64,000 nt of DNA from contig NC_013132.1 in the NCBI RefSeq assembly GCF_000024005.1, forward strand, positions 7,496,001-7,560,000. The letters are read 5' to 3'. The notes beneath the pieces are model-generated. The model searched no databases. It saw nothing but the letters and a program-made list of their open reading frames with translations, and was not told where the DNA came from. Below are positions 1-64,000 of the stretch, one piece after another (within the stretch, counting starts at the first letter, position 1; each line of letters starts with the position of its first letter). Source of the DNA: Chitinophaga pinensis DSM 2588 (GTDB lineage Bacteria > Bacteroidota > Bacteroidia > Chitinophagales > Chitinophagaceae). Position numbers and translations under genes: made by a program.

Positions 1-295
1 CGTTGGCACAATTATAGGTAACCCCTTCGACTATATTATATACAGTAACAGGGTAAAGTGCTATACTATGTTCAATTTTTAAAAAGCTGAAAGAATAATT
101 CCCCACAAATGGTGCATTAATTCTTATTACATAGGCTATTTTATCAGACGAACCGCGAGTTGGCATTAATTCCCCTGTTATGATCCGCTTAGTTCCTGCC
201 TCCAGGAAATTAATCTGTTCTTTTAATATGTGTGCAGGAGTGACTACATTAGGAATATCATCAAAGACCGGCCAGAGATTATTATTACTATTCAT
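1..295 (-). CDS. Unknown protein, C-terminus beyond window
   Basis: Reading the minus strand from ATG at 295, the frame stays open to the window edge (about 98 codons). The N-terminus begins MNSNNNLWPVFDDIP and has no signal peptide or membrane segment. I do not recognise the family. The start lies one base past the stop codon of the upstream endonuclease-like gene, so the two were almost certainly translated from one message. Base composition is AT-rich compared with the rest of the window. Coding status rests on the long open frame and the tight spacing. Confidence 0.6.
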   Translation of the reverse strand, partial: MNSNNNLWPVFDDIPNVVTPAHILKEQINFLEAGTKRIITGELMPTRGSSDKIAYVIRINAPFVGNYSFSFLKIEHSIALYPVTVYNIVEGVTYNCAN

Positions 296-296
296 T

Positions 297-1120
297 TTAA
301 ATATTGTTTAAATTAAATTCAATTGGTAAGTGATCACTTAACCCTTTTTTTATAACATTATTGTTATTTAATAAATTCACAGAACCTATCTGGGTTATAA
401 TTTTTAAACTTGATTCATCGAACACATTTGCAAGTAATGATGGTCTCACCAGCACCTGATCAAACATATTCCAGCCAAAATCAACAGGCTTGTTTACCGG
501 CTTGTAATATGTACCGTTAACATCTCCTTTCCCATATTCTCCGTAAAAGCTCCACATCGGATTATAGAAATAATTATAGGTTTTCTCCCTGACAATGCGG
601 CTTCCTTTGCATGCGATTCTCTTATCAAATGTAGAATGCAGGCCGGTAGTTTGTATCATAGCATCCTGGAAGGGATTCATATTGAAGTCACCAATGACAA
701 TTGTATGCTGATTTTTAGTTCTTTCTTCAATAAGATCGATAAAAGCTTTCGTTTCCGAAACAAATGCATTCTGATCATTTGTCTCAAAAACAACTTACTC
801 GGAAAATGGAGGATAATAAAGTTAATGACGCTTCCCAACGACGACATATATTGCTTACAGGTAATGCGGTCATCATCATTTATTTCCTTCAATCTCTCCG
901 GAGGAAAAGTGGTAAATAACACGGTAAATGTCGAAACGATAGGCTCATAGTAGAAATACTTTGGATGTTCTTTATTCAACCTTGAAAGCAGCACATCTGG
1001 ATCTAAGTTGCTTTCAACCAGAATTAGAAAATCAATGTTATTATGGATTGCAAACAATGAAACAGCATCATACATTTCGCTGTTATTCTTATTATTAATA
1101 TTCCAAAAGCCTACTTTCAT
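297..1120 (-). pseudogene. Endonuclease/exonuclease/phosphatase family protein, frameshifted
   Basis: Two overlapping minus-strand frames together make one EEP-fold (DNase I-like) phosphodiesterase. The first gives MKVGFWNINNK, a VESN segment and IILHFPSKL. The second continues with FETNDQNAFVSETKAF, the metal-binding GDFNMNPF motif and the C-terminal GLSDHLPIEF motif (SDH catalytic histidine). The frames join at a run of five T on the minus strand (plus positions 786-790). One extra T would restore a single reading frame, so this is a one-base deletion or a sequencing error. The start at 1120 is preferred over 1141 because a -7-like box ends four bases before it. All motifs expected of the family are present once the frame is repaired. 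The gene precedes an unknown protein with a one-base gap. Confidence 0.72.
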
Positions 1121-1124
1121 CCTG

Positions 1125-1132
1125 CAAATATG
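1125..1132 (-). promoter_or_regulatory. Probable -7 box, leaderless start
   Basis: On the minus strand CATATTTG is followed by CAGG and then the ATG at 1120. It matches the Bacteroidota -7 consensus TAnnTTTG except for the first base. The four-base gap to the start codon implies an mRNA beginning at or next to the AUG. Confidence 0.4.
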
Positions 1133-1297
1133 TATTTCCAAAAATATCCCTTTCTATATATCAAAAAGTGTATGATACAAGAATGAACAAAATGAACATC
1201 ACATGATAGCTCTTTCCGGAATGACTAATTTGCGCACTGAAATATCAAGTGTCAAATAAACAATAATAATTCCCTATCTTACTCCCAAATTCCGGTT

Positions 1298-2863
1298 ATG
1301 AAAAAGTTACTGACTGCCACCCTGCTATGCTTCAGCCTGTCGGCCGCTGCCCAGTTGAACGTCCATGTCCCCACCATCGATGAAGTAGGCGCCACCAGGC
1401 TTCCCGCTAACATAGCTCCCGTGCATGCCCCTTTTTCAGTACCGGCTTTTAAAAAACCCATATTCCCGAAATACACGATCACCATCAAGGGACAGGGAAG
1501 CGCACAAACAAAAGAGATCCAGCAGGCCATTGACGCCGTTAGCAAAAAAGGCGGCGGAACAGTTATCATACCTGCGGGCAACTGGCATTCAGGCCGTATC
1601 GCGTTGAAATCCAACGTCAATCTCCACCTGGAAGAAAACGCGGTACTGGAGTTCGGTGGAGAAATAAGAGATTATCTCCCTGTGGTCTTCACCCGTACGG
1701 AAGGGGTCGAGGTCATGTCTCTCGGCGCCTGTATCTATGCGAACGGACAACATAATATTGCCGTAACCGGCAAAGGGAAACTGGTTGGTCCGCCGGCCAA
1801 TTGTCCTGTCAGAAAACAGGTCATGCGCCAGGATGTGATAGAAAATGTCGTAGCTGCCAATAAACCGGTCTCGCAGCGGATATATGATGGCCATGATGGC
1901 GGTCCTGTGTACCTGCCAATGTTCGTTTCTGCCGTCAACTGTAAAAATGTTTATTTAGAGGGCTTGCAACTGGAAAATACCCCTTTCTGGAACATTGTCC
2001 CTATCTATTGCGATAACGTCATTATACGGGGTATAACCGTCAATTCTGTCGGTATTCCCAGCGGTGACGGTATTGACATTGAATCCAGCAAAAATGTACT
2101 GATAGAATATTGTACGCTGAACTGCGGCGATGACTGCTTTACATTAAAAGCCGGTCGCGGAGAGGACGGTTTACGTATCGGCAAACCAACAGAAAACGTC
2201 GTTATCCGCTATTCACTGGCACGGCAGGGACACGGTGGCATCACCGTTGGCAGCGAAACAGCTGCCATGATCCGGAACCTGTATGTACATGATGTAGTTT
2301 TTGACGATACAGAAGTTGGTCTCCGTTTTAAAACAAGACGTCCGCGCGGCGGTGGTGGTGAAAACCTGCACTATGAACGTATCCGTATGCGCCTGCGGCT
2401 CGATGCTTTCAGATGGGATATGCTGGGCGCAAGAATGTATGTAGGCGCGCTGGCTGATCGCCTGCCCGCCTTACCTGTCAATAAACTGACGCCGGTATAC
2501 AGGAACATTTACGCTAAAGACATTGTGGTAGACAGCGCGAGAGCGCTGGTAAGAGTGGATGGTATTCCGGAATCACCTATGACAGGCTTTCACCTGCAAA
2601 ATGTAGAAGCGCATTGTACGAAGTTCTTACAGAGTATAGACGCCAATGTTATCAGTATCTCCAACGCAAACATATATACAACAGATTCCGCTGTAACACT
2701 GACCGATAGCAGGAATATTACTTTTGATAAGGTACACGTTATCAACCCCGCCAATAAAGTCGTGGTGAATATTTCCGGAGAACTGACCGATAATATACGC
2801 TTTAGTAATTCTGTACCGGAGAAACCCGAAGGCTGGGAAACCGCTACCTGGAAGAAGAATTAA
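1298..2863 (+). CDS. Secreted glycoside hydrolase family 28 (polygalacturonase-like)
   Basis: This 521-residue protein has a clear signal peptide (MKKLLTATLLCFSLSAAAQ), followed by a right-handed beta-helix. GH28 catalytic signatures are present: SGDGIDIESS (about residues 255-264) in place of the NTDG aspartate, GDDCFTLK (about 276-283) with the paired aspartates, GHGG (about 311) and RFKTRR (about 342). The family hydrolyses alpha-1,4 linkages in pectin or related galacturonans and acts in the periplasm or outside the cell. There is no SusC/SusD pair or other pectin gene beside it, so it is not part of a visible polysaccharide utilisation locus. It is transcribed alone, divergent from the frameshifted endonuclease gene. 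Family is secure; exact substrate is not. Confidence 0.9.
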   Translation: MKKLLTATLLCFSLSAAAQLNVHVPTIDEVGATRLPANIAPVHAPFSVPAFKKPIFPKYTITIKGQGSAQTKEIQQAIDAVSKKGGGTVIIPAGNWHSGRIALKSNVNLHLEENAVLEFGGEIRDYLPVVFTRTEGVEVMSLGACIYANGQHNIAVTGKGKLVGPPANCPVRKQVMRQDVIENVVAANKPVSQRIYDGHDGGPVYLPMFVSAVNCKNVYLEGLQLENTPFWNIVPIYCDNVIIRGITVNSVGIPSGDGIDIESSKNVLIEYCTLNCGDDCFTLKAGRGEDGLRIGKPTENVVIRYSLARQGHGGITVGSETAAMIRNLYVHDVVFDDTEVGLRFKTRRPRGGGGENLHYERIRMRLRLDAFRWDMLGARMYVGALADRLPALPVNKLTPVYRNIYAKDIVVDSARALVRVDGIPESPMTGFHLQNVEAHCTKFLQSIDANVISISNANIYTTDSAVTLTDSRNITFDKVHVINPANKVVVNISGELTDNIRFSNSVPEKPEGWETATWKKN

Positions 2864-2940
2864 ATCACTCAAAAGCTTATTCTACATTCACAGCACACAT
2901 CCCTGCTGGACTACTAACGGGTATTTCAAAAGGAATATCC

Positions 2941-2948
2941 TAATTTTG
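2941..2948 (+). promoter_or_regulatory. -7 promoter box TAATTTTG
   Basis: Perfect match to TAnnTTTG. It overlaps the most upstream possible TTG start (2946) of the following gene, which argues that this TTG is promoter sequence and that translation starts further downstream. Confidence 0.5.
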
Positions 2949-2981
2949 CAGCTATATATAGTATCTATACCTAAACAATGT

Positions 2982-3581
2982 TTGTTCGTGAATAGCATCC
3001 CTTTTGAACTGCACCTCACAATACATGGCCTGTTAACCGCTGATATTGAACATTTTGTCAGTTGCTGCACTGCACAGGAAGCTAAGCCGATGATGATTGA
3101 GCTTTCCAGAGGAACATATATTCATCAGCCGATGATGAACAAGGTTGTAATCACATCTTCCCTTCAGGAGGCATTGATGGATGCAACAATGCTGTCTGGT
3201 ATACTACAGACAAGCGGCTTCCCTGTAAAAAGACTGAAGATTGAAGTCCCGGCAGATCAGTTTGACGCCGTACCCGATATGTCAGCAAACTTTACACCTT
3301 ACTTCGAATGGCATGGAAAAGTGATGTATGACAACGTACACGCTTTACTGGAATGTTGTGCCACGTACCAGGTGCATTTATCAAGGAATGCCCTTAAACA
3401 GGAGCAGACTACCAGGTTTGTTACCCTGCGGGAATTCGGAGATATAAATATCTTTCAGCAACGGATCAACAAGCTCTCTGCAGCGCTTAATGACGGCGGA
3501 TGGACAGTTATTAAACAGCAATCAGAATATTGCATATACGACAACAACATAATTTTAGACGGAGGCTGGTTAACCCAATAA
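2982..3581 (+). CDS. Unknown protein paired with an AbiEii-like nucleotidyltransferase
   Basis: The open frame runs from 2946 to 3581 and contains no usable ATG near its start. I place the start at TTG 2982 (GTG 2988 is the alternative) because the promoter box covers the earlier TTG. The protein is about 199 residues, soluble, with no signal peptide. It ends YCIYDNNIILDGGWLTQ, a pattern I have the impression recurs in such partner proteins but cannot name. It lies 18 bases upstream of the nucleotidyltransferase gene with no terminator between, so the two form one unit. By analogy with bicistronic AbiEi/AbiEii-type loci it could be the partner or antitoxin, but it shows no winged-helix signature that I can see. 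Function unknown. Confidence 0.75.
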   Translation: MFVNSIPFELHLTIHGLLTADIEHFVSCCTAQEAKPMMIELSRGTYIHQPMMNKVVITSSLQEALMDATMLSGILQTSGFPVKRLKIEVPADQFDAVPDMSANFTPYFEWHGKVMYDNVHALLECCATYQVHLSRNALKQEQTTRFVTLREFGDINIFQQRINKLSAALNDGGWTVIKQQSEYCIYDNNIILDGGWLTQ

Positions 3582-3599
3582 TCCTTTAAATTAAATCAA

Positions 3600-4526
3600 A
3601 TGGACAATTTTATCCGGAATGAAATCATTGCGACAGAGTCGGCCATTCGCCGCGCCGCACTTACCGGTCATCCCTTTATGTTAAAGGGAAGTTATGTAAC
3701 ACGTCAGTATTTTAAAGACCCTTCCATGAGAATACCGATGGATCTGGATTGGGTATATCTTCTAAGGGTGGAAGATCCCGAAACGGCCAAAAATACATTT
3801 GATGACTGGGCGATAAAAGTAACTGAACTGGATATCGATTCACAGGACGGTGTTCAGTTCCGTAGCTTCAGAGAGGATGCTTTCTGGAGAAGAATAGATT
3901 ACTTTATGGCAGATGATTTTCCGACCGTAAATACTGATCTGGCCTACACCATCGACGGCGAAAGAGACCGGATATCTATAGATATTTCCTTCAACCTCGA
4001 CATAGAAGACAAGCCGGTTCCCTTGCTATATCAACCCATGAGAGGCCCTTCATTTATCGTCCCTGACACCGTACCCTTGTCGCTACAGGTATCCTGGAAA
4101 TTACATCAGACACTGGTAAGAGCACGTTTCAAGGATATTTTCGATCTGATCCATCTGCTCTCTAATCCAGCGTTTACAGAGATCGTACGTGAGAAAACCA
4201 TCCATGCATTAATGAAGGAGTCCGCAGTGAGCAATGTGCAACAGGAAAGAATACAATGGCTGTTTTCCGGACAACTGAAGAAACTTTATCCCGCCGGTTC
4301 ACTGGAAAAAAGCTGGAATAAATGGAGATTTGAAAAGCAACGCAACTCCTGGGAATGGCACCATGACCCCGAACTTTTTTCCGAAGGCTATTGCTGGCAT
4401 ATTACAGCAGAAGAAAACCTGCCCGCATCTCATGATGAATTTGAAGCACAGTTCAATGCAGCATTGCGCCATGCTGGTCTGACAATGGAAGTAATAGTAA
4501 AGCATCCTTATATGCTGGGCGCGTAA
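3600..4526 (+). CDS. Nucleotidyltransferase, AbiEii/AbiGii toxin-like family
   Basis: This 308-residue protein carries the hallmarks of the AbiEii/AbiGii DUF1814 nucleotidyltransferases. There is a GS pair at residues 30-31 (FMLKGSYVTRQY), a DLD metal triad at 48-50 (PMDLDW), and a downstream helix WKLHQTLVRARFKDIFDLI (about 166-184). That helix resembles the family's 'K..A...R...RD..DL' segment. Family members transfer nucleotides to RNA or protein targets and often act as toxins in abortive-infection or toxin-antitoxin systems; many housekeeping-like homologues are uncharacterised. The C-terminal third (about 220-308) is not recognisable. It is the second gene of a two-gene unit closed by a terminator. 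Family likely, toxin role unproven. Confidence 0.75.
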   Translation: MDNFIRNEIIATESAIRRAALTGHPFMLKGSYVTRQYFKDPSMRIPMDLDWVYLLRVEDPETAKNTFDDWAIKVTELDIDSQDGVQFRSFREDAFWRRIDYFMADDFPTVNTDLAYTIDGERDRISIDISFNLDIEDKPVPLLYQPMRGPSFIVPDTVPLSLQVSWKLHQTLVRARFKDIFDLIHLLSNPAFTEIVREKTIHALMKESAVSNVQQERIQWLFSGQLKKLYPAGSLEKSWNKWRFEKQRNSWEWHHDPELFSEGYCWHITAEENLPASHDEFEAQFNAALRHAGLTMEVIVKHPYMLGA

Positions 4527-4532
4527 TGCGTC

Positions 4533-4571
4533 GTCCGCTGAAGCAGGTAACAGCTGCTTTAGTGGACTTTT
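4533..4571 (+). terminator. Intrinsic terminator after the nucleotidyltransferase unit
   Basis: A 14-bp stem (4533-4546 with 4554-4567, two G-U wobbles) with a seven-base loop is followed by TTTT. It begins seven bases after the stop codon at 4526 and separates this unit from the hydroxylase operon. Confidence 0.6.
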
Positions 4572-4715
4572 AGTTACCATCAGGATGATGCTGCTGAACA
4601 TATTCACCAACTCAAACAAACGCCTTTCCTCAAACCCTTCCTGCGAAAAGCAGCCAAACCAATGCATTTAAAAATACTTTAATAAAATACTCACAATTGA
4701 ATCAATTTAAACCCC

Positions 4716-4723
4716 TATCTTAG
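4716..4723 (+). promoter_or_regulatory. Candidate -7 box for the hydroxylase-sulfotransferase operon
   Basis: TATCTTAG differs from TAnnTTTG at one position and lies 20 bases before the ATG at 4744. A TTG at 4697-4699 could be the upstream element, although its 16-base spacing is shorter than the usual ~19. Confidence 0.35.
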
Positions 4724-4743
4724 CCTTATCATTAAGATTTCCA

Positions 4744-5424
4744 ATGAATTACATCAGGTTTTCCTCTACCTACAATCACCAGCAGCTTTGCGCTGAACTG
4801 GAAAACGTACTCCAACAAGACTGGCCACTCCATTTTAATACCCGTGATTTCGACGGAGAATGGCGCAGCATATCCCTGCGTTCCGCCAGCGGAAACAGCC
4901 AGGATATACTGGCTCATCCGGAAGCACAATACCAGGATACGCCCGTACTCGCCATGATGCCCTACGCCAAAGAGATCATCGATTCCTGGAAATGTGAGAA
5001 AGAAGCCGTGCGACTGTTGTCCTTATCCCCAGGCAGCGAGATCAAACCACATAAAGATCCCGGATGCGGTTACCGGGATGGTGTTTTCAGAATACACATT
5101 CCGATCATGACCAACCCGGAAGTATACTTTATGCTGGAAGAGGAAAAACTGCGTTTGCAGTCCGGCGAATGCTGGTACATGGATTTCAGCTGTACACACG
5201 CTATCGTAAACAAAGGTTATACAGCAAGAGTACACCTGATCATGGATTGTATCCGGAATGAATGGAGCGACCAGCTATTTGCGGGGCATGGGTATGATAT
5301 TGCTACCAAACGAAAATCTCCCCAAATGGATCCGGCTACGCGTACTGCTATGATAGCAGAACTGGAGAGAATGGATACCGATACCACCAGAGCGCTTATT
5401 GCCCGTTTAAAAGCAGAACAATAA
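4744..5424 (+). CDS. Aspartyl/asparaginyl beta-hydroxylase family dioxygenase
   Basis: This 226-residue protein is a cupin-fold Fe(II)/2-oxoglutarate oxygenase of the Asp_Arg_Hydrox type. The iron ligands can be read as H103 and D105 (IKPHKDPG) and H152 (SCTHAIVNKGY), with R162 (TARVHLIMD) positioned for the 2-oxoglutarate carboxylate. The FRIHIPI and SGECWYMDF strands are typical. It has no signal peptide, so it acts in the cytoplasm. It is the first gene of a three-gene operon; its stop overlaps the next start by one base (TAATG), indicating translational coupling. Its neighbours are a sulfotransferase and a PAPS-forming kinase, so one idea is that it creates the hydroxyl group that is then sulfated. 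The substrate (free amino acid, peptide or protein) cannot be told from sequence. Confidence 0.85.
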   Translation: MNYIRFSSTYNHQQLCAELENVLQQDWPLHFNTRDFDGEWRSISLRSASGNSQDILAHPEAQYQDTPVLAMMPYAKEIIDSWKCEKEAVRLLSLSPGSEIKPHKDPGCGYRDGVFRIHIPIMTNPEVYFMLEEEKLRLQSGECWYMDFSCTHAIVNKGYTARVHLIMDCIRNEWSDQLFAGHGYDIATKRKSPQMDPATRTAMIAELERMDTDTTRALIARLKAEQ

Positions 5425-6374
5425 TGCAGTACACCGCTATCAATAACTGGATTCCCTATAAACTCACCTATGCGGAAAAGGGATGGATGGTAAAATGGCT
5501 GGACCTCGCCGATCAACGCATGGACCTGCCTTTCTTTGATGAAACCATTCAGCTGTGTAGAATAAAACAGCTGGAAAGATCACGGTTGCAAAGCATTTCC
5601 ACCGCTGATTTCCTCATGGATGCCTGTAAAGACCTCCCCGGATTACAGCCTTCCGCTTTCGTATTTCATGTATCGCGCTGCGGATCGACACTGGTCTCAC
5701 AAGCCTTCACAACATCAGCCGAAAATATAGTGGTGGCAGAAGCACCTTTGCTGGATGAAATACTCCGTAGTAACGAGCAACAGCCAGATCTCGATCCACA
5801 AACCCGGGAAAACTGGTTCAAAGCGGCCATCAACCTCATGGGACAACACCGCAATGCACAGGAGACCGATTACATTATCAAACTGGACAGCTGGCATATT
5901 CATTTCTACGAACTACTGAGAGCCTGGTACCCGAACACACCCTTTTTCTTCCTGTACCGCCGGCCCGACCAGGTAGTCGCTTCGCATGAAAAACGCAGAG
6001 GTTTACAGGCCGTTCCCGGTATGATCAATCCTGCCCTGCTGAAAGTAGGCGATGTTAAACGTTTTGGCAGCGATTTTAACCAGTATACCTCCGCGGTACT
6101 GTATGAGTACTTCATACAATTACAGGCGATCCATGGACTGCAGCATCCGCTTAACGGGTTTTTTGACTATGCCGATGGCGTATTTGAAATGATGGAAGCT
6201 TTCAGCACCTTCTCCCGGATTCCCATAAAGGATGCCGCCCTGTTAAGCGAACGGTTAAAATATCACAGCAAGTATAAAGGCGATGTATTCAAACCAGATG
6301 CTGCTGCTGATGCAAAGTATTTTCACGAAGATTGTCATGCTGCTTACGAACAGCTGAATGCACAGATAAAATAA
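5424..6374 (+). CDS. Sulfotransferase family protein
   Basis: The 316-residue protein contains the 5'-phosphosulfate-binding loop as FHVSRCGSTLVSQAF (residues 81-95), followed by the expected strand-helix. Further on, FFFLYRRPDQVVASHEKRR corresponds to the 3'-phosphate-binding region of PAPS sulfotransferases. It would transfer sulfate from PAPS to a hydroxyl or amine. It has no signal peptide or membrane segment, unlike Golgi enzymes, so the acceptor is cytoplasmic. It overlaps the hydroxylase stop codon by one base and lies four bases before the APS kinase start. The fixed order hydroxylase, sulfotransferase, PAPS supply suggests one pathway. The acceptor is unknown. Confidence 0.85.
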   Translation: MQYTAINNWIPYKLTYAEKGWMVKWLDLADQRMDLPFFDETIQLCRIKQLERSRLQSISTADFLMDACKDLPGLQPSAFVFHVSRCGSTLVSQAFTTSAENIVVAEAPLLDEILRSNEQQPDLDPQTRENWFKAAINLMGQHRNAQETDYIIKLDSWHIHFYELLRAWYPNTPFFFLYRRPDQVVASHEKRRGLQAVPGMINPALLKVGDVKRFGSDFNQYTSAVLYEYFIQLQAIHGLQHPLNGFFDYADGVFEMMEAFSTFSRIPIKDAALLSERLKYHSKYKGDVFKPDAAADAKYFHEDCHAAYEQLNAQIK

Positions 6375-6378
6375 CGAG

Positions 6379-6942
6379 ATGGGGCAGATCATTCAGTTTA
6401 CCGGACTTTCCGGCGCCGGTAAAACTACGCTGTCAGCCGCTTTGCTGACATGGGGACAAACACATGATATTTCAATTAAACTGATAGACGGAGACGTATA
6501 CAGACAAACACTCTGTAAAGATCTGGGGTTTAGTAAAGCTGACCGGCTGGAAAATATTGCCCGCTTGGGCGCTTATGCGGCGACTATTGCGGCGGACTAT
6601 GACTTTGTCATCATTGCCGCTATCAATCCCTATGAAGAAGGAAGAACAAAGCTGAAACAGCTTTATAATGCTGCGCTGGTATGGTTGCGATGTGATATAG
6701 ACACGCTGATCAATAGAGATCCCAAAGGATTGTATAAAAAGGCATTGCTACCCGATGATCATCCTGAAAAGATTCATAATCTCACCGGACTGAATGATAC
6801 GTTTGACACACCTCTCAGTCCGGATCTGATCATCGATACAGGTCATACAAACGCCAATGAAGCGCTTGCTGCGGCTGTTGATTTCCTTAATCAACGGTTA
6901 CACCGGCAGGGCCCTGCAACTGATAGCCCTTTCCCCATTTGA
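6379..6942 (+). CDS. cysC: Adenylyl-sulfate kinase (APS kinase)
   Basis: A 187-residue P-loop kinase: GLSGAGKTT Walker A at residues 9-17, DGDVYRQTLCKDLGF (the DGD..R and LGF elements of APS kinases), DRLENIARLGAYA in the DR.ENIRR position, and LTGLNDTFDTP...DLIIDT at the C-terminus. It phosphorylates APS to PAPS, the donor for the sulfotransferase just upstream. The usual FISPY segment is changed to AINPYEEGR, so some divergence from housekeeping CysC is evident. No ATP sulfurylase gene is in the window. Its last 56 bases overlap, tail to tail, the end of the minus-strand gene at 6887-7834. Called as CysC-type with an operon-specific role, probably not assimilatory. Confidence 0.85.
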   Translation: MGQIIQFTGLSGAGKTTLSAALLTWGQTHDISIKLIDGDVYRQTLCKDLGFSKADRLENIARLGAYAATIAADYDFVIIAAINPYEEGRTKLKQLYNAALVWLRCDIDTLINRDPKGLYKKALLPDDHPEKIHNLTGLNDTFDTPLSPDLIIDTGHTNANEALAAAVDFLNQRLHRQGPATDSPFPI

Positions 6943-7834
6943 AGACATAACGTCTCGCAAGTGTGAAAGTGCCCTTCTTATTCGTTTTTGCGTAAGGTCT
7001 TACTTCGTCCGGCAGACTTTCCAGATCATTCGCCGTATATTTTCCCTTGATCGTTACAATGATATCGCGGAAGAAACGTTTGTCGCTTTCCGGACAACTA
7101 TACGTACAATCCCAGGAAGCCAGATCTTCTTCTTCCGATACCTCTGTACGTTGTGCATCATACATCGTCATCACCTGCTTGTAAGTACCACCGGTACCCG
7201 CTATCAGGTATAATACACCTGCGAATGGTCCGCCGGCAGGACCGTTCACCACCTTCAGCATAAATGCATACTGGTCATGTCCGATCATCAGCGCCTTAGG
7301 ATCAGGGCAATTAGAGAAAGCACCATATGCACCGATAGCAGGCTGAAAGAATTTCATGGACCATACCTTACCGGTTAAAGCAAATTTCGCAATACCAAGC
7401 GTACCGCCGGTAAAGCGGGAAACCTGTGCCCCATCTGCATCATATTCAGAATGATTAAACGTCAGCATTTTGTACTGCATACCGGAAGAATCCTTATAAC
7501 TGATCACATTCAGCAAACGGGTAGCCACCCCTTCCGCATAGGGAAAATCGTAAGCAGCATCCTCATTGGCATCAATGTAAGATTTGGCTTTACAGGTTTT
7601 ACAATCCCAGTTGATCATTTCATTGGTGTAGTCGCCGGAAACGATTTTATAATGTTTACCTGGGAAGAGTTTTAACAATGTTTGCTGTCCGTCGAAAGGC
7701 TCCGGGATTTCCAATACACGTGTGGGAGATAACATTGTGTCGCTGATATTCTTTTTTAATAATTCTCCGTCCTGTGCAAAACAGCCTGTCGCGACACCCA
7801 GACTGCACAGTAATCCAATAAATAATTGTTTCAT
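6887..7834 (-). CDS. Secreted protein of unknown function
   Basis: The 315-residue product starts with a signal peptide (MKQLFIGLLCSLGVATGCFAQ; the cysteine could also be a lipidation site, but AQ cleavage fits better). The mature part has two CxxC-like pairs, WDCKTCKAKS and WDCTYSCPES, suggesting disulfides or metal binding. No family is recognised. Transcription is convergent with the sulfotransferase operon, and its final 56 bases are antisense to the APS kinase gene. No terminator can be seen between the two, so each message probably runs into the other's 3' end. Confidence 0.75.
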   Translation of the reverse strand: MKQLFIGLLCSLGVATGCFAQDGELLKKNISDTMLSPTRVLEIPEPFDGQQTLLKLFPGKHYKIVSGDYTNEMINWDCKTCKAKSYIDANEDAAYDFPYAEGVATRLLNVISYKDSSGMQYKMLTFNHSEYDADGAQVSRFTGGTLGIAKFALTGKVWSMKFFQPAIGAYGAFSNCPDPKALMIGHDQYAFMLKVVNGPAGGPFAGVLYLIAGTGGTYKQVMTMYDAQRTEVSEEEDLASWDCTYSCPESDKRFFRDIIVTIKGKYTANDLESLPDEVRPYAKTNKKGTFTLARRYVFKWGKGYQLQGPAGVTVD

Positions 7835-7901
7835 ATGTTTATGCTAGCGGCACTAAAGGTAACAGATTTTGCCTGATTCCTTCCTCCCTGAAAACTGTGA
7901 T

Positions 7902-8372
7902 TTACATAAGCGGAATCTGGCTTCTGCGAATATAAATCCGGGGCGCTATTCTGATAAAGCCATAAAAATTCCTGTATTGCCTGTCTTCATTTACCGGCTG
8001 CGTTATTACCGAGAAATCATAAATAAGCTCCCTGACACCCAATAGTATACTGGTGTGTTCAAAGACCACCACACTATCACACGGCTCGTCCTTCCGATAC
8101 GGATAATTTTCGGGAAAGCTAACCGTCGCCTCCTCTCCCAGTATTGCCACCTTTTTACGCAGGTCGTCCGGCAGACTGCTCACCGGAAATCGCTGTGTGG
8201 GATTACCGGCCATCCGGCGCAAAGTATCTGCAACAGCAGTTACATCTCCCAGGTTCTTTTGTACATAATGGGTAATATGCCTGTCATTCATCCTTTTCAG
8301 GGCCACACAGGCACAGGATTGAAAAGCGATACAGGCCATAAGGCCAACGAGGTAAACATAGATCTTTTTCAT
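7902..8372 (-). CDS. Lipoprotein of unknown function
   Basis: I choose the start at MKKIYVYLVG (8372) rather than the earlier ATG at 8417, because it places a lysine-rich n-region, a hydrophobic stretch and a lipobox-like IAFQSC directly in order. The mature protein (about 135 residues) is unrecognised; it contains DLRKKVAILGEEATVSFPENYPY and a mixed beta C-terminus with IRIAPRIYIRRSQ. It sits 67 bases upstream of the secreted protein gene on the same strand and may be co-transcribed with it. Confidence 0.6.
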   Translation of the reverse strand: MKKIYVYLVGLMACIAFQSCACVALKRMNDRHITHYVQKNLGDVTAVADTLRRMAGNPTQRFPVSSLPDDLRKKVAILGEEATVSFPENYPYRKDEPCDSVVVFEHTSILLGVRELIYDFSVITQPVNEDRQYRNFYGFIRIAPRIYIRRSQIPLM

Positions 8373-8541
8373 CGGGTAAACGGAGATTAATTGTCCCTTC
8401 CGAATGTAAGGATTCATACCGGTCTCAACTAAATCTTCTTATCAAATACTCCAAAAAGTGCTCAATTTCCACTCATTATGTACTTTTTTCAGTATATTGA
8501 TTTAACTTATGAAAGTTTGATCAATGTACAATTCCATAATT

Positions 8542-8658
8542 ATGAATTCCACAACAGCTAATGCTACCGTTCAGCAACAGCGGATGGCACGTAAAATCAC
8601 GATCGAAGTAGTATTGACCATTATCCTGGCAGGAGCTGCAGTGGTGCTTGCGATGTAA
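8542..8658 (+). CDS. Small single-span membrane protein, 38 residues
   Basis: An ATG at 8542 opens a 38-codon frame ending TAA at 8658. The product is a polar N-terminus (MNSTTANATVQQQRMARK) followed by one hydrophobic helix, TIEVVLTIILAGAAVVLAM. A positive cluster RMARK precedes the helix, as in real membrane peptides. It lies between two minus-strand genes with no other explanation for the sequence. No homologous family is known to me. The amphipathic organisation argues for a real gene, but length alone cannot prove it. Confidence 0.5.
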   Translation: MNSTTANATVQQQRMARKITIEVVLTIILAGAAVVLAM

Positions 8659-8674
8659 AGTGAAGAAGAAAGAA

Positions 8675-9547
8675 TTAACGGAGGCTTTTCCTGAACTCTT
8701 CAGGTGTTTGTCCCGTGTACTTCTTATAAAATTTAGTGAAATAAGAATTATCTGCAAAACCCAGCTGATACGCTATTTCAGTGATAGTAGAGTCTTTGTT
8801 CACAAGCAATCTTTTTGCCTCCAGTATGATCCTGTTACGGATCAGTTCTCCTGCGGACATACCCACCGTACTATTACACAATGCATTTAAATGATTAGGG
8901 GTAATGAAGAGTAATTCTGCATACTCTCTGGGCAACTTCAATGTGGTATAATTCTTCTCAATCAGTTTCTGAAAATTCTTCAGCAGGATATAATTGTAGT
9001 TATTCGACGGCACCGGCGACTTTTCAAAACTGAGTCTTCCGATCAGAATAAACGCCTGCAACATCAGTACCTGTATCATATCCACAGACATATCTGCGGG
9101 CTGTTCAATCTCCCGGATCAGTTCTTCAAAGATCCTTGTGATAGGCGTATGCAGCTGTTCCGGCAGGTTGATGACCGCTTCATCAACATCACCGGTAAAG
9201 AAAGGAAACTGCTCAAGATAATCAGGTTTCTGTAAGAGCGACTGCAGGAAATTAAATGAAAAGTTGATGATATAGCCGTCTACTTTTCCTTCAAACTGCC
9301 AGCTGTGCACCTGACCAGGAATCATGAAATAAATCTGGTAAGGCTTTACAGTGAAGGTTTTGAAGTCGATCGTATGCGTACCGGCGCCTTCGGTGAATAA
9401 AGTAACATGATAGAAATTATGTTTGTGCGCATCACGAAGATTCTCATGCACACTGAGGTAAGGCGCAAATCTGCTGATCTGAATATCATCATGTTTATAC
9501 CCTGTGAGCGTACTTACATCGTATACCGGAAATGCCTTTTTTACCAT
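8675..9547 (-). CDS. AraC family transcriptional regulator
   Basis: The 290-residue protein has an N-terminal cupin-like sensing domain (about 20-110, with HKHNFYHVTLFTEGAGTH and MIPGQVHSWQF) and a C-terminal pair of helix-turn-helix motifs. The second HTH is easy to see: STITEIAYQLGFADNSYF, followed by FYKKYTGQTPEEFRKS. It would bind DNA in response to a small ligand. The next genes on either side do not reveal its regulon; the tiny membrane peptide at 8542 and the lysozyme upstream are candidates. The ATG at 9547 begins MVKKAFPVYDV and fits the family's usual length. Confidence 0.88.
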   Translation of the reverse strand: MVKKAFPVYDVSTLTGYKHDDIQISRFAPYLSVHENLRDAHKHNFYHVTLFTEGAGTHTIDFKTFTVKPYQIYFMIPGQVHSWQFEGKVDGYIINFSFNFLQSLLQKPDYLEQFPFFTGDVDEAVINLPEQLHTPITRIFEELIREIEQPADMSVDMIQVLMLQAFILIGRLSFEKSPVPSNNYNYILLKNFQKLIEKNYTTLKLPREYAELLFITPNHLNALCNSTVGMSAGELIRNRIILEAKRLLVNKDSTITEIAYQLGFADNSYFTKFYKKYTGQTPEEFRKSLR

Positions 9548-9643
9548 CCTTACAGCTTAATATAATCTGAAATTGCGTTGACCTTTCATGGATAACAACG
9601 GCAGGCTAAATTAATAAATTCATGGTGGACGCAAGCCCTGAAT

Positions 9644-9701
9644 AAAAACCGGCCTTTCTTAGAATCAGCTGTTTTACACAGCTGATTCTAAGAAAGGCCG
9701 G
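9644..9701 (-). terminator. Long perfect-stem intrinsic terminator after the lysozyme gene
   Basis: A perfect 23-bp inverted repeat (9649-9671 and 9679-9701) with a seven-base loop. On the minus strand the stem is followed by TTTTT (9648-9644). It lies 44 bases past the lysozyme stop codon, so it terminates that gene, and it also insulates the AraC gene. Confidence 0.85.
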
Positions 9702-9744
9702 CAATATTTACACGGGCATATCATTATGCACCGAAAAAATGCAA

Positions 9745-10242
9745 TCAATAATCGAAGAACTCAACTTCTCCGCTCATGTAGAGGTAAGCTTCTGCTTTAC
9801 GTCTGCGGGTCAGACCATCCAACACTTTACCTCCTGACATATTCCATTTCAGAAACTCCATCACGACAGAAGGATCCTTAGGATCAGCTTTCACTACTTT
9901 CAGCAGAGTGCTATCACCCAGACCTTCCGCAATACCGTTTTTGTTCATATCGCTACCTACGTTGTAAGCGAAACATACCAGCGCGTCAAACTGCTGTTGT
10001 TTCAGACCTTTTATACCTGTAGTGAGCTTATTTACATCTGCTACGAAGCCTTTTTTAATATTGGTGAACAGTGCATCCGCACGTTGCTGCGTAATAGTAT
10101 CTCCCTTTTTTACTGCTTTACCGTCTTCGTATACGGTATTACCCCAACCGATTGTCCAGATGCCTTTGCTGTCCTGGTATGCTGCCAGACGGCATTTCTC
10201 GAAGTGTTTAATGAGCTTTTCCCCGTTTGCGCCTAATTCCAT
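9745..10242 (-). CDS. GH24 T4-type lysozyme (endolysin-like)
   Basis: This 165-residue protein keeps the exact catalytic spacing of T4 lysozyme, E-x8-D-x5-T: E15, D24 and T30 in HFEKCRLAAYQDSKGIWTIG. It would cleave the MurNAc-GlcNAc bond of peptidoglycan. There is no signal peptide, so export would need a holin, lysis or another secretion route. No phage gene is nearby and it has its own strong terminator. It may be a domesticated endolysin, an effector, or a lone phage relic. Confidence 0.88.
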   Translation of the reverse strand: MELGANGEKLIKHFEKCRLAAYQDSKGIWTIGWGNTVYEDGKAVKKGDTITQQRADALFTNIKKGFVADVNKLTTGIKGLKQQQFDALVCFAYNVGSDMNKNGIAEGLGDSTLLKVVKADPKDPSVVMEFLKWNMSGGKVLDGLTRRRKAEAYLYMSGEVEFFDY

Positions 10243-10916
10243 AGTTTGAGATTAAATATTATGACTGTGAGATGATAAAGATATAATATTTATATTATTT
10301 ATCAAGAATAAGAGTATCAATGAAGCTATATATTAGTGAATTGAACTATTTTTATCCGCAGGGTATTCGGATATACTGTATAGGTAAGGCAAAAGCATTG
10401 TTCCGCTAACGGTATAAAGGGGGAATTACCTGACTTCCTTATGAGTGTAGTCAGACAATAGTCATCCTACATTCATCTATCGTTGAAAAACGGAAATTCA
10501 ACGAAGAATCACTATGATCTGAGTACTATTTGGCCAAAAAGAAGACACTATAAATATAACGACAGATCATCTAAAAAAAGCGTCCCAAAACCGAACCAGC
10601 TTTTTTTATTAAAATAAGTCCGGTAACTACCGGAAAGACCTAATTAAGACATGCCTTCGGTTTTCTGATGCGGTATGAGGGAAGCCGGTATCCCGTAAAA
10701 GCAGTGCTCCATTGTTTTGAACTGATTATGAAGGTTATACATTTCAGGGTTTCCATGTTATTTTTTGAACAAAGGCCCTATTAAATTACCGTGGCAACAC
10801 TTTTTTTTGTACAATTGTAGTGAATTCAGGGACAAACTTTTCAGCACTACCCCAGTAGATAATCTGTCAGTTAGCTATCAAATTTTACTATTTATATCCT
10901 CTTATTTCTCTGTACT
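10243..10916. other. Intergenic region without a recognisable gene
   Basis: About 670 bases separate the divergent lysozyme and histidine kinase genes, and no convincing open frame is seen on either strand. It contains an AT-rich 16-base palindrome at 10283-10298, close to the lysozyme start, a terminator-like structure at 10573-10607, and a short CCGGTA/TACCGG hairpin at 10620-10633. The remainder shows no repeats or RNA-gene features that I can identify. Confidence 0.5.
10573..10607 (+). terminator. Terminator-like hairpin inside a gene-free region
   Basis: AAAAAAAGC (10573-10581) pairs with GCTTTTTTT (10599-10607) around a 17-base loop. No gene ends here, so it could close a small RNA or be chance A/T-rich pairing; the stem has only two G-C pairs. 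Confidence 0.25.
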
Positions 10917-11783
10917 ATGAGCGAGGAATTATTGACGCACCTGATCCCCTCAATAACGGTTACCCAGGAACCGATCATGTATTCTTTACGGCTTACTTAT
11001 CCCGTAGGCAGTTTCCTTTTATCTTCAGGCATCCTGCCAGCTACCTGCTGGGGAATCGTCGCGTTATGGATCATTGTGATGATAAAACGGCTGGACGTAT
11101 ATGAGAAAAAGCAAAACGAGCTGATATTACAACTGGAACGGCAACAAGCCATGATGGCCATTCAGGAGGTCAGCATACAGGAAGCAGAACGCAAAAGAAT
11201 TGCAGCAGATATTCATGACGAAATAGGCAGTAACCTGGCCGCTATCAGGGTCAACCTGCAAAGTCTTCATTACAGCACCGTTCAGGACGAGCAGAAAGCC
11301 AATAGTCTGCTGCAACTGGTAGACCAGACCAGTCAGAACGTAAGAAGAGCCGCACACAACCTGGTCCCTCCCCTTTTCGGACATATTCCCTTAACAGATA
11401 TTCTTCAGTCATATTTTAGTTTACTAAGGACCCCGGAAGTACTTTTTCACTTTTGCAGCAACAAATACCAACCCTGTTTCGATGCCCGCCAGGAACTGAT
11501 GTTATACCGGATCGTCATGGAACTGACGACCAACATTATCAGACATTCCAGGGCATCCGCAGCGACCATTCAACTGCTTTATTATCCCGAATACCTGGAG
11601 ATACTGGTAGAGGACGATGGAATCGGCTTGCCTTTGAATAGCCGCCCATCGGGTATCGGACTTTCAGGCGTGAAAACCAGGGTAAAATCCCTGGGCGGAC
11701 AAATGCACATTGACTCAGGCATCTCTGGCACAACCTTTATCATTCATATTCCCGTAATTCCACAACATGCAGCCCCCTGTTAA
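10917..11783 (+). CDS. Sensor histidine kinase, NarL-type (HisKA_3)
   Basis: The 288-residue protein has one N-terminal membrane span (about residues 35-58, GILPATCWGIVALWIIVMI), a short coiled segment, and a HisKA_3 dimerisation domain. The phospho-accepting histidine is H100 in AADIHDEIGSN. The HATPase domain shows an N-box (ELTTNIIRHS), G1 (VEDDGIGL) and G2 (GIGLSGVKTRV). No periplasmic sensing domain exists, so the signal is likely sensed in or near the membrane. Its last 17 bases overlap the response regulator gene, a typical coupled pair. Confidence 0.9.
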   Translation: MSEELLTHLIPSITVTQEPIMYSLRLTYPVGSFLLSSGILPATCWGIVALWIIVMIKRLDVYEKKQNELILQLERQQAMMAIQEVSIQEAERKRIAADIHDEIGSNLAAIRVNLQSLHYSTVQDEQKANSLLQLVDQTSQNVRRAAHNLVPPLFGHIPLTDILQSYFSLLRTPEVLFHFCSNKYQPCFDARQELMLYRIVMELTTNIIRHSRASAATIQLLYYPEYLEILVEDDGIGLPLNSRPSGIGLSGVKTRVKSLGGQMHIDSGISGTTFIIHIPVIPQHAAPC

Positions 11784-12390
11784 CATCATCCTTGCCGATG
11801 ATCACACCCTCTTTGCCGACGGCATCCGCTCTCTGCTGGAGCAGACGCCTTATATTACCGTCCAGGGTATTGCCTCCAACGGACAGGTATTAATCGAAAT
11901 GTTACAACGGCATCAGCCGGATCTTGCGATCCTGGATATCAGTATGCCGGTCCTGAATGGTCTGGAAGTCACGAAGATCATTCGTAAGGATATGCCGCAT
12001 ATTCGGACGATCATACTTTCCAGTTACAGCGATCCCCACCTGATATCCTTATCCCGTAGTTACGGTGCAGATGGCTACCTCATGAAAACCTGCAATCAAT
12101 ATGACCTCCTGCAAACAATCACCCGGGTGGTCAGGGGAGAAAGTTGTTTTCCACAGCTCCCCCGGATACAGGAAGCGGAAATCGATCACTCCTTCCGGGA
12201 GTTCAATCTGACCCGTCGGGAACTGGAGATACTACACCTTATTAATCAACAATTTACAAATCAGCAGATTGCCACACACCTGTATCTGAGCATTTATACA
12301 GTGGAGACCCACCGGAAAAATATTATGCAGAAATTACAACTGAAAAGTCCGGCTGCGCTCACTCGTTTTCTCCTGGAAAAAGGGCTGTAA
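11767..12390 (+). CDS. LuxR/NarL-family response regulator
   Basis: A 207-residue regulator with a receiver domain (ILADDHTLF acidic pair, phospho-acceptor D57 in AILDISMP, and a C-terminal K in YLMKTCN) and a LuxR-type HTH (LTRRELEILHLI...QIATHLYLS...VETHRKNI). It starts inside the end of its kinase gene. Phosphorylation by the kinase should license DNA binding; target genes are unknown. The following gene, miaB, has its own promoter. Confidence 0.92.
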   Translation: MQPPVNIILADDHTLFADGIRSLLEQTPYITVQGIASNGQVLIEMLQRHQPDLAILDISMPVLNGLEVTKIIRKDMPHIRTIILSSYSDPHLISLSRSYGADGYLMKTCNQYDLLQTITRVVRGESCFPQLPRIQEAEIDHSFREFNLTRRELEILHLINQQFTNQQIATHLYLSIYTVETHRKNIMQKLQLKSPAALTRFLLEKGL

Positions 12391-12443
12391 CCGGTAGCCA
12401 CAGTACCTGCCATGTCATTCTGTCATTTTCGGATTTTATTGCT

Positions 12444-12451
12444 TAGTTTTG
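12444..12451 (+). promoter_or_regulatory. -7 promoter box TAGTTTTG upstream of miaB
   Basis: Perfect TAnnTTTG match, 24 bases before the miaB ATG at 12476. The predicted transcript begins about 12456, which would just include the alternative TTG at 12467. Confidence 0.5.
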
Positions 12452-12475
12452 CTTTCCTAAAATTACTTGAAAAGG

Positions 12476-13897
12476 ATGCTGGAACAGGTTACAAAAGTGC
12501 ATGACGAAAGTCGCCAGGGCGAGGCTTACGCGCCTGTGGCCGGAGAATCACAGACTTATACAAAAAAATTCTATATAGAGAGCTATGGTTGCCAGATGAA
12601 CTTCAACGATAGTGAGATCGTGGCATCCATTCTGAAAGAAGAAGGCTTCGGTCCTACCCGTAACGTGGAGGAAGCGAGCCTGGTATTATTAAATACCTGT
12701 TCGATCCGCGAAAAAGCGGAGACGACTGTACGCAAACGCTTAACAGAATTCCGTAAAATAAAACAGCGTAACCCGGAACTCCTGGTGGGAGTATTGGGCT
12801 GTATGGCTGAACGACTGAAGGCCAAACTGCTGGAAGAGGAAAAACTGGTAGACATGGTAGTAGGTCCTGATGCCTACAGAACATTACCGGCCCTCATTGA
12901 AGAAGCAGAAACCGGTCAGAAAGCCGTGAACGTACTGCTCAGCCGCGAGGAGACTTACGGCGATATCAGTCCGGTAAGACTGGACAGTAATGGCGTTACT
13001 GCCTTCGTATCCATTATGCGTGGCTGTAACAACATGTGTTCCTTCTGTGTAGTACCGTTTACCCGCGGCCGTGAACGCAGCAGGGACAAAGCGTCTATTC
13101 TCCAGGAAGCAACCGACATGTTCAACAGAGGCTACCGCGAGGTAACACTGTTGGGGCAGAACGTGGATTCCTACTACTGGGTAAGCCCGGACAATGACAA
13201 TGATATCACCACCTTCGCCAATCTGCTGGAAGCAGTTGCCCTGATCAGTCCACTGCTCAGAGTACGCTTCAGTACCTCTCATCCGAAAGACATTACCGAT
13301 GATGTGCTGTACACCATGGCGAAATACGAGAACATCTGCAAATACATTCACCTGCCGATGCAGAGTGGAAGTACCCGCATACTGCAACTGATGAACCGTA
13401 CTTACACCAGGGAATGGTACATCAAAAAGGTTGACCGCATCCGCGAAATACTGCCAGGTTGTGCATTGTCCACCGACGTGATCACCGGCTTCTGTACAGA
13501 AACAGAAGAAGATCACCAGGATACCATGACATTGATGGATTATGGCCAATACGACCTCGCCTATATGTTCTTCTATTCCGAACGTCCCGGTACACTGGCT
13601 GCACGCCGTTACCAGGATGACGTGCCGGAAGAAGTGAAGAAACGGAGGCTGTCAGAAATAGTGGACCTGCATCGCGCACAATCACTGAAAAGTATGCAGC
13701 AGGATGTTGGTAAAACGTTTAAAGTGCTGATCGAAGGCGTTTCAAAACGTTCCGAAGATCAACTTTTTGGCAGAACAGATCATAATAAGGTAGTGGTATT
13801 CCCGAAAGAGGATTTCCGTAAAGGGGAATATATCTGGGTGAAGGTAGAGGATTGTACTGCCGGCACTTTACTGGGAACTTCGACAGGGCGAGCTTAA
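12476..13897 (+). CDS. miaB: tRNA-2-methylthio-N6-dimethylallyladenosine synthase
   Basis: A radical-SAM methylthiotransferase of 473 residues from ATG 12476. The N-terminal UPF0004 domain has the cluster cysteines ([24 protein letters not shown]). The radical-SAM CxxxCxxC is C184-C188-C191 in [19 protein letters not shown], and a C-terminal TRAM domain follows. It adds the methylthio group to i6A37 of tRNAs reading UNN codons. An in-frame TTG nine bases upstream is the alternative start. The remaining motifs (GQNVDSY, PMQSGS) match MiaB rather than RimO or MtaB. Confidence 0.95.
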
Positions 13898-13922
13898 AAG
13901 ACAAATTAATTGGATCACAGCA

Positions 13923-13952
13923 CCATTTACGGACTCCACAGTCTGTAAATGG
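13923..13952 (+). other. Hairpin between miaB and the sigma-54 activator gene
   Basis: A 13-bp inverted repeat (13923-13935 with 13940-13952, one G-U wobble) with a four-base loop. No T-run follows, so it is an imperfect terminator candidate. It lies 16 bases before the next ATG and could instead be an operator or a 5' UTR structure. Confidence 0.4.
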
Positions 13953-13968
13953 GTAAATTGAGGATGAT

Positions 13969-15228
13969 ATGGATAATAACATTCAGTCCATTAAAAACAG
14001 GTTTGGCATTATAGGAAACTCACCAGCATTGAATTATGCGCTGCAGGTAGCAGCGCAGGTGTCCAATACGGACCTGACAGTGTTGATAAACGGAGAAAGT
14101 GGCGTTGGTAAAGAGGCGTTTTCAAATGTTATCCATTCATTGAGTGCCCGTAAACATAACCCTTTCATCGCCGTTAACTGCGGCGCCATTCCTGAAGGGA
14201 CTATTGACTCAGAACTTTTCGGCCATGAAAAAGGCTCCTTTACAGGAGCCGTTGACAGCCGTAAGGGATATTTCGAAACCGTGAACGGTGGTACCATCTT
14301 CCTCGACGAGATCGGAGAAATGCCGCTGGGCACACAGGCCCGCCTGCTGCGCGTACTGGAAACAGGCGAGTTTATCAGGGTGGGTTCTTCCAAAGTACAG
14401 AAGACAGACGTACGTGTTGTGGCAGCAACCAACAGAGACCTGCTGGAACATACACAACAGGGTAAGTTCAGGGAAGACCTGTATTACCGCCTGAACACCG
14501 TACCTATCCGCGTACCAGCCCTCAGAGACAGGAAAGAAGATATTATACTCCTGTTCCGTAAATTCTGTGTAGACTTTGCTGAACGTTATAAAACGCCTGC
14601 CATCCAGCTGGATGAAGAAGCGCGTAATATACTGATCAACTATACATGGAGAGGTAACGTACGTGAACTCAAGAATATGGCGGAGCAGATCTCCGTACTG
14701 GCACAGGATAAACTGGTCAATGCACAGGAACTCAGACGTTTCCTGCCAGATATACCAGAGCCTTCCCGCCTGCCGATGATCGCAGCGCCACAAGGCAAGA
14801 GCAACGGCGACTTTGCCAGCGAAAGGGATATCCTGTACAAACTCTTCTTCGACATGAAGAAAGATGTAACAGAACTGAAGAAGATGTTCTTCGACATCCT
14901 TCAGAACCCTGCGATGGCACATTCCGGCAACTTCCAGGATAGCCATGTACTGCATAGTTTCCATCCGCAGCCGGAAGTAACATCGACCGCAGTACCGGTG
15001 CCAACCGCTATCTCGTCTCCACAACCTATTATTTTACAACAGGATAACAACAAGATAGATCACCACGAAGAAGTAGAGGAAACTTTATCCATTGCCGACA
15101 AAGAGAAAGAACTGATCGTCAAAGCCCTGAAAAAACACAAGGGTAAAAGGAAAGACGCAGCGCTGGACCTGGGCATTTCCGAAAGAACACTGTACAGGAA
15201 ATTAAAAGAATACAACATTAACGAATAA
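13969..15228 (+). CDS. Sigma-54-interacting transcriptional activator without sensor domain
   Basis: The 419-residue protein starts almost directly with the AAA+ domain: Walker A GESGVGKE (42-49), the sigma-54 loop as GSFTGA (89-94), Walker B TIFLDE (109-114), and the R-finger region FREDLYYRL. A roughly 100-residue proline-rich linker leads to a C-terminal Fis-type HTH (DAALDLGISERTLYRKLKEY). It lacks an N-terminal receiver, GAF or PAS domain, so it must be controlled by level, partner binding or the linker. The canonical GAFTGA is GSFTGA here, an accepted variant. It lies between miaB and lptE and is followed by a terminator. Confidence 0.92.
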   Translation: MDNNIQSIKNRFGIIGNSPALNYALQVAAQVSNTDLTVLINGESGVGKEAFSNVIHSLSARKHNPFIAVNCGAIPEGTIDSELFGHEKGSFTGAVDSRKGYFETVNGGTIFLDEIGEMPLGTQARLLRVLETGEFIRVGSSKVQKTDVRVVAATNRDLLEHTQQGKFREDLYYRLNTVPIRVPALRDRKEDIILLFRKFCVDFAERYKTPAIQLDEEARNILINYTWRGNVRELKNMAEQISVLAQDKLVNAQELRRFLPDIPEPSRLPMIAAPQGKSNGDFASERDILYKLFFDMKKDVTELKKMFFDILQNPAMAHSGNFQDSHVLHSFHPQPEVTSTAVPVPTAISSPQPIILQQDNNKIDHHEEVEETLSIADKEKELIVKALKKHKGKRKDAALDLGISERTLYRKLKEYNINE

Positions 15229-15231
15229 GAT

Positions 15232-15267
15232 GTCTGTCCGCCGGCGGCGGACAGACTTAATTTTTTT
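15232..15267 (+). terminator. Intrinsic terminator immediately before lptE
   Basis: A perfect 11-bp GC-rich stem (15232-15242 with 15246-15256), a three-base loop, then TTAATTTTTTT. It ends only three bases before the lptE ATG. It should stop transcripts from the sigma-54 gene, so lptE expression needs read-through or a promoter inside this short interval. Confidence 0.8.
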
Positions 15268-15270
15268 ACG

Positions 15271-15786
15271 ATGATCAGATTACTTCAGGGGATAGTTACC
15301 ATCAGCTTATTGCTTGTACTGGGCGGATGTTCCGTTCATTATTCCGCTACCGGCGCCAGTATCGAACCAGGCGCAAAGACCGTCAACGTAAGATTTATTG
15401 AAAACAGGGCGCCGATCAATAACCCGACTTTGAGTCAGAACCTGACTGAGCGACTACGTACCAAAGTACAATCCCAGACCAGCCTGGTACAGATCAATGA
15501 AGAAGGAGCAGATTATGAGTTCAAGGGCTCGGTAACCGGTTACTCCTTCAGTAACGCCGCAGTAACGAATGTGGATCAGGCAGCTACCTCCAGGCTGACG
15601 GTGACCGTAAACATTACCTTTGTAAAAAGAATCGGCGACAAAAAAGGCTATTCGCAGTCATTTACCCGCTCTGCCGATTTCTCGGCTTCACAGCTGCCGA
15701 CGACGGTAGAAAACGGGTTGCTTGAGAACAATATTCTGCCGCAGATTGTGGATGATATTTTCAACAAAGCATTCGCTAACTGGTAA
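15271..15786 (+). CDS. lptE: LPS assembly lipoprotein LptE
   Basis: The 171-residue precursor has a lipoprotein signal ending LVLGGC (Cys20). The mature part has the LptE pattern of Bacteroidota: SVHYSATGASIEPGAKTV, then NPTLSQNLTERLRTKVQSQT, and a C-terminal NILPQIVDDIFNKAFANW. LptE plugs the LptD barrel in the outer membrane and helps deliver lipopolysaccharide to the surface. It is the first of a run of envelope genes (the unknown 15834 protein, secG, mltG). Its start lies right after a terminator. Confidence 0.85.
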   Translation: MIRLLQGIVTISLLLVLGGCSVHYSATGASIEPGAKTVNVRFIENRAPINNPTLSQNLTERLRTKVQSQTSLVQINEEGADYEFKGSVTGYSFSNAAVTNVDQAATSRLTVTVNITFVKRIGDKKGYSQSFTRSADFSASQLPTTVENGLLENNILPQIVDDIFNKAFANW

Positions 15787-15821
15787 GTATTACAAAAACT
15801 TTCGTATTTAACTTTTTTTCA

Positions 15822-15829
15822 TACTTTAG
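15822..15829 (+). promoter_or_regulatory. -7-like box TACTTTAG, leaderless start
   Basis: One mismatch to TAnnTTTG. Exactly four bases (CAGC) separate it from the ATG at 15834, the same geometry as at 1120 and 48494. Confidence 0.4.
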
Positions 15830-15833
15830 CAGC

Positions 15834-17117
15834 ATGACCGCAAATAGGATCGTCCAACACATATTCCAACAACCTGATATCAGGCAGGTTGATGAGTCGG
15901 CCCTTGAAAGGCTGGTATCCTCTTATCCGTATTTTACGGCTGCCCGCCTGCTGCTGGCGCGCAAACAATACACTGTGAACAAGAACCTGCTGTCTCCTGC
16001 CGTTAAGAAGGCACAGCAGTACAGCAATAACATGCATTATTTCTACCGCTTTGTCACTACAGACGAGAAAAGCCTCGCTGTACCAGAAGAAGCGCCGGTC
16101 GTGCCTGTACCTGCTGCACAGGAAGAGGAGAAAATAGCAGCATCCGGTCAGTCTGCAACTCCTGTGGTCGAAGCGATTGCACTGACGCCTGTAGCGGAGC
16201 CTGCTCCTGTTGCACCACCGGAAGCACCTGTTACAGCTGCGACCGTTGAGACGACACCAGTTCCTGTTTTGGAAACACCTGTACCACAAGCGGTTGTGGA
16301 AATACCTGTAACAGCGCCTCAGCCAGTGCCAGCTGTAGTTGCACCGGAAGCGCCGGTTACAGCTGCGACGATAGCAGCTACCCAGCCATCCAGTCCGGTA
16401 CAGGAAACCAGTATTACTGTTTACACACCTGAAATACCGGCAGCAATAGCACCTGCTCCGGAAGAAGATACCGAAGAAGAGATTACTGTTACTGCCAATG
16501 AGGTAGTAGCTTCTCCAATACCGGAAGCACCTGTGATGGCGACTCCTGTAGCTACGCCAGCACCACAGCCTGTTCCGGTTCAGGAACCTGCTCCGGTTCC
16601 ACAGCCAGTCGCCCAGACTATTGCGGAAACAGCTGCGGAGGCAGAGCCGATTAAAATATTCCCGCTGGACACTTCTGCAGAACCAGAAGGCGCACTTACC
16701 TTCCAACCGCTGTACAGTGATGACTATTTCGCCTACAAACGGCTGAAAGATCCTGAGCACGCTGAAGGGCTGAATGAAAAAGGTGCTGCGGAAATGAAAA
16801 GCTTCACTTCCTGGCTGAGAGATATGAAACAGACCTTTGCTGAAAAAGCCAGTAAGAAGTGGTACCAGGAGCAGATGCAGCGGAGTTATGAGGATTCCAA
16901 TCCGGAGGTATCCGAGAAAGTTGAAAAGATGGCAATGGAGTCTATCACACTGAATAATGACATCGTTTCAGAGACCCTCGCGGAGATCTGGGCACGTCAG
17001 CAACAGTACCAGACAGCTATCCATATATATCAAAAATTAAGTTTGCTTAATCCCAACAAAAGCGCTTATTTTGCGCAAAAGATTAAAGAACTTCAGTTAC
17101 TAACAGAAAAAAGTTAA
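15834..17117 (+). CDS. Protein with long Pro/Ala/Val-rich linker, unknown function
   Basis: A 427-residue protein in three parts: a conserved-looking helical head (about 1-80, SALERLVSSYPYFTAARLLL), a low-complexity linker of about 190 residues rich in Ala, Pro, Val, Thr and Glu (repeats such as EAPVTAATVE and VPVQEPAPVPQ), and a charged helical tail (about 285-427). The tail ends QQQYQTAIHIYQKLSLLNPN, which resembles a single TPR-like helix pair. No signal peptide or membrane span. It is followed ten bases later by secG. A -7-like box TACTTTAG lies four bases before the ATG. Function unknown; a scaffold role in the envelope is possible. Confidence 0.8.
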   Translation: MTANRIVQHIFQQPDIRQVDESALERLVSSYPYFTAARLLLARKQYTVNKNLLSPAVKKAQQYSNNMHYFYRFVTTDEKSLAVPEEAPVVPVPAAQEEEKIAASGQSATPVVEAIALTPVAEPAPVAPPEAPVTAATVETTPVPVLETPVPQAVVEIPVTAPQPVPAVVAPEAPVTAATIAATQPSSPVQETSITVYTPEIPAAIAPAPEEDTEEEITVTANEVVASPIPEAPVMATPVATPAPQPVPVQEPAPVPQPVAQTIAETAAEAEPIKIFPLDTSAEPEGALTFQPLYSDDYFAYKRLKDPEHAEGLNEKGAAEMKSFTSWLRDMKQTFAEKASKKWYQEQMQRSYEDSNPEVSEKVEKMAMESITLNNDIVSETLAEIWARQQQYQTAIHIYQKLSLLNPNKSAYFAQKIKELQLLTEKS

Positions 17118-17127
17118 CTTATATACT

Positions 17128-17475
17128 ATGTTATTGATTTTCGGCATTTTAATCATCCTGGCCTGTGTGCTTTTGGGTTTTTTCGTACTGGTACAGAACC
17201 CGAAAGGTGGTGGGTTATCCGGTACCCTGGGTGGATTTGGTAACCAGGTGATGGGCGTACGCCAGACTACAGATGTACTTGAAAAAGGTACCTGGGTACT
17301 GTCAGCTATCATTGCCGTACTGTGTCTGACTTCTTCCCTGTTTATTTCCAGAGGTACTACTTCTGAACAGAGAAAAGCAATCATGGAGCAGAACGCAGCC
17401 GCTCCGGCTCCGGCACAAACTCCAGCAACGCCACTTCAGAGCCAGCCAGCTCCAGCTGCTGACTCGAACAAATAA
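17128..17475 (+). CDS. secG: Preprotein translocase subunit SecG
   Basis: The 115-residue protein has the two SecG membrane helices (about 3-22 and 55-75). The conserved cytoplasmic loop VQNPKGGGLSGTLGGFG lies between them. It assists SecYE in protein export. The C-terminus is an Ala/Pro/Gln tail longer than in Proteobacteria, like that of other Bacteroidota. It lies ten bases after the preceding gene and is closed by a terminator. Confidence 0.93.
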   Translation: MLLIFGILIILACVLLGFFVLVQNPKGGGLSGTLGGFGNQVMGVRQTTDVLEKGTWVLSAIIAVLCLTSSLFISRGTTSEQRKAIMEQNAAAPAPAQTPATPLQSQPAPAADSNK

Positions 17476-17500
17476 TTCCTGCTGTTAAAGCTATTTTCGA

Positions 17501-17527
17501 ACCTCGCCGTCACAAGCGAGGTTTTTT
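17501..17527 (+). terminator. Intrinsic terminator after secG
   Basis: A seven-base-pair stem ACCTCGC/GCGAGGT (17501-17507, 17516-17522) with an eight-base loop and a run of six T, 26 bases after the secG stop. Confidence 0.8.
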
Positions 17528-17542
17528 ATTGAATACCACCCT

Positions 17543-18601
17543 ATGGCAAAGAAAAGCAAAGCAAAAAAAAGTCCAGCTAAGAACCTTTGGATCAAACGTC
17601 TGCTCGTAGCTGCCGCCGCCATCCTCGCCGGCCTGCTGGTATACGTTGTATATTATGTCTTTGGTCCAAATACAAAAGCCTTCGGCGATAGCAAGTTCTT
17701 TTACATCCGCACCGGCAGCACTTATGGCACCGTACTGGAAGGACTGGAAGAACAAGGCATTATCCGCAGCAAACTCAGTTTTGAAGTAGTCGCCACTCAA
17801 TTAGGCTACCGCGACCGCGTGAAAGCCGGTAAATACAAAATCAGCAGAGGCATGAGCAATTTTGAGATCGTAAAACTGCTGCGTTCGGGTCACCAGACGC
17901 CTGTGAACCTCACGATCACTAAACTGCGCACCAAACAGGACCTGGTCAGAAAGATCTGTTCTAACCTGGAAGCAGACTCCGCTACTTTCCGCGCCCTGCT
18001 GAGCGACCAGGTATACCTGCGCCAGTTCGGACTCGATACCAATACCGTTATGAGCGCTTTCCTGCCAAATAGTTACCAGTTCTACTGGAACACGACCGCA
18101 GAAAATGCCTTCAAAAAAATCGAAAAGGAAAGCGACGCTTTCTGGAACGATACCCGTAAAGCCGCTGCACAGCGACTGGGTCTGACGCCGACACAGGTAG
18201 TGATCCTCGCTTCTATCGTTGATGAAGAAACCAACAAAAACGATGAGAAGCCGCTTATCTCCAGCGTATACCTGAACCGCTTCCGCAAAGGAATGCGTCT
18301 CCAGGCAGATCCGACCGTTAAATTTGCGTTGCAGGACTTCTCCATCAGAAGGATCCGCGAAGGACACATTGCCTTTGAATCTCCTTACAATACCTATCAG
18401 GTGACCGGTCTGCCACCAGGCCCCATCTGTACACCTTCTATCAAATCAATTGAAGCCGTACTGAACACACCTGAAACTGATTATATCTATTTTTGTGCAA
18501 AGGCCGATTTCTCCGGATATCACGCCTTTGCCGCCTCCTACGCAGAGCACATGAAAAATGCACACGCATTCCATCAGGCGCTGAATGCTAGAGGCATATA
18601 A
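17543..18601 (+). CDS. mltG: Endolytic murein transglycosylase MltG
   Basis: The 352-residue protein has a lysine-rich cytoplasmic start and one membrane span (about 20-42), followed by the LysM-like and YceG domains. The active-site segment ASIVDEETNKNDE (about 223-235) carries the catalytic glutamate region, and LQADPTVKFAL plus YNTYQVTGLPPGPI are family signatures. It cuts nascent peptidoglycan strands in the periplasm and sets glycan length. It is followed by a YihY-family gene, probably co-transcribed. Confidence 0.93.
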   Translation: MAKKSKAKKSPAKNLWIKRLLVAAAAILAGLLVYVVYYVFGPNTKAFGDSKFFYIRTGSTYGTVLEGLEEQGIIRSKLSFEVVATQLGYRDRVKAGKYKISRGMSNFEIVKLLRSGHQTPVNLTITKLRTKQDLVRKICSNLEADSATFRALLSDQVYLRQFGLDTNTVMSAFLPNSYQFYWNTTAENAFKKIEKESDAFWNDTRKAAAQRLGLTPTQVVILASIVDEETNKNDEKPLISSVYLNRFRKGMRLQADPTVKFALQDFSIRRIREGHIAFESPYNTYQVTGLPPGPICTPSIKSIEAVLNTPETDYIYFCAKADFSGYHAFAASYAEHMKNAHAFHQALNARGI

Positions 18602-18614
18602 CCAGCAAGAAACA

Positions 18615-19586
18615 ATGCCTTTCAGACCAGAAAACATCATCTTCCATTCAAAGCCTTTCCGCAAACTCGTAGATATCAGCAAGACACTGGTATTACCGGG
18701 ATTTGAAGGAGTGCCGTTGTATGATGTGATCAAGTTCTTTCTGAAAGAAATGCGTAATCAAAGCCTGGGGGAACGGGCAGCAGCCATTTCATTCAACTTT
18801 CTGCTGGCTATTCCCCCATTCTTTATCTTCCTCTTCACACTCGTCCCCTACATACCGATGCAAAACGTAGAGGCCACCTTGTATGAGTTAGCAGAAGATG
18901 TGACCCCAAATTACAATACCTACATTATCATACGGGATATGATCCATGACTTCCTGTATACTCACCATAATGGCTTGCTGTCCCTCGCATTTATTATGGG
19001 CTTCTTTACTTCATCCAATGCAGTAATGGGTATCGCCAGGTCGTTCAATAAAAAACTCCCGGGATTCCGTCGCAGAAAGTGGTGGCAGAAGCGTCTCATG
19101 GCATTAAAGCTGACACTTATTCTCATCATACTACTGCTCCTTACAATCATTCTCATCATCGCACAGGGTACTGTACTGGGATATATTTTCAATTATCTTG
19201 GTATCACAGATAAGCGGATCCTTTCACTGGCAGACGTTGCCAGATGGATTTTAATCGGCCTGCTGTTCTTTTCCATGCTGTCGGTAATCTATCGTTTTGT
19301 CCCAGCGACAGTAAAGAAGTGGAAGTTTATTACTGCCGGATCAACGTTTGCTGCTATTCTGATGATTTTAGTAACAATCCTGTTTTCCTACTTCGTAAAT
19401 AACTTTGGGAATTACAATAAAATCTACGGTTCCGTTGGAACGATTCTTATATTGATGCTCTCAGTATATTTCTATTCTTTCATTTTGCTGATAGGATTCG
19501 AGTTGAATGCGAGTATCCGAATTCTTAAAGAAATCGCCAATCTGCGCAAAGAAGATTTACCAATGGAAGTACAGGGATTATCCTGA
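18615..19586 (+). CDS. YihY/virulence factor BrkB family membrane protein
   Basis: The start at ATG 18615 (MPFRPENIIFH) gives 323 residues; an upstream in-frame ATG at 18585 would overlap mltG and is less likely. About six membrane helices are visible, with the family feature AAAISFNFLLAIPPFFIFLF near residue 55 and YGSVGTILILMLSVYFYSF near the end. The molecular function of this family is not settled; older RNase BN claims were withdrawn. It lies 13 bases after mltG. Confidence 0.88.
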   Translation: MPFRPENIIFHSKPFRKLVDISKTLVLPGFEGVPLYDVIKFFLKEMRNQSLGERAAAISFNFLLAIPPFFIFLFTLVPYIPMQNVEATLYELAEDVTPNYNTYIIIRDMIHDFLYTHHNGLLSLAFIMGFFTSSNAVMGIARSFNKKLPGFRRRKWWQKRLMALKLTLILIILLLLTIILIIAQGTVLGYIFNYLGITDKRILSLADVARWILIGLLFFSMLSVIYRFVPATVKKWKFITAGSTFAAILMILVTILFSYFVNNFGNYNKIYGSVGTILILMLSVYFYSFILLIGFELNASIRILKEIANLRKEDLPMEVQGLS

Positions 19587-20149
19587 TACGATCAGACACC
19601 ATCAGATACTATGAAATACCATCTGATAATATTATAGCCACATTACGCTAATTACTATTTACCACTACTTTTTATCTCCCCCTTCTTACTACTAAAACCA
19701 GTAAAGCCCACCTCATCTTATTGACTGCGCAGGGGGACAGGTGAAATCCAGCAGCCTTAGTTATTTGAAGTATGCTGAGCCTATGCACCCAGGGGTTTAA
19801 TCGCCCCTCAACTGCCAAAATCTCCAATCCACCGCCACATACTCAGAAACTTCAAAGAACTACAGCCAGTTATTTACACCTGCCCCGCAGCAGGGGAAGC
19901 ACCTCAACCAACAAAAAGGGAAAACTACAATCCACTGGATTTCAACGAGTATTGAAGCACCAAAAGAAAGCCAAAACCCTTTACTGTCGGGGAATTCTAC
20001 ACCTTTAAGTTTGCAAGAAGAACCCGCATAAATTAGATAAAAACATCACATATTTCGTATCTTTGTAGTGGAATCTGAGGTCGGATTCCAGACATTGTTT
20101 TTTCCCCGTGCATATGCAAGGGGGCATCGTTAACCTGAAACCTATATTT
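19587..20149. other. Intergenic region upstream of the redoxin gene
   Basis: About 560 bases without a convincing gene; a 78-codon plus-strand frame at 19772-20008 has a low-complexity composition (Ser, Thr, Lys, His) unlike a protein. A weak seven-base inverted repeat ATCAGAT/ATCTGAT lies near 19610. The only clear signal is a promoter box at 20058-20065. Confidence 0.5.
20058..20065 (+). promoter_or_regulatory. -7 promoter box TATCTTTG
   Basis: Perfect TAnnTTTG match, 84 bases ahead of the redoxin ATG at 20150. It predicts an untranslated leader of about 80 bases. Confidence 0.5.
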
Positions 20150-20752
20150 ATGAAAACACTACACTGTCTACTTTTTCTTAGTTGCTGGCTAATGGCCATG
20201 CGCGCTCCAGCTGATCTGCCACTGGAGATAGGTGCACCGTTGCCGAAAGCAGATCTTGTATTACAGGATTGCTCAGGTAAGGAAATTACTTTGAATAAGG
20301 CAAAAATGAATAACGGCTTGCTGGTGATGTTCTCTGGCAATACCTGTCCCTATATTGAAAGAAATCAGCTGAGAACACAGGAGATCTGCAAGTATGCGCT
20401 CAGTAATAATATCGGCGTGGTACTGGTCAATTCCAATATTGCGGCAGCAGATGAAAAAGCAATACTGACGGCGATGAAAACATATGCTACTGACCAGCAG
20501 TATAACTGGTATTATGTAGCAGATAAAAAAGCGGAATTAGCGGACGCTTTTGAGGCGAATCATACGCCAGAGTGTTATCTATTCAACCAGCAGGCGAAAC
20601 TCGTTTATAAGGGCGCTATTGATGATAATCCGGGTAATGCGGAGGCAGTGAAGATGCGACATCTGCACAATGCGATCAATGATATGCTGGCAGGAAAGGT
20701 TGTAAAGGTAAATTCAACAATGGCGTTGGGATGTAATATCAAGCGGTTTTAA
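20150..20752 (+). CDS. Exported thioredoxin-like (redoxin) protein
   Basis: The start MKTLHCLLFLSCWLMAMRAPA at 20150 gives a signal peptide; the upstream ATG at 20108 would bury it. The product is 200 residues. The redoxin fold begins at IGAPLPKADLVLQDCSGKEI. The active-site position reads SGNTCPYIERNQ, with one cysteine instead of CxxC, and a GCNIKRF C-terminus supplies a second cysteine typical of this redoxin subgroup. It could reduce peroxides or act in an envelope thiol relay. Confidence 0.78.
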   Translation: MKTLHCLLFLSCWLMAMRAPADLPLEIGAPLPKADLVLQDCSGKEITLNKAKMNNGLLVMFSGNTCPYIERNQLRTQEICKYALSNNIGVVLVNSNIAAADEKAILTAMKTYATDQQYNWYYVADKKAELADAFEANHTPECYLFNQQAKLVYKGAIDDNPGNAEAVKMRHLHNAINDMLAGKVVKVNSTMALGCNIKRF

Positions 20753-21016
20753 ATTTTATATACTTCGCAAGCGTCTGATACGGAGGAGTAAAATTGCCGT
20801 TTTCATCAGGGTGTCCGGCACGTCGCAAAGAGCGCAGAGCGTTTTTCTTTTTGCAATTGCTATAATTCTTTTGAGGTCTTTATCTGTCATATTTCTGATG
20901 GTTTTGTTGCTATATCAAAAGCACCTGTTCTTTCGATACGAAAGAAAATTTGCAGAAGGAACTTTTGAAATAAATATCTGTAAATCAATTAAATAATAGC
21001 ATTTTTAAGTAAAGCG
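20753..21016. other. Intergenic region, no clear gene
   Basis: A 61-codon plus-strand frame (20811-20996) exists but has poor composition and no supporting signal. A short hairpin TTCTTTCG/CGAAAGAA lies at 20928-20946. Nothing else is seen before the terminator. Confidence 0.45.
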
Positions 21017-21055
21017 AAAAAAGCCTGACAGCAATACGGGCTGTCAGGCTTTTTT
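21017..21055 (-). terminator. Bidirectional terminator between redoxin and M14 peptidase genes
   Basis: A perfect 16-bp inverted repeat (21017-21032 with 21040-21055) including a six-A/six-T flank and a seven-base loop. It serves the minus-strand peptidase gene ending at 21084 and can also stop plus-strand transcripts. Confidence 0.85.
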
Positions 21056-21083
21056 ATCCTTTTATAATCTTTATTTCATGCGG

Positions 21084-23597
21084 CTACCACACCATAAACA
21101 GCGCATTGCCAAACAACAGTTTACCATTCTCCCAGAAGCTTCTGAATAAAGGATCATCTGCCATCAGCACAATCTTCCCCTCTCCCATTTCTTTCACACC
21201 GAAGATCAGCCCATCTTTCAGCTTCTTACGCATCTCTGTGCCTACGAAACCACTCAGGTAATTGTCTTTTTTGATAATGCCAACGTTCCAGCCTCCTTCT
21301 TCCAGGTACTCGTATATTCTGCTGTCCTGTTTAAGGGTATAATAAACCGAAGGAAAGCCAAATGCCAGCGGATGCGTATTATCCAGCTGCACCTTATAAA
21401 TAGCGCCTGGAATGAGCTGTTTTACGCCCTCACGTTCACGGTTGGCGTACGATTTCAGGAGCGCATATTCGTCTTTCTTTTCGTCCTTTTCTTCCTCCAG
21501 CTTTTTCTGGTGAATCCCCCAATCCAGTCCGGCGATCTGTGCCAGTGCATCCTGCATGACGATCAGTTTACCGCCACCTGTTACCCAGTCGCGGAGCTTA
21601 TTCGCAAAGTCTTTATCAGCCAGGTACCGGTAGTTGCCATCCGGCAGGATCAACACATCAAGTGCTTTCCAGTTCACGTTGGGCAATTGTTTTACATCCA
21701 CGACAGTCAGCGGATAATTGATCTGCTGTTCGAAGAAATGCCATACTTCACCGGCGGCGAGCGAGGAAACACCTTCTCCCATTGCTACGGCAATTCTGAC
21801 GGGTTTGATGAAACGTACCTTCTCAGAACCGAAGTCCACCCCTTTTTCTACAAAACCAGTGGTAACAGCATCCAGGGTCGTTTTATAGGTATCCGCCAGA
21901 AGCACAACCTGTTCGTCAAACTGTCCGTTAGCCGCCTCGTTACCGGAGCGGGTGATAATCAAGGTACCGGCAGGGAAGTTTTTGCCTCCCGCCATAAACG
22001 CTCCTTCCGCATATCTTACACGGATCTTCTTTTGCAGCAATGCAGAAAGAAAACGTACATCTTTGATACTGTTCCAGCGTGCGAGATAAGCGTATGGACG
22101 AACAGCTGCCAGGGCGGTATTGACAGTCACCTGTAAACTATCTTTTGCCGGCGTCAGGGACTGACGTAAGGCGTAAGTCTGCAAACCGTAAGCATAAGGT
22201 AAGGACCATGCTGTAATATCATAGGTCACGGAGTCTGTCAGACGGGAATCTGGTTCAAACAATACTTTCAGCAGATTAGACCTTGCCTGTGCAGCACTGA
22301 TCACCATGTCTTCTTTATCGATTGTAAAGCTTTCCGTTTTACCGTTGAAATAGTTAAAACCTATGGCTTTTGCAACACCGGCGCCATATCCGAAGCGAAT
22401 ACCGTTTCTGTTAAGCAATACGCCCAGACTGGCCAGTTTTTCATTATTACCTGCCGCCTTGATAACATACGACTGATAAGGTCCTTCCGGTGTATGAACA
22501 GCCTCGTAGAAGTATCGGGAATATTCATTCAGCAGTTGCGATGACTGCTGTGAAGCGATTTCTATGGTAGATAAACCTGTAGTGCGGTGATGTGCAATAC
22601 GCTGGGATAAAGTCAGGGTATCACCATCCTGTTTAAGTCCGGCGAGACCTGCTCTTCCGCCACCACCCTGCTCATAAGTCATACCGATAGCACCATTGTA
22701 AGTCGGGTACGTATCGCCATAACTGGGGTAGAACATATCGAAGAATTCCTTCGTAAAATACAACCAGCCTTCTTTATCAAAATAGCGTGCATTGTTCTTA
22801 CCGATCAGCATCTGCATACTACGCTGCCAGGGTTTGATGATATCATGAAAGGGTTCTGCTGCCGGAGCGAAGTAGTAAGGCGCATCAATAGATTGTTCAT
22901 GGAAATCCACGTGTACCTGTGGCATCCAGCGGCTGTACTGAGCTACACGTTGCTGCGATTCCCGCTGCGTCTGCCAGGCCCAATCCCTGTTCAGATCAAA
23001 ATAATAGTGATTGGCTCTTCCGCCTGGCCATGGTTCATTGTGTTCACGTGCAAAAAGTAGTGGATCAGCATAACGGGTATGTACCTGGTTATAGAAGTTA
23101 ACGTAACGTTCCCTTCCATCAGGATTCAGACAGGGATCAATGAGTACAACGACCTTCTTCAGCCACTCCTGTGTTTCTGTATTGGCTTTATTGGCCAGCA
23201 GATACAAGGTACTCATCGCAGCTTCTGTAGATACCGCTTCATTACCATGTACATTGTAACTAAGCCATACAATAACAGGATCGCTGGCAGCAGGTTTGCC
23301 TGTACCAAAAGACAGGTCAAGATTGTGTTGCCTGATCTCTTCTGTCTTAGCCATATTTTCCGGAGCAGAAATCACCGCCAGCATCAGTGGGCGGCCTTCG
23401 TAAGTAGTACCGTATTGGGTAAACTGCATGTTGGGTGTAACAGCGGCAACGGCTTTGAAATAGTCCAGTACGCGGTGATAGGGCGTGAATTGTGTCCCGA
23501 GCGCATAACCGAGGAACTGGTCAGGTGTAGGCAGGGTCTGGGAAAACCCCATCTGCACGAAGAGCAGTAGTAGGGATGATAACAGCAATTTGCGCAT
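21084..23597 (-). CDS. M14 family zinc carboxypeptidase, exported
   Basis: A long (837-residue) M14 metallopeptidase with signal peptide MRKLLLSSLLLLFVQMGFSQ. Zinc ligands H117 and E120 lie in NVHGNEAVSTEAA. The third ligand is in QVHVDFHEQSIDAPYYF, PCLNPDGRERYVNFYNQ is the substrate-binding loop, and TYEQGGGGRAG carries the catalytic glutamate. The C-terminal half, including VLILPDGNYRYLADKDF, resembles a class I amidotransferase-like domain found in many Bacteroidota M14 proteins. It degrades peptides in the periplasm or outside the cell; specificity is unknown. It is transcribed alone. Confidence 0.9.
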   Translation of the reverse strand: MRKLLLSSLLLLFVQMGFSQTLPTPDQFLGYALGTQFTPYHRVLDYFKAVAAVTPNMQFTQYGTTYEGRPLMLAVISAPENMAKTEEIRQHNLDLSFGTGKPAASDPVIVWLSYNVHGNEAVSTEAAMSTLYLLANKANTETQEWLKKVVVLIDPCLNPDGRERYVNFYNQVHTRYADPLLFAREHNEPWPGGRANHYYFDLNRDWAWQTQRESQQRVAQYSRWMPQVHVDFHEQSIDAPYYFAPAAEPFHDIIKPWQRSMQMLIGKNNARYFDKEGWLYFTKEFFDMFYPSYGDTYPTYNGAIGMTYEQGGGGRAGLAGLKQDGDTLTLSQRIAHHRTTGLSTIEIASQQSSQLLNEYSRYFYEAVHTPEGPYQSYVIKAAGNNEKLASLGVLLNRNGIRFGYGAGVAKAIGFNYFNGKTESFTIDKEDMVISAAQARSNLLKVLFEPDSRLTDSVTYDITAWSLPYAYGLQTYALRQSLTPAKDSLQVTVNTALAAVRPYAYLARWNSIKDVRFLSALLQKKIRVRYAEGAFMAGGKNFPAGTLIITRSGNEAANGQFDEQVVLLADTYKTTLDAVTTGFVEKGVDFGSEKVRFIKPVRIAVAMGEGVSSLAAGEVWHFFEQQINYPLTVVDVKQLPNVNWKALDVLILPDGNYRYLADKDFANKLRDWVTGGGKLIVMQDALAQIAGLDWGIHQKKLEEEKDEKKDEYALLKSYANREREGVKQLIPGAIYKVQLDNTHPLAFGFPSVYYTLKQDSRIYEYLEEGGWNVGIIKKDNYLSGFVGTEMRKKLKDGLIFGVKEMGEGKIVLMADDPLFRSFWENGKLLFGNALFMVW

Positions 23598-23672
23598 AAT
23601 TGATCCTTAGGTTTATTTACCTAAGATAATCAATTGCAGCCTTATATGTGTGGATGATGTAGGCGACGGAAA

Positions 23673-24077
23673 TCAGGGCGCTTCTACGCTTTCGCCTATC
23701 AGACCGTAATACTGTACGCATTCCAGCTTTCCATCCTGGCGATAATAATGGAATTCGCCTACCCTGTTATCTGCATGCCAGTTGCCGGATTCTGATAATT
23801 TTCCGTTATCATAGAAAACATTCCTTTGTCCTTCCAATTGTCCCTGATAACGGTAGAATACTTCTCTGAGCTTACCATTGGTAAAGTAAAGCTCCACTTT
23901 CTCCTTATTAGGATCGTCCTGAAAACCATATACCTTCCAGCGGATACAACCGTTCTCTTCACGCATTACCTGGCGCAACAATTGGGTGTCATGCTCCACA
24001 GCATCCGTACAGCCTGACTCCATTTTTGTCAGAGACAGCAACAGTAATCCTGAAAGTAATCTGCCGTATTTAGTCAT
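23673..24077 (-). CDS. Small lipoprotein with YwqK/MORN_2-like repeats
   Basis: 134 residues. The start MTKYGRLLSGLLLLSL leads to a possible lipobox (KMESGC). The rest is a set of MORN-variant repeats of the form 'xYFTNGKLREVFYRYQGQLEG', 'VFYDNGKLSESGNWHADN', 'YYRQDGKLECVQYYG', which is the pattern of the YwqK-family proteins. Those are often named antitoxins in databases, but here no toxin partner is seen. It is probably an envelope-associated beta-sheet protein of unknown role. Confidence 0.7.
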   Translation of the reverse strand: MTKYGRLLSGLLLLSLTKMESGCTDAVEHDTQLLRQVMREENGCIRWKVYGFQDDPNKEKVELYFTNGKLREVFYRYQGQLEGQRNVFYDNGKLSESGNWHADNRVGEFHYYRQDGKLECVQYYGLIGESVEAP

Positions 24078-24174
24078 AGAAATATGTTCGCAGGGCCATG
24101 CCGTGCTGGTATTGTCCTCTAAAAAGCCCTATCGAATATAGAGAAATATCTTAATATAAAGAAAGGGCAGGTAA

Positions 24175-24210
24175 CAAAAATCGCTTACATTTTACTATAA
24201 GCGATTTTTG
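24175..24210 (-). terminator. Terminator after the TonB receptor gene
   Basis: A perfect 13-bp inverted repeat (24175-24187 with 24198-24210) with a ten-base loop. On the minus strand the stem ends in TTTTTG, 41 bases past the stop codon of the receptor. Confidence 0.75.
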
Positions 24211-24251
24211 TGCCTAATTATTGTGTAGGTTACTACATGATATTCACAGGG

Positions 24252-27026
24252 TTATAAATTCAGTTCCAGTCTTGCGAACAGAAAACGTCCATTATAACCA
24301 AATTGGGTAGCTCTCCTGGAATACCTGAACTGGTTGTTGGTCGTGTTCGCAGGATTCTCTACCAGGTCCGGGTAAACGTCGAAAACGTTATTAGATCCCA
24401 CGCTAAGTTTCAGGGCCGGGGTGAGTTTATAACCAACCGCCACATCTGTCACTACTTTCGCGGAGAAAGTCTGGTAGAACTTAGGATCGTTAGTCGCTTC
24501 TTCTACGCTGCCGAAATGCACGTTACGCAGGAAAGCGTTGAACTTACCAATGTTATAGGACAATGTCAGATTCACCTTTTCACGGGGCACACTTCTTTCC
24601 AGGTAGATCCTGCTCGCCCGGCTGAAATAAATACTTTCCTTGCCTTTTAGTTTTTCAGAGGACTTAATCTCCCCTACCCTTTGCGTATAGCTATACGTAC
24701 CGGAAAGATCCGCACGGAAAGTACCTCCGCCTAAACGGGTGCTATATGTCAATACCAGGTCCACACCCTTTGTTTCGGAGTTGATGGCATTCGCAAAGAA
24801 GGCTGCTCTATTAGCGTTTGCAAGCGACAATAGCTGATATATTTCCTTATCGATCGCAGAAGCTGTATCTGCATTGTTGCCGGAGAACTGGTCCGTATAT
24901 ACGATACGGTCATTGATACGGGTGTAATAACCGTCCAGGGTCAGATTGAATTTGCCGAAACTACCGGTGAAACCGGCACTGATGCTTTTTGATTTTTCCG
25001 GTTTGAGTTCAGGAATACCCAGCAGTTGCGCCGGACGACTATCATTCGTGAAAGTACCCACTTCATAAGGTACTCCATCCACAAACAACGTAGAGGTAGA
25101 AGAATAATAACGCTGGTGCAGCGAAGGCGCTCTGAAACCAGTGCTGGCAGAAGCCCGTACAGCCGTCTTTTCACTCAGCTTATAACGTGTGGTCAGCTTA
25201 CCATTAAGCGTACTCCCGAAATCATTATAATTCTCAAAACGTAATGCACCACCTAACAGGAAGGCGTTTGTAAAATTGGCCTCTACATCCACATATCCGG
25301 AAATAGCACTACGGGTCGCTTTGATCGCATTCTCCGGACGGAATCCAGGAAATACCTGTGCCCCACCGGGTCTTGCTGTACCATCAGGACCAAAGATTGT
25401 ATTGACAGCGCCCTGCGGATCAGGAATCAGGATAGGATTCCCATTGGCGTCTGTGCCGATCTGTGATGCACGGCCATAGTCAGTGTAGGAGTTTTCTGCT
25501 CCTGCCACCAGTTCATATTGTTCGAAACGATGCTCCGCACCAAAAGCGATATCCAATCCCTGCAATACATCCAGGCGACGGGAGAAATCGAGGTTCGTGG
25601 TATTCTGGGTGAAAACAGGACCTCCACAGGTAAAACGTGTAGGAGATGCTTTCTGTAATGATGCATTCAGTGAATTTTCTACTTTGAAACCAAATTCATT
25701 GCGACCGTAAGTGTTACTAAAGTCAACTTTCCAGTCACCAAGATGGCCCCTTATACCTGCTGCCAGTGAACGGTCGTAAATATCGCTTTGTATCATCGGC
25801 AGGAAGCCCAGTGGATAGATATCGATGATGTTACGACTGTCATGTGGTAAACGGTATACACCGGCTGCATCTCCGTTGCGATAACCGATCCCTCCGAAGA
25901 AATAAACCTCCGCATCATTTTCCAACGGGATATTGGCATTGACAAAGAGCTGTGCACTGCGTAACCTGGATTGGCCGGCACGCATACGGATATCATTACG
26001 GGTGATATTATTAGCCAGCAGGAAAGAATCCGTCTTATCGACACCACCGGGATATGTTCTGTAAATAGCTCCTTCCCAGGGACCGGAACGGTTGGTATAA
26101 TTGCGATAGTCATAAGAACCACCAAAGTTGATGTAACCACCTTTTTGTCCGACAGGAATACCGTAATTCACACCCGTCTGCACGGTTTGTCCGTCGATAT
26201 TATTATCCGCCTGTGAAGTCACATTCGCGCCCGTTGTCACATTCACGGTCAGTTTATTCACAGCGCTTTTCAGAATAATGTTGATCACACCCGCAATCGC
26301 ATCGGAACCATACTGTGCGGCAGCGCCATCACGCAGGATTTCCACACGATCAATCGCAGATGTGGGGATGCTGTTCATATCCGTACCTACAGCGCCACGA
26401 CCGAAGGTACCGTTTACATTGACCAGGGCAGTATTGTAACGACGCTTACCATTCACCAGTACCAACACCTGATCCGGACCAAGACCACGCAGGGAAGCGG
26501 GATCGATATGGTCAGTACCATCAGCAACGGTTTGTGTTCCGGAGCTGAATGAAGGCGCTACGTAGTTGAGTATCTGGTTAATGGATACCTGTGGCGCATC
26601 GGCCGCAATCCTTTTAATATCGATTACATCGACAGGAACAGGCGTCTCCGTCTGCGTACGGGGCAGATTACGCGAACCCAGTACGACCAGCTCATTCATG
26701 GTTGTACTGGCGGCGAGTACCACGTCAAGCGAGGTGGTTTGTCCGGCGCTCACTGTCACCGTTTTACGTTGCGCGACAAAGCCCACATAGCTGATCTGCA
26801 CCGTATGCGTACCGGGTACTATCTCCAGTGAGAAACGCCCCTGGGCATTGGTATAACCACCTTTATTGGTATGTTCAATATGGACAGTCGCATTAGCTAA
26901 AGGGCCTCTGCCATCTGTAACGGTACCGGTGATGGTGCCTGTCTGGGCGTATGCAAGGGTTGACAGGCATAAAAATGCAAGCAATGGAAGCACAATGCTT
27001 CTCAGGTGGGTTACCACGTGTAACAT
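24252..27026 (-). CDS. TonB-dependent receptor with CarboxypepD_reg domain
   Basis: A 924-residue outer-membrane receptor. Signal peptide through TLAYAQ (residue 28), an N-terminal carboxypeptidase-like regulatory domain (about 29-115, GTVTDGRGPLANATVHIE), a plug (PASLRGLGPDQVLVLVNGKR, then RVEILRDGAAAQYGSDAIAG), and a 22-strand barrel ending FLFARLELNL. It takes up a bound ligand, with energy from TonB. There is no SusD partner, so it is not a classical glycan SusC; iron complexes or other ligands are as likely. It runs divergent from the gamma-glutamyltransferase gene with 193 bases between. Confidence 0.93.
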   Translation of the reverse strand: MLHVVTHLRSIVLPLLAFLCLSTLAYAQTGTITGTVTDGRGPLANATVHIEHTNKGGYTNAQGRFSLEIVPGTHTVQISYVGFVAQRKTVTVSAGQTTSLDVVLAASTTMNELVVLGSRNLPRTQTETPVPVDVIDIKRIAADAPQVSINQILNYVAPSFSSGTQTVADGTDHIDPASLRGLGPDQVLVLVNGKRRYNTALVNVNGTFGRGAVGTDMNSIPTSAIDRVEILRDGAAAQYGSDAIAGVINIILKSAVNKLTVNVTTGANVTSQADNNIDGQTVQTGVNYGIPVGQKGGYINFGGSYDYRNYTNRSGPWEGAIYRTYPGGVDKTDSFLLANNITRNDIRMRAGQSRLRSAQLFVNANIPLENDAEVYFFGGIGYRNGDAAGVYRLPHDSRNIIDIYPLGFLPMIQSDIYDRSLAAGIRGHLGDWKVDFSNTYGRNEFGFKVENSLNASLQKASPTRFTCGGPVFTQNTTNLDFSRRLDVLQGLDIAFGAEHRFEQYELVAGAENSYTDYGRASQIGTDANGNPILIPDPQGAVNTIFGPDGTARPGGAQVFPGFRPENAIKATRSAISGYVDVEANFTNAFLLGGALRFENYNDFGSTLNGKLTTRYKLSEKTAVRASASTGFRAPSLHQRYYSSTSTLFVDGVPYEVGTFTNDSRPAQLLGIPELKPEKSKSISAGFTGSFGKFNLTLDGYYTRINDRIVYTDQFSGNNADTASAIDKEIYQLLSLANANRAAFFANAINSETKGVDLVLTYSTRLGGGTFRADLSGTYSYTQRVGEIKSSEKLKGKESIYFSRASRIYLERSVPREKVNLTLSYNIGKFNAFLRNVHFGSVEEATNDPKFYQTFSAKVVTDVAVGYKLTPALKLSVGSNNVFDVYPDLVENPANTTNNQFRYSRRATQFGYNGRFLFARLELNL

Positions 27027-27219
27027 AGGGTTCGATTTAGATTTAGTGTTTAAAGATTTCGGTTATCCGGGTTTTTATGGTGATGAGTCGGTCTTCTATT
27101 TTATTGCTACATGTGTTGGCACTGTTCCTGGTCTACGTCTAAAATACTAATTTGGATGCGCATTTTATAATAACTTGCAAATAATCCAGTCACGATAACT
27201 TAAGGAAAATCCAGACAAC

Positions 27220-28920
27220 ATGCGCAAGGTCTCATTATTACTGGTTATGACCCTCACCAGTACAGCTTATGCTCAGCAGCGTTCTGTAAAGAATGACGCA
27301 TATCACTACAAGATAGAGAAAACGATTACTGCTTCGCGTGGAGCAGTCGTATCGGCCCATCCCCTTGCGAGTCAGGCAGGATTGCAGATGTTGCAACAAG
27401 GTGGTAATGCAGTGGATGCCGCCATCGCCACTCAGCTGGCACTGGCAGTAGTCTATCCTGCGGCAGGTAATCTCGGTGGCGGCGGATTTATGGTCGCACA
27501 CCTGAAAAATGGGAAAAACGTTACGATCGACTACAGGGAAAAAGCACCCGGCGCCGCATCCAGAGATATGTATATCGACGCCGGTGGTAATGCCAATACA
27601 GCCCTTAGTCAGGACGGACATCTGGCTGCCGGCGTACCCGGCACAGTAGCAGGTCTGTTTGCTTCTCTCCCCTATGCAAAACTGACGATACAGCAACTCA
27701 TTGCACCAGCTATCTTATTAGCTGAAAAAGGATATGCTATCACAGACAGAGAAGCAAAATCACTGAACAGGACACAGGATAATTTCAAGAAATTAAATAC
27801 ACAGGGGAATGCCTTCATAAAAGCTACCCCATGGAAAGCAGGCGATACACTGCTGCAGAAAGATCTCGCAGCGACACTGAAAAGAATCAGAGACAATGGT
27901 AAAGCAGGCTTTTATGAAGGTGAAACAGCCCGGCTGATCGTAGCAGAGATGCAACGCGGGCACGGTCTGATGACAGCTGCTGATCTGAAGGCATATGAAG
28001 CAAAAGAAAGAACAGCCGTTACTTTCGCCTATAAAAAATACGATATCGTTACCATGCCATTACCCTCCAGCGGTGGCGTAGCTTTACAGCAGATGATGGG
28101 TATGGTGGAAAAATACCCGCTGCATGACTGGGGCTTCCACTCCATTGCAGCCATGCACGTGATGATCGAAGCAGAACGTCGTGCATACGCGGATCGTGCG
28201 AAGTTCCTCGGTGATCCTGATTTCGTAAAAGTCCCGGTAAAACAGCTCACGGATCCGGCTTATCTGCAAACGCGTATGCAGGACTTCGATCCGAAAAAAG
28301 CCAGTGTCAGCACCAATGTACCTGCCGGTAACATCTACGAAAGTAAAGAAACTACCCACCTCTCCGTAATGGACAACGAGGGGAATGCCGTTGCGGTTAC
28401 CACCACCCTGAATGGTGGCTATGGCTCCAAAGTAGTAGTAGGTGGTGCAGGCTTTTTCCTGAACAATGAAATGGATGACTTCAGTGTAAAACCTGGTGTA
28501 CCTAATATGTACGGACTGATCGGCGCAGAGGCAAATGCAGTTGCACCGGGCAAACGTATGCTCAGTTCCATGACACCCACCATCGTGCTGAAACAGGGGA
28601 AACCCTATATTGTAACAGGTACGCCGGGCGGCTCTACTATTATCACCTCTGTCTTCCAGACGCTGCTGAACCTGCTGGAGTTTAATCTCTCTGCACAACA
28701 GGCTGTAGATGCACCGAAATTCCACCACCAATGGCTGCCGGATGAAGTATATGTAGAAGAAGACTTTGATCAGACGCCCCTGAATGGCCTGAAGCAGATG
28801 GGATATAAAATCGAACCGAGCAGTCCTATCGGACGCGTGGAACTGATCCGGATCAACGGAAAAGGACAACTGGAAGCAGTAGGCGACAAACGAGGCGATG
28901 ACAGCGCCGCCGGTTACTGA
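27220..28920 (+). CDS. ggt: Gamma-glutamyltransferase, exported
   Basis: A 566-residue GGT precursor with signal peptide MRKVSLLLVMTLTSTAYAQ. The autocatalytic threonine is T378 in KETTHLSVMD; the downstream strands NGGYGSKVV and SSMTPTIVL match the glycine-rich oxyanion region. The enzyme cleaves the gamma-glutamyl bond of glutathione and related compounds in the periplasm. A cluster of DinB-like, lipoprotein, PLP and TraB genes follows at short spacing (28942-31856), perhaps an operon. Confidence 0.95.
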   Translation: MRKVSLLLVMTLTSTAYAQQRSVKNDAYHYKIEKTITASRGAVVSAHPLASQAGLQMLQQGGNAVDAAIATQLALAVVYPAAGNLGGGGFMVAHLKNGKNVTIDYREKAPGAASRDMYIDAGGNANTALSQDGHLAAGVPGTVAGLFASLPYAKLTIQQLIAPAILLAEKGYAITDREAKSLNRTQDNFKKLNTQGNAFIKATPWKAGDTLLQKDLAATLKRIRDNGKAGFYEGETARLIVAEMQRGHGLMTAADLKAYEAKERTAVTFAYKKYDIVTMPLPSSGGVALQQMMGMVEKYPLHDWGFHSIAAMHVMIEAERRAYADRAKFLGDPDFVKVPVKQLTDPAYLQTRMQDFDPKKASVSTNVPAGNIYESKETTHLSVMDNEGNAVAVTTTLNGGYGSKVVVGGAGFFLNNEMDDFSVKPGVPNMYGLIGAEANAVAPGKRMLSSMTPTIVLKQGKPYIVTGTPGGSTIITSVFQTLLNLLEFNLSAQQAVDAPKFHHQWLPDEVYVEEDFDQTPLNGLKQMGYKIEPSSPIGRVELIRINGKGQLEAVGDKRGDDSAAGY

Positions 28921-28941
28921 TAACAGCAAAAACTATTGACC

Positions 28942-29472
28942 ATGATAGGAAAAATATATCTGGACAGCGTACTAAAAAGAATTGCCTATTATAAATCATT
29001 AGGTGACCAGACCATCGCTGTACTGACAGAACAACAACTACACTGGCAACCGGAAGGCGAGCCTAACAGCATCTGCCACATCATTAAACATATGAGCGGT
29101 AATATGCGCTCCCGCTGGACCGACTTCCTGACCAGCGACGGAGAAAAGCCCTGGCGTAACAGGGATACGGAGTTTGAAGCAGATGACTTATCTGCAGCAG
29201 CGATTAAACAATTGTGGGAAGATGGCTGGAAATGTATGCTGGATGCAATCGGCGCATTACAGCCGGCAGACCTGGAAAAAACAGTGTACATCCGCAATGA
29301 ACCACATATTGCCCTCGACGCCATTAACAGGCAACTGGCACACCTCCCCTACCATGTAGGGCAAATTGTGTACATTGGCAAAATGATTAAAAAGAACGAC
29401 TGGCAAAGCCTGTCTATTCCCAAAGGGAAATCGCAGGACTTCAACCAGGAAATGTTCGGCAAAAAACAATAA
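28942..29472 (+). CDS. DinB-like (DUF1572) four-helix protein
   Basis: Start at ATG 28942 (MIGKIYLDS); a TTG six bases upstream is the longer alternative. The product is 176 residues, soluble. Metal-binding histidines typical of DinB-like folds are visible in CHIIKHMSGNM and RQLAHLPYHVGQIVYI. DUF1572 proteins are probable metal-dependent thiol or GSH/mycothiol-linked enzymes, but no reaction is established. It lies 21 bases after ggt. Confidence 0.82.
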   Translation: MIGKIYLDSVLKRIAYYKSLGDQTIAVLTEQQLHWQPEGEPNSICHIIKHMSGNMRSRWTDFLTSDGEKPWRNRDTEFEADDLSAAAIKQLWEDGWKCMLDAIGALQPADLEKTVYIRNEPHIALDAINRQLAHLPYHVGQIVYIGKMIKKNDWQSLSIPKGKSQDFNQEMFGKKQ

Positions 29473-29477
29473 TAAAC

Positions 29478-29921
29478 ATGCGCATCCCATCACGCATCTT
29501 CCTGTTCATGGCCCTGTTGGCCATCCTATTCAGCGCCTGCAACAGCAGTCGCAACAACGAACTGCTCCTTCATAAGAAATGGCGTGTATACGATGTAGTA
29601 GTGCCACCAGGTAGTCCGTATGACAACACACAGATCACACAGGCAATCGATCTGAAAAGAGGTTATTACACCAATGTCTATTATCAGTTCCTGGATAACA
29701 ACCTCTTTATCGCTACCATTGACAACAGACCGGACTCCGGTAGATATAAACTGCTGAGTGACGGGAAGATCATATCAGTGACGGCTGCCAACGGACTACG
29801 TTCCGCTGCGGACAAGATAACTGAAAACCTCGTAACGATAGTAAAACTCGACGCCACACATTTTGATATGAAAGTGTACACAGGCGAGTACTATTTTATA
29901 CTGAAAACAAAAGCTGAGTAA
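29478..29921 (+). CDS. Small lipoprotein of unknown function
   Basis: 147 residues with a lipoprotein signal MRIPSRIFLFMALLAILFSAC (lipobox LFSAC). The mature part has alternating beta strands (LLLHKKWRVYDVVVPPGS, YYFILKTKAE), as in lipocalin-like or DUF-type small envelope proteins, but no family is recognised. It lies five bases after the DinB-like gene and seven before the PLP enzyme gene. Confidence 0.75.
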   Translation: MRIPSRIFLFMALLAILFSACNSSRNNELLLHKKWRVYDVVVPPGSPYDNTQITQAIDLKRGYYTNVYYQFLDNNLFIATIDNRPDSGRYKLLSDGKIISVTAANGLRSAADKITENLVTIVKLDATHFDMKVYTGEYYFILKTKAE

Positions 29922-29928
29922 TATACGC

Positions 29929-30975
29929 ATGGAGGCACAGTTCACACATTCCACGCCCACCAGCACCACCAGTATTGCCGGAAAAGAATATCTCTTCTTT
30001 TCCGGTTTTTCTTATCTGGGGCTGCATAGTCATCCGACCTTCAATACATTGCTGAAAGAAGGAATTGACCGGTATGGTACCGTATTCATTTCTTCCAGGA
30101 TCGCCAATACACGGCTACACCTCTATGAAGAACTGGAACATGCGCTGGCTGTGCACCTGCGACAACAGGCTGCCGCTACATTCTCTTCAGGCTATTTAGC
30201 CGCTCAGGCAGCTGTACAGTATGCTGCTACACAAGGTGAGTTATTATACGCAACAAACGCCCATCCGGCATTAAGAACAGGGAAACCAGCCATCCCGACA
30301 GAGAACTGGGCGGACTGGGCTGACAAAACAACAGAAAAAGTAAATGCGCATCCTGATCACACTTTTGTGATCGTTGCAGATGGGGTGAATCCTTTAACCA
30401 GCACTATCAATGATTTCAGCTGGTTAACTGAAATAAAACGGCAGGTATTGGTACTGATCGACGATTCGCATGGCATAGGAATTGTCTCTGATGACGGCAG
30501 TGGTATTGTAAATCGCTTACCGCAATTGTCTGCGCTGCGCTATCTGCTGTCCGCGTCACTGGCAAAGGCATATAGTACACAGGGAGGCGTCGTGGCCGGA
30601 CATGCAAAAGATGTTGCCGCGATTAAAAAAACGCCCTTGTTTACAGGAGCAACGCCGATGATGCCCGCAAATGCCTGGGCATTCCTGCAAAGCTTTCCTT
30701 TACATGCTGCACAGCTTATGTTATTACAGCATAAGATCCGGTACTTTAAGGCGCTAGCAGCAGGAATAGGGTATCTGTACAATCCTTTTCATTTACCCAT
30801 ATTTCTGATAAAGGATCGTTCGGGCATAGAAAAATACCTGCTGGACCATGACATTATGATTTCTTCTTTTGGCTATCCGAATCCTGATAGTCCGCCGGTG
30901 AACAGAATCATCATTTCAGCCCAGCACGGTGACAAAGATCTGGAAGTATTGCACACATTACTCATAAACCAATAA
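29929..30975 (+). CDS. 8-amino-7-oxononanoate synthase-like PLP enzyme
   Basis: A 348-residue fold-type I PLP protein of the alpha-oxoamine synthase group. IDDSHGIGIV holds the aspartate over the pyridine ring and ASLAKAYSTQGGVVAG the Schiff-base lysine (SLAK). It is about 40 residues shorter than typical BioF and several segments diverge. No other biotin gene is near. It is called BioF-like, but could make another amino-ketone. It lies between a lipoprotein gene and a TraB-like gene. Confidence 0.75.
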   Translation: MEAQFTHSTPTSTTSIAGKEYLFFSGFSYLGLHSHPTFNTLLKEGIDRYGTVFISSRIANTRLHLYEELEHALAVHLRQQAAATFSSGYLAAQAAVQYAATQGELLYATNAHPALRTGKPAIPTENWADWADKTTEKVNAHPDHTFVIVADGVNPLTSTINDFSWLTEIKRQVLVLIDDSHGIGIVSDDGSGIVNRLPQLSALRYLLSASLAKAYSTQGGVVAGHAKDVAAIKKTPLFTGATPMMPANAWAFLQSFPLHAAQLMLLQHKIRYFKALAAGIGYLYNPFHLPIFLIKDRSGIEKYLLDHDIMISSFGYPNPDSPPVNRIIISAQHGDKDLEVLHTLLINQ

Positions 30976-30977
30976 GT

Positions 30978-31856
30978 ATGTTACTTAAAAAGATCGGTAC
31001 ACTGCTGCTTTGCAGTTTTTCATTGTTAACCGCCAAAGCTCAGCAACAACCCAAAGAAAAGTCTTCCCTGTTATGGGAAATATCCGGTAAAGACCTTAAA
31101 AGCCCATCCTGGTTATATGGCACCATCCATATCGTTTGCCAGGACGATCTGCACTTCTCCGCCGCTACAAAGGAAGCCATCAAACAAACGAAATCATTGT
31201 TCCTTGAAATCAACATGTCCGATAAGCAGGAAATGCAATCCCTGCAGGCCGCTATGATGATGCCGGAAGGTTATTCCTTTAAAAGCTTCGTCAATGAGGC
31301 AGAATACAAGCAATTAAAAGACTGGTGCCAGGACTCCATGCATATGGACGTGGCAGTACTCGACAGGTTCAAACCACTTGTATTATTATCGCTGATCACC
31401 AGACAGTACTTTACTTCCGTTTGCCAGAACCCTGCTTATTGCGAAGCAGAACTGCTGAAGCTCGCACAGGAACAGCAATTGCCTGTTCACGGACTGGAAA
31501 AAGCACTGGACCAGGTAGCTATCTTCGACAGCATCCCTGATAAAGAAGAAGCACAGATGATCCTGAAAACAATCGGGGAACCTGAAAAAACACGTGAGAC
31601 CTATTCACAGATGCTGAAATCTTACCGCGAACAGGATGTTACCGCACTGGCTAAGCTGATGACAGAAACAGAAGATATGGTGCGTTATAAAGATATTCTG
31701 CTGGATGACCGTAACCGTAACTGGGTACCACTGATTGCAGCAGCAGCGGCGAAAGAACCCACCTTCTTTGCCGTAGGCGCAGGACACCTGGGTGGTAATA
31801 CCGGTGTTATCGCGTTATTACGCAAGCAGGGATATACGGTGAAACCGGTGCAATAA
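30978..31856 (+). CDS. TraB/GumN-family protein, exported, catalytic motifs intact
   Basis: The 292-residue protein has a signal peptide (MLLKKIGTLLLCSFSLLTAKA) and the TraB/GumN hallmarks: LYGTIHIV (GTxH), LFLEIN (conserved Glu), DDRNRNWVPL and VGAGHLGGNTGV. The family is related to the TIKI membrane proteases and may be metalloproteolytic. It is followed, after 125 bases, by a paralogue of similar sequence that lacks some of these residues. Confidence 0.85.
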   Translation: MLLKKIGTLLLCSFSLLTAKAQQQPKEKSSLLWEISGKDLKSPSWLYGTIHIVCQDDLHFSAATKEAIKQTKSLFLEINMSDKQEMQSLQAAMMMPEGYSFKSFVNEAEYKQLKDWCQDSMHMDVAVLDRFKPLVLLSLITRQYFTSVCQNPAYCEAELLKLAQEQQLPVHGLEKALDQVAIFDSIPDKEEAQMILKTIGEPEKTRETYSQMLKSYREQDVTALAKLMTETEDMVRYKDILLDDRNRNWVPLIAAAAAKEPTFFAVGAGHLGGNTGVIALLRKQGYTVKPVQ

Positions 31857-31969
31857 GCGCCGGTGCATCAACGATAGCCGGCTTGTCCTGTATCCATCAG
31901 GTCATTCAGGGGATGAAAAATTGAATGTCTTCATAGCTGATGCAGCTATGAACTATGGCGCAATTCTGC

Positions 31970-31977
31970 TAATTTTG
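31970..31977 (+). promoter_or_regulatory. -7 promoter box TAATTTTG
   Basis: Perfect TAnnTTTG match, four bases upstream of codon ATA 31982, which begins the second TraB frame. The surrounding sequence (31931-32000) aligns with the tamB promoter region. Confidence 0.55.
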
Positions 31978-31981
31978 CGTC

Positions 31982-32962
31982 ATAAAATCCCGCAACCTGA
32001 AAAGAATACCTAAGAAACCAGCCATTATACTCCTTAGTATATCAGGGCTTATTGCTCTGACAATTGTCCTGATGAATATACCGGCAGTAAAACAGTTTAC
32101 ATGTCATACGGCTACAAGCCGGCTATCTGAACAAGCAGTAAAGGAGTCTACAATAAAATCGTCTCTTTTATGGAAAATATCCGGTAAAGATCTGGATCAA
32201 CCATCCTGGCTCTACGGAACAATAGACATCTTCTGTTCGCAGCAACCTCACATGCCAGATGCCGTACTCACCGCACTAAAACAGTCCCGTTCATTATATC
32301 TGACAACAGATGCATCCGTACCTGGCCCTGAAAAGGCAGCGGCAATAAAAGCAGCTATAACGATGCCGGAAGGATATTCTTTCAAAAAACTGTTCAGTGA
32401 AGCGGAATATAAAGAGCTGTATGAATGGCTGCCCGACTCTCTAAAAAAGCGCCTGCCATCAATGGACAGATTCAGACCAACAGTCATAAATACCCTGATA
32501 ATTTATGTGGCTTTTGCACCTTTTTGCAAGGAGCAGGTGTATGACGCTACAGAGTTGATAAAACTCGCTCAGACGAGGCAATTGCCTATATTCGGACTGG
32601 AAAAATTAGCTGATATGATAGCGCTGACGGATAGTATTCCGGATGAAGAAGAAGCTCAGATGATGCTTAAAATAATCAGACAACCAGAGAGGATGAATAG
32701 CCTATTCTATGGGATTGTCAATGCCTATAAATCACAGGATATCGATTCTATTCTCGTGGCAATGACGGCTACAGAAGACAGCCAACGCCACAAAGCCATG
32801 ATAGTGGACCGACGCAACCGTAAATGGGCGCCTCTCATTATCGATCAGGCTTCATGGGCGCCGACCTTCTTTGCAATAGCAGCCGCCCACCTGGGAGGCC
32901 CCACAGGACTGATCGCATTACTACGTAAAGAAGGCTATACTGTCACCCCCATCCCAATGTAA
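31982..32962 (+). CDS. TraB/GumN paralogue with TamB-like leader, active-site residues lost
   Basis: The second half (from about 32150) is a clear paralogue of 30978, with shared runs such as LLWKISGKDL, PEGYSFKKL and FFAIAAAHLGGPTG. It has GTID instead of GTIH and YLTTD instead of FLEIN, so two conserved catalytic positions are gone. Upstream, a membrane helix (AIILLSISGLIALTIVLMN) plus positive residues matches the N-terminus of TamB. The frame is open from 31973 without any ATG, GTG or TTG until ATG 32072. The likely start is the ATA at 31982 or CTG 31997; ATG 32072 (296 residues) is the conservative choice. Expected to be a membrane-anchored pseudoenzyme. Confidence 0.7.
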   Translation: MKSRNLKRIPKKPAIILLSISGLIALTIVLMNIPAVKQFTCHTATSRLSEQAVKESTIKSSLLWKISGKDLDQPSWLYGTIDIFCSQQPHMPDAVLTALKQSRSLYLTTDASVPGPEKAAAIKAAITMPEGYSFKKLFSEAEYKELYEWLPDSLKKRLPSMDRFRPTVINTLIIYVAFAPFCKEQVYDATELIKLAQTRQLPIFGLEKLADMIALTDSIPDEEEAQMMLKIIRQPERMNSLFYGIVNAYKSQDIDSILVAMTATEDSQRHKAMIVDRRNRKWAPLIIDQASWAPTFFAIAAAHLGGPTGLIALLRKEGYTVTPIPM

Positions 32963-33109
32963 TAAACTGTTAAATACCTGTTACAAACGCCCGCTTACAG
33001 ACCATAACCAGCGATCAGGCGTTCTGAATGGGATTCTATCAACACACCACCGGATATTAAATCGTTGCTTTCATAGACTATTCAGCTATGGACTATGGAC
33101 TAATTCAAC

Positions 33110-33117
33110 TATTTTTG
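33110..33117 (+). promoter_or_regulatory. -7 promoter box TATTTTTG of tamB
   Basis: Perfect TAnnTTTG match. Four bases (CCGG) separate it from ATT 33122, the first codon of the upstream-extended TamB frame. Confidence 0.55.
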
Positions 33118-33121
33118 CCGG

Positions 33122-36100
33122 ATTAAATCTCGCAGCCTGAAAAAAGTACGCAAAATATTAACTGTAATCTTGCTGAGTTTACTGGGCCTTGTTATCCTGA
33201 TAAGCGTCCTGGTAAATATTCCGGTGGTACAGAACTTCCTGGTACATGAGGCCACAAGCCGGTTATCCCAACAACTGAAAACCAAAGTTGAAATAGAGCA
33301 CGTCAATATTCGGCTCTTTAACAGTCTGCGGCTGGAGGGTACCCTGATTGAGGACCGTCACAAGGATACCTTGTTGTATGCCCGCGTACTGCAATTGCGT
33401 ATTACAGACTGGTTCTTCTTCCAGGAGAAGCCTGTACTGAAGTTCATCGGATTGGAAGATGCAGACGTGAACCTGATCCGCCACAGGAATGATTCACTAT
33501 GGAATTATCAGTTCATCATCGATGAATTCAGCGCGCCGCCAGATACCACCCGCAAGAAAAAAGAAGGAAGCGGAGGCGTTTCCCTTGACCTGCGTAAAAC
33601 GGACCTGCGTAATGTCCGTATTAACCAGATCGATGCCTGGATCGGCGAAGACATGCGTGTGGCTGCTAAACGCATTTATGTGGATGCCAAGAACATAGAT
33701 CTTAATCTGCATAACATTGATATCCAGGAACTGACACTGGACAAACCTACGTTTATCATTACCCGGTACCCGGCCTCTCCGCTGCGTAAAAAGAGACCCG
33801 CCCCTCCTGCTCCGGAGCTCACAGATACTGCTGCCATCCCGGCTTTACGCTGGAACAGTGCCAACTGGAAACTACTGGTAAAAGAGATTTCCATCAAGGA
33901 TGGTACGCTGGGCGTGGATGACCTTGAAGATGCTACAAAAATTGAAGACGGCTATTTTGCGCCGAATCACATCCGTTTCAACAGCATCAATCTCTCACTG
34001 GCGAATACCAGTTTGGTAAAAGACAGCATCCTTGGTGATCTGACCATGAGCACCAAAGAGCGTTGTGGTTTCCAGGTAAAGAAACTGACAGCTCGCTTTA
34101 AGATGTCGCCAGTTGAAATGGAGTTCTCCCACATGGACCTCATGACGAACCGCAGCCATCTGCGGGACTACTATACCATGCAGTATGCTGATATCAGCGA
34201 TATGAATGACTATGTGAATGCCGTTTATATGCGCGCCCATATCGTGAACAGTAAGCTGCATTCTGATGATATCGCGTACTTCGCACCCATCCTTTCAGAC
34301 TGGAAAAAAGAGATCTTACTCAACGGAGACGCCAGAGGTCCTGTAAGCAATCTGAAAGCCAACAATATAGAACTACAAGCCGGCACAACCACCCGCTTAC
34401 TCGGCGGCGTTGAACTGCGTGGCCTGCCGGATATCAATAACACTTCTATTGATTTTCATGCAGATGAACTGCTGACTACCGGTGCGGATATCCTTAGTAT
34501 CGCTCCGGAGTTAAGGAATACAGAACCGCTGCGACTGGACCGTCTGACCAATATCCGCTTCGCGGGTAGCTTCACAGGGTTCGTGAATGACTTCGTTGCC
34601 TATGGTAAGTTCCAGACGAACCTGGGAAACCTGAACTCGGATATCAACTTCAAAACCAGCAAGGATATACCAGTGTATTCTGGTAGTCTGACCACAGATG
34701 CCTTTAACGTGGGAAGCCTTTTAGGCGTACCCGAACTGACCAGCATTTCCCTCAGTGCAAAGCTGAACGGAGAAGGTTTTAACTTTAAAACCCTAAAGGC
34801 TGCAGTAGATGCAGACGTACAACAGATCACTCTTAACGGATACTCTTACAGCAATATCAAGACGAAAGGCGATATGAACCGTAAGTTCTTCAATGGTTCA
34901 CTGACTGCCGATGATCCTAACCTGGACATGGACTTTGCCGGTACCATTGACTTCAACGAAGAGGTACCTGTTTTTGACTTTGACGCTGATATCCGCCATG
35001 GTAATCTGCGTGCCTTACAGCTGACCCAGGACTCTATCATGCTACAGGCAAAACTGGCACTCAACTTTGCCGGTAGCAATATTGACAACTTTAACGGTTC
35101 TGCCAGGGTATATAACGTTTCTCTCTTCAAAGACCAGCGCAGACTGGAATTTGACTCCCTCAACGTGTCTACTCACTTTGAGAACAATGTGAAAGTACTG
35201 GCCATACAGGGTAGTGAGATCGGAGGATATGTAAAAGGGGATTACAGTTTCATGCAATTGCCTGATGCCTTCCGCCTGTTGCTGAACAAATACTATCCAA
35301 GCTACTTCCCCGATGCACCAAAAGATAATATTCAGCAGGACTTCTCTTTTGCCTTCAATCTGGGACAGGTGGACAAACTGATCCGTGGTTTCTCCAAAGA
35401 CATTTCCGGTTTTGATAATTCAACTATAGCAGGTTCACTAAATACAATCAAAGGTAATCTGGGCATACAGGTGAATGTGCCGCTGGCGTCCTACAGGAAC
35501 TTCCATTTTGAAGACCTGCAACTCAAGAGCTCCGGCACCTTCAATAAGATCGATATCAGCACGAGCATCGGAAAAGTTTCTTCCGGTGACCGCGTATGGT
35601 TACAGCATCCGCTGATACTGGCAAACTCCGGCAGAGATACATCCTATATAAAAGTGGACCTGCAGGCCGGCGACTCCTCCAGTCTGGATGGATTCTATGC
35701 CCGGGTCGTAACTGTACCAGAAGGGGTCAAGGTAAGTTTCCTGAACAGCGCCTTTACCGTCAACGAGCGGCAATGGAATGTAACGCCAGGTAATGAGATC
35801 TACTGGAGCAAAGACTTCCTGACAATCAACAATCTGCAGGTGACCAGGAATGAACAGAGTATCACAGTGGAAACCAATGAGTTCAATCCGGATGAATCCC
35901 GGTTCATCGTCAACCTGAAGAACCTCAATCTGACGGATGTGATCCCTTCCCAGCTGACCGCTTTACGCATAGAAGGCTTTGCTGACGGCAAGATTGATAT
36001 CTCTGATCCCATACATAACCTGTCCGTTGATGCCAATATCACTACCAGCGAATTACGCATCGATAATGACTCTATTGGTCTGGTTGCTTTTGAAGGAGGA

Positions 36101-37954
36101 TACAGACAGGAAACAGATGATGTGACCTTTTCTGTAAGATCAGAGAATAAAGGCAAGAACCTCTTTGCGGAAGGACTGATTGGTGTGTCCGAAACCAATA
36201 ACAGACTGGAAGCCAACGTAGAACTGAACGGTACCTCCCTCAGTATGCTGGACCGTTTTGTAAACGAATATGTGACGGATCTGAAAGGCAATGTGAGCGG
36301 AAAACTGTCTGTCGCCGGTACGACCAAAGTACCGTCCGTACGGGGAAATCTGCGTATCGACAGTGTGGGAGTCAGGGTATTGTACCTGGGAACCCGTTAT
36401 ACGATTCCGCGACTGAATGTAAATGTGGACGACAATCTGATTGAATTCGGTAATTTCTCTATTATCGATAAGAATAACAGCAGGGCAAGTGCCAGCGGTT
36501 ACATCTCTCATGATCATTTCAATAACCTGAACTTCGACTTCGATGTAACTGCCCGCAACTTTGTATTCCTGAATACCGGGGCTGCTGACAGCGACCTGTT
36601 CTATGGTGATGTGATCTCGGATGGTAAAGTCTATTTCTCCGGTCCGCTGAATGATCTTCAATTACGCATACAGGCCCGACCGGGCAAAGGCACTCACTTC
36701 TATCTGCCATTGTCTGATAGTAAGGATATCGGTCGTTCAGACTATATCACCTTTAAAAGCTATGGTACAGAACTGAAGGAAGAAAAGAAAAAGAAGAAAG
36801 ACAATGTGCGGCTGAATGTGAAACTGGATATTTCGGCTACGCCGGATGCACAGATCGATGTGATCATGGATGCTGCTTCCGGTGATATGATCTCTGCAAA
36901 TGGTAACGGTAACTTACAGATCATGGTAAATACCGAAGGAGATTTCAATATGTTCGGGAACTACGAGATCGTCTCCGGATCTTACAACTTCACCCTGCAA
37001 AGATTGACCAGCTGGAAATTTGACATTGATAAAAGCAGTACGATCACCTGGAACGGCGACCCTAATGAAGCGAAAGTAGACGTTCATGCCAAATACACCC
37101 TGCCTAAAGTCAGTCTGTATAACCTGGTAGGAACCGCCTCTACTGCAAGCGACAAGCTGGCTACCCGTACCGAAAGAGTGGATATCCTGATCAACCTGCG
37201 TAATGAGCTGATGAAACCGGATATCACTTATGAGATCAATCTCCCTGAAGTAGGTTCCCTGGCTTATGAAAGTGGTGTAGCTGCCAAGCTCCGTGAGGTG
37301 AATCAGGACCAGAACAAAGCCCTGCAACAGATGGCGGGCCTCCTGTTGTTCAACCAGTTCCTGCCGGAAGATCCAAACTCCGCTGGTGGTGCAAACGTGG
37401 CAACTACCGGTAAGAACAGTGTGGGACAGGCATTAAGTGCACAGGCCTCCGCCATCCTTAATAATATTACCGGTGTACTGCTGAAAAACAGTGGTATTGG
37501 TATCAACGTAAATTATCGTGCCTATAACATTGGTAACCAGGACAATGCTTCTCTGGATCGGAACCAGGTAAGCGCTGGTGTAACCAGTAACCTGTATAAC
37601 AACAGGATCAGATTATATGTGGGTGGTGACTATGACTGGGGTAAAGCGAATACCTCTGCGAATGCGAACCGTTTCGCAGGTGACTTCCGGGCAGAGTACC
37701 TGCTCACACCGGAAGGACGCGTACGTATCAATGCCTTCAGTAAATCGGATTATGACGTCTATAACCTGGTAAACCGTAACAAAGCGGGTCTGGGTATCTC
37801 TTATGTACGTGAGTATAACAAGTTCTCTGAGCTGTTCAACGAACGGAACAGACGTCGTATGCTGGACTCTATGCGCAGAGCAGAGGCAGCGAGACTGGAA
37901 GAGAAGGAACGGGAAGACAGAAGGGAAGACTCGTTGAAGAGAATTAGGAATTAG
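33122..37954 (+). CDS. tamB: TamB-like translocation/assembly module protein (DUF490)
   Basis: A 1,594-residue frame from TTG 33170, or about 1,610 from ATT 33122. It has an N-terminal membrane anchor (TVILLSLLGLVILISVLVN), a very long beta-helical body of repeats, and the C-terminal TamB (DUF490) domain, recognisable near GKVYFSGPLNDLQLRIQARP and DVHAKYTLPKVSLYNLVG. TamB spans the periplasm and moves lipids or helps outer-membrane protein assembly. No tamA lies next to it here. I use 33122 because the positively charged segment (KSRSLKKVRK) before the helix is conserved in the duplicated copy; ATT is unusual and 33170 is the fallback. The gene ends in a heptamer repeat that encodes its last codons. 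Confidence 0.88.
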   Translation: MKSRSLKKVRKILTVILLSLLGLVILISVLVNIPVVQNFLVHEATSRLSQQLKTKVEIEHVNIRLFNSLRLEGTLIEDRHKDTLLYARVLQLRITDWFFFQEKPVLKFIGLEDADVNLIRHRNDSLWNYQFIIDEFSAPPDTTRKKKEGSGGVSLDLRKTDLRNVRINQIDAWIGEDMRVAAKRIYVDAKNIDLNLHNIDIQELTLDKPTFIITRYPASPLRKKRPAPPAPELTDTAAIPALRWNSANWKLLVKEISIKDGTLGVDDLEDATKIEDGYFAPNHIRFNSINLSLANTSLVKDSILGDLTMSTKERCGFQVKKLTARFKMSPVEMEFSHMDLMTNRSHLRDYYTMQYADISDMNDYVNAVYMRAHIVNSKLHSDDIAYFAPILSDWKKEILLNGDARGPVSNLKANNIELQAGTTTRLLGGVELRGLPDINNTSIDFHADELLTTGADILSIAPELRNTEPLRLDRLTNIRFAGSFTGFVNDFVAYGKFQTNLGNLNSDINFKTSKDIPVYSGSLTTDAFNVGSLLGVPELTSISLSAKLNGEGFNFKTLKAAVDADVQQITLNGYSYSNIKTKGDMNRKFFNGSLTADDPNLDMDFAGTIDFNEEVPVFDFDADIRHGNLRALQLTQDSIMLQAKLALNFAGSNIDNFNGSARVYNVSLFKDQRRLEFDSLNVSTHFENNVKVLAIQGSEIGGYVKGDYSFMQLPDAFRLLLNKYYPSYFPDAPKDNIQQDFSFAFNLGQVDKLIRGFSKDISGFDNSTIAGSLNTIKGNLGIQVNVPLASYRNFHFEDLQLKSSGTFNKIDISTSIGKVSSGDRVWLQHPLILANSGRDTSYIKVDLQAGDSSSLDGFYARVVTVPEGVKVSFLNSAFTVNERQWNVTPGNEIYWSKDFLTINNLQVTRNEQSITVETNEFNPDESRFIVNLKNLNLTDVIPSQLTALRIEGFADGKIDISDPIHNLSVDANITTSELRIDNDSIGLVAFEGGYRQETDDVTFSVRSENKGKNLFAEGLIGVSETNNRLEANVELNGTSLSMLDRFVNEYVTDLKGNVSGKLSVAGTTKVPSVRGNLRIDSVGVRVLYLGTRYTIPRLNVNVDDNLIEFGNFSIIDKNNSRASASGYISHDHFNNLNFDFDVTARNFVFLNTGAADSDLFYGDVISDGKVYFSGPLNDLQLRIQARPGKGTHFYLPLSDSKDIGRSDYITFKSYGTELKEEKKKKKDNVRLNVKLDISATPDAQIDVIMDAASGDMISANGNGNLQIMVNTEGDFNMFGNYEIVSGSYNFTLQRLTSWKFDIDKSSTITWNGDPNEAKVDVHAKYTLPKVSLYNLVGTASTASDKLATRTERVDILINLRNELMKPDITYEINLPEVGSLAYESGVAAKLREVNQDQNKALQQMAGLLLFNQFLPEDPNSAGGANVATTGKNSVGQALSAQASAILNNITGVLLKNSGIGINVNYRAYNIGNQDNASLDRNQVSAGVTSNLYNNRIRLYVGGDYDWGKANTSANANRFAGDFRAEYLLTPEGRVRINAFSKSDYDVYNLVNRNKAGLGISYVREYNKFSELFNERNRRRMLDSMRRAEAARLEEKEREDRREDSLKRIRN

Positions 37955-38031
37955 GAATTAAGAATTAAGAATTAAGAATTAAGAATTAAGAATTAAGAAT
38001 TAAGAATTAAGAATTAAGAATTAAGAATTGG
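37941..38031 (+). repeat. Tandem heptamer array GAATTAA (about 12 units)
   Basis: Units start every seven bases from 37941 to 38018: two GAATTAG units then ten GAATTAA units, ending in GAATTGG. The array overlaps the last codons and stop of tamB (stop at 37952-37954). The same base motif occurs at 38201, 47128 and 47333. Confidence 0.9.
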
Positions 38032-38126
38032 AATGCCTGGGAGATCAACAAAGAGACATTAGCCAACTCCGCCAACGCTGAAGACACCTAAGCAGCACAG
38101 ATACGACCTAATATTATTATATATAT

Positions 38127-38167
38127 AAAAGGGAAGGCGCCTCTTGATAAGAGGCGCCTTTCCTTTT
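38127..38167 (+). terminator. Bidirectional terminator between tamB and ribBA
   Basis: A 19-bp stem (38127-38145 with 38149-38167, one G-U wobble) around a three-base loop, flanked by A and T runs. It lies between convergent genes and suits both strands. Confidence 0.85.
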
Positions 38168-38200
38168 GTATTAACTTTCGCAACGATCTTCGCTGCATTT

Positions 38201-38227
38201 TAATTCCTAATTCCCAATTCCTAATTG
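38201..38227 (-). repeat. Short heptamer block, inverted relative to 37941
   Basis: TAATTCC TAATTCC CAATTCC TAATTG; on the minus strand this reads as AATTAGG units like those at the start of the 37941 array. It ends three bases before the ribBA stop. Confidence 0.7.
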
Positions 38228-38230
38228 ATA

Positions 38231-39433
38231 TTACCCTTTCAGGATCTCGTGACCTAACTTATCACGTTTTGTCTTGAGATAGAATTCGTTATGCGGATTC
38301 GGATGTACTTCAATTGCTACATTTTCCACGATTTCAAGACCGTATCCATTCAGACCCGCTCTTTTACGTGGGTTATTGGTAATCAGGCGCATTTTGGAGA
38401 TGTTCATATGACGAAGGATCTGTGCTCCAACGCCATAGTCGCGTTCATCCATTTTGAAACCCAGTTCCAGGTTAGCCTGCACAGTATCGCGGCCTTCTTC
38501 CTGGAGCTTATAGGCTTTCAGTTTGTTAAGCAAACCGATACCACGACCTTCCTGGTTCATGTACAGAATCAGACCTTTTCCTTCGCGTTCTACCATTTCC
38601 ATGGCTTTGTGCAGCTGTTCGCCACAGTCACAGCGGAGGGAATGAAGGATATCGCCGGTTACGCAGGAAGAGTGGATGCGCACCAGTACGGGTTCGCCTT
38701 TCTCCCATGTACCTTTTTTCAGGGCCATATGCAGCTCACCTGAGTTAAGCTGTTTAAAAGCAACCAGTTCGAAATCACCGTATTCAGTCGGCATGTTTAC
38801 GGTTACCTGTTCCTCGATCAGGGTTTCCTTTGCGAGGCGGTATTCGATCAGGTCTTTTATGGAAACCAGTTTCAGGTTAAACTGGTCGGCTATTTCCCGC
38901 AATTCCGGGAGACGTGCCATGGAACCATCTTCGTTCATGATTTCCACCAGTACGCCGGCAGGTTCGAAACCAGCCAGTCTGGCCAGGTCGATCGTTGCTT
39001 CGGTATGGCCGGTACGGCGAAGTACGCCACCACTTTTTGCTTTCAGGGGGAAGATATGTCCTGGCTTGCCCAGTTCTTCCGGACGGGTATTAGGATCAAT
39101 CAGGGCCTGTACGGTCTTGGCGCGGTCATGTGCAGAGATGCCGGTGGTGCAGCCGTGACCCAGGAGGTCAACGGATACGGTAAAGGGAGTCTGGTGCAGG
39201 GCGGTATTATCGCGCACCATCATTTCCAGTTTCAGTTCCTCGCAACGCTCCTCCACCAGGGGGGCACATATTAAACCACGGCCGTAACGGCTCATGAAAT
39301 TGATGATCTCCGGTGTAACGTTCCTTGCTGCTGTAACAAAATCACCCTCATTCTCCCTGTCTTCATCATCTACGACTATTACCAGCTTACCATTCCTGAT
39401 ATCTTCTATGGCTGATTCTATTGTATCTAACAT
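38231..39433 (-). CDS. ribBA: Bifunctional DHBP synthase / GTP cyclohydrolase II
   Basis: A 400-residue fusion. The RibB domain is N-terminal ([12 protein letters not shown], with the acidic active site, about 22-33; [16 protein letters not shown]). The RibA domain is C-terminal ([20 protein letters not shown] with the zinc cysteines; [18 protein letters not shown]). The two activities start riboflavin synthesis from ribulose 5-phosphate and GTP. It is transcribed alone; no other rib gene or FMN riboswitch is evident. The stop lies beside a heptamer repeat block. Confidence 0.95.
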
Positions 39434-39804
39434 AGAGCTTTATTATAGATTAATGTGCAAAGTTATGCTAAAATAAGAACTGTTCACTTTCCTTTCTGGT
39501 TACCTTCAGGTAAGCCAATGCATATATTATTATATGTATATCAACCTATGATCGCTAAAACTGGATAATTTCATGACGTACGCGGCTATATTTAAGGTAT
39601 TTAAAAGTTTTCTATTCGATTTTTTAGAAATTCCAAAGCAGTTTCTTGAACAAACTCAATGAAATGGCTGTTAAAACTGGCAACTGTCCAAAATTGTATC
39701 CCTAAACCCTAATGAGATCAATCGCATAACAATTTGTTAATTTCAAGTTAAAATTCGTTAGAATTTATTCCCCAATTTTGCGTCATAAATCAAACTGCTC
39801 TTAT
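39434..39804. other. Divergent intergenic region, ribBA and Oar-like receptor
   Basis: About 370 AT-rich bases. It holds a small inverted repeat TTACCT-TC-AGGTAA (39500-39513) nearer ribBA and a promoter box at 39773-39780. I found no FMN riboswitch consensus and no small gene. Confidence 0.5.
39773..39780 (+). promoter_or_regulatory. -7-like box CAATTTTG
   Basis: One mismatch to TAnnTTTG, and followed by the same CGTCATAAA sequence as the box at 31970. It lies 24 bases upstream of the receptor ATG at 39805, so here the mRNA has a short leader. Confidence 0.45.
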
Positions 39805-42800
39805 ATGGGATTTAGAAGACTACTATTTACATTCATTGTTCTGTTTAGCACAATCACTTCGTTTGCGCAGGTAACTACCAGTAGCATGATTGGTAGAATC
39901 ACCGGCCCTTCGAAGGAGGCGTTACCCGGGGCTACCGTTGTTGTGATCCATCAGCCTTCAGGTACCAAGTACGGAACAACTACCGATGCGGAAGGTTACT
40001 ACCGTATCCCCAACATGAACGTTGGTGGTCCTTACAAAGTAACTTCTACCTTTATCGGTTACACTGAATACAATCAGGGCGATATCTTCCTCGCACTCGG
40101 TCAGCCATTCAGACTGAACATCAGCCTTGGCGAAAAAGCCCAGGATATCAAAGAAGTACAGGTAATTGGTCAAAGAAGCACTGTCTTCAATTCTAACCGT
40201 AAGGGAGCACAGACTACCCTGAACCGCACACAGGTTGAAGCCCTGCCTTCAGTAGGTAGAAACCTCACTGACTTTGTACGTTTAACGCCTCAGGCGAAAC
40301 TGACCAAAGACGGTAGCGGTAACCAGACTATATCTATCGCAGGTACCAGCAACAAGTACAACGCTACTTTCGTTGATGGTGCGGTACAGAACGATGTATT
40401 CGGTCTGGCAGAAAATGGTACCAATGGTGGTCAGATCGGTATTTCTCCGTTCAGCATTGACATCATTGACCAGTTCAATATTAACGTATCTCCGTTCGAC
40501 GTTAAACAGGGTGGTTTCGCAGGTGGCGCCATCAACGCTGTAACCAAAAGCGGTACTAATGAAATAGAAGGTTCTGCATATTACTTCGTACGTAACGAAA
40601 GCCTCGCTGGTAAGACTCCAACAAAAGACGAAAGCAAACGTACCAAACTGGCAGATTTCTCTTCCAAAACATACGGCGTACGTTTAGGTGGTCCGATCAT
40701 CAAGAATAAACTGTTCTACTTCGTCAACGCAGAATGGCAGAAAGAAAACCGTCCGCAGCCATTCGCTTATGAAACATATGCGAATGGTCGTGCTACTCCG
40801 GCTTCAAGGGGTAAGCTGGATACACTACAAACTAAATTGCGCTCAGCAGGTTACGATCCGGGCGGATATGAGACAACTGAAAATACACTGGATGGCCGCA
40901 AGTTCTTTGCAAGAATTGACTGGAACATCAACGAAAATAACAAGTTCACTATCCGTCACCAGTATACACATGGTGAGAGCGTAAGTCCTGGTAAATCCAG
41001 CGCTTCTACTATCACCTTCTCTAATAAAGGTATCTCCTTCCCTTCTACCACCAACGCTACCACTGCTGAGCTGAAAAGCCAGTTTGGTAACAGGGCGTCT
41101 AACTCCCTGCTGTTAGGTGCTAACTTCGTAAGAGACGACCGCGGTATCACCGGCGCTCCATATACTTCCGTATTCATTTCAAGAGAATCTATCAGCTTCG
41201 GTACAGAAGAGTTTTCTGCAGCTAACCTGCTGAAACAGGACGTACTGACCCTGACTGATAACCTGGAACTGTACAGAGGTAAACACACCATCTCCCTGGG
41301 GACAAGTAACGAGTTCTATAACATGACCAACGTATTTATCGGTCAGAACTTTGGTTCTTATACTTTCGCTACCCTGGATGATTTCCTCAATGACAAATCA
41401 CCAACCCAGTACAACCGTTCCTTCTCAGCTGTAGATAAAACTACCGGTGATAACACCAACGGTGCTGCTAAATTCAAAGCACTGCAACTGGGTCTGTATG
41501 CACAGGACGACTACCAGGTAAACGATCGTTTACGTTTATCACTGGGTGTTCGTGCTGACCTGCCGATGCTGCTGACTGATCCTGCTGTAAACAATGATTT
41601 CAATACCAATGTACTGCCTCAGGTAGTTGCTGCCGGTAAATGGGATATCAAAGGTGCACAGACAGGTGTTAAGCCAGACGCTAAGCTTCTGCTGTCTCCA
41701 CGCTTTGCCTTTAACTGGGACGTGAAAGGTGACCAGACTACCCAGATCCGTGGTGGCGCCGGTATCTTCACCAGCCGCATCCCTTATGTTTGGTTAGGTG
41801 GTATCTATAACAACAATGGTGTTACCCTGGGTGGTATGAGACTCGCTTACGATTCTACCAAACCAACCGGCGGTACCAACAACCCGATTCCTTTTGTATC
41901 TGATCCTTATGCGCAGCCTAGCATCACTGCTGCGCCATCAGGTAAAATTGATCTGTTTGCAAAAGATTTCAAATTCCCTCAGGTATTCAGAACCAGCATC
42001 GCTGTTGATCAGAAATTGCCTTGGGGTATGGTGGGTAGCTTAGAAGCGATCTACACCAAAAACATCAACAACGTTGTTTATTACAACCTGTCTTACATCC
42101 CTGCTGGTACGAATGTAACCGGTAGCGGTAGCGACAACCGTCCGATGTGGAAAAACGTAGGTAAACCAATTCTGGGTAACTACACTGATATCATGTATGC
42201 TGATAATACCAGCAAAGGTTATTCTTACAACCTGACTGCTCAGTTACAAAAAACCTTCTATGGTGGTTTCAGCGCAATGGCCGCTTACACTTACGGTCGT
42301 TCTAAAAGCATCAACGACGGTCAGTCTTCTCAAAACTCTTCTCAGTGGAGAGTACCAAACGTGAGAGGTCGTAACGACATCGATCTGGGTACGTCTATCT
42401 TCGACCTGGGTTCAAGAATCATTGCTTCTGTAACTTACAAGAAAGAATACCTGAAACACTTCGGTACGACTGTTACCCTGTACTACACTGGTCAGTCCGG
42501 CGAAAGATTCTCTTACGGTTACAGAGATATTCCTAACACCAACATCGTTGGCGACTACAACGGTTCCAGCAGTGATAAAGGTCTGAACCTGATCTACATC
42601 CCGAGAAGTGCATCAGAGATCAACCTCGTATCCTACCAGGCTAACGGTGCAACCGTTACTCCGGAACAACAGTGGGCTGCACTGGATGCGTTCATCAATG
42701 GTGATAAATACCTGAGCAAACACAGAGGTGAATATGCACCGAAGAATGGTCTGAGAACTCCGTTCACACACATCTTTGACCTGCACATCGCACAGGATAT

Positions 42801-43098
42801 CTACATCACCCAGAAAAATGGTAAACGTCATACATTACAGATCTCCTTCGACGTATTCAACCTGGGTAATATGATCAATAACGACTGGGGTCGCGTATAC
42901 TCTACCCGTACAGGTATGAGCTACAACAACTACGGTCTGATCGACTTCGTTGGTTTTGCAGCTAACGGAACTACTCCGACGTATAATTTTAAAGCGCCTA
43001 CCAAATACGACAACAAGACTGTTGCTCAGATCGATGATTTCGGTTTACAGTCTGCTCGTTGGCAGGGTCAGCTGGGCTTCCGCTATATCTTCAGATAA
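39805..43098 (+). CDS. Oar-like TonB-dependent outer-membrane receptor
   Basis: From ATG 39805 (MGFRRLLFTFIVLFSTITSFAQ signal peptide) the protein has 1,097 residues. A CarboxypepD_reg domain (about 24-115, GRITGPSKEALPGATVVV), a plug (VEALPSVGRNLTDFVRLTP, GGFAGGAINAVTKSGTN), and a large barrel ending GQLGFRYIFR follow; the pattern is that of Oar/OmpA-like receptors, without SusD. Its codons are unusually uniform (GGT, AAC, CTG and CGT predominate), a sign of very high expression. A strong terminator follows. The two lipoproteins downstream have their own promoter. Ligand unknown. Confidence 0.92.
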   Translation: MGFRRLLFTFIVLFSTITSFAQVTTSSMIGRITGPSKEALPGATVVVIHQPSGTKYGTTTDAEGYYRIPNMNVGGPYKVTSTFIGYTEYNQGDIFLALGQPFRLNISLGEKAQDIKEVQVIGQRSTVFNSNRKGAQTTLNRTQVEALPSVGRNLTDFVRLTPQAKLTKDGSGNQTISIAGTSNKYNATFVDGAVQNDVFGLAENGTNGGQIGISPFSIDIIDQFNINVSPFDVKQGGFAGGAINAVTKSGTNEIEGSAYYFVRNESLAGKTPTKDESKRTKLADFSSKTYGVRLGGPIIKNKLFYFVNAEWQKENRPQPFAYETYANGRATPASRGKLDTLQTKLRSAGYDPGGYETTENTLDGRKFFARIDWNINENNKFTIRHQYTHGESVSPGKSSASTITFSNKGISFPSTTNATTAELKSQFGNRASNSLLLGANFVRDDRGITGAPYTSVFISRESISFGTEEFSAANLLKQDVLTLTDNLELYRGKHTISLGTSNEFYNMTNVFIGQNFGSYTFATLDDFLNDKSPTQYNRSFSAVDKTTGDNTNGAAKFKALQLGLYAQDDYQVNDRLRLSLGVRADLPMLLTDPAVNNDFNTNVLPQVVAAGKWDIKGAQTGVKPDAKLLLSPRFAFNWDVKGDQTTQIRGGAGIFTSRIPYVWLGGIYNNNGVTLGGMRLAYDSTKPTGGTNNPIPFVSDPYAQPSITAAPSGKIDLFAKDFKFPQVFRTSIAVDQKLPWGMVGSLEAIYTKNINNVVYYNLSYIPAGTNVTGSGSDNRPMWKNVGKPILGNYTDIMYADNTSKGYSYNLTAQLQKTFYGGFSAMAAYTYGRSKSINDGQSSQNSSQWRVPNVRGRNDIDLGTSIFDLGSRIIASVTYKKEYLKHFGTTVTLYYTGQSGERFSYGYRDIPNTNIVGDYNGSSSDKGLNLIYIPRSASEINLVSYQANGATVTPEQQWAALDAFINGDKYLSKHRGEYAPKNGLRTPFTHIFDLHIAQDIYITQKNGKRHTLQISFDVFNLGNMINNDWGRVYSTRTGMSYNNYGLIDFVGFAANGTTPTYNFKAPTKYDNKTVAQIDDFGLQSARWQGQLGFRYIFR

Positions 43099-43118
43099 GC
43101 AGCGTTCAGCAAAAATAT

Positions 43119-43154
43119 AAAAAAACGTCTCGCCTATGGCGGGACGTTTTTTTT
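43119..43154 (+). terminator. Strong terminator after the Oar-like receptor
   Basis: A seven-A/eight-T flanked hairpin (43119-43134 with 43138-43154), one G-U wobble, three-base loop, followed by TTTTTTTT. Confidence 0.85.
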
Positions 43155-43258
43155 GCTACCTGCTCACACTGAACGACTTAACAAATACCCGTCAGCGTTG
43201 ACCTAAATTTAGCGGAATTGCAGGCCCACAAAGTGATACACACATTTAAAATAAGACA

Positions 43259-43266
43259 TATATTTG
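43259..43266 (+). promoter_or_regulatory. -7 promoter box TATATTTG
   Basis: Perfect TAnnTTTG match, 59 bases before the lipoprotein start at 43326. Confidence 0.5.
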
Positions 43267-43325
43267 TACCCGGATCCGTATCTTCAGATATGATCCGGCT
43301 ATTATAAATGGTTCCCTATTACTCT

Positions 43326-44186
43326 ATGAGAAAGATCCTGCTGAGCGCAGTACTCCTTACGTCATTGTTCGCATCCTGTAAAAAGGAAGACGCACCCGTT
43401 ACTGAAGATCCTATCCCTAAGGACAGGGTGTTCTTTACCCTCGACGGCGGTAATATGAGCAACTACACCATGCTGCAACTCGATGACAAACAAAGGGTTG
43501 ATTATTATATAATAGCTAATCTCGATAGAAATTACTACTTCAGACAGGACCCGATATTTGATGCAGACGGCCGTATGACCGGCATGAACACCAATACCGA
43601 AGCAGATCCCTCTGCCCTGCTGAAAACAGCCACTTTCGCGTATAACAGCAACAATAAACTGGTCATTATCAATCATATATCCCCTAGCACCTGGAACAGA
43701 CTGAGTTACGACAGCCTGGTATACAACGGTGAAGGACAACTGGCTGCCATTTATCATAGTAAACCAAACAACGAAGTCACGCCTCAATTTGCCTTTTACA
43801 GCAAGGAGACAATGGTATGGGACAGCAAAAGCAACATCATTGCCAGACACATATTGCCCTTCTCCGGCGATACAGAAGGCAAGGATACCATCAGCACCGC
43901 TACCTATACTTATGACGACGCGATCAACTTCATGATCAAACCGGCAGACCTGTTCGTAATGGACCTGAACAATGGTATCACCTGGTTATCAGCTAATAAT
44001 CCGCTTACGCAGGTTACAAGATACCCTGCAGGCGACTCTGTGGTGACCATCAACAATTTATACACTTACGACAGAGGCAACTACCCGGACTCAATCTTTC
44101 ACACCAGAAAGGCCACTCAGGGAGGCGCCGAAGTGTATAACAATACCAGCAAATTTGCCATCAAGTATAAAATTCTCGACAAATAA
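43326..44186 (+). CDS. Lipoprotein with YD-repeat-like (DUF4595-type) beta motifs, copy 1
   Basis: The start MRKILLSAVLLTSLFASC at 43326 (lipobox LFASC) is favoured over ATG 43308. The 286-residue mature-plus-signal protein contains repeated 'Y..DG.....' strands (LDDKQRVDYY, FAYNSNNKLVIINH, LVYNGEGQLAAIYH), like the YD/RHS-type repeats of DUF4595 proteins. It is probably surface-exposed. It is paralogous to the next gene, 13 bases downstream. Function unknown. Confidence 0.72.
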   Translation: MRKILLSAVLLTSLFASCKKEDAPVTEDPIPKDRVFFTLDGGNMSNYTMLQLDDKQRVDYYIIANLDRNYYFRQDPIFDADGRMTGMNTNTEADPSALLKTATFAYNSNNKLVIINHISPSTWNRLSYDSLVYNGEGQLAAIYHSKPNNEVTPQFAFYSKETMVWDSKSNIIARHILPFSGDTEGKDTISTATYTYDDAINFMIKPADLFVMDLNNGITWLSANNPLTQVTRYPAGDSVVTINNLYTYDRGNYPDSIFHTRKATQGGAEVYNNTSKFAIKYKILDK

Positions 44187-44199
44187 CTGCTCATAATAC

Positions 44200-45045
44200 A
44201 TGATTAGACTTCTACTAACTGCAGCTTTATTTATCACTTGCTTTGCTTCCTGTAAGAAGGACGACGGTCCACAGGGAGAAAGAGCTTTTTCCACCATGGA
44301 GCCTCAGAACGACCGCGGTCTGAAAACAAGTTCCTATTCCTACGACAGACGTAACAGGGTAGCGATCTTCCAGACATCAGATGTCACCGCTGAGGATTTC
44401 CATTCCGAAATGATCCGCTTTGACACCACAGGCAAGATCTCGTTTACTTATGTTTCCAGTGAATTGGGCAGCGTAGGTGCGAAGGCCAAAGAAGTGGAGT
44501 ATGACACAGAAGGCAGAGTCGGAAAAGTAATACTATTCTCTTCGTATAGTGGCCTGAAAAATGGCTATGACAGTCTCGCGTATGATAATGCCAATAAGAT
44601 CATAGGTATTTATCACTATGAAATTGACGGCGTGATCGCTCCTTACCTGCTGACACGTAAAGACCTGATGGTAAGAGATGCCAGAGGCAGGGTAACTGAT
44701 CGCCGGGAAATACCGGTGTACAGAAATACCGAAAGCACCCGCATCACGACTATCTCCTATACCTATGATGAGAAGCCGAACTATAAAGGCGCGTCTTTTA
44801 CGCACTTTATCTTCGATGCAGAAGAAAATGCCGGCTGGATGTCTGCCAACAACGCGATTACAAAAACGACACAATATCCTGATGGCTCTGTACAGACCAT
44901 CACGAATGCCTATACCTACGACGCTGATAACTTTGCCACCTCCGTGAGTCAGAACGAACAACTGACAAGAGGTGGCACAATGGTTTCCAACAAGACCACT
45001 TCATACAACCTGAAGTATACATTCTTGCTGCCAAGCGATCTGTAA
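44200..45045 (+). CDS. Lipoprotein with YD-repeat-like beta motifs, copy 2
   Basis: 281 residues. Lipoprotein signal MIRLLLTAALFITCFASC, then SYSYDRRNRVAIFQ, EYDTEGRVGKVILF, LAYDNANKIIGIYHY. Alignment with 43326 is evident in 'LTRKDLMV' versus 'YSKETMVW', 'WMSANNAITKTTQYP' versus 'WLSANNPLTQVTRYP', and 'YNLKYTF' versus 'FAIKYKI'. The pair arose by tandem duplication. Envelope role presumed; otherwise unknown. A terminator follows. Confidence 0.72.
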   Translation: MIRLLLTAALFITCFASCKKDDGPQGERAFSTMEPQNDRGLKTSSYSYDRRNRVAIFQTSDVTAEDFHSEMIRFDTTGKISFTYVSSELGSVGAKAKEVEYDTEGRVGKVILFSSYSGLKNGYDSLAYDNANKIIGIYHYEIDGVIAPYLLTRKDLMVRDARGRVTDRREIPVYRNTESTRITTISYTYDEKPNYKGASFTHFIFDAEENAGWMSANNAITKTTQYPDGSVQTITNAYTYDADNFATSVSQNEQLTRGGTMVSNKTTSYNLKYTFLLPSDL

Positions 45046-45101
45046 CTTACCACAGGTCAATATCCGCTTTAACCTGTATTAATATATTAAGACAAAGGAA
45101 G

Positions 45102-45129
45102 GCGTCCCGTCATAAGGGACGCTTTTTTT
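45102..45129 (+). terminator. Intrinsic terminator after the lipoprotein pair
   Basis: A 7-bp stem GCGTCCC/GGGACGC (45102-45108, 45116-45122), seven-base loop, seven T. Confidence 0.85.
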
Positions 45130-45214
45130 ATGCCATTAACCGTCCGTCAAAAACCATGGTATATCAACATGTTGCCAGATAAGTGCTTAATTTTTTTTCC
45201 TTATATTTATAACC

Positions 45215-45922
45215 ATGCTGGAACAACATTACAAATGGCATTCCCCGCACCTGGGCCATGAATTTGAAATGCTGGTGTACGGAGAAGAGGGCTATCCGCT
45301 GATACTCTTCCCTACCTCCATGGGAAGGCATTATGAGCACAGAGACAGGGGTGTGATACAGTCATTGGAATGGTTTATCAACAACCAGCTGATCAAGGTG
45401 TACTGTCCGGATACGGTGGACGTACACAGCTGGTACAACATACACATTTCCCCTGCTGAAAGAGCCCTTCATCATATCAGATATGACCGTATGCTCCGCC
45501 ACGAGGTACTGGAAAAAGTGACCGAAGAAACAGGCGTTCAACGCATTGCGGTAGCCGGATGTAGTTTCGGTGGTTATCACGCAGCCAACTTTGCCTTCCG
45601 GTACCCGGAAAGAGTATCCTACCTGTTCAGCCTCAGTGGTGTTTTTGATGTAAAATCCCGGCTGAACGGCCATTATGACGACAATGTGTATTATAATAAC
45701 CCGGTAGATTTTATGCCGGCAAATCCGCATGAAGCCCTTTGGCGGATGGGAATTATACTGGGCGTAGCTGAAAAAGACATTACCCGTAGCCAGAATGAGA
45801 CAATGTCCGGCATCCTTCATAATAAAGGCATTATGCACTGGCTGGACGTAAGGCCCAACAAGACACACGACTGGCCCACCTGGCTGGAGATGCTGCCTTA
45901 CTACCTGTCCCTGATCAAATAG
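45215..45922 (+). CDS. Alpha/beta-hydrolase, esterase-like
   Basis: A 235-residue cytoplasmic hydrolase. The nucleophile elbow is GCSFGGYHA (S117) and the catalytic histidine H218 sits in PNKTHDWPTW. It resembles esterase D/PHB-depolymerase-like proteins. It lacks a signal peptide. It is the first gene of the amidoligase-type cluster, with 81 bases to the ATP-grasp gene. Here it could release or transfer an acyl or peptidyl group. A -7-like box TATATTTA lies five bases before the ATG. Confidence 0.85.
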   Translation: MLEQHYKWHSPHLGHEFEMLVYGEEGYPLILFPTSMGRHYEHRDRGVIQSLEWFINNQLIKVYCPDTVDVHSWYNIHISPAERALHHIRYDRMLRHEVLEKVTEETGVQRIAVAGCSFGGYHAANFAFRYPERVSYLFSLSGVFDVKSRLNGHYDDNVYYNNPVDFMPANPHEALWRMGIILGVAEKDITRSQNETMSGILHNKGIMHWLDVRPNKTHDWPTWLEMLPYYLSLIK

Positions 45923-46003
45923 CCTCTACTGTTGGCGCGAATATTGATTTTCATCGGCCACTGTTGTAAACGACGGATAACCAAACAGTAAAACTCTTTA
46001 CAG

Positions 46004-47125
46004 ATGAAAAAAATAGGACTCCTTTTCGGCCAGGAAAATGGCTTTCCGCAGGCTTTTATCGATCGTGTGAATGACAAACAGATAGACGGAATCACAGCAG
46101 AAGCAATATCCATCGAGAAAGTGATACAGGGTACCCCCTCCGGCTATAGCGTCATCCTTGACCGCATCTCCCAGGACGTACCCTTCTATCGTACCTGGCT
46201 TAAACAGGCCGCACTTGATGGTACTGCGGTTATCAACAACCCTTTCTGGTGGAGTGCTGACGACAAATTTGTCAACAATGAACTGGCACACCGCACAGGT
46301 GTAAAAGTGCCTAAAACAGCACTGATCCCCTCCAGAGACCTACCCCTCAATACAAGCGATCAATCTTTCAGAAACCTGGTCTACCCTTTCGATTGGGACG
46401 CTATCTTTGATCATATCGGCTTTCCTGCCTACATGAAACCATACAATGGCGGCGGCTGGAAACATGTGTACAAAATACATGACCGTGAGGAGTTCTTTGC
46501 ACAACATGCCCGTACCGGACAACTGGTTATGATGCTGCAGGAAGAAATCAAATACGAATCTTATTATCGTTGTTATTGCATAGGTGGCAGATATGTACGC
46601 GTAATACCTTACGATCCATATCAGCCGGAAAATCAGCGTTATCTGACAGAAGATTCCGGAGATACCACACTGTTGAATACCATTGCCGACCAGGTCGCAC
46701 AACTGAACCAATACCTCGGCTATGATTTCAACTCCGTTGAAATTGCTATTCAGAATGGTGTGCCTTATGTCATTGATTTCTGGAATCCCGCTCCGGAAAC
46801 AAATGAAAAAGTGATTGGTACCGAAAACTTCGAATGGGTGGTGGAAACAGCCGCTACCTACGCCATACAGCGTGCGCAACAGCAAACGCCTGGAACAGAT
46901 AACCTGACCTGGGGCAATTTCCTGCAACATGCCATTCAGGGACAACAAACCGCTATCGTACCCGGCGCAAAGAGAGTTGCCGCTAAAAAGCCGACCGCTG
47001 TCTCTCCCGCCAAGCCGCCAAAAGATACTAAAACACTGAAGGAGCCAAAGGCGCCGAAAGTGGAAGATAAAGAAACGCCGGCCAAAAAAACTTCGGTAAA
47101 AAAGACAAAAAAGAAAGAAGACTAA
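46004..47125 (+). CDS. ATP-grasp amidoligase-like protein with basic C-terminal tail
   Basis: Residues 1-~315 form an ATP-grasp domain. The lysine and glycine-rich segments are PAYMKPYNGGGWKHVYKI (about 143-160), and the metal-binding end is SVEIAIQNGVPYVIDFWNPA, followed by PETNE. From about 318 the protein becomes a lysine/proline/alanine tail (AAKKPTAVSPAKPPKD, then KKTSVKKTKKKED) similar in composition to histone H1. The enzyme would ligate a carboxylate to an amine using ATP. The substrate is unknown; the tail may bind nucleic acid, a membrane, or an acidic partner. It is part of the 45215-50580 cluster. Confidence 0.82.
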   Translation: MKKIGLLFGQENGFPQAFIDRVNDKQIDGITAEAISIEKVIQGTPSGYSVILDRISQDVPFYRTWLKQAALDGTAVINNPFWWSADDKFVNNELAHRTGVKVPKTALIPSRDLPLNTSDQSFRNLVYPFDWDAIFDHIGFPAYMKPYNGGGWKHVYKIHDREEFFAQHARTGQLVMMLQEEIKYESYYRCYCIGGRYVRVIPYDPYQPENQRYLTEDSGDTTLLNTIADQVAQLNQYLGYDFNSVEIAIQNGVPYVIDFWNPAPETNEKVIGTENFEWVVETAATYAIQRAQQQTPGTDNLTWGNFLQHAIQGQQTAIVPGAKRVAAKKPTAVSPAKPPKDTKTLKEPKAPKVEDKETPAKKTSVKKTKKKED

Positions 47126-47127
47126 TT

Positions 47128-47161
47128 CAATTAGGAATTAGGAATTAAGAATTAGGAATTG
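47128..47161 (+). repeat. Heptamer block, left arm of a 34-base inverted pair
   Basis: CAATTAG GAATTAG GAATTAA GAATTAG GAATTG begins two bases past the stop codon of the ATP-grasp gene. Its reverse complement matches 47333-47366 at 33 of 34 positions. Confidence 0.88.
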
Positions 47162-47275
47162 TCGACTACAGTCCTGCATATTTTCCGGAGGACTTCCATT
47201 GTCCTTATTGCTATTCCCTTTGGATTCCTGATTCGAAATTATTCTTTAACATGATTTTCGACTGAAAAGAAAGAA

Positions 47276-47283
47276 TAACTTTG
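47276..47283 (+). promoter_or_regulatory. -7 promoter box TAACTTTG for the YbdK-type gene
   Basis: Perfect TAnnTTTG match inside the gap between the two heptamer blocks. Transcription would start about 47288 and include the right block (47333-47366) in the 5' untranslated region. Confidence 0.5.
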
Positions 47284-47332
47284 GGGTAATTAGGAAAATT
47301 AATCCGGAATTGAAGTGTCAGCTAATTGTACT

Positions 47333-47366
47333 CAATTCCTAATTCGTAATTCCTAATTCCTAATTG
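47333..47366 (-). repeat. Heptamer block, right arm of a 34-base inverted pair
   Basis: CAATTCC TAATTCG TAATTCC TAATTCC TAATTG; near-exact inverse of 47128-47161, with 171 bases between. It ends nine bases before the start of the next gene. Confidence 0.88.
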
Positions 47367-47375
47367 AATCACCGC

Positions 47376-48476
47376 ATGCTCAATAACTTCACCCTCGGTA
47401 TTGAAGAGGAATACATGGTCCTGGACCCCCAGACCAGAGAACTGAGATCTCATGAACAAAAGATCGTAGAACAAGCCCACAGGGTGCTCAGAGATAAAGT
47501 AAAAGCTGAATTTCACCAGGCAGTTGTGGAAGTAGGCACAGAGGTATGCGCCAATATAGATGAAGCCTGCGAAGATGTATCAATGCTGCGCAGGACAATT
47601 GCCAGCATAGCAGGCGACCTGGGATACAGCATCGGCGCTTCCGGTACACATCCTTTCTCCAAATGGCAACTCCAGCATATTACAGACAATCCCCGTTACT
47701 TTGAGATCGTCAATGAAATGCAGGATGCCGCCCGCTCCAACCTCATCTTCGGATTACATGTACATGTAGGCATGGAAAACAGGGAAATGGCCCTCCATAT
47801 CGCCAACTCCGTACGTTATTTCCTGCCCCATGTGTTTGCACTCAGTACCAACTCTCCTTTCTGGGAAGGTCGCAACACCGGCTTCAAATCTTATCGGACC
47901 AAGGTATTTGATAAATTCCCCCGTACCGGTATTCCCGATTACTTCGCCAGTATCGAAGAATATGACCGGTATATACAGTTGCTCGTAAAAACCAACTGTA
48001 TCGACAACGCCAAGAAAGTATGGTGGGACCTGCGGGTACACCCCTTCTTCAATACAGTGGAATTCCGCATCTGCGACGTACCGCTCACCGTAGTGGAAAC
48101 CTGTACCCTGGCAGCACTGTTCCAGGCTGTTTGCGCAAAGATTTATAAACTGCGTATGCAGAACCTCAACTTCATCATCTATAACCGTGCACTGGTTAAT
48201 GAGAACAAATGGCGGGCATCCCGCTACGGTATTGACGGTAACCTGATCGACTTCGGTAAAGAAATGGAAGTCAATGCCAGAGCGCTGATTCATGAACTGC
48301 TCGACTTCGTGGACGATGTAGTAGATGAACTGGGCAGCCGTCACTATATACAGCGCACCCTCGACATTCTCGAAAACGGTACCGGCGCCGATCAGCAGTT
48401 AAAAGTATACACAGATACCAAAGATCTGGTATCTGTTACCGACTTCATCACTAATAGCTTTCTGAAAGACTGCTAA
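47376..48476 (+). CDS. Carboxylate-amine ligase, YbdK/glutamate-cysteine ligase family
   Basis: Start ATG 47376 (MLNNFTLGIEEEYMV); the earlier TTG 47364 is within a repeat. The 366-residue protein shows the GCS2 signatures LGIEEEYMVLD, ASGTHPFSKW and FGLHVHVGM. YbdK-type enzymes have weak glutamate-cysteine ligase activity or join other amino acids and amines. It is the centre of the cluster, followed by a glutamine amidotransferase 17 bases later. Confidence 0.9.
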   Translation: MLNNFTLGIEEEYMVLDPQTRELRSHEQKIVEQAHRVLRDKVKAEFHQAVVEVGTEVCANIDEACEDVSMLRRTIASIAGDLGYSIGASGTHPFSKWQLQHITDNPRYFEIVNEMQDAARSNLIFGLHVHVGMENREMALHIANSVRYFLPHVFALSTNSPFWEGRNTGFKSYRTKVFDKFPRTGIPDYFASIEEYDRYIQLLVKTNCIDNAKKVWWDLRVHPFFNTVEFRICDVPLTVVETCTLAALFQAVCAKIYKLRMQNLNFIIYNRALVNENKWRASRYGIDGNLIDFGKEMEVNARALIHELLDFVDDVVDELGSRHYIQRTLDILENGTGADQQLKVYTDTKDLVSVTDFITNSFLKDC

Positions 48477-48481
48477 ACGTG

Positions 48482-48489
48482 TACCTTTG
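48482..48489 (+). promoter_or_regulatory. -7 promoter box TACCTTTG, leaderless start
   Basis: Perfect TAnnTTTG match, exactly four bases (CAGT) before the amidotransferase ATG at 48494, implying a leaderless mRNA internal to the cluster. Confidence 0.55.
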
Positions 48490-48493
48490 CAGT

Positions 48494-49339
48494 ATGATAC
48501 CGACAAAGCAGCACTGGAAAATTGCCATCCTGGACATGTACGAGCAGGTGCCTAATGAAGGTATGCGCTGTATACGGGAGATATTGACCAGCTATGCAGA
48601 AAAGCATGCGCTGGACATGGTATTCCATGAATATGAAGTGCGGATAGCGCAACAGGTACCCGATCTCTCTTATGATATCTACATTTCTACTGGTGGTCCG
48701 GGCAGCCCCCTGGATAGCGAAGGCAGCGAGTGGGAAGCCCGCTACTTCCGCCTGATGGAAGAGATCAGACAATGGAATAAAACAAAGGACGATAAGAAAC
48801 AGCTATTATTGATCTGCCATAGCTTTCAGCTGATGTGCCGTTATCTGAAATTAGGGAACGTATGCCGTCGCAGATCGCCTGCTTTCGGCGTATTTCCTGT
48901 ACATAAAACATCTGCCGGCGAAGAAGAACTGGTATTCAACGAACTACCCGATCCTTACTTCATCGTAGATAGCCGCAACTGGCAGGTCATAGAACTCGAT
49001 CAGGAGAAAATGGCCACTACCGGCGCTACCGTCCTGGCACTGGAAAAGGAAAGGCCGCATGTACCGCTGGAAAGAGCGACAATGGCCATCCGTTTCAGCG
49101 ATTATTGCATCGGTACACAGTTCCATCCGGAAGCAGATGCCACCGGTATGCGGATGTACCTTCTCCAACAGGAAAAAAAGAACCAGGTCATCACCAACTA
49201 TGGTGCTGAAAAATATTACAGTATGCTGGAACACCTTTCCGATCCGGATAAGATCATGCTCACCCATGACGAATTCATTCCTGCATTCCTGGACAACGCT
49301 ATTTTTAAACAGTCCGTTTCCGGCAAAATTGAAGCGTAA
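48494..49339 (+). CDS. Class I glutamine amidotransferase (GMP synthase-like)
   Basis: From ATG 48494 the protein has 281 residues. The triad is intact: C108 (LLICHSFQL), H211 and E213 (GTQFHPEAD); STGGPGSP is the oxyanion strand. Usually such domains supply ammonia to a synthetase or hydrolyse a gamma-glutamyl bond. It has no fused synthetase domain. With a YbdK-type ligase and ATP-grasps around it, it may deliver ammonia or remove a glutamyl group. GTG 48479 is an unlikely earlier start because it overlaps the promoter box. Confidence 0.88.
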   Translation: MIPTKQHWKIAILDMYEQVPNEGMRCIREILTSYAEKHALDMVFHEYEVRIAQQVPDLSYDIYISTGGPGSPLDSEGSEWEARYFRLMEEIRQWNKTKDDKKQLLLICHSFQLMCRYLKLGNVCRRRSPAFGVFPVHKTSAGEEELVFNELPDPYFIVDSRNWQVIELDQEKMATTGATVLALEKERPHVPLERATMAIRFSDYCIGTQFHPEADATGMRMYLLQQEKKNQVITNYGAEKYYSMLEHLSDPDKIMLTHDEFIPAFLDNAIFKQSVSGKIEA

Positions 49340-49380
49340 GACCGTGCAGCGTACCGGCCTATGGACTTTAACTCACCACC

Positions 49381-50580
49381 ATGATCCCTTCAATACGTAC
49401 AGCATATAACCATCAGTTCACACACCGGCAATACCAGGATTTCCTCGAAGGCATTGCCGCAGAAGCAGGAGAAGCGCCTGTCTTTAAAGTAGCGGAAACC
49501 CCTGTGTTTATTCCCGCACAACTGACAGCTCAACTCAGAAAGGCCTGTGATGAAATCATTGCGGTGATCCTGCGTCCCGATTTTAAGGAATTGACACGGA
49601 ACGCGATTCCCCACCAACTGAAAGTACCGCATGAAAACGATCACCCTCACTTCATGGTGATCGACTTTGCAGTGTGTCGCGATGAAGCTGGTGAACTGAC
49701 GCCAAGACTGATCGAATTACAGGGCTTCCCATCGCTGTACGCATTCCAGGAATTAATGGCCAGACAGTTCAGAACGCACTTTAATATTCCTGATACGGTG
49801 AATAACTTCTTCGGCGGACTAAATGCAGACAGTTATTTTCAGTTATTGAAAGATGTCATCGTGGGAGAATACCTGCCGGAAGAAGTAGTGCTGCTGGAAG
49901 TAAAGCCACACGAACAGAAGACAAGAATCGATTTTTATTATACAGAAAAGATGTTAGGTATTCAGCCTGTCTGCGTAACAGAGCTGATACAGGAGGGTAA
50001 GAAACTGTACTATGAAAAAGACGGCAGAAAAATTCAGATCAAAAGGATCTATAACCGCGTCATCTTTGATGACCTGCATCGTCAGCATGATAAACTAGGC
50101 AAACACGTCAGCCTGTTCCAGGACCTTGATGTAGAATGGATCACACATCCCAACTGGTTCTATCGCATCAGCAAATACATATTGCCTTTCATACACAGCG
50201 AATATGCACCCAAAAGCTGGTTCCTGGATGAATTGCCAGTAATCCCTTCGGATCTTGAAAACTATGTATTAAAACCGCTCTTTTCCTTTGCCGGGCAAGG
50301 TGTGCTCATAGACGTCACACAGGCGGATATTGACAAAATCACCGACCCCGGTAACTGGATCCTTCAACATAAAGTGCAATATGCTCCTGCCATAGAAACA
50401 CCGGAAGGTCCTGCCTATTGCGAAATACGTATGATGTACATCTGGCCGGATGGTAGTCCGGTACCAATTCTCGCACACAACCTCGCCAGGATCAGTAAGA
50501 GTAAAATGATCGGCGTATCACAGGGCAAACCGCAGAACTGGACCGGTGGTAGTTGTGCTTTTTTTGAAGATGCTTTATAA
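49381..50580 (+). CDS. ATP-grasp-like protein, last gene of the amidoligase cluster
   Basis: The 399-residue protein has an ATP-grasp-like C-terminal region (YVLKPLFSFAGQGVLIDV and NWILQHKVQYAP, about 297-340), and RLIELQGFPSLYAFQELMAR (about 120-139) in the N-terminal part. No closer family is recognised. It ends with a 6-base overlap with the stop of the opposite-strand FAD oxidoreductase gene. Follows the amidotransferase by 41 bases. Function predicted only from the fold and context. Confidence 0.72.
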   Translation: MIPSIRTAYNHQFTHRQYQDFLEGIAAEAGEAPVFKVAETPVFIPAQLTAQLRKACDEIIAVILRPDFKELTRNAIPHQLKVPHENDHPHFMVIDFAVCRDEAGELTPRLIELQGFPSLYAFQELMARQFRTHFNIPDTVNNFFGGLNADSYFQLLKDVIVGEYLPEEVVLLEVKPHEQKTRIDFYYTEKMLGIQPVCVTELIQEGKKLYYEKDGRKIQIKRIYNRVIFDDLHRQHDKLGKHVSLFQDLDVEWITHPNWFYRISKYILPFIHSEYAPKSWFLDELPVIPSDLENYVLKPLFSFAGQGVLIDVTQADIDKITDPGNWILQHKVQYAPAIETPEGPAYCEIRMMYIWPDGSPVPILAHNLARISKSKMIGVSQGKPQNWTGGSCAFFEDAL

Positions 50581-52206
50581 GCGCTGCTTATCCTTTTGCA
50601 ACTGTGTCTTTAATTGTTCATAACTGATATCCTGTATGGCTTTTTTATTGTCAATGGCCTGGATGGCGGCAGTAGCAGCGCTTTGTCCGAGAATCATGAA
50701 CACAGGTTCCATCCGTACAGAGCCATAAGCAATGTGTGTACAGGAAAGACATACCGGCGCCAATAGATTAGTACATTCCTCCTTTTTCGGTACAATGGAA
50801 CCATAGCTGATACGGTAAGGAACAGGTATTTCTACACCAATATCGCCTTCATTCTGTACAGTACCATCTTCTTTTACATAACGCTGCGCATTGTGCGAAT
50901 CAAGCGTATAAGAACCCATACCGATCGCGTTGGATACTTTGTTCCTGCCTAACACTTCATTTTCCGTCATCGTCTCCAGCCCTTTCATACGTCTGGCTTC
51001 GCGGATATACAGTTGATGAGGCCAGTTACCATTATCTTTGAATTCGTCACGGGAAAGGCCCCATTTCGCCATACGTAGGCGGATGCTATCCGGTACACGC
51101 GGATCTGTCGCAATAAAATATAATAATCCCTGCTGATAAACTTTATGCGCTGCTATAATCTCCTTTCTTCTCTCATAAGAAGCATCCGGATAATCATAGT
51201 TCATACCAATGTAATCCATACTAAATGGACCATGGTTATTGACATCCGTCTTATGATTGGGAATGGGATCAAATTTGTTGAAGACTTCATTCCAGCCCGT
51301 TTCAAATACGCGCAGCAACAATGCATACTGTGTAGCATCGTAGTCTGCAGGACGCGTGAATGGAATACGGTTCGCCGGTAAATCAGTCAGACATAAACGA
51401 AAGCAATACGCCTGTATCCTCTTATCGCCACTCCCCTTTTCACCAGGCGCCTGGTCAGAAATCAGTGGTAGTAATCCACTATTACGGTCCCCGGGTATCT
51501 TATATGCGCTAACTGGTTTCTTAAAATGATGTCCATGCTGAAAGACGTCTGTCTGCACACCTGCCCAGGTTTCATTGAATTCATTACGCGCTTCACGGCC
51601 CACACTATAAGAGATGCCGGCAACCGCCATCAGATCACCTTCATAGGTTGCATCTATGAACATTTTTCCTTTAAAAGTTTTACCGCTGAGTGTTGTAATA
51701 GCGGTAATCTGCTGTCCTTTTTTCGTGACACCAGCTTTCCTGTCCAGCCATTCATTGCGGTAGATCTTAATCTTATATTCCTTTACAAAGTCTTCAAATA
51801 CCTTTTCTGCCGCATGAGGTTCAAAGATCCACATCGTGCGGTCTGTACCATCAATAGCGGGTGTTCCCTGGCCTTTGTTTCCATAAGCGGATTGTTCCTG
51901 CCAGTTCCAGGAAGCGGGCTGCTGATAATGCATATAAATGCGATGATAAAACTCACGGGCAAGTCCGCCGATGACCTCTTTATTCCCGGTATCAGTGAAA
52001 CCAAGGCCGCCGGCTGATAGTCCGCCGAGATGTTGGTCGGGCGATACCACTACCACAGATCTGTGCATTCTGCAGGCTTGTACGGCGGCCGTAATAGCAG
52101 CAGATGTACCGCCATAGATGACGATATCGGTTTCGGTGGTTGTCTGGGCGATGGTGTCAGCGAAAGTCAATAGGGAGCAGAAACAAATGAGCCATATATG
52201 CTTCAT
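50575..52206 (-). CDS. Exported FAD-dependent oxidoreductase
   Basis: 543 residues with signal peptide MKHIWLICFCSLLTFADTIAQ and the FAD-binding N-terminus DIVIYGGTSAAITAAVQACR (GGTSA in place of the usual GxGxxG). HLGGLSAGGLG and MFIDATYEGDLMAVAG are hallmarks of the FAD_oxidored (PF12831) group, often found in Bacteroidota polysaccharide loci. Substrate is unknown. It is convergent with the amidoligase cluster and overlaps it by six bases; no functional link is implied. Confidence 0.88.
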   Translation of the reverse strand: MKHIWLICFCSLLTFADTIAQTTTETDIVIYGGTSAAITAAVQACRMHRSVVVVSPDQHLGGLSAGGLGFTDTGNKEVIGGLAREFYHRIYMHYQQPASWNWQEQSAYGNKGQGTPAIDGTDRTMWIFEPHAAEKVFEDFVKEYKIKIYRNEWLDRKAGVTKKGQQITAITTLSGKTFKGKMFIDATYEGDLMAVAGISYSVGREARNEFNETWAGVQTDVFQHGHHFKKPVSAYKIPGDRNSGLLPLISDQAPGEKGSGDKRIQAYCFRLCLTDLPANRIPFTRPADYDATQYALLLRVFETGWNEVFNKFDPIPNHKTDVNNHGPFSMDYIGMNYDYPDASYERRKEIIAAHKVYQQGLLYFIATDPRVPDSIRLRMAKWGLSRDEFKDNGNWPHQLYIREARRMKGLETMTENEVLGRNKVSNAIGMGSYTLDSHNAQRYVKEDGTVQNEGDIGVEIPVPYRISYGSIVPKKEECTNLLAPVCLSCTHIAYGSVRMEPVFMILGQSAATAAIQAIDNKKAIQDISYEQLKTQLQKDKQRL

Positions 52207-52280
52207 AACAGTGGATTTAACGGGTTAGCGGGGATCTGGGTGAGCATCAGTTGGCGATGCGTGTAAAGGTGGATAGCTGT

Positions 52281-52333
52281 AAAAAAGCCTTCCGGACACT
52301 GACCCGCTGTTGGCGGAGTACAAGCCGGAAGGC
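52281..52333 (-). terminator. Intrinsic terminator after the rhodanese gene
   Basis: On the minus strand a nine-bp stem (52325-52333 with 52287-52295) encloses a smaller inner hairpin and is followed by six T (52286-52281). It lies 28 bases past the rhodanese stop. Confidence 0.7.
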
Positions 52334-52361
52334 ATTTATGAATGATATGCGACTGATCAGT

Positions 52362-52670
52362 TTATTTACCGAACTGGTCCTGCCAGGCCAGCATACCGCC
52401 GGTCAGGTTCTTTACATTCTGGAAACCCATTGTTTCCAGGATCATTGCTGCCTGTCCGCTACGACCACCGCTACGGCAGTAAACAATTACTTCCTGGTCT
52501 TTCAGATCTTCCAGTTCATCTACCTGCATTGCACGGATCTCGCCTAATGGCACCAGCTTACCGCCGATATTGAAATCCTCATGTTCATGCGGTTCCCTTA
52601 CATCTACAAGGTTCAGGGTTTCGCCGCTGTCAATGCGCTGTTTCACGTCTGCTGCGCTTATATTTTCCAT
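52362..52670 (-). CDS. Rhodanese-like sulfurtransferase
   Basis: A 102-residue single-domain rhodanese. The catalytic loop is VYCRSGGRS with C65, and LVDVREPHEH and GGMLAWQ are family signatures. Cytoplasmic, no signal peptide. It would move sulfane sulfur between small thiols or proteins. It is downstream of the PASTA gene on the same strand and ends at a clear terminator, so it may end an operon with ddl and the PASTA protein. Confidence 0.92.
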   Translation of the reverse strand: MENISAADVKQRIDSGETLNLVDVREPHEHEDFNIGGKLVPLGEIRAMQVDELEDLKDQEVIVYCRSGGRSGQAAMILETMGFQNVKNLTGGMLAWQDQFGK

Positions 52671-52727
52671 GGCTGTAAATTTTTATGTTTTTGATTTATA
52701 CAGCAATATTAAGGTATTGTGTGCTTA

Positions 52728-53549
52728 TTAATGCTGTTCGTCTGCCGGAGCAGGCGGTGCTACACCACTATCCTTTTCAGGACGGGTGTTGGACAACCAG
52801 ATATCGATGCTCTCACCTGCACGGATCATATTTGTTTCGTTCAGGGGGTTTTTGCGCAGCGGGATCTGTTTTACCACGAAGGCATTCGCAGTATCGGTCA
52901 CAGAAGGATCTATGATGACTGTACCCAGGCCCAGGTTGCTGGCGCTCAGTGTCTCTTTTGCTTCCAGGTAAGTCATACCGGTCAGGTCCGGAACAGGGTT
53001 TTCAGTGTTACCAGTACCGCTGCTCAGTACGAGGGTGATATTGCTACCTTCAGGAATATCTCTGCCAGGCTTAACGGTTTTGCCGTTGAGCAGCTGCTGT
53101 AATACAGTATTGGTAGCGAAGTCAGGTTTGTAGATGGTATCACCAACGTTGAGTCTGAGACTATGCAGGGTCATTTCAGCACTGCGGAAGGTCAGACCGG
53201 TCAGATCAGGCATCTGTACCATTGGCGGTATTACTTTGTTAACGGTCAGGTAGATGGTACGACCAACTTTTACAACAGATCCTCTGGCAGGTGTCTGTTC
53301 CCATACGGCCAGGCCCGGAAGACTGTCAACATAGATTGAATCTCTCACGTCCACGCTGAATCCTTCTTTTTCAAGGATCATAGTGGCTTCCTGTATATTT
53401 TTCTTATAAACGTCAGGTACGGTAAGGGTATCCCCGTGTTTTGTAATAATTCCCAGTAATGAAAAGAAAAGCAACCCCAGAACGGCAAAGATCCCTATGA
53501 TAACCAGCAGATTAAAGCCGAAGGAGCGTTTAGTTATTGAATTGAACAC
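52728..53549 (-). CDS. PASTA-domain membrane protein
   Basis: 273 residues: cytoplasmic start, one membrane helix (about 14-36, FNLLVIIGIFAVLGLLFFSL), then three PASTA domains (about 40-105, 110-180, 182-255; repeating VPDV.. and PDLTG.. starts). There is no kinase domain, as in other Bacteroidota PASTA proteins. PASTA domains bind peptidoglycan stems or beta-lactams. It lies 37 bases after ddl, supporting a wall-related role. The C-terminus is a Pro/Ala-rich tail. Confidence 0.9.
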   Translation of the reverse strand: MFNSITKRSFGFNLLVIIGIFAVLGLLFFSLLGIITKHGDTLTVPDVYKKNIQEATMILEKEGFSVDVRDSIYVDSLPGLAVWEQTPARGSVVKVGRTIYLTVNKVIPPMVQMPDLTGLTFRSAEMTLHSLRLNVGDTIYKPDFATNTVLQQLLNGKTVKPGRDIPEGSNITLVLSSGTGNTENPVPDLTGMTYLEAKETLSASNLGLGTVIIDPSVTDTANAFVVKQIPLRKNPLNETNMIRAGESIDIWLSNTRPEKDSGVAPPAPADEQH

Positions 53550-53586
53550 AGATTATATTTTAACGTTAAAATGAACTCAGGTGTTG

Positions 53587-54576
53587 TTATTTCCTCAGGC
53601 ATTCTTCAATTAATGTGCCGTAAAACTCCTGCAGGGTTTTACCAGCGGCTCTTACCTGCTGAGGAACGATGCTGTTTTCAGACTGTCCCGGCATCGTATT
53701 CACTTCCAGGAAGAACAAACGGTTGCTGGCTTCTTCCCAGATGAAGTCCATTCTCACAATACCACGGCAGTTCAGTTTATTATACAGCTTTTTAGCAGTC
53801 TCCTGAATCTGGTTCACTATTTCATTTGGCGCTTCCGCAGGCGTTACCTCTCTGGATACACCCGGGGTATATTTCGCTTCGTAATCGAAGAATTCTTTGC
53901 TGCTGATGATTTCGGTTACAGGCAGTACGGTAAATGCACCATTTGATCTGTAGAGACCACAGGTGATCTCTCTGCCTTTCACAAACTCTTCTATAAGGAT
54001 CTGTACATCTTCATTAAAGGCTTTTTCAATAGCCGGCGCCAGTTCTTCTGCCGTGTTCACTTTGGACATCCCGATGCTGCTGCCACCTTCTGCCGGTTTC
54101 ACAAACACGGGCAGTTTCAGTTCCTGGAGGATAGCCTGGATATCAAAAGGCTGATCTTTGAAAATATGTACTGATTTTGAAACATTTACAACACCAAGAG
54201 AAGCGACTACCTTGTTACAGTAGCTCTTGTTGAATGTCAGGGCCGACGTAACCATTCCACAGCTGGTGAATGGAATGCCAAGCATTTCAAAATATCCCTG
54301 CAGACGGCCATCTTCACCCGGCGTACCATGTATACCGATGAAAACAGCGTCGAATATCACCTTATTCCCATTGATAGTCAATGTAAAATCGTTCCTGTCT
54401 ACTGCGATCAGCTGACCATCGGAACCTGTGTAGTTCCATCCATCGCGGGTAACAGAGATCTTATAGACATTATACTTGCTGCTGTCAAGATGTTTCTCTA
54501 TTACGGCTGCACTTTGAACTGAAATTACATATTCACCGGAGTATCCACCGGCTACCAGGGCGATGTTCTTTTTCAT
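53587..54576 (-). CDS. ddl: D-alanine--D-alanine ligase
   Basis: 329 residues. N-terminal GGYSGEYVIS (a variant of GGxSxEhxVS), ATP-grasp segments KLPVFVKPAEGGSSIGMSK and FVKGREITCGLY, and the metal-binding C-terminus RMDFIWEEASNRLFFLEVNT. The enzyme makes D-Ala-D-Ala for peptidoglycan. It is the first gene of the ddl-PASTA-rhodanese unit. Nothing unusual apart from the Y in GEYVIS. Confidence 0.95.
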   Translation of the reverse strand: MKKNIALVAGGYSGEYVISVQSAAVIEKHLDSSKYNVYKISVTRDGWNYTGSDGQLIAVDRNDFTLTINGNKVIFDAVFIGIHGTPGEDGRLQGYFEMLGIPFTSCGMVTSALTFNKSYCNKVVASLGVVNVSKSVHIFKDQPFDIQAILQELKLPVFVKPAEGGSSIGMSKVNTAEELAPAIEKAFNEDVQILIEEFVKGREITCGLYRSNGAFTVLPVTEIISSKEFFDYEAKYTPGVSREVTPAEAPNEIVNQIQETAKKLYNKLNCRGIVRMDFIWEEASNRLFFLEVNTMPGQSENSIVPQQVRAAGKTLQEFYGTLIEECLRK

Positions 54577-54648
54577 ATATAATTTAATAATAAGCGGATA
54601 AAGTTAATAGAAAAATGGTGGATGTGAACTTTTTTTAGGTTAAAAGAA

Positions 54649-54680
54649 AAGGGAAGAAAGTTTTGATCCTTTCTTCCCTT
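54649..54680 (-). terminator. Terminator after the ferredoxin gene
   Basis: A 12-bp stem (54649-54660 with 54669-54680), eight-base loop, with TTCTTTT after it on the minus strand; it lies 76 bases past the ferredoxin stop. Confidence 0.6.
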
Positions 54681-54756
54681 CAGGTTCCGGCATGCGTTCC
54701 GATGATTATCGATGACCAGTTACCGGTTAGTTCCTTAAGCTTCCTGTATGATAATA

Positions 54757-55104
54757 TTACATATGTAATTTTTCTTTCTTAGCCAGCAGATCATCTACTG
54801 TTTCCTGGTACATTTCGTCAGGAACACAGCAATCTACCGGACAAACAGCCGCACACTGAGGCTCTTCATGGAAGCCCTGGCATTCTGTACATTTGTTTGG
54901 AACGATGTAATAACTGTCTACAGCAATTGGCGCATTACGCTGGTCAGCATCGATAGTAGAGCCGTCCATCATCACGAAACCGCCTTTAATAGAGGTACCA
55001 TCAGCCATCGCCCATTCAACACCACCCTCATAAATAGCGTTATTAGGACATTCAGGTTCACAAGCACCACAATTAATACATTCGTCTGTTATCTTGATTG
55101 CCAT
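54757..55104 (-). CDS. 4Fe-4S dicluster ferredoxin
   Basis: A 115-residue ferredoxin. The first cluster motif is C9-C12-C15-C19 ([12 protein letters not shown]), and the second is split by an insertion ([19 protein letters not shown]). Low-potential electron carrier. It is transcribed divergently from the LuxC-like acyl-CoA reductase gene with 94 bases between, a pairing that hints at electron supply for the reductase. Cytoplasmic. Confidence 0.93.
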
Positions 55105-55136
55105 AGTATAAACTTTTTGTTTAAGTAGTAAGCCAT

Positions 55137-55144
55137 TAATTTTG
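55137..55144 (+). promoter_or_regulatory. -7 promoter box TAATTTTG for the acyl-CoA reductase
   Basis: Perfect TAnnTTTG; a TTG at 55117-55119 could be the -33 element (17-base spacing). Leader about 50 bases. Confidence 0.55.
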
Positions 55145-55198
55145 CAGACAAAAATAGAATATCTAGGTTTAAAAAGTTAATTATTTATATAGAGATTC

Positions 55199-56191
55199 AT
55201 GAGCAGTATAGAAAAAGTAGCAGCCCTTGTACGTTTGGGTCAGTACCTGTCAGGCGACGATCCTGCGTTACAGGCTGTGAAAGACAGGGCATTTCAGGCT
55301 AACGGATGGTTTACCCACGAATTCATAGACCTATCCCTGCAAAATATTTGCCGCTATTATCTGGACGAAACCCGGCTTAACAGCTGGCTCGCGGGTTATC
55401 CTGCTCCGGCGGTCAATCCCCGTTCAGTCGGTATCGTAGCAGCCGGTAATATTCCGCTGGTAGGTTTCCATGACTGGTTATGCGGCTTCCTGAGCGGCCA
55501 TCAGGTACGCCTGAAACTGTCTACCAAAGATGTTGTGCTGATGCAGCATGTCATTGATAAGATCAGCGAATGGTATCCGCAATATGCAAAGCAGACACTT
55601 GTACAGGAAATGCTGAAGAATTGTGATGCCTATATTGCGACAGGTAGCAACAACTCCGCACGGTACTTTGAATATTACTTTGCACAATATCCGCATATCA
55701 TCCGTCGCAACCGTACCTCCGTGGCAATCCTGGACGGAACGGAAACAGCAGAGGAACTGGAAGCACTGGCAGATGATGTCATGCTGTATTTCGGACTGGG
55801 ATGCAGAAACGTAACAAAGATCTTCGTACCGGATGAATATAATTTCGAAGCCCTGATCAAAGGACTGCGGAAGTATACCTATCTCGCAGATCATCATAAG
55901 TACAAGAATAACTACGATTATAACCTTGCCCTGATCCTGCTGAACAGCGGACTATACATGGCAAACGACAATATCATTTTACAGGAATCTGCTTCCCTTT
56001 TCTCTCCGCTCAGCGTACTACATTACAGCCATTATGCAGATAAAAAAGTGCTGACCGAAGAACTGAAAGCCAATAATGACCTGCAATGTATCGTAGGACA
56101 TGGCTTTACTCCTTTCGGTACCGCACAACAACCCAGCCTTTCCGATTTCGCGGATGGAGTGGACACCATGCAGTTCCTGACAAGTTTATAA
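55199..56191 (+). CDS. Acyl-CoA reductase (LuxC-like)
   Basis: The 330-residue protein matches LuxC-type reductases: GIVAAGNIPLVGFHD (dinucleotide-binding turn, about 80-94), and the catalytic cysteine C202 in FGLGCRNVTKIF. The family reduces acyl-CoA or activated acyl groups to aldehydes, though the substrate in non-luminous bacteria is unknown. The only electron carrier nearby is the divergent ferredoxin. The N-terminus lacks a membrane domain. Confidence 0.88.
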   Translation: MSSIEKVAALVRLGQYLSGDDPALQAVKDRAFQANGWFTHEFIDLSLQNICRYYLDETRLNSWLAGYPAPAVNPRSVGIVAAGNIPLVGFHDWLCGFLSGHQVRLKLSTKDVVLMQHVIDKISEWYPQYAKQTLVQEMLKNCDAYIATGSNNSARYFEYYFAQYPHIIRRNRTSVAILDGTETAEELEALADDVMLYFGLGCRNVTKIFVPDEYNFEALIKGLRKYTYLADHHKYKNNYDYNLALILLNSGLYMANDNIILQESASLFSPLSVLHYSHYADKKVLTEELKANNDLQCIVGHGFTPFGTAQQPSLSDFADGVDTMQFLTSL

Positions 56192-56501
56192 GTGTATTTC
56201 TTTCCTCTTATTGATACGGGCAGCTCCTGACAGGCAAGCTGCCCGTAGTCATTTAGCCCATCCAGCCACCAGCAACTGTAATAATGACGGTTTTTGTTAT
56301 TTAAACAGACACAATCTTGTCATGTTAAGCAACAATTTGTCAGTCCCGGCGTTAAGATCATATTAACTATTCATATAAAAATGTGTTAAAGTAAAAGAAG
56401 TATCTTACTTACAGTGTTACGTCCCCTTAAATTTGTGTCAGAAGGCATGTAAATTGTTATTCATTCCTTATACAACATTCAAAATTTAAACAACGAAACA
56501 T
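56192..56501. other. Intergenic region before the DegQ-like protease
   Basis: A 10-bp hairpin ACGGGCAGCT/AGCTGCCCGT at 56216-56246 has no T-run and may be a weak terminator of the reductase gene. A promoter box lies at 56428-56435. No gene is seen in the interval. Confidence 0.5.
56428..56435 (+). promoter_or_regulatory. -7 promoter box TAAATTTG upstream of the protease
   Basis: Perfect TAnnTTTG match, giving a leader of about 60 bases to ATG 56502. Confidence 0.5.
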
Positions 56502-58040
56502 ATGAAATTCCGGCAAATTGCGGCAACTGTTCTTATCAGCGCGGCCACTGCTGTTGCCAGCATCTATGCGTACAACAGGTTCCAACCCCGGCAGACAGGC
56601 CCATACCAAAATGGATCCCAGGATATCCCTGTCAATTACGCCCGTTACATGCCAGGGGCTGAAGTGAAAAATGCCACACCTCCAACTGATTTCAGCCAGG
56701 CAGCAAAAGTTGCTGTTCCCGGTGTAGTGCACATTAAGACGAAAATTAATCCAAGGCAGGTTAGCAATAACCTCCAGCGAAGAAGAAGCGTTTTACAGGA
56801 CCTTTTCGGAGATGATTTCTTCGGAGATGAATTCCAGGGTGAAGGTGGCGGCCGTAAATATTACGTCCCAGGTCAGATGGCCTCCGGTTCCGGCGTACTG
56901 ATCTCTGATGACGGTTATATTATCACTAACAACCACGTGGTAGACGACGCTGATGAAATAGCAGTGACGCTGAATGACTATAAGACTTATAAGGCAAAAG
57001 TCATTGGTACTGACCCGAACACCGACCTGGCGGTCATCAAGATAGACGCGAAGAACCTCCCTTATCTGCTGTATGGTAACTCTGATGATATAGAGATCGG
57101 ACAGTGGGTACTGGCAGTAGGTTATCCGTTAAATCTGGAAACAACAGTGACCGCAGGTATCGTGAGTGCAAAAGCACGTACCATCGGTATCAACAAACAG
57201 GTAAGAAGAAATGCGATTGAATCCTTCATCCAGACAGATGCGGCGGTGAACCAGGGAAATAGTGGTGGTGCATTGATCAACACTTCCGGTGAACTGATTG
57301 GTATCAACTCTGCGATTGCTTCTCCAACCGGCGCCTACGCAGGTTACTCCTACGCTATTCCGGTGAACCTGGTGAAGAAAGTTGTGAATGACCTGATGAA
57401 GTATGGTAACGTACAACGTGCGTATCTGGGCATCTACTACCAGGATCCAAATAGTATCCCTGAAGAAAGATGGGAAGAAGCTGGTATCAGAAGAGACATC
57501 AACGGAGTAGCTGTTACAGGTGTGGTTGAATCCGGATCTGCAGCTGCTGCCGGTATCCAGAAAGGTGATATCATCACAGGTATCAATGGCGTATCTACTC
57601 CTTCCATCCCACAGATGACCGAGCAGATCGCACGTTATAAACCCGGTGATAAGATCAGCATCAGCTACCTGCGTGAAGGCAAACAGTTTACCCAATCTAC
57701 AGTATTGAAAAATGCAGACGGTAATACAGAAATTGTGAAGAGCAGCGTACTGGATGCACTGGGTGCAGATCTCATTACACTGAATAAAGCGGATGCAGCG
57801 AAAGTAGGCGTACGTGGTGGTGTATATGTAGATAACATCAGTAGCGGTATTCTCAAGAAACAGACGAATATGAAGCGTTCGTTCATCATATTGAAAGCCG
57901 GCGGACAGCCAGTGAATTCAATTGAAGATCTGAAGAAGATACTCGATAAAGAGAAGAAAGTCCAGATGGAAGGTGTATACCCGGAACTGAATGGCGTATA
58001 CTATTACAACATCGATCTGGCCAACGGACAGGAGTTCTAA
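56502..58040 (+). CDS. degQ: HtrA/DegQ-type serine protease with two PDZ domains
   Basis: A 512-residue periplasmic protease. An N-terminal anchor (MKFRQIAATVLISAATAVAS) leads to the trypsin-like domain with the triad H145 (NNHVVDD), D175 (NTDLAVIK), S254 (NQGNSGGALI). PDZ1 begins near RAYLGIYY (about 307) and PDZ2 near 408-420. It degrades or refolds damaged envelope proteins. The catalytic residues are all intact. Gene symbol by similarity; DegP/DegQ cannot be told apart here. Confidence 0.92.
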   Translation: MKFRQIAATVLISAATAVASIYAYNRFQPRQTGPYQNGSQDIPVNYARYMPGAEVKNATPPTDFSQAAKVAVPGVVHIKTKINPRQVSNNLQRRRSVLQDLFGDDFFGDEFQGEGGGRKYYVPGQMASGSGVLISDDGYIITNNHVVDDADEIAVTLNDYKTYKAKVIGTDPNTDLAVIKIDAKNLPYLLYGNSDDIEIGQWVLAVGYPLNLETTVTAGIVSAKARTIGINKQVRRNAIESFIQTDAAVNQGNSGGALINTSGELIGINSAIASPTGAYAGYSYAIPVNLVKKVVNDLMKYGNVQRAYLGIYYQDPNSIPEERWEEAGIRRDINGVAVTGVVESGSAAAAGIQKGDIITGINGVSTPSIPQMTEQIARYKPGDKISISYLREGKQFTQSTVLKNADGNTEIVKSSVLDALGADLITLNKADAAKVGVRGGVYVDNISSGILKKQTNMKRSFIILKAGGQPVNSIEDLKKILDKEKKVQMEGVYPELNGVYYYNIDLANGQEF

Positions 58041-58073
58041 GATTTCATATAGGTTTATAGGTTAAGGATGGAG

Positions 58074-58107
58074 AGTCCCGGGGTAATGACCGGGACTTTC
58101 TTTTTTG
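58074..58107 (+). terminator. Intrinsic terminator after the protease
   Basis: Stem AGTCCCGG/CCGGGACT (58074-58081, 58090-58097), eight-base loop, followed by TTCTTTTTT. Confidence 0.8.
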
Positions 58108-58173
58108 TATAGAAACACAAAAAGACGCCACTACAGCGCCAGTATTAAAGTGTACAGTTTAAATATCTCCTGC

Positions 58174-58935
58174 TTATAAATTGATGACGCCTTTCAGCTG
58201 TGCGAAGAATTCATCTTTCTTACGGGAAGAAATAGGAATGTTTTTCTGATCGCTCATGACAACGGCAGTACCGAGACCCTTGATGATCTTTACGATATGG
58301 TGAATATTGATAAGGAAAGACTTGTGCACACGATAGAAGCCCTTGTCAGACAGCATCTCTTCGTATTCCTTCAGGGATTTAGAGATCAGGTGAGACACGT
58401 TGTTGATCAGCTGTATTTTGGTATAGCTGTCAAATGCTTCGCAATAGATAATATCTTTCAGATCGATGACGTTGTAACCATCATTCACAGGAATGACTAT
58501 CTTGGAGAAAGCGTTATCATTGTTCTTAACGTAATCCTTCAGGATAGAAGCAAGTTCGTTGAGGCGTCCTTTTTTGCTCTTCTTTACTTTTTCCAAAGCA
58601 TCTTCCACCTCACTAACCTTGATAGGTTTGAGCAGATAGTCTAATGCAGCAAATTTGATCGCCTGCAATGCATATTCCTGAAAGGCTGTAATGAAGATGA
58701 CTTCGAAATTCAGGACAGGGAACATTTCCAGTAACTGGAAACCATTATGGGGCGGCATTTCAATATCCAGAAACAGTACGTCGATCTGGGTATTTTTAAT
58801 CATTTCCGCCGCGTCATGAATGTTCTGCGCCTCTCCCGCTACCGTAACATCTTTACAGTAATTCTCCAGAATATTTCGCAAAATATGGATGTTGCGGACT
58901 TCATCGTCTACGATCGCAGCTTTAATATTACTCAT
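58174..58935 (-). CDS. LytTR-family response regulator
   Basis: 253 residues. Receiver domain with D57 (LFLDIEMPP), a lysine in LKPIKVSE, then a LytTR DNA-binding domain (about 145-250, IIYCEAFDSYTKIQL, RVHKSFLINI). Its ATG overlaps the kinase stop by four bases (ATGA), so the pair is translationally coupled. DNA targets are unknown; LytTR regulators in this phylum often control envelope or sugar-use genes. Confidence 0.93.
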   Translation of the reverse strand: MSNIKAAIVDDEVRNIHILRNILENYCKDVTVAGEAQNIHDAAEMIKNTQIDVLFLDIEMPPHNGFQLLEMFPVLNFEVIFITAFQEYALQAIKFAALDYLLKPIKVSEVEDALEKVKKSKKGRLNELASILKDYVKNNDNAFSKIVIPVNDGYNVIDLKDIIYCEAFDSYTKIQLINNVSHLISKSLKEYEEMLSDKGFYRVHKSFLINIHHIVKIIKGLGTAVVMSDQKNIPISSRKKDEFFAQLKGVINL

Positions 58936-61862
58936 AACATCTTAACAATGGGAATCAGTATTTCAACCAGGGTACCCTCCTTATTGCCGAAACCAGACTT
59001 AAATTTATCAATTATTTCTAACTTTCCAACATTTCCATTAAAAGATTTTATAATCTGCAACCTTTCCCTAATCACACTCAAAGCGGTGGATTCGTGCTTT
59101 ATCAGACGGCCACTTTTGATCTCATTGGCACGTTCCCAACCTATCCCATCGTCGTCCACGGAGCAGTATAACATATCCTCCCGGAGCACCAGTTTCATTT
59201 CCAGTCTGCCGCTGCCGTTTTTAGGCGCCAGTCCATGTTTAATAGCATTTTCCACAATGGGTTGAATAATCATAGGAGGTATATAGATCGTATAATCTTT
59301 CAGGTCATCCTGTAAAATAAACTGGTAAGTGAACACATTCGCAAACCGGATCTTTTCCAGCTCGATATACCGGGTCAGGAAAGCGATCTCTTCTTCCAGG
59401 GAAATATGCGACTTCCTGGAATTGTTCAGCATCTGCCGCATCAGGGTGGCAAAGTCTGCCAGGAAGTTGAGCGCCTGTTTCTCTTCTTTTTCCATGATCA
59501 GGTGTTGCACTGAATTCAGGGAGTTGAAGATAAAGTGAGGGTTCATCTGATTGGTCAGGGCTTTGGCTTCCAGTTCAGCAATCCGCCGGTTGTACTCAGT
59601 CTTCCGCATTTCTGCCCGCTGGATCCTTCTGATCACATCTCTCAGTACGAAAGCTACCAGTGTCAGTCCGAGGAGAATGAGTATCCCTCTCGCCCACCAC
59701 TGCTGGTACCACCGTGGTAGTATCGTTACCGTGATGCTTACCGGCTGGCTCCAGTTGCTCCTGTATTTTCTGGCCCTGATCTGCAACTGATACGTATCTG
59801 GTTGCAGGTCGGGGAAAGGTACGATATTGGACATTGTCGTGATCCATCCGCTGGAGGTATCGCTGGAAAAGTTGTACTGGTACTCAACGAGGTCAGGCAG
59901 ATCATAGGCGATCGCCCCGAATTCTACCTCAAAAGACGCCTTACGCTGATACAGCAGCACAAACTGTTTCCCTGGCAGATAGGTGCTGTCACCGTAACGT
60001 ACATGATTCAGGTAAATAGCTGGTGGTACTGTGTCCAGAGGCATCTTATCATCCTGGAAATAACTGAGGCCGTTGGATGTGGCTATATATAAGATACCCT
60101 GCTGGTAATACACCCCACGGGTATCATCACTCATCAGGCCATCATTCGAAGTAATATTCCGGATCAGTGACTGGGTTTTGACATCAATGACAGAAACACC
60201 CTTGTTGGTCGAAACATACAGCCGGCCGATACCATCATAATACAGCTGCTGGCAGATATCGCTGACCAGTTTATCCGCAGTACTCAGATGTTTGATCACT
60301 TTGTTGTTGTGGAGTACGTACAAGCCATTGTCGCTGGTGCCGATCCAGAGGTTACCATCAATCCACTTCAGATCTTTAATACTCCTGTGCAGGGCAGAAT
60401 CTTCTCCGGGTATACGTAAGGTGCGTAATGCATCATTCCCGTACAGCAAACCGGCATTTGTACCTACATAATAAGCAGAATCATTAATACTGGTAATAGA
60501 AGTAATCAGGTCATCCTCCACCCCTACGCTATAATCATCTGTGATCACCTGGTCTTTGGTCACTAGCCTAACCTTGCCTCCGGGAGCGATATCTACATCT
60601 TTTAATGTCTTTATAGGTTTCAGCAGCGATGCTTTCTGTTTGAGTGTATTGAAAACGAAAAGACCGTTGTCTGCCCCAATGAGCATTTCATTGGGCTTAT
60701 AGGGCAGTATACTGACAATACTATTACGCCCGCTGGTGGTATCGAGGTTAAACTGACGTATCTTATTATTCTTGTCGATAGTATTAAGTACCCCCGCATT
60801 CTGGCCTACCAGCAGCGTTCCGGTATTCGGGTCTTTGGCAATACTGAAAATGGAGTGCGAGTACAGTCCGTTGGTATTGTCCAGGTAATTGAAGTAAAAA
60901 TTCTTGTAGGGGATATTGTATACACCGTCTCCGAACGTAGTGATCCAGATGTTGCCATCCCGATCTTTCAGCAATGAGGTGATATAGTGGTTCTGCAGTA
61001 ATTTGACCGGTTTTCTTTCTCCCTTAAAAAACCCTTTCAGATAATACAGGGCACGGGGTGTACCGATCCAGAGGTTGTCATTGTCGACACAGATATTACT
61101 GATCTCTTCCCGGATACCCCAGTCATCACCATTAAAAAAGCAGATAGCTTCCTTGTTGCTGTAGGTATAAAGATTATTGTCAACAATGATCACGGGATAA
61201 GAACGGGCTCTTTCTGCAGCTGCACGTTCCATCGGAAAATTACAGGCGCTGAGAATATGTTGATCCGGGTTGTAACTGTCTCTGAGGTTGACCATATTAA
61301 AGTATGGCTGCAAGGGCTTGAAGATGGTATCGTTCCGGAGAAAATAGAAAAGGTCCGTACGTTGCGCACCTAGTTTATCGTAGGTGGTCTTTCTGCCGCT
61401 ATACTGGATGATCCTGTTGTCTGTATTAAGGAACCAGATAAAGCCGGCATAATCTTCAAACATGAACTGCATGTACTGTCCGCGGGCATCCACGTGCAGG
61501 GACGAGTCATTCTGTCCGGTGTGAATAGTAGAATTCCAGTAGAAAGAGGGTTGTCCGTTAAGCGTTGAAAACCAGACACGCCCTTTGGAATCCGCAGAGA
61601 GTTTTACGACGTCATTGTCGGTGAGGCCGTCTTTTTTAGAATAATTGCGAAAGCGTTTTCCGTCAAATTTACTGACGCCGGTGGGGGTAGCAAACCAGAT
61701 AAATCCTTCCTTATCCTGTACTGCCGCATAGACAGTGGCATTCGCCAGGCCATCCTTTACGTTATAGTTACGGATCATCAGTCCCTGAGCAACAGCATGG
61801 TAACCTGTACTCAGGACCATTAACATCCACCATAAGAATATATAACGGACCTTAGGCATCAA
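58932..61862 (-). CDS. Sensor histidine kinase with reg_prop propeller and Y_Y_Y domain
   Basis: 976 residues: signal peptide, a periplasmic propeller of reg_prop repeats (about 30-660, e.g. DKEGFIWFATPTGVSKFDG, SKGRVWFST, DGNIWITTFGDGVYNI), a Y_Y_Y domain (about 670-730), one membrane helix (ILILLGLTLVAFVLRDVIRR), and a LytS-type kinase core with NPHFIFNSLNSVQH (histidine) and an HATPase N-box VENAIKHGL, DDDGIGW. It senses an external ligand, often a glycan, and phosphorylates the LytTR regulator that follows. It is not a one-protein hybrid: the regulator is separate. Confidence 0.93.
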   Translation of the reverse strand: MMPKVRYIFLWWMLMVLSTGYHAVAQGLMIRNYNVKDGLANATVYAAVQDKEGFIWFATPTGVSKFDGKRFRNYSKKDGLTDNDVVKLSADSKGRVWFSTLNGQPSFYWNSTIHTGQNDSSLHVDARGQYMQFMFEDYAGFIWFLNTDNRIIQYSGRKTTYDKLGAQRTDLFYFLRNDTIFKPLQPYFNMVNLRDSYNPDQHILSACNFPMERAAAERARSYPVIIVDNNLYTYSNKEAICFFNGDDWGIREEISNICVDNDNLWIGTPRALYYLKGFFKGERKPVKLLQNHYITSLLKDRDGNIWITTFGDGVYNIPYKNFYFNYLDNTNGLYSHSIFSIAKDPNTGTLLVGQNAGVLNTIDKNNKIRQFNLDTTSGRNSIVSILPYKPNEMLIGADNGLFVFNTLKQKASLLKPIKTLKDVDIAPGGKVRLVTKDQVITDDYSVGVEDDLITSITSINDSAYYVGTNAGLLYGNDALRTLRIPGEDSALHRSIKDLKWIDGNLWIGTSDNGLYVLHNNKVIKHLSTADKLVSDICQQLYYDGIGRLYVSTNKGVSVIDVKTQSLIRNITSNDGLMSDDTRGVYYQQGILYIATSNGLSYFQDDKMPLDTVPPAIYLNHVRYGDSTYLPGKQFVLLYQRKASFEVEFGAIAYDLPDLVEYQYNFSSDTSSGWITTMSNIVPFPDLQPDTYQLQIRARKYRSNWSQPVSITVTILPRWYQQWWARGILILLGLTLVAFVLRDVIRRIQRAEMRKTEYNRRIAELEAKALTNQMNPHFIFNSLNSVQHLIMEKEEKQALNFLADFATLMRQMLNNSRKSHISLEEEIAFLTRYIELEKIRFANVFTYQFILQDDLKDYTIYIPPMIIQPIVENAIKHGLAPKNGSGRLEMKLVLREDMLYCSVDDDGIGWERANEIKSGRLIKHESTALSVIRERLQIIKSFNGNVGKLEIIDKFKSGFGNKEGTLVEILIPIVKML

Positions 61863-61881
61863 GACTGGTCGGATTTTGATT

Positions 61882-61920
61882 AAAAAACCGGCAGTACCAC
61901 CTGACTATGGGTACTGCCGG
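61882..61920 (-). terminator. Terminator after proS
   Basis: A perfect 11-bp stem (61888-61898 with 61910-61920), 11-base loop, followed on the minus strand by six T (61887-61882). Confidence 0.8.
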
Positions 61921-61928
61921 CATGTCTT

Positions 61929-63410
61929 TTAATAAGCACGTGCAAAAAGAACACGCTGAGTAGACGGTTTACCTGTAAGGATACAGGTACCAGCCTCCTG
62001 TTTATTGTTCAAAGGAATGCAACGGATGGTTGCTTTTGTAAGTTCCTTGATTTTTTCTTCCGTTTCGGTTGTACCGTCCCAGTGTGCGGAAATGAAACCA
62101 GCTTTTTCATCCAGCAGACGTTCGAATTCTTCCATCGTGTTAGCAGGAGTGATATGCTCATCTCTGAATGTCAGCGCTTTGTTATACATCTGCGACTGAA
62201 TTTCTTCCAGTAATGCGCTGATACGTTCAGCCAGTCCGTCCAGTGACAGACTTTCTTTGGTTTTCGTATCGCGGCGGGCTACTTCTGCTACGTTGTTTTC
62301 CAGGTCGCGTGCGCCCAGAGCGATACGTACAGGTACGCCTTTCATTTCATATTCTGCAAATTTCCATCCTGGACGGGCATTGTCAGAATCGTCATATTTC
62401 ACACGGATACCAAGCTTTTTCAGTCCGGAGATGATTTCGTCCACTTTTGCATCGATCTTGCTCTTCTGCTCTTCACCTTTATAGATAGGCACGATCACAA
62501 CCTGTAATGGCGCGATACGTGGAGGCAGTACCAGACCGTCGTCATCACTGTGCGCCATAACCAGTGCACCGATCAAACGGGTGGAAACCCCCCAGGAGGT
62601 AGCCCATACATATTCCTGTTTATTCTCTTTGTTGGAGAATTTCACATCGAATGCTTTAGCGAAGTTCTGTCCCAGGAAGTGAGAAGTACCTGCCTGCAGC
62701 GCCTTACCATCCTGCATGAGGGCCTCGATACAATAAGTATCCAGCGCACCGGCAAAACGTTCAGCGGGAGATTTAACCCCTCTTACTACCGGCAGTGCCA
62801 TATAGTTTTCAGCGAAGTCAGCATATACCTCCAGCATCTGCCTGGTTTCAGCGATCGCTTCTTCGGCGGTTGCGTGGGCAGTATGACCTTCCTGCCACAG
62901 GAACTCTGCGGTACGCAGGAACAGTCGGGTACGCATTTCCCAGCGTACGACGTTCGCCCACTGGTTAATCAGCAGCGGCAGGTCACGGTATGACTGAATC
63001 CAGTCTTTATATGTATTCCAGATAATCGTTTCAGAAGTCGGACGAACGATCAGTTCTTCCTCCAGTTTTGCTTCAGGATCTACCACTAGTCCTTTTACAT
63101 TCGGATCAGGATTCTGCATCAGGCGGTGGTGAGTCACAACCGCACATTCTTTGGCAAAACCATCTACGTGCTCAGCTTCTTTGCTAAGAAAGCTTTTGGG
63201 TATGAATAAGGGGAAATAAGCGTTCTGATGTCCTGTCTCTTTAAATTTAGCGTCCAGCACGTCTCTCATGCCTTCCCACAATCCAAAACCGTATGGCTTT
63301 ATTACCATACAACCTCTCACAGCAGAATAATCCGCTAATCCGCCTTTAATAATCAAATCATTGTACCATTGTGAATAATCTTCAGAACGGGCTGTGATCT
63401 CTTTACTCAT
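61929..63410 (-). CDS. proS: Prolyl-tRNA synthetase, archaeal/eukaryotic (type 3) form
   Basis: 493 residues, without the editing insertion of the long bacterial ProRS. Class II motifs can be seen: [40 protein letters not shown] (motif 2), and the C-terminal [21 protein letters not shown] region (motif 3). It charges tRNA-Pro. The protein ends RAY, the C-terminal tyrosine typical of this form. Ends at its own terminator; the promoter was not found. Confidence 0.95.
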
Positions 63411-63642
63411 ATGATAATTGAAATATTTATAATCTTGTCTGGTACAATATATTAATTTGGCTTAATATTTGCACTAAATATATTACCAAAAGGTAAAATG
63501 TCACAAACCTACATGAAAATCAGAAACGTGCAAACAATTTGATAAAATATTATGAGTGGTTAGATATTATTGTAGCATTAACCTTTCTTTGAGTTAAAAT
63601 AGTGTAAATTTACTATAGAAATCAGGCTAAAAAATTCCGACA

Positions 63643-64000
63643 ATGAAATCAATTCCATACCTTGCTTTGTTGGCTACGCTTATATTAGGCGGTTGCTCCT
63701 CAGCATACAAAACTACGCAAACGCCGGATGACGTTTACTACTCTCCGCGAGTGAAACCCGACTACGGAGGCAACAATAATCGCAACGATGATAACGTTGC
63801 TTATGCAGATACAAATGGTGACGGTACCTATGTTACATATGACGATGAGGATCAGGGTGATTACTCCCGTCGTATAGACATGTTCAACCGCAACTATAAA
63901 GGTTCTTATTACGATTACTATTCTCCGAACGTATACTCTTCAGGTTTCTACGGTAGTCCATACTACGGTGGCGGCTGGGGTATGAACAGCTACTATGGTT
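63643..64000 (+). CDS. Lipoprotein, Tyr/Gly/Asn-rich, truncated by window end
   Basis: ATG 63643 opens a frame to the edge (119 codons). The lipoprotein signal MKSIPYLALLATLILGGC has a clear lipobox. The mature part is rich in Tyr, Gly, Asp and Asn (VYYSPRVKPDYGG, KGSYYDYYSPN, YYGGGWGMNSYYG). Such compositions occur in outer-membrane or extracellular adhesive proteins. No family recognised. The 5' region (63411-63642) is AT-rich with no clear box. Confidence 0.75.
   Translation, partial: MKSIPYLALLATLILGGCSSAYKTTQTPDDVYYSPRVKPDYGGNNNRNDDNVAYADTNGDGTYVTYDDEDQGDYSRRIDMFNRNYKGSYYDYYSPNVYSSGFYGSPYYGGGWGMNSYYG

Follow-up and report, generated by a model that had tools for sequence, protein, structure and literature searches.

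Do the five neighbouring genes at positions 45215-50580 of this DNA, all of which a preliminary description had assigned to amide chemistry, belong to one pathway, and what would that pathway make? The window analysed here is a stretch of 64,000 nt of Chitinophaga pinensis DSM 2588 (NC_013132.1, 7,496,001-7,560,000). ORF calling recovered all five frames, named g1-g5, on the plus strand at that span. We lean slightly towards the view that they act in a single pathway, by which a small amide-linked compound, either peptide-like or amine-capped, is made and turned over. A search of the literature turned up no description of this cluster, which may be mentioned in the 2009 amidoligase survey (Iyer et al.).

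Genes and protein families of the locus

The gaps between g1 and g5 are, in order, 81, 250, 17 and 41 nt. The proposal that the genes have separate promoters found no support: most of the 250-nt gap between g2 and g3 is a repeat element, which is not part of the pathway, and the TAnnTTTG motif is no commoner in the window than expected by chance (42 sites vs. 47.5 expected). Two such sites lie just ahead of g3 (47276) and g4 (48482). The TTG start of g3 at 47364 sits inside a repeat arm; the likely starts are ATG 47376 for g3 and ATG 48494 for g4. Upstream, a terminator-like hairpin, given by the palindrome listing for the minus strand only, separates g1 from a lipoprotein-type gene.

Table 1. 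Features of the locus, with window coordinates and the basis of each assignment.
Feature	Position	Strand	Basis
TonB-receptor-like outer-membrane protein upstream of the set	39778-43098		sequence analysis
Terminator-like hairpin with T-run, likely upstream unit boundary	45102..45129	+	GCGTCCC-GTCATAA-GGGACGC then 7 T, read in the sequence
g1, alpha/beta hydrolase, PF00756 esterase family, 235 aa	45215..45922	+	PF00756/PF00561 matches
g2, RimK/D-Ala ligase-like ATP-grasp, 373 aa, Lys-rich tail	46004..47125	+	TIGR00768 match, conserved residues
Repeat element, 37-nt inverted arms (97%), between g2 and g3	47125..47369	.	repeat analysis
g3, YbdK-type GCS2 carboxylate-amine ligase, 366 aa from the ATG	47376..48476	+	PF04107, NF010039, PDB 1r8g
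g4, class I amidotransferase-fold thiol enzyme, predicted peptidase	48494..49339	+	GATase match, triad C108/H211/E213
g5, circularly permuted ATP-grasp, glutathione synthetase/glutathionylspermidine synthetase/YgiC fold, 399 aa	49381..50580	+	AlphaFold model

The g1 protein matched PF00756 with 28.2 bits, above the cut-off of 22. It has the nucleophile motif GCSFGG and no signal peptide that is obvious by eye. Ser117, Asp188 and His218, which are present in the window's g1 and conserved in the alignment, would form its catalytic triad. Of 18 aligned sequences, 17 retain Ser117 and 17 retain His218; in a wider set of 39, both residues are retained by 36. The other three relatives lack the serine, two of them the histidine as well, and these count against our preferred explanation. 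A g1 relative in Thiodictyon was rejected as a copy of the pathway, since no ligase adjoins it.

The proteins g2, g3 and g5 have the folds of ATP-dependent carboxylate-amine ligases. For g2, there was no Pfam match up to an E value of 0.1, and the match to the RimK family TIGR00768 (E 3.9e-8, 33 bits) stayed below the cut-off of 143.4. The ATP-grasp residues K145, E246, D258 and N261 were found in 24/24 aligned sequences. The long lysine-rich tail noted before is real and is lineage-specific, seven of the 24 sequences, the window's among them, having more than 40 residues in this region. The g3 protein exceeded the cut-offs of both PF04107 (GCS2; 213 bits vs. 21) and NF010039 (540 bits vs. 371), matched PDB 1r8g (YbdK) with an E value of 2.6e-49, and is the sole GCS2 protein of its own genome.

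No family matched g5 above its cut-off. As the match to PF03738 (GSP_synth; E 0.029) was insufficient alone, the fold was assigned from the AlphaFold model (pLDDT 90.9), which is a full-length permuted ATP-grasp, in line with the earlier view of g5 as a second ATP-grasp-like protein. The model is closest to YgiC/YjfC, glutathionylspermidine synthetase and the eukaryote-type glutathione synthetase. The catalytic set of the ATP-grasp Cp1B is given in PMC12568646 as R-x-D ... E-x-N. Its acidic residues correspond to D95 and E112 of g5, present in 23/23 aligned sequences; the arginine was found in 0/23, position 93 never being Arg, and the asparagine is replaced by Gln (Q114) in 23/23. Since this Arg and Asn are missing, the chemistry of g5 may differ, which counts against our explanation.

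Conservation of the set and exchange of its members

Conservation was examined in a sample of 395 genomes of the phylum Bacteroidota, in which g2 was found in 134 genomes, g3 in 129, g5 in 114 and g4 in 86. The genes g2 and g5 co-occurred in 110 genomes, lying on one strand and at most 10 kb apart in 62, with g2 upstream of g5 in 62/62 of these contiguous cases. With this co-occurrence, the P values of which ignore kinship, and this fixed order, the set is more than a chance assembly. The neighbourhood was thus found conserved when the five families were sought within 10 kb in distant genera, though g2 and g5 lie apart in 48/110 genomes, some of them on short contigs, and this counts against a single pathway. 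The genera of the 80 closest loci (the best 80 of 554 by similarity, a choice biased toward near relatives and hereafter called the named loci) are mostly environmental, e.g., Chitinophaga, Pedobacter and Mucilaginibacter. Neither g2 nor g5 had a match in 72,556 plasmid records. One record, a Selenomonas plasmid, carries a GCS2 protein, a MATE transporter and a protein like c35 (27% over 340 aa) together. The defence and phage annotations gave no match with PADLOC (five proteins) or PHROGs (g2-g5).

The protein c35 is another permuted ATP-grasp and a stand-in for g5. All 16 genomes with g2 and g4 but without g5 contain c35, in 15 of them between g2 and g4. About a third of the sample, 126 to 128 of the 395 genomes, has g2 together with g5 or c35. 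The profile-profile comparison did not join g5 and c35 (probability 1.9%, E 0.026); we link them because they share the solved relative 3n6x and occur in the same genomes and slot. The R, D, E and N residues are retained in c35 in 6/6 sequences.

The g3 gene was missing from 13/86 genomes with g4 and 20/134 with g2. In the 16 c35-type genomes, a relative of g3 lay elsewhere in eight and none was found in the other eight. Thus g3 is dispensable. Its absence from those 20 genomes and from the sets of the c35 types counts against our explanation, as its reaction is perhaps not central to the pathway. Taken alone, g3 was rejected as a marker of the pathway, since relatives inspected on three plasmids (one from Spirosoma, two from Paracoccus) have no other genes of the set adjoining.

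These counts bear on an alternative glutathione pathway, in which g3 would form gamma-glutamylcysteine and g5, with its eukaryote-type glutathione synthetase fold, would add glycine. Plant glutathione biosynthesis pairs a GCS2-type ligase with GSS, and the same pairing of folds is present here. The canonical pair of GshA and GshB was not found: GshA (PF04262) has no match in the own genome, where g3 is the single GCS2 protein, and the GshB domain PF02955 gave one marginal match (23.8 bits, cut-off 23). YbdK has gamma-glutamylcysteine ligase activity, according to the title of a reference in PMC2588565. However, the bacillithiol gene bshC is present, g5 is without the usual Arg and Asn, g3 is absent from 20/134 g2 genomes, and g1, g2 and g4 would be left without a role. 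We therefore consider this pathway very improbable.

The g4 protein matched the Pfam GATase family (E 2.6e-7). Its C-H-E triad is intact, as described before, C108, H211 and E213 being invariant in 29/29 aligned sequences; the motif QFHPE was found in 38/38 of a wider set. The usual class I amidotransferases have the nucleophile elbow G-x-C-x-G. This elbow is absent from g4, which reads I-C-H-S-F-Q in the window, [IV]-C-H-S-[FY]-Q in 29/29 aligned sequences, and C-[HY]-S in 38/38 of the wider set.

An M29 metallo-aminopeptidase was sought in 43 of the 62 operons in which g2 and g5 are contiguous, and around the set in the named loci. It occupies the g4 slot in six of the eight operons lacking g4 and was found in 0/35 examined operons having g4. 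Hence the slots of g4 and of g5 can each be filled by a different protein. Because an aminopeptidase takes its place in these operons, we read g4 as a probable peptidase rather than as the amidotransferase it had been called, or as an ammonia donor. A terminal-amide pathway, in which g4 would be a true glutamine amidotransferase that supplies ammonia to an ATP-grasp ligase and so yields an amidated small molecule, appears improbable. Several points weigh against our explanation: both g4 and M29 are missing from two genomes (G001 and G006), the g4 gene of f17 and of some f35 genomes is found away from the set, and not all M29-type folds are peptidases.

It also counts against our explanation that g1 was missing within reach of g2 in 56/80 named loci (best 80 of 554). 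A second esterase stands beside the set in 71/80 of the same loci, though not beside the set described here.

Neighbouring genes and the proposed pathway

The preliminary description had found no transporter in the window. This needs correcting for the TonB-receptor-like protein upstream of the set, which occurs in the window and in 36/79 named loci. A ribB-type gene, named by eye, lies beside the TonB-type protein in many of the same loci. Elsewhere, a sodium:solute symporter is fused to g5 in one genome (G125) and adjoins it in another (G133), and an amidohydrolase adjoins g5 in four genomes of f25 and f28. These neighbours, together with the two esterases, would suit a salvage or catabolic module, whose hydrolases would open an imported amide or ester and whose ligases would activate the resulting pieces again or store them. 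Yet for catabolism it is unusual that a single peptidase is accompanied by two to four ATP-dependent ligases, and the TonB-type protein may merely reflect the shared gene order of one family, given the nearby ribB-type gene. Salvage is thus unlikely, if the least unlikely of the alternatives.

Genes of the glgA and glgC types were seen by g1 in two f43 genomes, and one of the glgC type near G037 (Pfam for L119 only); an association with glycogen genes was dismissed, these families being too few to argue from.

Ligases paired with peptidases are typical of tagging systems, and such a pairing is present here. With the RimK-like match of g2, this would fit protein modification, where a protein or carrier peptide would receive amino acids or amines from g2 and g5 and lose them again through g4 or M29. 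However, no gene for a carrier or target was evident in the 40 ORF clusters (>=100 aa) that recur most widely in 110 surrounding loci, and the nearest relatives of g5 with a solved structure have small peptides and amines as substrates. We regard protein modification as unlikely, more so than salvage. Within the cluster, a graspetide precursor gene would find scant space in the gaps of 81, 17 and 41 nt, and most of the 250-nt gap is taken up by the repeat.

In the small-molecule pathway that we prefer, g3, where present, would activate the gamma-carboxylate of glutamate and link it to an amine, and g2 would append a further building block. A peptide carboxylate may be capped by g5 or c35, which would attach an amine or amino acid to it in the manner of YgiC/YjfC and the glutathione-type synthetases. 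The product's amide bond would be hydrolysed by g4 or M29 for trimming or recycling, like in the amidase half of glutathionylspermidine synthetase/amidase, and g1 and the second esterase might remove or transfer an ester-linked group. Both the product and the direction of the pathway (synthesis, editing or recycling) are our inference. Of the earlier proposal of a pathway for a peptide-like or amidated molecule, the conserved set speaks for the pathway, while an amidotransferase role of g4 appears less likely than a peptidase role. More tentatively, and with less confidence than in a pathway as such, we suggest a modular Bacteroidota route to a glutathione-like or peptidyl-amine metabolite, with g4 and M29 interchangeable, g4 a new peptidase family with a C-H-S elbow, and g5 a new permuted ATP-grasp subfamily with an altered active site.

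The retention of the set across much of a major phylum points to an overlooked metabolite. The exchanges of g4 for M29 and of g5 for c35 turn the label "amide chemistry" into statements testable on single enzymes, and the case of g4 casts doubt on automatic annotation that labels g4-like proteins as glutamine amidotransferases.

Comparison with known systems

Not all class I GATase-fold enzymes are amidotransferases, as the gamma-glutamyl peptidase GGP1 and MetA demonstrate. When g4 was aligned with MetA (2vdj) and SMU.1228c, both of these carried Gly at a position that is Ser in g4; the peptidase activity of g4 is a prediction. The glutathionylspermidine synthetase/amidase (GspSA) has a CHAP amidase domain, whereas the hydrolase here is a separate protein of the GATase fold or of the M29 type. 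The identity of g5 to this enzyme and to YgiC/YjfC, which are peptide-spermidine ligases of E. coli, is about 12-15%, and the Arg and Asn of the catalytic set are absent from g5.

The plant glutathione pathway shares its two folds with g3 and g5; it differs from the locus in that three extra genes are present here, g3 is dispensable, bshC is in the genome and the g5 active site is altered. In the biosynthesis of E-64, a fungal system with the ATP-grasp Cp1B, the partners differ, being an oxygenase and an ANL-type ligase (PMC12568646). Finally, a GCS2-type ligase beside a GATase-like thiol peptidase, predicted to make peptide-like metabolites, is described in PMC2588565. That system belongs to another GCS2-sized family, of Proteobacteria and Firmicutes, and the sections available name no RimK-like or permuted ATP-grasp partners such as g2 and g5.

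The cluster and its borders

The preliminary description had claimed five open reading frames (g1–g5), and these exist and are collinear in the window of the C. pinensis genome, which is a single contig of 9,127,347 bases. The family scans assigned g1 to g4, and nothing above cut-off was found for g5. The starts of g3 and g4 were shifted by sequence reading, which also located a terminator-like hairpin with seven T upstream of g1. The block of five genes is thus bounded on both sides: by this hairpin ahead of g1, and by a convergent FAD oxidoreductase gene that shares six bases with the end of g5. Within the block, a repeat element lies between g2 and g3, its inverted arms 37 nt long (ATTCAATTAGGAATTAGG...), and the false TTG start of g3 comes from it. 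It has 178 matches in the genome, and among those listed nearly all are an arm or arm edge and not the core. The tandem lipoprotein-type proteins upstream of the cluster (292 and 281 aa, 30% mutual identity) matched no Pfam family above cut-off.

Features of the window and of two comparison loci
Feature	Position	Assignment
TonB-receptor-like outer-membrane protein, upstream of cluster	39778-43098	PF25183, PF13620, PF07715
Lipoprotein-type pair	43308-45045	
g1–g5, plus strand	45215-50580	
g1		esterase-type hydrolase
g2		RimK-like ATP-grasp
Repeat element	47125-47369	
g3	start ATG 47376	YbdK-type GCS2 ligase, above NF010039 cut-off
g4	start ATG 48494	class I GATase-fold protein
g5		permuted ATP-grasp
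FAD oxidoreductase gene, convergent	50575-52206	PF12831
Symporter–g5 fusion (G125)	L148 2637-5240	
Selenomonas plasmid pSRC2 trio	L139 4864-9206	

Conservation and gene order

Among 395 genomes of the phylum, g2 was present in 134, g3 in 129 (E 1e-10), g5 in 114 and g4 in 86; the combination g2, g3, g4 and g5 occurred in 64 and that of g2, g3 and g5 in 39. Where both g2 and g5 were present (110 genomes), they lay on the same strand within 10 kb in 62 and apart in 48, and g2 was upstream of g5 in all 62 contiguous operons.

The named loci are the best 80 of 554 by similarity, and those closest to the window cluster came from Chitinophaga. Twenty-two of these 80 held all five genes, invariably in one order on one strand; g2 preceded g3 in 77 of 77 and g4 preceded g5 in 35 of 35. 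The fetched stretch lacked at least one gene in the other 58, of which 40 had g2 and g3 only, some on short contigs.

Exchanges at the g5 and g4 positions

All 16 genomes having g2 and g4 without g5 encoded c35, a permuted ATP-grasp of ~460 aa. It lay between g2 and g4 in 15 of them; in the exception, G290, it adjoins g2, and g4 is on a different contig. The c35 search found 18 genomes in all, the extra two having weaker, separate copies with g5 also there. The c35 score against CP_ATPgrasp_2 (31.6 bits) is slightly below the cut-off of 32. The protein matches PDB 3n6x, a putative glutathionylspermidine synthase, which is also the top Foldseek hit of the g5 model. As the profile comparison of g5 with c35 gave no significant match, we regard this exchange as one protein taking the place of another that has the same fold, and do not call the two orthologues.

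In the genomes of 8 of the 62 contiguous operons, no g4 match was found genome-wide at E 0.001. An M29 metallo-aminopeptidase (~339 aa) lay exactly between g3 and g5 in six of these (G302, G093, G271, G255, G306, G055); G001 and G006 had neither protein. A seventh genome with M29 at this place, G251, has g2 on another contig. M29 was found neither in the 35 g4-bearing operons examined (of 54) nor in the best 80 of 554 named loci; its association with g4-less versus g4-bearing operons gave a Fisher P of 5e-6, ignoring kinship. In family f35 the same place is taken by g4 in some genomes and by M29 in G302. The stretches GEFAIG, HIAFG-[HN]-PY and THID, presumably metal ligands, are conserved in all seven M29 proteins.

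Neighbouring genes and proposed function

Among the seven f29 genomes examined, G125 (locus L148) has an in-frame fusion of a sodium:solute symporter with g5, and in G390 and G272 an open frame runs from symporter to g5, with the symporter split over two frames; in G133 the symporter adjoins g5 unfused (loci L149, L236 and L224 for these three genomes). The TonB-receptor-like family recurs: 36 of 79 named loci, like the window, encode such a protein upstream of g2, no more than a few genes away (35% identity between the window protein and the L080 copy), so it may be a candidate transporter or only reflect the shared gene order of one family. Three genes are contiguous on Selenomonas plasmid pSRC2, for a ligase of the GCS2 family, a MATE exporter and a permuted ATP-grasp resembling c35; they may constitute a related pathway, carried on a plasmid and equipped with an exporter.

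Other neighbours were surveyed in 110 loci from 36 families. The stretches fetched from 20 genomes (13 families) included a second esterase, Eo, which was divergent and upstream of g2 in 71 of the best 80 of 554 named loci. It is not beside the window cluster, and the C. pinensis genome holds no clear orthologue (best E 1.1e-7, over part). An extra ATP-grasp was seen in four families (five genomes), with an M17-type aminopeptidase alongside in three of the five, and an amidohydrolase ahead of g5 in four genomes (f25 and f28). Glycogen genes of glgA and glgC type lie immediately upstream of the E1-G2-c35-G4 cluster in L119 and L214 (f43), and a glgC-type gene lies near the G037 cluster (L154, f2).

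The catalytic serine of g1 is missing in L122, L180 and L182 (G031, G070, G224), and the histidine is gone in two; a non-catalytic hydrolase is possibly retained in these clusters. Esterases of g1 type also occur in Gammaproteobacteria, Firmicutes and Rhizobiaceae (L135-L138). In two of three annotated records, Peptoclostridium and Pararhizobium, an ATP-grasp_4 ligase adjoins the esterase; the two ligases share 39% identity, and each shares 23-25% with the extra ATP-grasp of f4.

We lean slightly towards reading g1–g5 as a pathway in which a small amide-linked compound is synthesised and recycled, g4 being the peptidase. Judged from the modelled fold of g5, a peptidyl-amine would be the most natural guess for the product. 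A literature search, which did not include the main amidoligase survey, did not find the g1–g5 combination, its spread or the two slot exchanges. Neighbourhoods joining a ligase with a thiol-peptidase are, according to PMC2588565, of an already known kind.
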